DNA of 22,101 nt, taken from a virus. Each line of letters starts with the position of its first letter. The first letter of the stretch is position 1. The DNA is taken from positions 1 through 22,101 of IMG/VR virus record IMGVR_UViG_3300018049_000167, one strand, 5' to 3'. Shown in pieces: positions 1-22,101 of the stretch. A program made the translations under genes and the position numbers. The notes under the pieces are model-generated. The model was not told the origin of the DNA, did no database searches, and saw only the letters and a list, made by a program, of their open reading frames with translations.

Positions 1-3000
1 ATTCAATTCATCGGCACCAGACCATCTTACCCTACCACCGTCTTCACTGAGTACCGAGGCCAACGCTGAAATTGGAAGACCAAGGTTTCTAAAGTTAAGT
101 GGCAATGCGTTTCTGTTAACACCTGCCGATGCACCATTAAACTGGTGAGCAATCGATTCAACAAGAGATCCGAACACAAGCGTTTCAGGTCTCATTACGT
201 TGTCAATCAATCCCCAGTTAATCAGGGCTTTGACCATATCTCTATGATCATTATCTGGTGCAAGAGTAACGAGATAATCTCTCATCTTCGCCCAAGCTTG
301 TACAAACGAGTTCAACAAATCAACATTGTTTGGACCATCGTTTATCCATGTTGCACCATTCCAATAATATACATCCCCTGCGTAGTTACCTCTTACGTCT
401 CCGGTAAATACTCCTGAAGTGTTGGCCATCGCATTATTTATGTCAGTAGCAACAATATATGCGTGGTTCTTCTTCACTGCAAGATCACCTGTTCTACTTT
501 GAATCTCAGCCAATGCAGTCGTGTTATTTGAAACACTACCCATGTACTTCAGTCCAGTTGTTGTAGGATTAAAGACTGGGAATACATGCTGTCCATCAAA
601 GTCAAAGAGCGCGGCAGTATAAGCTCGAGTTCTTTGTCTGTCCCCGTTATTCTGGTAATTATCACTAAGTGGTGGACCAGCCGGGTTAACGGTGCTAAAG
701 TCTTGTCTAATTGCCTTCAGTAAGTTGAGACCATCTCTTCTCGTTAGATTAATGTCGATGTACTGATAAGTAGCATTGACAAATCTCACTGTATCAAAGG
801 CGAGATCAATCTTATTGAACTCAAGTATAGAACTTACGTCTTTAACAACATCAGGTATCCAAGTATAATCAGGTTCCTCTATCGCAGGTAAGTATGTTGT
901 ATCATTATTTATCTGAGTAAGATAGAAGATATTTGCCAAATCTTCAACTTTATTTGCTTCGACTTCTGTACCCGTGCCACTCTTCACCATTTGGCCAGGA
1001 TATCTGCCAAGAACGATGTCTTTACAAATGCGACCAAGATGCTGATAAGATCTTGCAGTAGGAACACGCTGATCTTCAGGAATGCGATAGATTTCGTTCC
1101 AGAAGTAGAAGTCTGCGTTCCATCTTGATGCTGTATTACCACCATAGTTAAGGTCATAACTAAATGCATCAAGGAGATAACCTGTATCTCTGCGACACTT
1201 ATCTTTGTTGTAATCGAGTACATCAAACTCTCTATGCAAGAAGTGAATAAGATCTTGAGCTAATTCTTGCTTATTATCTTCGATCATCTCGGCTGTAGCA
1301 ATAAGATCTGCTGCTATCCAAGATGTATCCGGCTCTTCAAGGACTGGTAGGCCATTTAGAGAATCATTTCTAATTACACTTTCAATAATTCCAGTTAAGC
1401 TTTGAGCCGAAGCACCTTCGGTTGCCGTAGCAGCAGTTCCAGCAATAACTTGTCTCGTGTCTGTATAACTCGTGTTAGCTGCTGCTACATCAATTTGCTG
1501 TACGACATCGCTCATTCGAGCGCCAAGGAAATTGTAAATGTCTGCTGTTTGTGTTCTCGTGTCAGCAGGAAGTACGCTAATTCCATTTTCGAAGTAAATG
1601 CCGGCTGCTATGCGAGTAGCATAGTTACCACCGTATTGTACGTCGTGTGAAACGGCATCGATAAGGTAACCAACGTCTCTTCTGCACTTACCTCTTGGGA
1701 AGCTCAATCCATTATAGGTTGTAGAGATGAAGCTAATTACTTGATCCGCTAAGTTTTCTGAAGCATTTTCAATCAAGTTAATAGAGTCTTTATAAACGTC
1801 TAGTATCCAATCAGTCTCTGGCATTACCATCGCAGGAATTGAAGTAGTTTCAGGTGTCGCATCATCTACTGCATTAGCGACAATCTTAACGAGATCTTCT
1901 ACTCTCATACCAGTCATTGGGTTAGCAGCCACTTCAGCAAAGTCTTGAGTGCGTGTATTACCAACTGTTGGAGTAACAACCATTTCTCGAGTAATGTGAT
2001 TCATTACTTTACCCAAATGCAAGAATGCTTTGTTTGCTGGCTGTCTTTGATTGAGAGGTAGACCAACGTTTACACCGTTTTGGAAGTAATTATAAGCTGC
2101 ATTAACTGTAGCTGCATTACCGCCATACTGAATGTCGTGCATTACAGCATCGACGATATAACCAGTATCTCTTCTACACTTAGTCTCGTCATAAGAAAGT
2201 GTATTGAAGTATGTAGAGAGATGACCGAGTACACCATTTTGAATAGTTGGTTTCGTTGTTTCGAGTGCAGTATATGCACCTTGGAAAGCAGTCCCGTAAG
2301 AAGAAACAGTAGGCTCTTCAATTACTGGCAATCCATCGATACCATTTTCACCAATTGCTTCTGCAACAATAAGCATCAGTTGCTCTACGACTGCAGAGAT
2401 ACTGTTGCCGGCTGAAGCAGCCGAAGTATCTTGAGATTCTCCGTTTCCTGATGTTGGACTAACGGGATCGCCATTAGCAATCAATTCTGCTACTGAAGCA
2501 AGATGAGTAAATGCTGCTGCTGTTGGCTCTCGCTGATTTTCTGGAAGTACGCTGAGTGCATTCTCGAAGTAAAGAATCGCGTTGTTTCTTGATGCAGTGT
2601 TACCGCCATGCTGAGCGTCAAATGATACTGAATCAACAAGATAACCTACGTCTCTCTCGCACTTAGCTACATCATAGCTCAGTGAAGGTCTGTTGAGAGC
2701 AATCCATGCAGTCATTTCTTTTTGCAAGAATACTTTGTTATTCTGAAGCTGTGCTCGAGCATTGATTCTTTGAGCACTCACTGCATCAGTACCGAATGAC
2801 ATAGTATTGGCGTTTGCGTAATCTTCTGTGCCACCCATGATATTAATGATAGTATCAAAGGCCGCATTAACTCTTTGGTTTGCAGCGTCGTCTGTTACAG
2901 CGTTAGAAGCTTGTAACTTAGCATACTCGACTGCAGAGATTGTTTCTGTTAATTGCTCATTAATAACTGCATCGGCACCTACCGTTCCAATTCGATATGC

Positions 3001-6000
3001 TCGACCATTGAAGTTTGCGTTGAAATTAGATCCAGTTAATACATCTCTCTTTACAGCATCAACGAGCAATCCAACATCTCGCTTACACTTATCTCCGTCG
3101 AAAGTATAGAATTCGTCATTAAGATAAGCAACGACTTCGTCGACAATAAACTCTTTATTGCGCTGGATTTGCTTACGTGCCACTGTTCTATTTGGATCTG
3201 CGACTGGCTTGACCTCTGTTGTAGTCAAGTTATCGAGATCATTATCATCAACAACACCTGAGATGACATTGAACAAATCTCTTACCGCGGCAGCTGTCGT
3301 AGAATCAGCGGCTGTATTATCAAAGTTTTGATATGGACCAGTGCTAATTGAATCAGCGTCTGCAGAAACAAATGTATGCACAGCCTGACCTGAACCACCA
3401 TCTCCAACATTCATTGTAATTTCAGTAGCCGTTACTGCTGTAATTGTAACCGCCTGATCATAGTAAGGATGGTGTGCCTGAGGTGATGTATGGTTTGTAG
3501 GACCGCTACCCATATCACACTGGAACGTAAATCCATTAGGCTTGAGCCAAACTTTACCACCAACTTGGAATGAGTGTGCACCAATCGTAGCAGTAAACAC
3601 TCCAGTCGCTGGATCGTATGTTGCATTAGTTGGACTATATGTTGTATACGTAGTTGCGTATGGAGTTTCTTGTACAACACTTTGGGCGACTGTAGCTAAG
3701 TGCTCAAACGCTCTCTTAGTTGGTACACGTTGCTCGATTGGTAAGATATTAGTTGCTTCTCTTAAACCAGAGACCGCGGCCAAATCGTCAAGTACTGAGA
3801 ATTGACCTGTAACTGGTACACTGAGAACATTGCGTGTTCTCAATTCTTCGTAAGAAGAAGCTAATCTTTCGTCGACAGTGAAGTAGTACTTGGCTGCTTC
3901 AATTGTCGAAGCGTTGCCACCATACTCAATATCCTTAGAAACCGCATCAGTAATGAGACCAACATCCCTGAAGCACTTGTCTTTATTATATGGAAGACCA
4001 TTATGGAATTCTCTCAAGTACTTAATTACACCACCCTGCAGTGATTCTGTGATGCCGTCGATCTTATTAGAAGCGTCGAGTGTTGCAGCCGTAGTGTATC
4101 CTGGCTCAATATATGTTGGCAACCAATCAAGAGTATCTTCTCGAATAACTTTAGAAACAACTTCGATAAGGTCGTGTGTTCTAATCGAGTTAATATCTCC
4201 AGCGTCTGGGTTTGTCGTATCTTGTGCTTCTGCGTTACCAGTCGTTGGTGTAACTGCTTGTGCTCTTACGATAAGAGCTACTACATTAGCAAGGTGCTCC
4301 CAAGCTTCTGCAGTTTTAATTTTTTGATCTGCAGGTAATACGCTAACACCTTCATTAAAGTAAAGTCTTGCGAAGTTAACTACACCAGCATTTGATCTAT
4401 GTGCAATATCCCAAGAAAGTGCATCAATTAAATAGCCCGTATCTCTGCGGCACTTAGCAGCGTCATATGAAAGATTCGGGAAGTTTTGTGTAATGTAAGC
4501 AATAACTTCTTCTTGTAAGAATGTCTTGTTAGCTTGCAAGTGAAGTTGAGCGTTACCAGCATCTGCACCAGCAGTTGCTGTCCCGTAATTAATTGCGTTA
4601 GCTGCACCGGTTCCATTCGTGAGAATATCAATAATTTCGTTAAACGATGCATTAGAAGCTGCAAGCTCAGTGCCATCGAGTCGATTAGCTACTTCATCTC
4701 TGATGTATCCAATCGCTGCAGCAGTTTGAGTCAATTGATCAGAGATAACATAGTTGCCACTAGCTGTGCCGGCTCGATAAGCGAGGCCAGAGTAAATGGC
4801 GTTATAATTCGATCCTGTTGCAACGTCTCTTCTGACAGCTTCAAGAATAAATCCTGTATCTCTTGAACACTTATCACCATCGAATACGAAGTATTGGCTA
4901 TCGAGATAGTGCATAACTTCTTCTTGCAAGAACGTTCTATTTGCTTGCAATTGCTCTCGAGCCCGTTGGCCGTGTGAGTTATATGTTGTTTTCGCTACGG
5001 CCTGGTTAATGCATCTTACAAATGTGTGTGCACCACCGCCGCCGATACCAGAGTTAACTGTAATGTCGTCGCCGGCAACGTTAGTTACTTCCATTGGTGC
5101 ATTAAAGTTTGCATCACCTCTTCTTGGATATGAGTGCTCTGTAGCATTACCATCCTGAGCGCATGTAAACGTAAAGCTATAAGGTGCAAATTCAATCCAA
5201 TCTCCAACAACAATGTCGTGATTTGGAATTGTAATTACACTTACACCGTTAACTGGATTATAAGTTGCAGTCGATGGAGTGTAGTACTTCAGAATGCGTG
5301 ATGGGTCTGTCCAAATAGTCGGATCAGATTCAATTGCACCTACATCGGCACTTACAAATGTATGAGCACCACCAGTCGACGCACCAACATTCATCGTAAT
5401 TGAAGTTGAAGTAACGGCAGTAATCCGTACTGGTGCGTTATAGAATGGGTGGTGACTTTCTGGAACAGCGTGATTCGTTGAGTTTCCATCGAGAGTACAT
5501 GAGAATACAATACTCTCAGGTTTGAATTGAACGTAATCACCTTCGGCCAAGTTATGTCGACCGATCGTAGCTTCAAATACTCCAGTTGCAGGATCGTATG
5601 TTGCTGTACTTGGAGTGTAAGAACTAATGTAAGTACCAGATTTCACACTGTCCGGATTTGCGCTTACAAATGTATGTGCAGTACCATTCTCGTATCCACC
5701 CACATTAACTGTAATCGTAGTTGATGTAGTGGAGTTAATTGTAATTGGCGTTCTATATGCAGGATGCTGTCTTTCACCTTCGATGGCATCTGCAAGAGCC
5801 GATACAAACGTATGAGTTCCGCCGCCATTTATTGCAGCACCTACATTACAAGTAATAGTTGTCGATGTGACCGCAGTCAGTGCAACTGGTTTCTTGTAGA
5901 AAGGATGATGTGATTCAGGAGTCGGATGATTTGTTGCATTGCCGTCCATGTCACAAGTAAATACAATTGACTCAGGAGCAATCTTAATATGATCACCAAC

Positions 6001-9000
6001 TTGTAAATTGTGCGTTCCTATCGTTGCAGTAAATACTCCAGTTGTAGGATCGTAAGTAGCATTAGTCGGCGTGTACTTCGTCTTAGTAGTCGTTGGATAT
6101 GAATGCTGTGTAGTGTTTCCATCCAAAGCACACGTAAATGTAATACTCTCATCTGCTAAGACGACAGTATCACCTTCTTGTAAATCGTGGGCGCCAAGAG
6201 TAAGCACCATTACACCAGTCGTTGGATCGTATGTCGCGCCGGTTGGTGTGTAAGATTTCTGATTATTATTAAGGATGTCTACAATCTGATCAAATCCTTC
6301 GTCTGACCTATCGATTGCACCTTGATCTGAAATCGTACCACTTGAAAGACCCTTGAGATGATTAATAGCACCGACCGTTTCTACAAGCTGGTCCATTACG
6401 ACTGTTTCTGCGCCTTGTGTTCCAGCGCGATAAGCGATACCAGTTTGCTTTGAATTGAAGTTAGTACCAGTAATAATATCTCTTTGAATTGCTGGCAAAA
6501 TGTATTGGAGCATGTCACGCTCACACTTTGCCGAATCGTATAAGAAATAGTTATCGTCAATATATCCCATTACGTTATCTTGCAAGAAATTTCTATTCAA
6601 TTGCAATTGCTTTCTTGCATTACGACGATCGGCTGAGATTCCTGCATCATCGCTAAACGCAATTGGCGAGCCGAGAGTGATAACAGAATCATCTTCTGCT
6701 TCTATAAATGTATGTGCAGAAGTATCAAACGACTTACCAACGTTAACCGTAATCTTAGTTTCGTTTGCACCAATTACTTCGATTGGTGAGTTAGCGGCAG
6801 GGTCAGTAGCTCTTGGATAACCTGTTCTCGATACGTTATTATCTCTGTCGCAACTAAATACGAGGCCACCGGTTTTGAGTAATACTTTTTGCCCAATGCC
6901 CAGACCGTGACCTGAAGTAATAGCATTCTTTACGGCAGATACAAATGTATGTACCTGTTGGCCGTTTGGTCCACCGCCGCCCACGTTCATTGTAATAGTG
7001 TTTGAAGTTACACTAATAATTGGACATGGCTTGTTGTAATATGGATGATGGGCTTCAGGAACTGCGTGGTTCTGAACACCGCTACCAGCATTACAATTAA
7101 ATGTCATGCCTTCTGGTTTCAACCAAACATGATCATCTGTAGTTAATTGGTGTGGTCCAATCGTTGCTACCAAAATGCCAGTAGCAGGATCGTAAGTTGC
7201 AGCAGAAGGTGTAAAGCCTTCACTCTCTGCAATTGTTATAACGCTGTATCCAGTTTCTGGATCATATGTGGCGTTAGTTGGAGTGAACGAAACGCCTCTG
7301 TTGTCGAGTGCAGCAATGACTTCGTCAAATGCAGCGTCGACTCTCGATGTACCAATATAAGAGTTGGCATCAATTAATTCGTTTGTTTGCTCTTTGAGTC
7401 TACGATAAGCTGCAATTGTTTCGTTGCGTTGTTGACCGACAACCTTTTCGGCCGACTTCATATAATAAGCACCACCAGCTCTCACCGCATTATAATTGGT
7501 GTCGAGCAGCATGTCGTACTTAGCGGCCGGAAGAATATAATCAGTTGTATCACGCTTACACTTAACGCTATCGTAAGCAAAGAATTGATCGTTGTTATCA
7601 ATCCAATCGAGAAGTTCGTCTTGGATAAACGATCTATTATCTTGAATGATTTCGCGAGCCGATGTTCTCTTAGAATTTCTGGTGTCAGCGAATATGATTG
7701 GGTTCATATTCTCTTCACCGTATTCTACAACATTATAGAGCTCATTCCAAGAGGTGTTGGCCCGCTCAAAAATTTCTGTATTAGCACCATCGAAAATATC
7801 GTTGATTCGATCTTGTAAATATCTGTTGGCACCAAGAGTTGCATCGAGCTGTTCGCCTACAACCTTACTTGAGATTGGTGAACGATAAGTGATACCCGCC
7901 AATCGACCCCAGTAGTTGGTGTCAAGTGTCATGTCATAAGCAAGACCGTCGATAATAATCTTAGAATCTCGCTCACACTTCTGAGCATCATATCCTGTAT
8001 AACCCAACCCGCCCGATGAAGTATTGGCAGTCAGATAATCGACCATATCTTCAATGATAAGATCTTCGTTCTGAGTAATGACGTCTGCGAAATCAGTATT
8101 ACCAATAATCGTACTACCTGATGGTACATCCTTAGGTGCAAAGATTCTCGTAGAACCCTTTGCTCTCATTGAAATATCACCGAACTGAGTACCCGAGTTG
8201 TTCAAGGTCATTTGTCCGCCATTCAATGCATAGAATGCAACACGTACGAAGATGGATAGAGAACCAATACCGTTAACACCAGCACCGTCTCTTGCTACAT
8301 AGCCCATACCATTTTGAGAACGAGGTGTGAAACCAAAGCAGAGTACGTATGTGTAGAGAGAATCCGGATCAAGGACTCTTCGATCCGCAAGCATACAACC
8401 ACCGCCACGCCCAACAAGTGGGTTGGGGAAGTCATCAATACCAATAGACTCAACAACACCTTGGCCACCCGACTCAGACTTGACTAAGTCACCAACAGCA
8501 AAACCTTTGTTATTTTTAAGGTTACGCACTCGGATCTTGCGATAAGTTGACTGATCTTTAGTGAGGCCGGCCGCATCATCGTCGTCATCATCCCAAGAAA
8601 TAAATCCTGTTGCACCACTTGAGAAAGTAACCTTATCGTCTTTTCTAAATGTACCTGCCGTAATTGGTGCAGTCAGAATAAATTCTCTACCCAAGTCGAG
8701 TACATTACCTTTCGTATTGAAAGGCTGGAGTGGTGGTTCTACATCTTCACGGAGGAAGTTAGAAAGCTGGGAGCTGTCACGAATATATGGTGAACGGAGT
8801 AGCTTAGCACCTGGTCTATAAGCACAAGCAAAGCCACCTTCTGGGAAGTCGAAGTTATCGATCTTCCAGTTTTGATATGCAAAACCTTGTACATAACAAC
8901 CCGAACCGACAAGGACTGCGTTATTATTTTCATAGCCGGGTAGTGCTTCGATCACCGTAGCATACTGACCCGCAGTAGCTGTCATTGCACAATCATCTGG

Positions 9001-9372
9001 AAGTGCAATATTACCCTTGGTGTAATAAGTGCCCGGGCCTACCGTGATATGAATGGCGTTATTAATTGCGTTACGATCGTAAGAACCGCCGGCTTTTTCT
9101 AATGCGAGCTCAGAAGCACGCTCAAGCGTTCTGATTGGCTCAAGCAACGAGCCAGGATTCTCATCATTACCTTTCGCAGCATCAACATAAATCTTAAGGT
9201 CAGACTCTGTAGTCTTTGAAATCTCACTAAAGAACTGTGCATATGTAATCTTTTCGACTTCACCTGTCTTCTCGTTCTTAAGGGCAAACCAGCTGTTTTC
9301 ATCAATGTGAGGCTCGAATTCTCGATCGATTTCCATGTCGAAATCGACGAGTTTATTGATCAATAACACCAT
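1..9372 (-). CDS. Giant modular virion structural (fibre/adhesin-like) protein, 3' end outside window
   Basis: A single open frame of 3,124 codons runs off the left edge, so the C-terminus is missing. All eleven KCxRD lysine codons fall in the same register, which argues against a frameshift. Residues about 60-170 look like the start of a pectin-lyase-type beta-helix (YVDAAKGND, then VGPGTYY). The rest is built from repeats: KCxRD modules with K at residues 465, 604, 949, 1501, 1640, 1799, 2095, 2237, 2398, 2562 and 2725, and TATYxP...HTF modules at about 696-894, 1039-1455 and 1910-2008. The visible C-terminal part has no such repeats and contains DVYYWNGATW. Similar large structural proteins are known to me from marine T4-like phages, so a virion fibre or adhesin role is inferred, not shown. 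The start is uncertain: ATG at 9372 overlaps the preceding gene by 20 bases, a second in-frame ATG lies at 9336, and neither has a good ribosome binding site. Confidence 0.9.
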   Translation of the reverse strand, partial: MVLLINKLVDFDMEIDREFEPHIDENSWFALKNEKTGEVEKITYAQFFSEISKTTESDLKIYVDAAKGNDENPGSLLEPIRTLERASELALEKAGGSYDRNAINNAIHITVGPGTYYTKGNIALPDDCAMTATAGQYATVIEALPGYENNNAVLVGSGCYVQGFAYQNWKIDNFDFPEGGFACAYRPGAKLLRSPYIRDSSQLSNFLREDVEPPLQPFNTKGNVLDLGREFILTAPITAGTFRKDDKVTFSSGATGFISWDDDDDDAAGLTKDQSTYRKIRVRNLKNNKGFAVGDLVKSESGGQGVVESIGIDDFPNPLVGRGGGCMLADRRVLDPDSLYTYVLCFGFTPRSQNGMGYVARDGAGVNGIGSLSIFVRVAFYALNGGQMTLNNSGTQFGDISMRAKGSTRIFAPKDVPSGSTIIGNTDFADVITQNEDLIIEDMVDYLTANTSSGGLGYTGYDAQKCERDSKIIIDGLAYDMTLDTNYWGRLAGITYRSPISSKVVGEQLDATLGANRYLQDRINDIFDGANTEIFERANTSWNELYNVVEYGEENMNPIIFADTRNSKRTSAREIIQDNRSFIQDELLDWIDNNDQFFAYDSVKCKRDTTDYILPAAKYDMLLDTNYNAVRAGGAYYMKSAEKVVGQQRNETIAAYRRLKEQTNELIDANSYIGTSRVDAAFDEVIAALDNRGVSFTPTNATYDPETGYSVITIAESEGFTPSAATYDPATGILVATIGPHQLTTDDHVWLKPEGMTFNCNAGSGVQNHAVPEAHHPYYNKPCPIISVTSNTITMNVGGGGPNGQQVHTFVSAVKNAITSGHGLGIGQKVLLKTGGLVFSCDRDNNVSRTGYPRATDPAANSPIEVIGANETKITVNVGKSFDTSAHTFIEAEDDSVITLGSPIAFSDDAGISADRRNARKQLQLNRNFLQDNVMGYIDDNYFLYDSAKCERDMLQYILPAIQRDIITGTNFNSKQTGIAYRAGTQGAETVVMDQLVETVGAINHLKGLSSGTISDQGAIDRSDEGFDQIVDILNNNQKSYTPTGATYDPTTGVMVLTLGAHDLQEGDTVVLADESITFTCALDGNTTQHSYPTTTKTKYTPTNATYDPTTGVFTATIGTHNLQVGDHIKIAPESIVFTCDMDGNATNHPTPESHHPFYKKPVALTAVTSTTITCNVGAAINGGGTHTFVSALADAIEGERQHPAYRTPITINSTTSTTITVNVGGYENGTAHTFVSANPDSVKSGTYISSYTPSTATYDPATGVFEATIGRHNLAEGDYVQFKPESIVFSCTLDGNSTNHAVPESHHPFYNAPVRITAVTSTSITMNVGASTGGAHTFVSADVGAIESDPTIWTDPSRILKYYTPSTATYNPVNGVSVITIPNHDIVVGDWIEFAPYSFTFTCAQDGNATEHSYPRRGDANFNAPMEVTNVAGDDITVNSGIGGGGAHTFVRCINQAVAKTTYNSHGQRAREQLQANRTFLQEEVMHYLDSQYFVFDGDKCSRDTGFILEAVRRDVATGSNYNAIYSGLAYRAGTASGNYVISDQLTQTAAAIGYIRDEVANRLDGTELAASNASFNEIIDILTNGTGAANAINYGTATAGADAGNAQLHLQANKTFLQEEVIAYITQNFPNLSYDAAKCRRDTGYLIDALSWDIAHRSNAGVVNFARLYFNEGVSVLPADQKIKTAEAWEHLANVVALIVRAQAVTPTTGNAEAQDTTNPDAGDINSIRTHDLIEVVSKVIREDTLDWLPTYIEPGYTTAATLDASNKIDGITESLQGGVIKYLREFHNGLPYNKDKCFRDVGLITDAVSKDIEYGGNASTIEAAKYYFTVDERLASSYEELRTRNVLSVPVTGQFSVLDDLAAVSGLREATNILPIEQRVPTKRAFEHLATVAQSVVQETPYATTYTTYSPTNATYDPATGVFTATIGAHSFQVGGKVWLKPNGFTFQCDMGSGPTNHTSPQAHHPYYDQAVTITAVTATEITMNVGDGGSGQAVHTFVSADADSISTGPYQNFDNTAADSTTAAAVRDLFNVISGVVDDNDLDNLTTTEVKPVADPNRTVARKQIQRNKEFIVDEVVAYLNDEFYTFDGDKCKRDVGLLVDAVKRDVLTGSNFNANFNGRAYRIGTVGADAVINEQLTETISAVEYAKLQASNAVTDDAANQRVNAAFDTIINIMGGTEDYANANTMSFGTDAVSAQRINARAQLQNNKVFLQKEMTAWIALNRPSLSYDVAKCERDVGYLVDSVSFDAQHGGNTASRNNAILYFENALSVLPENQREPTAAAFTHLASVAELIANGDPVSPTSGNGESQDTSAASAGNSISAVVEQLMLIVAEAIGENGIDGLPVIEEPTVSSYGTAFQGAYTALETTKPTIQNGVLGHLSTYFNTLSYDETKCRRDTGYIVDAVMHDIQYGGNAATVNAAYNYFQNGVNVGLPLNQRQPANKAFLHLGKVMNHITREMVVTPTVGNTRTQDFAEVAANPMTGMRVEDLVKIVANAVDDATPETTSIPAMVMPETDWILDVYKDSINLIENASENLADQVISFISTTYNGLSFPRGKCRRDVGYLIDAVSHDVQYGGNYATRIAAGIYFENGISVLPADTRTQTADIYNFLGARMSDVVQQIDVAAANTSYTDTRQVIAGTAATATEGASAQSLTGIIESVIRNDSLNGLPVLEEPDTSWIAADLIATAEMIEDNKQELAQDLIHFLHREFDVLDYNKDKCRRDTGYLLDAFSYDLNYGGNTASRWNADFYFWNEIYRIPEDQRVPTARSYQHLGRICKDIVLGRYPGQMVKSGTGTEVEANKVEDLANIFYLTQINNDTTYLPAIEEPDYTWIPDVVKDVSSILEFNKIDLAFDTVRFVNATYQYIDINLTRRDGLNLLKAIRQDFSTVNPAGPPLSDNYQNNGDRQRTRAYTAALFDFDGQHVFPVFNPTTTGLKYMGSVSNNTTALAEIQSRTGDLAVKKNHAYIVATDINNAMANTSGVFTGDVRGNYAGDVYYWNGATWINDGPNNVDLLNSFVQAWAKMRDYLVTLAPDNDHRDMVKALINWGLIDNVMRPETLVFGSLVESIAHQFNGASAGVNRNALPLNFRNLGLPISALASVLSEDGGRVRWSGADELN
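1186..7980 (-). repeat. Eleven diverged KCxRD modules in the giant protein
   Basis: The motif KCxRD occurs eleven times, with Lys codons ending (minus-strand first base) at 7980, 7563, 6528, 4872, 4455, 3978, 3090, 2664, 2181, 1689 and 1200. Most are preceded by a helix of the type NRxFLQxEVxxYI. Subtype A continues RDVxTGSNxN, then AYRxGT and QLxxT (clearest at 6528, 4872, 3090). Subtype B continues DxxYGGN, then YF and VLPxxQRxPT (4455, 3978, 2664, 2181, 1689, 1200). A degenerate twelfth copy (NLTRRDG) lies near 745. Direct neighbours are 139-164 residues apart. Confidence 0.85.
3350..7290 (-). repeat. Interspersed TATYxP...HTF beta modules in the giant protein
   Basis: A module of about 95 residues recurs. 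It begins with a YTPTxATYDPxTG motif, has FxCxxDGNxTNH and HHPFY in the middle, and ends TITxNVG then HTFVSA. TATYxP-type starts occur seven times and HTF ends seven times; some copies are partial. At DNA level each start has a conserved stretch of about 39 bases around CCAGT...GGATCGTA (plus strand) beginning at 3602, 5246, 5582, 6038, 6215, 7178 and 7250. These are candidates for homologous recombination. Confidence 0.8.
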
Positions 9373-10378
9373 TTTTAAATGTAGTGTTTTCAATTACACC
9401 ATTGTCGAATGTAGAATTCTTTTGTGATAAACCATCAGCTGTTGAGCTGGTGATTGACATATTCGTTGCTACGACACCATCCATCGTGCCTGCAAAAGAA
9501 GAATCAACAATCGTTGAATTTTGAATAATACTTTGGTCGACAGTAGTGTTGGTAAAGATATTATTATTACCAGTACCATCTGAGAAATCTGAATCAAGAA
9601 TATCAGATTGAGTAATAGTAACGTTATTTGCTGTTGAGTTTTCAATCGTCCCATCAGCAAACGATGAAGTAGTAATAGTAAGATCGTCACCCGTCGAAGA
9701 TGTAATAGCTCCGTTAGTGAATTCACTCTGATCGATTGTAGAGTTTGTGATTGCACCGGTGTCGAATGTAGAATTCGTAATGGTGACATTGTCAGCAGTC
9801 GAATCTGTAATTTCACCATTGGCAAAAGTAGAATTTGTTAAACGTACGTTTGTACCATCTACATCGGCCATTGTGCCGGAAGCAAAAGATGAATTAGTAA
9901 TCGTTACGTTATTGGCAGTAGAATCACCAATGGCACTATCGTCGATAGTTGAGTTAATAAGACGTACGTTGTCGCCGTCTACATTTTCCATTGATCCGTC
10001 GTTAAACGTAGAATCAACAATGGCCGTATCTCTAATATCGCCATCTCGGAAAAGAGAATTATCAATGTCGAGATTTGTACCGGTTGAATTTCTGAGCGTG
10101 CCGTTATTAAAATCAGTTCGGACAATATTAGAATCTTCCATGTCTGAATTATCGATTTTAACATTATCGATATTCAAATCATGGATAAAGGCGCCCGATA
10201 TATCACCACCAGTGATAGTGATTCTATTGAAAATTTCGTACATGAGAGCTTGAACAAGCTCTTTTCTCGTGATGTTCTTAGTACCGTCATCACCTTGTAC
10301 TAGGTTTACGATAACGAATAAATCTTCGGTCCTAGTATTAGCGCCGGTTATCGACCCGAGTTCTGAAATCTTAGACAT
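9353..10378 (-). CDS. Pentapeptide-period beta-helix fibre protein
   Basis: A 341-residue protein. Residues 1-50 form a non-repetitive head (SELGSITGANTRTEDLF, then VNLVQGDDGTKNITRKELV) of a type I recognise from marine T4-like phage structural proteins, probably the virion-attachment end. From residue 55 to 295 every fifth residue is I, L, M, F, V, A or G: 49 consecutive positions without a break. Larger repeats are 20 residues, four pentads each, and shorter ones are 15, 10 or 5. This fits a right-handed quadrilateral beta-helix like pentapeptide-repeat proteins, although the sequence is richer in S, T, N and D than the classic A(D/N)LXX. The register shifts after residue 295 and resumes at F324. 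A ribosome site AAGGA lies 4 bases before the ATG, and two late-promoter-like boxes lie further upstream. Adhesin or spacer function is inferred. There are no Cys residues and no visible enzymatic motif. Confidence 0.88.
   Translation of the reverse strand: MSKISELGSITGANTRTEDLFVIVNLVQGDDGTKNITRKELVQALMYEIFNRITITGGDISGAFIHDLNIDNVKIDNSDMEDSNIVRTDFNNGTLRNSTGTNLDIDNSLFRDGDIRDTAIVDSTFNDGSMENVDGDNVRLINSTIDDSAIGDSTANNVTITNSSFASGTMADVDGTNVRLTNSTFANGEITDSTADNVTITNSTFDTGAITNSTIDQSEFTNGAITSSTGDDLTITTSSFADGTIENSTANNVTITQSDILDSDFSDGTGNNNIFTNTTVDQSIIQNSTIVDSSFAGTMDGVVATNMSITSSTADGLSQKNSTFDNGVIENTTFKNGVIDQ
9494..10228 (-). repeat. Pentad/20-residue coil repeats of the beta-helix fibre
   Basis: This segment encodes residues 51-295, where positions 55, 60, 65 and so on to 295 are all I, L, M, F, V, A or G. 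Within 20-residue coils the faces are regular: Ala/Gly at 135, 155, 175 and 195; Ile/Leu at 140, 160, 180 and 200; Phe at 165, 185 and 205; Met/Ile at 170, 190 and 210. At DNA level this gives diverged 60-base repeats. Confidence 0.85.
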
Positions 10379-10382
10379 TTAG

Positions 10383-10387
10383 TCCTT
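10383..10387 (-). promoter_or_regulatory. Ribosome binding site of beta-helix fibre gene
   Basis: AAGGA lies 4 bases before the ATG at 10378, within GGGTAAGGACTAA. It supports that start, though the spacing is a little short. Confidence 0.6.
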
Positions 10388-10401
10388 ACCCTTTTTCTTT
10401 A

Positions 10402-10409
10402 TATTTATT
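10402..10409 (-). promoter_or_regulatory. Late promoter-like box AATAAATA, upstream of beta-helix fibre
   Basis: AATAAATA lies in the 75-base gap, its end 23 bases before the ATG at 10378. It fits the NATAAATA late-promoter box reported for marine T4-like cyanophages and differs by one base from T4 TATAAATA. It is a short motif in AT-rich DNA, so transcription is not proven. Confidence 0.5.
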
Positions 10410-10428
10410 AAGACGGACACATAAGGTA

Positions 10429-10436
10429 TATTTATC
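10429..10436 (-). promoter_or_regulatory. Second late promoter-like box GATAAATA in the same gap
   Basis: GATAAATA, followed by TACC, lies 27 bases upstream (start to start) of the AATAAATA box. It also fits NATAAATA. Which of the two is used, or whether both are, cannot be told from sequence. Confidence 0.45.
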
Positions 10437-10453
10437 TTGTCAAACCCGCATCA

Positions 10454-11620
10454 TCACCGAATTTTGTTTTTCAAATCATCAACATCTTGCTTTAATTCTT
10501 TGATGGCTTCAACGAGAAGGCCCATCATATTTTCGTATCGTAGGGCTTTATAATCTTCACCATCATCTTCAATATATTCGTAAACCACCTCTGGTAAAAC
10601 TTTTTCTACGTCTTGAGCAACAAGGCCAGTTGCTCTCGAACCTGGCTTATTAATATATTCAAATGTGTAACCTGTTAATTCATTGACTTTATCGAGTGCA
10701 CCTTCAATTTTCTGAAGATCGGTTTTAAGACGAGAGTCAGAGGAACTGTGTTGAGATCTTACGTTACCAGTAGCATGCACATTTCCGTTAACTTGTACTG
10801 TACCATTAAATATGTGTGTGCCTGTACCAAGAGCGCTAAGCTCTCCTCTTGTTTCCAAGGATTGTGTAAATTCACCTTCGCCAATAATACTAAGCTTACC
10901 GCCGGCGTAAACAGCGCCGTTCTCGCCCTGTATTTGGCCACCGCCGGTTGCAGTTAATAAGTAACCATCAACATCACCGCCTGCAAACGTAGCACCACTT
11001 GTAGAACTACCAGCGTTATCAGTACCAGGCGCCCATTCTGTACCGTTCCATTTTAATACCTGACCTGTTGATGGTGATGTCGTCGATACATCGGGGATAT
11101 CAGATAATTCATCAATGCTCGTACCCGAAGTAAATGGATCACCATTTCCATCAAGGTATGTTGTCGCTTGAATTGTTGGAACGGTAAGAGTTCCTGCTGG
11201 CGTTAATACAAATTTAAATGGATTTTCTGTACCGGTATTGATAATAAAATTACCGGACGTAGAATCTTGTAATCCAACGTCCCACGCGAGACTTCCAGTA
11301 CTTGTACGAATCCTTGCACCTTGAGCGCCATAAGTAAATGTTGCTACAACTTGTTGACCAGTCGTAACATTAATTGGAGAAGTAAAGTCAATGTCAGCGC
11401 CCGGTGTTGCAGAAGCAAATGCGTCTCCAGCAATTTGGTTTGTCGCTGTTACGTTAGTAGCCGTAAAGTCACCGACCAGAGTGGCGTCACCGGTTGTAGT
11501 ATCACCGCCCGGTGAGGCTGTCATAGCATCAGACTGAAAAATGTCTACCATTTCATTGGTTTTATCAAACCAATTCTGGAACGTTACAGTTGTATCGATA
11601 TTTGCTATACTTTTAGCCAT
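10454..11620 (-). CDS. Tail fibre protein with C-terminal Peptidase_S74 intramolecular chaperone
   Basis: A 388-residue fibre protein. The N-terminus (MAKSIANIDTTVTFQNWF, then TTGDATLVGDFTA) resembles the virion-proximal end of fibres in marine T4-like phages. The middle is low-complexity beta-rich sequence with the fibre motif GQVLKWNGTEWAPG at about residue 190. The last 95 residues are a clear S74 chaperone domain: SDSRLKTD, GYTFEY, TGLVAQDVEKVLPEVV and LLVEAIKELKQDVDDLK. By analogy with endosialidase-type S74 domains, Ser294 and Lys299 are the self-cleavage pair. The domain trimerises and folds the fibre, then cuts itself off just before Ser294. The gene starts 2 bases after the stop of the 60-residue gene, suggesting translational coupling, with only a weak purine-rich ribosome site. 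Role as a trimeric host-contact or baseplate fibre is inferred from the domain; the receptor is unknown. Confidence 0.92.
   Translation of the reverse strand: MAKSIANIDTTVTFQNWFDKTNEMVDIFQSDAMTASPGGDTTTGDATLVGDFTATNVTATNQIAGDAFASATPGADIDFTSPINVTTGQQVVATFTYGAQGARIRTSTGSLAWDVGLQDSTSGNFIINTGTENPFKFVLTPAGTLTVPTIQATTYLDGNGDPFTSGTSIDELSDIPDVSTTSPSTGQVLKWNGTEWAPGTDNAGSSTSGATFAGGDVDGYLLTATGGGQIQGENGAVYAGGKLSIIGEGEFTQSLETRGELSALGTGTHIFNGTVQVNGNVHATGNVRSQHSSSDSRLKTDLQKIEGALDKVNELTGYTFEYINKPGSRATGLVAQDVEKVLPEVVYEYIEDDGEDYKALRYENMMGLLVEAIKELKQDVDDLKNKIR
10457..10741 (-). other. Peptidase_S74 self-cleaving chaperone domain
   Basis: This segment encodes residues 294-388 of the fibre. Ser294 (codon at 10739-10741) and Lys299 (codon at 10724-10726) keep the S-D-x-R-x-K spacing of the catalytic dyad in S74 domains. 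If active, mature virion fibres would end at residue 293. The C-terminal KELKQDVDDLKNK stretch should form the usual trimeric coiled coil. Confidence 0.88.
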
Positions 11621-11622
11621 TT

Positions 11623-11805
11623 CTATCTATCTTCTAATTTGTCCATTCGTTGACAAATAGAAACAAGACACTCTCGTATTTCAACAATGTCTTTTTCCAT
11701 TTGAGTTACTTTACGGTAGTAAGTTCTTTCTCTTTTGTATTTATTCAAAGCTTGAGCATCCACACTCAAAACTGCCTTAGTCTCAGGATCGCGGTGGTTT
11801 TGCAT
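11623..11805 (-). CDS. Small probable coiled-coil protein, structural cluster
   Basis: A 60-residue, highly charged protein. It starts with MQNHRDPETKAVLSVDAQAL and continues with a predicted helix in which hydrophobic residues recur at heptad-like spacing (VTQMEKDIVEIRECLVSI, then MDKLED), so a short coiled coil is likely. It is accepted as real because it has a good ribosome site (AAGGGA, 8 bases before ATG), fills the gap between two clear structural genes with almost no spacing, and resembles small proteins I recall at the same place in marine T4-like phages. It has one Cys and no membrane segment. Function is unknown; a linker or assembly factor for the neighbouring fibre is a guess from position. 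Confidence 0.75.
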   Translation of the reverse strand: MQNHRDPETKAVLSVDAQALNKYKRERTYYRKVTQMEKDIVEIRECLVSICQRMDKLEDR

Positions 11806-11813
11806 GATGTTAT

Positions 11814-11819
11814 TCCCTT
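11814..11819 (-). promoter_or_regulatory. Ribosome binding site of the 60-residue protein
   Basis: AAGGGA lies 8 bases before the ATG at 11805 and directly follows the stop codon of the DUF4815 gene. It is the main nucleotide evidence that this small gene is translated. Confidence 0.65.
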
Positions 11820-11820
11820 A

Positions 11821-14800
11821 TTAGGTTACAGCAATTGCTCTATAATCTTTTAACGTTGGAGCATTGTGTACCGTGTCTGATTCAAGCACGATTTTAATTG
11901 CAAATCTTCTAAATGATTGGAAGGTTGGATCAGTACCGACACCACCCGTATCTACCTGGTATGTATAAACACCTTGAGAATCTTTATTTGCATCTGCAAT
12001 TCTATATCCAAACTCGCGGTAATCATGAATGTTTGCTTGTGAAGAGAACATATCTACACCTTCAAACAATTCTAATTCAACCCAAGGAAGATCGGCAAAT
12101 GCAGTAAAGTCAAATCCATTTTGTGCTTTGATAAAGAATCTAATATTAGAATTGGGCGGCCGATAACCCGAAGCTGCTACGTAAATATCTTCAGCATCAA
12201 GATCAACGGCTAATTCAATCTTCTTAGAAATATAAGTCGATGTTGGATTATTAAATTGTTGTCCATCATTCAACTTATACTGATAAGCGAGAAGCTTCGA
12301 TACTTCGAGGTCAACAAACGGCGTTGACGTAACGTTACTTCCATTTTCCATACGAATATTAAGATCAAATGCTTGTGCACCAGCCGGATCATTACTTCGG
12401 CTATACAACACTGCACCAGCGAAGTTAAAGTGATTATTATCCTTAAACGATAATGGCATATTATACGTGCTGCTCAAGTTAGCAGGTGGTACAAATGTTC
12501 CATCCACATCAAGTGTCGATGTTGAATCTGTCGCTTTCATAATCATTGGCTGGAAGTAACTCAAATTAATATTTTGCAGGGCTGTTACAGTGGCAGATTT
12601 TTCACTGTCTAGACCATAAATTGTACCTGCAACAAATACTCTATTCGAGTTTGCAGAGCTATCTTCTAAATACATTTGAGTAGGATCGTTAATGTCATAC
12701 CAGCAAAGATTACCTTTTACAACCGGCGTACATGAATCACCTGCGCCAGGAAGAGCATTCTCTTTGTTCAGCAACATTTGAGTAGCAGACTGTACAGCCA
12801 CTACTTCAAAAATATCTTTATTTCCGTTGGAGTCTTCAATCAATACAAAATCTCCGTCGAAGTATTTTGTATCGAGTGCTGTACCAGTTACTGTAGCACT
12901 ACCGACCGGAATACCAACGGTGTCAGTAGATGCTTTTTCTTGATAAATTTGCTCACCGGGCAGGAATCTTCCATTCCAGCTATCTACAATAAAGAATTCG
13001 TGATCATTATTAGTGAGTGTAACTGTTCCGGAAGAAGTAGCAAAGTTGTGTCTACGTAAGACAAACTTCAGATCTTCATCCTGATATGATCGCCATGCAC
13101 TATTATTTGTTGAGCTAAATAGTACACCATCACCCCAGTCTTGTACAACGGCGGCACCTTGTGTAGGTCCTGGTGTCAAATCTGTTCCACCTATCTGAGA
13201 AATATATGCAAGATAGTTGGGATCTTGAGCATCTGGTTTGATTGAAACTGCGTATTCAGCTTCTACATCGAGTCTTACCGGAGCTTCGAAAGTAAACGTC
13301 GTCGCTAAACTTGCGTCATCTGATACATTAACATCAGTAGCAAGCTTATGCACTCTACCGAATGGAATAACCTGGCCGGAAGGATAACCGTTAATTACTT
13401 CTCTCAATTCAACCGTTACACCATTTGTATCTGACTTTCTCTTGAAGAACAAATCGACTTCTGAAATATAAACGCTGTTGCTGCCTTGGCCCATACCTTT
13501 CTTAATGAAGAATGTTTGAGCAAGTGGGTCAGCAGCGGGAATTCTTCTTACGACTGTTCTAAACGAAGAAGAACTATTAATGTCGAAACTTGGTGCTCGA
13601 GTTGTTACGCCAAGGGCACTCTTTTCAACTGAGAAGTTGTAAGCCCTATATGTAATATGCCCACGCGAGATTCCAGCAGATTCAATTTGACTATAAGTGT
13701 CAATGTCTGAAATTTCTAATACTCTGTCACCTACAAAGAATGTTTCTGATGGAAGTGCAAAGACTGCTCGAAGAACACCATTAGAGTCAGAAGAAACTGC
13801 ATCACCTTTTTGTCCGGCTCTTTGTACATCATCTGCAGAGTTAACGTTTGTGCCCGGAATAATATGAGCATTGACGTCTTCGCCGTCGAAGAAGAAATAA
13901 TGTCGTGCATTAGGACGGAGGCCCGTCATATAAATGCCAATATCTCTTCCTGCCATAAATGGCTCGAAGTTAAAGTTACGTACGAACTCACCAACTTGGA
14001 AGTTCTGCTGCATGTTTGAAGTATTGAGCTCAAGACTTCTTGTCGTTGTTTCGATTCGAGTTGTAAGTGTATTGCCACCTCTAAATCGATCCATGAATCC
14101 ATCGCCAAGGAATGGGAACATATTAGGTGGTGCCCATCCATCTGCGTTACCGAACCAATTATTCTCTGCTTCTACAACTCTTTCTGTTGTAACGTCAGTC
14201 AATGGAATAAACTCTTGTAGATTTTCTACAAAGTCTTGGAATGCAGACGTCATGTCGATATTAATTTCTGCGGGAGTAACTGTCGTATCATAAGCAGCAT
14301 CATAGGGTGGAGATAATTCACCAATACCACGATAGCTATAAGCGTTACTTACACAATTACGGAATCCTGTTGCGTAATCTTGAGAAATTACATCAACATT
14401 ACTATCCCGGCCAAGTGTTGCAACTTTTGCTTTATTGACCGCCGGGAAAATGCTTGCGCCAGATGCTGACTTATATTTCAAATCGAGCGGAATTGTTTTA
14501 ACAGCAGGAGTCAATATCTTTTGATTAAATGGTACGGCTGCTTTAAACTCCGGATCTCTTACGTCTGCAACAGATAAATCATTAAAAGGATCTACAATAA
14601 ATCCGTTCTTAAATCTGTCAAGTCCATCCTGATCTGGAATGAACATGTTTTGAGTATCTTGCTCGAGTTGATTCAAAGATATGTAGTACGCCATTCTATC
14701 GATTTGCGCACTCATTGCGTGCATATCTTTCATCGTGTAAACTTTTACACCTTTCGATCGAGTGTGTACAGCGTAAGCTTTTCTACCTGTTCTCGAAGCT

Positions 14801-17406
14801 TGTCTTTGCGAGAGTGCAGGGAAACCTGGGATAAGAACTTCACCAATTTCAAGCTGATCTGGACTCAGCGATGGTGGTGCTGCGTTTTTCTCTTCTTTAC
14901 CTTTTACAAGGGAAATTACACCATAAGAGTCTACAACGACAGAATCAATACGCTGCAAATAATAAGTCAGCGTAGCTGATGCAGTGGCGTTGTGAGCAGG
15001 AATCAATGGTATAGGTTTATTCGTAAACGAAAGAAGCCTAGACTTAAGATTTAAAAGTGGAACGCCAGGATTACCCGAAGTAGTGTTACTATAACTTACA
15101 CCAATATCGTTATCAATGTGTGGCCTAAAGTCAAAGCAATCTCTCAAATTGTAATTGATTCCAGACGCCGATCTATAAACGGGAATATCGTAAGGATCGA
15201 GATCATTAGGATAGCTATTAACCGTAAAGAAGTATTGCCCAGTTTGAGGCAATTCAACTTGGAAACACTTGAACTCAACGAGGAGTGTTGTTCCATTCGA
15301 TACGATATCACGACCGGGGATATATTCTACATAAGAATGATCGTAGAAAGTATCTTTTTGGTTGTAATTTAATCTAAAGCTCTTAGTGTAATCTTTTGGA
15401 TTTCCATTTACCAACTCAGCTGGGTTAGTAATTGCAACAAGTTCAAAAGCATCTGGCACGCCAAGAGTATAATCAACCACGTTGTCAGTGTAAGTGATCT
15501 GAACAAAAAGAGTTTTGACTGTTTTATCGTAAGCAAGCGCACCATCAGAGGTTGTTCCTACTTCTCTTTTATTATAATATACCGTAGCGTTAGCAGCCGA
15601 TCCGTCAGCCGGCTCGAGGTTAATTGTTAGTGTGCTTCCATTCGCGCCCGTTGAATAGCTCGCAACACGAATGTGTGTATTAGTTGAGTCGACGACAACA
15701 ATATCATCGTTTTGAACGTTGTAATCTTCACCAGGATTTGCATTAATCGTAAATGTATTATTAGTAATACCCGTAACATTCTCGCGAACCCTTACTGGGA
15801 TTGCAAGATTTTCTGCAGAGAATAAGCTTCTTTGACCGGTTGGAAATACAAGTGCACCTTGCGCAGATTTCTGGAAGAACGATCCTTTCTGAGGCGCACC
15901 ATAACCATTGTGCGACATATCGTGATTTCCTTCAAAGGCGATCGCTTCATTAGCTGTCATGTTTGGAGCGAGCTCGTGAATCTCATTCGAACCCGCACCA
16001 GAAAGTACTTCAATGCTTGAGAAGAAAGCTTTTGTTGGTGTAAGGTTAAATAACATACCTGAACCAACTTCAGAACCACCATTACTCGTTGGACCGTCAG
16101 CATCTCGTAAAGTTTCTGGTGTATAATTGAGTGTAGGCGCGAAAGCAGTCAACCATTGACCATTAGCGGCTCTTTGAATAGGTAATGAATTACCATAATT
16201 AAAAGAAATGTTTTGATTGGTTAATGTTTCTGTTTCTTGAATCTGATCAATGACAAAGGATCTTTCTGCTGAGTTCTCTACTCTAAATCCTTTAACGTAA
16301 GCTACACCTTGACCAACCACGGCATGAACCGACGTATTCGAAGAACCTTCTGGAAACGTTTTGTCTGTCGTTGAAATCTTAAAATCGTTGAGAATGTAGT
16401 TACCTGACTCTTCGTATGTTCTTCGAGCAAGCTCTTCTCCAAGTACATTGTACTGAGATACGTCTCGAACTGTAACGGCGTTTCCGTTTTGATATTGAAC
16501 AAGAGTAAAGAAGTCTGCATCTTCTCGTGCAGCACTTGTAGCTTGCACAACAAGCGTTGGTATAAGCTTGAGTCTATCTGCACCGGGGGCGTTTTCGTTA
16601 TTCGACCCGTTTGCATTATCGTATAGACTATTATCTGATAGCGCATCAACGTATGTTTCTTCTACTCTAAAACCTACGGCTACATTAGTTGGATTATTAT
16701 CATACTTTGATACAACGAGAACCTGGTCGTCTGCAAAAAGGAAATGACCCTTTTGGAAAATAATACCAGGCGCTGCTTGAATACCAAAAGATTTACCCGA
16801 AGTCGTAGTAACGTTTGTTGTTCTTACTGTACCTACTACACTTGGGTTTTGACCAAGAGGCTCTTGAGTACTTACTTTAAAACGATACTCATTAATGGTT
16901 AATTCTTCACCTGCCTGGAATACACGATTTGTACCAGACTGATTCAAATAGCTAATATAAAAAGTATTAAGATCAGGTGCACGTACTTCCACACCTCGGT
17001 CTGCGGTAATAATGTTTGCAGTGAGACCTGATACAGATCCAGTAATTTGATAAACGTAATCGATTTCTGTTAATACACCTTGTACTACTTCTTCTTGTCT
17101 TTTCGGTATATAAGCTGTTGGGTCAAATGCTGTTTCTGCCGTTTCTAGTGCCGGAGTCCAAAGATCTTGAATTCTTACGTATTCTAAGTCGTCAAGCTGA
17201 GTAAAGTTACAGCCTTTTACAATCGAACCTTCTTTAAAGATGTTATCACCAAACTGCTCAATCTGACTCTGCAGCATAGTCTGCATTTGAGTCAGCTCTC
17301 TTGCTTGAACGGCGTAACCCGGCTTAAACAGCACTCGGTAATATTGATTTTCTAAATCAAAATCATCAAAGTATGGTGCTGTATTGAGATTTGTATTAAT
17401 TGGCAT
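11821..17406 (-). CDS. DUF4815-containing virion structural protein (baseplate-associated)
   Basis: A 1,861-residue protein. The N-terminus (residues about 6-65: NTAPYFDDFD, YYRVLFKPGYAVQARELTQ, QIEQFGDNIFKEGSIV) is characteristic of DUF4815, found in large structural proteins of marine T4-like phages. Residues about 1,150-1,190 (RDIGIYMTGLRPNARHYFFF) and about 1,290 onward (DPLAQTFFIKKGMG, then VYISEVDLFFKRK) begin beta-rich domains seen in the same protein type. The C-terminal third is further beta-rich sequence with no repeat or catalytic motif that I could recognise. The ATG is well supported: AAGGAAG lies 10 bases upstream and overlaps the stop region of the gp8 gene. Position directly after gp8 suggests a peripheral baseplate or fibre-attachment role. 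Equivalence to T4 gp10 or another T4 fibre-attachment protein cannot be decided from sequence alone. Confidence 0.88.
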   Translation of the reverse strand: MPINTNLNTAPYFDDFDLENQYYRVLFKPGYAVQARELTQMQTMLQSQIEQFGDNIFKEGSIVKGCNFTQLDDLEYVRIQDLWTPALETAETAFDPTAYIPKRQEEVVQGVLTEIDYVYQITGSVSGLTANIITADRGVEVRAPDLNTFYISYLNQSGTNRVFQAGEELTINEYRFKVSTQEPLGQNPSVVGTVRTTNVTTTSGKSFGIQAAPGIIFQKGHFLFADDQVLVVSKYDNNPTNVAVGFRVEETYVDALSDNSLYDNANGSNNENAPGADRLKLIPTLVVQATSAAREDADFFTLVQYQNGNAVTVRDVSQYNVLGEELARRTYEESGNYILNDFKISTTDKTFPEGSSNTSVHAVVGQGVAYVKGFRVENSAERSFVIDQIQETETLTNQNISFNYGNSLPIQRAANGQWLTAFAPTLNYTPETLRDADGPTSNGGSEVGSGMLFNLTPTKAFFSSIEVLSGAGSNEIHELAPNMTANEAIAFEGNHDMSHNGYGAPQKGSFFQKSAQGALVFPTGQRSLFSAENLAIPVRVRENVTGITNNTFTINANPGEDYNVQNDDIVVVDSTNTHIRVASYSTGANGSTLTINLEPADGSAANATVYYNKREVGTTSDGALAYDKTVKTLFVQITYTDNVVDYTLGVPDAFELVAITNPAELVNGNPKDYTKSFRLNYNQKDTFYDHSYVEYIPGRDIVSNGTTLLVEFKCFQVELPQTGQYFFTVNSYPNDLDPYDIPVYRSASGINYNLRDCFDFRPHIDNDIGVSYSNTTSGNPGVPLLNLKSRLLSFTNKPIPLIPAHNATASATLTYYLQRIDSVVVDSYGVISLVKGKEEKNAAPPSLSPDQLEIGEVLIPGFPALSQRQASRTGRKAYAVHTRSKGVKVYTMKDMHAMSAQIDRMAYYISLNQLEQDTQNMFIPDQDGLDRFKNGFIVDPFNDLSVADVRDPEFKAAVPFNQKILTPAVKTIPLDLKYKSASGASIFPAVNKAKVATLGRDSNVDVISQDYATGFRNCVSNAYSYRGIGELSPPYDAAYDTTVTPAEINIDMTSAFQDFVENLQEFIPLTDVTTERVVEAENNWFGNADGWAPPNMFPFLGDGFMDRFRGGNTLTTRIETTTRSLELNTSNMQQNFQVGEFVRNFNFEPFMAGRDIGIYMTGLRPNARHYFFFDGEDVNAHIIPGTNVNSADDVQRAGQKGDAVSSDSNGVLRAVFALPSETFFVGDRVLEISDIDTYSQIESAGISRGHITYRAYNFSVEKSALGVTTRAPSFDINSSSSFRTVVRRIPAADPLAQTFFIKKGMGQGSNSVYISEVDLFFKRKSDTNGVTVELREVINGYPSGQVIPFGRVHKLATDVNVSDDASLATTFTFEAPVRLDVEAEYAVSIKPDAQDPNYLAYISQIGGTDLTPGPTQGAAVVQDWGDGVLFSSTNNSAWRSYQDEDLKFVLRRHNFATSSGTVTLTNNDHEFFIVDSWNGRFLPGEQIYQEKASTDTVGIPVGSATVTGTALDTKYFDGDFVLIEDSNGNKDIFEVVAVQSATQMLLNKENALPGAGDSCTPVVKGNLCWYDINDPTQMYLEDSSANSNRVFVAGTIYGLDSEKSATVTALQNINLSYFQPMIMKATDSTSTLDVDGTFVPPANLSSTYNMPLSFKDNNHFNFAGAVLYSRSNDPAGAQAFDLNIRMENGSNVTSTPFVDLEVSKLLAYQYKLNDGQQFNNPTSTYISKKIELAVDLDAEDIYVAASGYRPPNSNIRFFIKAQNGFDFTAFADLPWVELELFEGVDMFSSQANIHDYREFGYRIADANKDSQGVYTYQVDTGGVGTDPTFQSFRRFAIKIVLESDTVHNAPTLKDYRAIAVT

Positions 17407-17416
17407 TTTTAATCCG

Positions 17417-17423
17417 CTTCCTT
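17417..17423 (-). promoter_or_regulatory. Ribosome binding site of DUF4815 gene, overlapping the gp8 stop
   Basis: AAGGAAG lies 10 bases before the ATG at 17406 and shares its first bases with the TAA stop of the gp8 gene. This suggests translation of the two genes is coupled. Confidence 0.65.
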
Positions 17424-19077
17424 AAAATTCGAGAACGATTTTAAACTCTTCTTTTGCTACAGTATTTTCCACTAAACCATTCTCGACATTTTCTGACGTT
17501 CTATTCAATGGGAAGAAATTTTCCATAAAATAAACTTTGCCAGATCTTTGAATATATGGCGAGACAACAACATTATCTGCTGCCGGTGTATTTATTTCAA
17601 TTATCTGGCCCGTCTCGTTTCTCAATGATCGAGTTAAGTCGAGTGAAGTATCACCGTTTCCAGTATTAGCGTTATTTTGATAAGGGCCCATATAATGAGC
17701 TAAATAAATTTTATCATTTGTTTCATCAATCTCGTGCACTCGGCCTGAGAAAGTAACGTCTTGTGTTTCTGAACTAATTTGCACGACCGTTGTATTAGCA
17801 GTCACACGATCGGCGTTTGCTGTAGTAATTTCTATACGATTATCAAAAACTTCTGGTGGGGTCAGTGTACTAAACTCTGGATTTTTAACAATGCCAACAG
17901 AAGCATAAGTGTTTTCATTTGGAATTACATTGTTGTCATCGGTAGTAATATAAGCGTAAAGACTATAATGTCTACATCTAAATTCGTTAATTAAATTATA
18001 GCCATGATCACTATCAGGCGTAAGAACTGCTCGTATCGAAGCTCTTACGTCTGTTGTTTCTTGGCTGCTTGGATCAAAATCATAAGCTGGATCGACAACC
18101 TGAGCAGTGACATTATTATATCCATCACCGGGATTTAATACAATAATTGTAGAAATTCTTCCATCGACTACAGTAGGAATTGCAACTGCACCAGAGCCAT
18201 CGCCTTCGATTTTGATTGTAGGGAAAATACTAAACGATGCGTTTTGTTTTACTACTGACGATCCGCCTCCCTGTGTAACAGGATCAATATTCAATCGTAT
18301 GTCAGCTAGACCCGTTTGATCATCATAATTATATGCTGTAATTTGATAGAGGAACGTTGAGCTATCTGGATTCGTAAAATAAATTGATTGTCCTACGTAA
18401 TAATCTTCGATAGGATTAAACGTACCATCTGGGAAAACTTCGACGACACTATTAACGATATCTGTATCTGTTACTCGACCAGTTTCTTCTATGTAACCAA
18501 AATTATCTTCGTTGTTCTGAACAATAATATCAGATATTCCTCCACCAGTATTGGCAGAAGGATTAGTATCAAAGTCACCTACGATAGGAACAAAACCCTG
18601 TGAGTTATATGCATCAAATTCTAATTCACTGATAACATACATGTACTTCCAAATATAGCCATCTGCTGTTCTATAAATTTGATCGACAGATGACTCGTTA
18701 AATGCGGGAGGACTTGTTACTCCAGCACCATAGTTATTAAACAGACACTTATAGACTCGGTAATCTCCAGTGTCATTGTCGTTTGGTCCAACAACGCAAT
18801 AGAACCTTTGGCCTTCTAATTCTTCTGAGTCGTCATACTGTACAAACACATCATCTCTTTGCCAAGGATAGTACTTGATCATGAAATGTGTGTCTCGTGT
18901 TTTAATCTTTTTACCAAAAATTACTTTTTCTAAAAATTCTGTTTTAGAGACCTCAGTGTCGGCAGGTATAATTTCATTAATTGAAGACGCAAAAATGTAA
19001 TAGTCGTTATTCTCGACGTCGTTTGCAAACCGGCGTGTTGCGTCTGCTTTAAATTCTGTGGTTAAAATTTCTGGCAT
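17422..19077 (-). CDS. 8: Baseplate wedge protein gp8 homologue
   Basis: A 551-residue protein. It shares with T4 gp8 an N-terminal segment around FKADATRRFANDV, the element VYKCLFNN (residues about 108-115; T4 has VYRCL at the equivalent place) and TADGYIWKYMYVIS (137-150; T4 has GDGYVWEYLF), followed by a VPI segment. In T4, gp8 is a dimeric part of the hexagonal baseplate wedge, bound to gp10, gp7 and gp6. T4 gp8 is 334 residues long, so this homologue carries about 200 extra residues, mainly beyond residue 170 in acidic beta-rich sequence. The start follows a 39-base gap that holds a late-promoter-like box and a weak AGG ribosome site. The next gene follows after 15 bases. Confidence 0.85.
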   Translation of the reverse strand: MPEILTTEFKADATRRFANDVENNDYYIFASSINEIIPADTEVSKTEFLEKVIFGKKIKTRDTHFMIKYYPWQRDDVFVQYDDSEELEGQRFYCVVGPNDNDTGDYRVYKCLFNNYGAGVTSPPAFNESSVDQIYRTADGYIWKYMYVISELEFDAYNSQGFVPIVGDFDTNPSANTGGGISDIIVQNNEDNFGYIEETGRVTDTDIVNSVVEVFPDGTFNPIEDYYVGQSIYFTNPDSSTFLYQITAYNYDDQTGLADIRLNIDPVTQGGGSSVVKQNASFSIFPTIKIEGDGSGAVAIPTVVDGRISTIIVLNPGDGYNNVTAQVVDPAYDFDPSSQETTDVRASIRAVLTPDSDHGYNLINEFRCRHYSLYAYITTDDNNVIPNENTYASVGIVKNPEFSTLTPPEVFDNRIEITTANADRVTANTTVVQISSETQDVTFSGRVHEIDETNDKIYLAHYMGPYQNNANTGNGDTSLDLTRSLRNETGQIIEINTPAADNVVVSPYIQRSGKVYFMENFFPLNRTSENVENGLVENTVAKEEFKIVLEF

Positions 19078-19105
19078 GTTTATCTCAACCTAAAACGATA
19101 TTAAT

Positions 19106-19113
19106 TATTTATT
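19106..19113 (-). promoter_or_regulatory. Late promoter-like box AATAAATA, upstream of gp8 gene
   Basis: AATAAATA begins 3 bases after the stop codon of the subtilisin-like gene and ends 28 bases before the gp8 ATG. This 39-base gap is the only real spacer in the right half of the window, which favours a regulatory role for the box. Confidence 0.5.
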
Positions 19114-19116
19114 AAA

Positions 19117-21510
19117 TTAGCCCGTAAGCTTTTTTCGATATCTTGGATATAGCACTCCGGTGTCTGCTTCTTTGGGCTTTCCAACCGGTCCACGAACAGT
19201 CGTAATATATTTACCATTATTACCTCTGTCGATTGCCCAAGGTAATCCTATATGTAAGTTAGTCGATCCTTGTAATTGAAGAGTTACGTAATCATCATTG
19301 CCCGTTGTTCCGGCCGGATGACTAAAGATACCGGTTTCATTGGTCGATGTCTTTGCTGAATAAAAACCGTCCGGACTTGTATAGCCACCTTTAATTACGT
19401 GGTTTGATACAAAGCCTAAGCTTGCCGTAGGCGCATTACTCCAATCATAGCCGGGATCGTCTTTCATTCTTGGTCGCGCGTAATTTCTCATTCTTGTTTT
19501 TAATTGCGCTATCGTTGGATAAGTGCCTGTTCGAATAAAGAAATCTTCGACAAAGCAAGCACCTACACCGCAAGCTACTGGTGCTGCATTACTCGTGCCT
19601 GAGAAGTATGAATAGTATTCTCCAGAACCATTGTTCATATAACCACCGCCGAAGTATCCATTAAAATCCGGCGCGCCTGCATAATACATTGCGCCTGGAG
19701 CCCATAAATCAATTCCCGGACCTCTACAACTATAAGAATCTGGATATGGATATTTCGTACTAGGTTGTGCAGCTCCAATCGTAATTCCATTTGTTTGACC
19801 TTGGTCATAAGTTCGAAGAGGATAATGAGTTAAAGGACTACTTAACGATGGACCACCACCGAGAGATGAACTGCTTCCTGACCAATTAACTTGTGTATAA
19901 CGACTTCCAGCTTCTTGAACAATATAGTTGTCCCATTCTGGTAAATCTTGGTGACCAAAATTAATCGCTGAATTCCCGGCACTACGGAACCAGTAAAAGC
20001 CATCATAATTAGTAAACGTGTTAATTATGTTATCAAGTGCAGTAAAGCGTGAATTTGTATCTCGTGTCATAACAAACCACTTAACCTGATTATCATTCTG
20101 ATCTTGAGCTGTTCGAAGATTAAAGCCAGCCTCACTGAAAGCAGAAAGGTCATTACCCCATCCACCGCCGGGACGATTAGTAGTGACAAGTGTTCCGTCA
20201 CTCGTGTAACGACCTATTTGCGTAACATTATCAACTGGAACTAATCTATCAAAGTAATACCATGCGTATCCCCATGCAGCCATTGTCACTGTTGCATTTC
20301 TTTTGCCTGTTTCTGGATTGACTGGCTTTGAATTATGCCAGTTCAACACTGCGTTAATCATACCTTCTGGTGTTACGCCACTACCAAAATAAGCTATTCT
20401 AACTTCTGATCCTCTAGCGTATCCAGTAAATAAACCTGCAGAACTTGACGCAACGCCAGCTGAATGATATCCAAATAATTCACTGTTGCTCAGCTGATTA
20501 TTTTCTGGCGTATTCATACTACTGTCGTAATTTGACCAATTCATTTTTACTAGGCGACTACCACTCGGCTTGACAAATTGTATAGTACCAGTCATTGCTG
20601 GATGATTGACACAAGTGTATGTAGCGCTATTCAAACCTCCCTCTTCAAACCAATCTGCATAGAGAGTGATTGTACTCGCTGTTCCGTTACCAGCCACACC
20701 TTCTCGGTAAGGAGGATTGCCGCTACCAGGAATACCGTATGGAGCTTGTGTTGTAACCTTTATTGGGTGAAAAGAACCGGCGTTATTTGTTATAATAAGC
20801 TTATCACCGTAATTCAGCTGTATAGTCGGATTAGATGCATTAGTAAGAGTACCACCTCTATGCGTACCATTCACAATATACGCAGACGTTCCATTCGCAG
20901 TAAAAGTCAAATTATACGTCTGAGGATCAAACACCGTCCAATTTTCGTGATTTTCAAAATCAGTATTATAACTTGTTTGAACATCGCTATTAGATTCGAG
21001 ACACACAACATCAACGTATCGACCAATTAATTTGTGCCTATGTGTTGTGTTAAAATCTACGGCTTCTCCATCCCAATTAAAGTGGCCGATAGGATAACTA
21101 GGGTCTGCACCTCCCGAGGCTTGCAGTCGTTGATCTGGCTGTGCGCCTGTAATATACACATGACTTAATGGACTATGAGTGGAGCCATGCGAGGCATTAT
21201 CAGTTATAGCCGAGGAAGAATTAACGTATGCACCACCGTCGAGGTTAATACTTGCTCTAAAACTGGCGTATTTTTGAAATTCAGTAACATTGTACGAAAA
21301 GGGTATTGGATCCTCTGATTTTTCTACAGAAACAACGTTAGTGCTTTCTTGTAACGTCGTTGCCTCTTCTTCTGTAAGGTTGAGTATAACCCAATTGTCG
21401 AAGTTATTGAGGTTAGTATTAAGATCCAGATTAGCCGCGTCGCCCGTTTCGAGGAACGCCGCTTCGTCTGTGCCTGGTACAAGTTCAACTCTGTAGGGTG
21501 ATTTATCCAT
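19117..21510 (-). CDS. Subtilisin-fold (S8-like) virion protein with inserted cupredoxin-like domain; probable pseudoprotease
   Basis: A 797-residue protein. Residues about 38-70 (NWVILNLTEEEATTLQES, then VVSVEKSEDP) resemble an I9-type subtilase propeptide. The S8 fold is marked by VDVVCLES at 166-173, FGYHSAG at 346-352, SAGN at 510-513 (oxyanion Asn513), ITIGAA at 576-581, LWAPG at 602-606 and SGTSNAAP at 637-644 (Ser640). Aligned with subtilisin, the catalytic Asp is Glu172 and the catalytic His is Phe346, while Ser640 and Asn513 remain, so proteolysis is doubtful. Between the Asp and His regions lies an insert of about 120 residues with a cupredoxin pattern: His248, Cys300, His303, Met306. 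No signal peptide is seen. The start is 1 base after the stop of the upstream gene, with no strong ribosome site. Location before gp8 suggests a virion or assembly protein; activity, if any, is unknown. Confidence 0.85.
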   Translation of the reverse strand: MDKSPYRVELVPGTDEAAFLETGDAANLDLNTNLNNFDNWVILNLTEEEATTLQESTNVVSVEKSEDPIPFSYNVTEFQKYASFRASINLDGGAYVNSSSAITDNASHGSTHSPLSHVYITGAQPDQRLQASGGADPSYPIGHFNWDGEAVDFNTTHRHKLIGRYVDVVCLESNSDVQTSYNTDFENHENWTVFDPQTYNLTFTANGTSAYIVNGTHRGGTLTNASNPTIQLNYGDKLIITNNAGSFHPIKVTTQAPYGIPGSGNPPYREGVAGNGTASTITLYADWFEEGGLNSATYTCVNHPAMTGTIQFVKPSGSRLVKMNWSNYDSSMNTPENNQLSNSELFGYHSAGVASSSAGLFTGYARGSEVRIAYFGSGVTPEGMINAVLNWHNSKPVNPETGKRNATVTMAAWGYAWYYFDRLVPVDNVTQIGRYTSDGTLVTTNRPGGGWGNDLSAFSEAGFNLRTAQDQNDNQVKWFVMTRDTNSRFTALDNIINTFTNYDGFYWFRSAGNSAINFGHQDLPEWDNYIVQEAGSRYTQVNWSGSSSSLGGGPSLSSPLTHYPLRTYDQGQTNGITIGAAQPSTKYPYPDSYSCRGPGIDLWAPGAMYYAGAPDFNGYFGGGYMNNGSGEYYSYFSGTSNAAPVACGVGACFVEDFFIRTGTYPTIAQLKTRMRNYARPRMKDDPGYDWSNAPTASLGFVSNHVIKGGYTSPDGFYSAKTSTNETGIFSHPAGTTGNDDYVTLQLQGSTNLHIGLPWAIDRGNNGKYITTVRGPVGKPKEADTGVLYPRYRKKLTG
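20569..20928 (-). other. Cupredoxin-like domain inserted in the subtilisin-fold protein
   Basis: The segment encodes residues about 195-314. NPTIQLNYGDKLIITNNAG and FHPIKV are followed by a glycine-rich loop and then SATYTCVNHPAMTGTIQFV. The ligand pattern is His248, then Cys300-x2-His303-x2-Met306. The short C-x2-H-x2-M loop has the same spacing as the CTPHPFM loop of amicyanin. Copper binding is therefore plausible but unproven; the same fold can occur without metal. Confidence 0.75.
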
Positions 21511-21511
21511 T

Positions 21512-22101
21512 TTACGACTCTAATACTAATGCGGTAATAGTAACATCGATACTAGTAGTTCCGCCGCTGAGATTTTTTACTCTTACTGGAACAGTTGTCT
21601 GGCCATCTGTCCAACCAATTACGCCAGGGGCAATTTTAAATACTGTTGATCCAGAAGAAATCATTTCAGCAACTACACCATCACCATCAGAGGGGTCATC
21701 ACCTTGTGCTCTATTCTGGTCTGCAGTTCTTGCTGCGTCATCGGTATAAATTCTTATCCAGGCCGCGTTGTTTGTTTGAACTTTAAGCAAAGCATAAGAT
21801 TCTCCCAAAGCATTAAAGTCGATATTAGCCTGAGCGTTATCTGCAAGTGAAGAAGCTGTTCTAACTTGTGTAGCTCTCGTTGCAGCACCGCCACCACCAC
21901 CGCTATTATTAACCCAGGCATAATCTGTACCGGTCCACGATAGAACCTGATCATTCGATGCGCTTGATGTATTAAGATGAGTATCTACATCCCCGTCTCC
22001 GTAATTACCACCACTCGATAATGCTGTCCATTGATAATCTGAGCCACTCCATTGCAATACTTGATTTGTTTGCGCTGAGCTCGTATTAAGGTGGGTATCA
22101 A
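21512..22101 (-). CDS. Fibre-type structural protein, C-terminal part (5' end outside window)
   Basis: About 196 residues are visible and the frame stays open to the window edge, so the N-terminus is missing. Two copies of a repeat, DTHLNTSSAxxxQVLxWxGxDYxW, sit 38 residues apart, followed by a polyglycine hinge (NNSGGGGG). The C-terminal domain (VRTASSLADNAQANIDF, then SYALLKVQTNNAAWIRIYTD, then APGVIGW) is of a kind I recall at the ends of structural proteins in marine T4-like phages; its function is not known to me. QVLxWxGxDYxW is a common short motif of phage fibres. The gene ends 1 base before the subtilisin-like gene. The in-frame TTG at 22057 is not taken as a start because the repeat continues upstream of it. 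A fibre or baseplate-decoration role is inferred. Confidence 0.85.
   Translation of the reverse strand, partial: DTHLNTSSAQTNQVLQWSGSDYQWTALSSGGNYGDGDVDTHLNTSSASNDQVLSWTGTDYAWVNNSGGGGGAATRATQVRTASSLADNAQANIDFNALGESYALLKVQTNNAAWIRIYTDDAARTADQNRAQGDDPSDGDGVVAEMISSGSTVFKIAPGVIGWTDGQTTVPVRVKNLSGGTTSIDVTITALVLES
21911..22099 (-). repeat. Two tandem 38-residue repeats in the partial fibre gene
   Basis: Copies start with DTHLNTSSA at 22099 and 21985, which are 114 bases apart, and end in SGSDYQW and TGTDYAW. The first copy touches the window edge, so more copies may lie outside. Confidence 0.85.

Follow-up and report, generated by a model that had tools for sequence, protein, structure and literature searches.

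The DNA analysed here is a virus record of 22,101 bases (positions 1-22,101, hereafter the window). On its minus strand lies a gene for a 797-aa tail protein that combines a peptidase S8 (subtilase) fold with an inserted cupredoxin domain, and the genes on either side of it are as follows:

17422..19077 (-): gp8-like baseplate wedge subunit, the next gene downstream (PHROG 438, E 5.7e-48)
19117..21510 (-): gene for the 797-aa tail protein (S8 fold carrying the cupredoxin insert; ORF, PHROG, Pfam)
21512..22099 (-): upstream gene, truncated at the edge of the window (PHROG 9627, unknown function, E 6e-32)

Residues 8-715 of the 797-aa protein match PHROG 15006 'tail fiber protein' (E 1e-37). Other tail-gene neighbours in the window encode a PHROG 358/DUF4815 protein and a fibre carrying an S74 chaperone domain. 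The full-length PHROG 15006 match and the baseplate and fibre genes nearby identify the product as a phage tail protein, the context that an earlier, sequence-only reading of this DNA had assumed. A phmmer search of the PDB with the whole protein returned no matches. The protein was found at 100% identity on four IMG/VR contigs, and its first 98 residues on a fifth. The window phage is distant from the annotated phage collection: its wedge protein shows at most about 25% identity to the records there (44 records were retrieved, with Sinorhizobium phages at the top and Synechococcus phages accounting for 12), and the tail protein shows 25.6% identity to that of S-CAM1. Elsewhere in the window, a 3131-aa open frame that runs off the window edge (1-9393) has PHROG tail-fibre and virion-structure matches, and a pentapeptide-repeat protein (9353-10378; Pfam Pentapeptide_4, E 5.6e-18) is encoded amid the tail genes.

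The S8 fold and the inserted cupredoxin domain

The tail protein scores 28.2 bits against Pfam Peptidase_S8 (PF00082; cut-off, 21.8) and its predicted structure contains a subtilase fold, both of which place it in peptidase S8. The positions equivalent to the S8 catalytic and oxyanion-hole residues were assigned by alignments and located by codon:

20995..20997 (-): Glu172, S8 catalytic Asp position
20464..20466 (-): His349, S8 catalytic His position
19972..19974 (-): Asn513, S8 oxyanion-hole position
19591..19593 (-): Ser640, S8 catalytic Ser position

The Asp-His-Ser triad is thus incomplete, with His349 and Ser640 kept and Glu172 standing in for Asp. Among 24 aligned rows, this position is occupied by Glu in 11 (the window and S-CAM1-type proteins) and by Asp in 13. 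The Glu runs through a whole lineage of putative tail subtilases in which His and Ser are kept. S-BM3 has a differing Ser motif in its S8 part, and the AGN pattern of the S8 search recurs within the cupredoxin domain of the window.

Alignments A7 and A5 were folded; A4 and A6, in which S8 rows are mixed with domain fragments, were omitted from folding. In the model of the window protein, a strand (166-173) precedes the cupredoxin domain and a helix (349-364) follows it, which agrees with the proposal, made from the letters alone, that the insertion lies between the Asp-position strand and the His helix of S8. The S8 fold would then have to tolerate the insert, and it does so in the model, in which 4zoq (Z 10.5) and 3whi (Z 9.9) align across residues 151-700. 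The inserted domain and its putative copper ligands, the latter assigned by alignment and codon, are located as follows:

20563..20925 (-): cupredoxin domain, residues 196-316 (model, structural comparison, family profile against the PDB)
20767..20769 (-): His248, first copper-type ligand (H-P-I/F motif)
20611..20613 (-): Cys300, ligand
20602..20604 (-): His303, ligand
20593..20595 (-): Met306, axial ligand

The sequence-only reading had described a cupredoxin-like domain with His248, Cys300, His303 and Met306 at 20569-20928, i.e. residues 195-314. The domain and the four residues are present, with the codons checked and the fold predicted, and the coordinates are a near fit that is replaced here by the predicted bounds, 196-316. 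The strands of the model (198-205, 211-217, 220-226, 229-233, 237-242, 250-253, 280-284, 295-300 and 307-313) extend over residues 198-313 and form a Greek-key beta-sandwich, as expected of such a domain. The mean pLDDT of the whole protein model is only 56, and in ten-residue blocks of the domain it is 95-98 at 201-250, 65 and 48 at 251-270, and 87-96 at 271-310.

The closest structural match of the domain is 2dv6_A (Z 11.2, rmsd 2.3, 95 residues, 23% identity). Among the 50 structural matches listed, 48 align on the domain and are either copper nitrite reductases or two-domain laccases, and the remaining two are subtilases aligned over 151-700, i.e. around the insert. The relationship to cupredoxins is also seen in the Foldseek comparison, in which the four matches at E<=0.001 are all Hyphomicrobium copper nitrite reductases. 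A profile built from 41 domains retrieved 25 PDB sequences at E<=0.001, all of them type-1 copper proteins (rusticyanins, plastocyanins, amicyanins and copper nitrite reductases), and in the four alignments inspected the His and Cys-His-Met columns coincide with the known ligands. Pfam Copper-bind scores 17.4 bits on the window domain, below its cut-off of 21.2. Membership of the amicyanins was rejected on the NCBIfam equivalog score (17.1 bits vs a cut-off of 110.2).

His, Cys, His and Met thus stand at type-1 places in the window protein. C-x2-H-x2-M is the spacing of the amicyanin copper loop, and the amicyanin-like spacing claimed earlier was recovered as CVNHPAM at residue 300, the sole such motif in the protein. 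The loop of plastocyanin is spaced C-x2-H-x4-M, and a plastocyanin-type loop was rejected on this difference. In 20,000 shuffles of the window protein, C-x2-H-x2-M occurred in 33, and in 14 it lay 40-60 residues after a His. The motif on its own is suggestive only; the cupredoxin identity is settled by the fold and the family conservation.

Ligand conservation and spread among phages

Conservation of the four residues in homologues, on which the sequence-only reading made its proposal depend, was surveyed in two ways, and cluster counts are also given because many copies are near-identical. In a 12-domain seed drawn from different phage proteins, 10 columns are invariant, and the ligands are four of these. 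Among full-length domains encoded by ORFs of the window and of loci L001-L214 (L020, a second copy of the window gene, was omitted), all four ligands are present in 175 of 175 and in 44 of 44 clusters at 70% identity, and the median alignment column is conserved at 52% (all) or 48% (clusters). These 175 are a subset of 238 aligned pieces, from which 63 with <90 model positions were omitted. Ligand residues were contained in one of the six search patterns of each of the two relative searches, which kept 80 of at least 596 and 80 of 127 relatives, and in both patterns of a cell-genome scan; the patterns of the window-protein contig search and the S-CAM1-homologue search were free of them.

The second survey used only the N-terminal 90 positions of the profile, because the copper loop was thereby kept out of the selection. 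It yielded 216 hits, of which 211 were used (five short ones were omitted); three of these are cut by contig ends, leaving 208 assessable copies, which fall into 52 clusters at 70% over the N-terminal part. All four residues are kept in 208 of 208, and degenerate, ligand-free copies, which were sought with this N-terminal part, were absent among them. C-x2-H-x2-M lies downstream in 177 of the N-terminal hits and upstream, in permuted form, in 29. Inspection by eye settled two copies that escaped the fixed motif: L208 (S-SKS1; domain at about protein residues 834-945) has C-x4-H-x2-M and is the sole copy observed with a longer Cys-His spacing, and in L158 a long inserted segment precedes the copper loop, CQYHIGM. 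Between the ligands the sequence is highly variable among copies, and all four ligands are retained even in copies with a permuted hairpin or with a large segment inside the domain, as in L158.

Several further features were seen in individual loci. The segment in L158 (2471-5458), which lies inside the cupredoxin domain ahead of its copper loop, comprises about 300 residues with a GHSQGG motif and appears esterase/hydrolase-like by eye (Pfam Chlorophyllase 15.4 bits, below the cut-off). L174 (863-3937) encodes an S8 protein in which the Ser motif is followed by a row of four or more copper-type loops (CGNHSSM, CGNHSIM, CGLHSAM and CQFHSGM). A copy in L182 (6722-7051), cut by the contig end, has Gln for the first His (GQPF).

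The domain had been presented as a peculiarity of one subtilase, which it is not: the module is widespread in baseplate and fibre proteins of marine cyanophages. Searches of 50,697 phage records gave 33 matches with the window domain, 166 with the ACG-2014e domain and 352 with the first P-SSM2 domain. By the first word of their names, the last group comprises 271 Synechococcus, 55 cyanophage and 19 Prochlorococcus records, i.e. 345 of 352 with cyanophage-type names (Synechococcus phage, Prochlorococcus phage or cyanophage), the rest being 4 marine, 2 Pelagibacter and 1 uncultured. As a rough yardstick, compared by totals and not record by record, a gp8-like marker was found in 493 records, 459 of which bear the three cyanophage names. 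A whole-record profile scan gave a match in 13 of 14 phage records, with four in P-SSM2 and none in S-CREM1, and the domain is therefore not needed by every cyanophage.

The carriers are gp9-like baseplate connectors (with the domain at the C-terminus), proximal tail fibre and large multidomain proteins, S8 proteins (domain C-terminal or in loops), a podovirus protein (P-GSP1) and a Pelagibacter phage tail fibre. Most of the carriers retrieved have the domain outside any S8 fold. They are annotated as connectors, fibres, tail or virion proteins, peptidases and hypothetical proteins. The cell-genome scan, with its ligand-containing patterns, gave 75 loci, 10 of which have Bacteroidota titles. 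Most of the other loci belong to ammonia-oxidising archaea, and the archaeal proteins inspected contain two such domains each. On marine Bacteroidota contigs (L215-L223 and L226), large proteins (frames of 717-1588 aa) contain a very similar domain, and these bacteria may be a cellular source or an exchange partner of it.

Circularly permuted copies in S-CAM1-type subtilases

The S-CAM1-homologue search gave 25 loci. S-CAM1-type proteins carry a permuted cupredoxin in the same loop as the domain of the window protein: the Cys-His-Met hairpin, usually C-terminal, is N-terminal in these copies, and His-Pro-Phe follows 69 residues after the Cys. Permuted copies are present in 21 loci. A second permuted copy occurs in seven loci with a complete S8 part, as well as in L034, which is cut short; it sits between an RP-x-G stretch and GGWGSD, a site where S-CAM1 and the window protein have none. 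In L042 the first site is empty, with HPDF followed by eight residues and then TRVIPMDW.

The tree groups the 13 distinct permuted copies in a single clade (support 0.999), so the simplest account is that the domain was permuted once and later copied into a second loop. A pairing of the window domain with a Bacteroidota sequence in the tree was regarded as a long-branch pairing and set aside. The model of L037 has a subtilase fold (Z 27.3 to 8c4z_B over 246 residues), and in it both permuted inserts are beta-rich with a permuted strand order (pLDDT about 52-88 there); this strand order comes from the model alone, and the 50 Foldseek matches listed for L037 are all subtilases. The permuted copies have their new ends at the turn that leads into the Cys strand, where two strands adjoin in the usual fold, and since these ends lie between neighbouring strands, the permuted module would be easy to insert into a loop.

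Possible role and relation to known systems

To the fold, its place within S8, the ligand conservation, the spread and the circular permutation of one lineage, all computed here, the names, neighbours and families of the genes add a probable display on the virion, and location points to a part in attachment. The best reading is that the module is competent to bind copper, mobile and part of the adsorption apparatus; it most likely binds one copper ion. The overall explanation that we prefer, giving it slightly better than an even chance, is that of a mobile copper-type cupredoxin module on the adsorption apparatus that takes part in attachment. A module of about 105-120 residues would have been grafted onto baseplate connectors, tail fibres and tail subtilases, its holders presumably forming the adsorption apparatus of marine T4-like phages. 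In the window protein it occupies the loop that joins the Asp/Glu strand to the His helix of the predicted subtilase fold. The complete type-1 ligand set (His, Cys, His and Met, with C-x2-H-x2-M) is retained in the module, whose metal would hold the top of the beta-sandwich together and make it rigid, and the module, exposed at the tail tip, may then take part in attachment to the host surface. An extended version, in which cyanophages are copper-bearing virions, the permuted loop cassette is copied, and infection is copper-dependent (through a receptor cue or trigger) and tied to ocean copper, we consider unlikely.

Other explanations start from the same ligands. Copper itself may be the cue: by displaying it, the virion would dock on a copper-uptake protein of the host or on some partner of plastocyanin-like proteins, a counterpart for copper of the 'Trojan horse' idea about iron in phage tails. 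The strict ligand conservation and the position in attachment proteins are consistent with this, as are the iron precedents for metal in tails (PMC11705849); the occurrence of the domain with many different tail proteins, however, fits a general module. We regard a copper cue as quite unlikely. A binding or structural module, with zinc or some other metal, or no metal, at its ligands in the virion, is improbable to much the same degree: what is shown is the identity of the ligands, which leaves copper and other soft metals undistinguished, but the C-x2-H-x2-M plus His set is accompanied by relatives, both by profile and by fold, that are copper proteins.

Type-1 copper ligand sets usually serve redox chemistry, and together with the insertion near the catalytic Asp/Glu strand of the window protein this would suit a redox or copper sensor, in which reduction near the cell changes the shape of the domain and triggers the tail or the adjoining subtilase. 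Most of the carriers retrieved are without an S8 insertion, though, and a sensor appears less probable still. An accidental motif on an unrelated beta-sandwich, for which the 33 occurrences in 20,000 shuffles might be cited, can be given hardly any credence and was rejected, because the homologues keep all four ligands and the fold and the PDB profile agree.

If the domains bind copper, a large group of abundant ocean phages has an unnamed, strictly conserved copper site on its attachment machinery, distributed among many tail proteins. Metal use in phage adsorption would then become directly testable, a role for phages in marine copper would be suggested, and PHROG 677, 9158 and 15006 could be annotated. 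In its permuted form the domain would represent a natural circular permutant of a cupredoxin that keeps all four ligands, and a clear example of a domain becoming insertable into loops. The cupredoxin fold, the type-1 ligand set and the S8 fold are already known, and engineered circular permutants of azurin exist. Neither a conserved type-1 ligand set in marine cyanophage tail proteins nor a natural circular permutation of the cyanophage copper-type domain is described in the open-access literature searched, and a natural permuted copper cupredoxin is likewise absent from the available parts of the circular-permutation and cupredoxin literature searched (PMC3143127, PMC12051499 and PMC4532836).

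Amicyanin, plastocyanin and rusticyanin, matched by the profile at E 1.5e-5 to 1e-3, share with the window domain a Greek-key beta-sandwich with His and Cys-His-Met, but they are free electron carriers, whereas the phage domain is a module inside tail proteins and has His-Pro-Phe/Ile after the first ligand. The closest solved fold is that of the three-domain copper nitrite reductase of Hyphomicrobium denitrificans (2dv6), in which the cupredoxin domain belongs to a respiratory enzyme, unlike that of the phages. Positions 295-409 of the 412 in the profile of PHROG 677, the baseplate wedge tail fiber connector (gp9) of cyanophages, correspond to this cupredoxin domain; PHROG 677 is named only as a connector, and the copper-type domain is unnamed there. 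With subtilases (peptidase S8), the window protein has in common the fold and the His, Asn and Ser positions, and differs in that Glu replaces the catalytic Asp and a cupredoxin insert precedes the His helix. Metal sites have also been proposed on marine phage tail proteins, in the iron-binding HxH tail fibres of phage T4 (gp37) and Alteromonas phage R22Y (PMC11705849). In such fibres iron is held by His pairs between fibre strands, whereas the window protein contains a folded cupredoxin domain.
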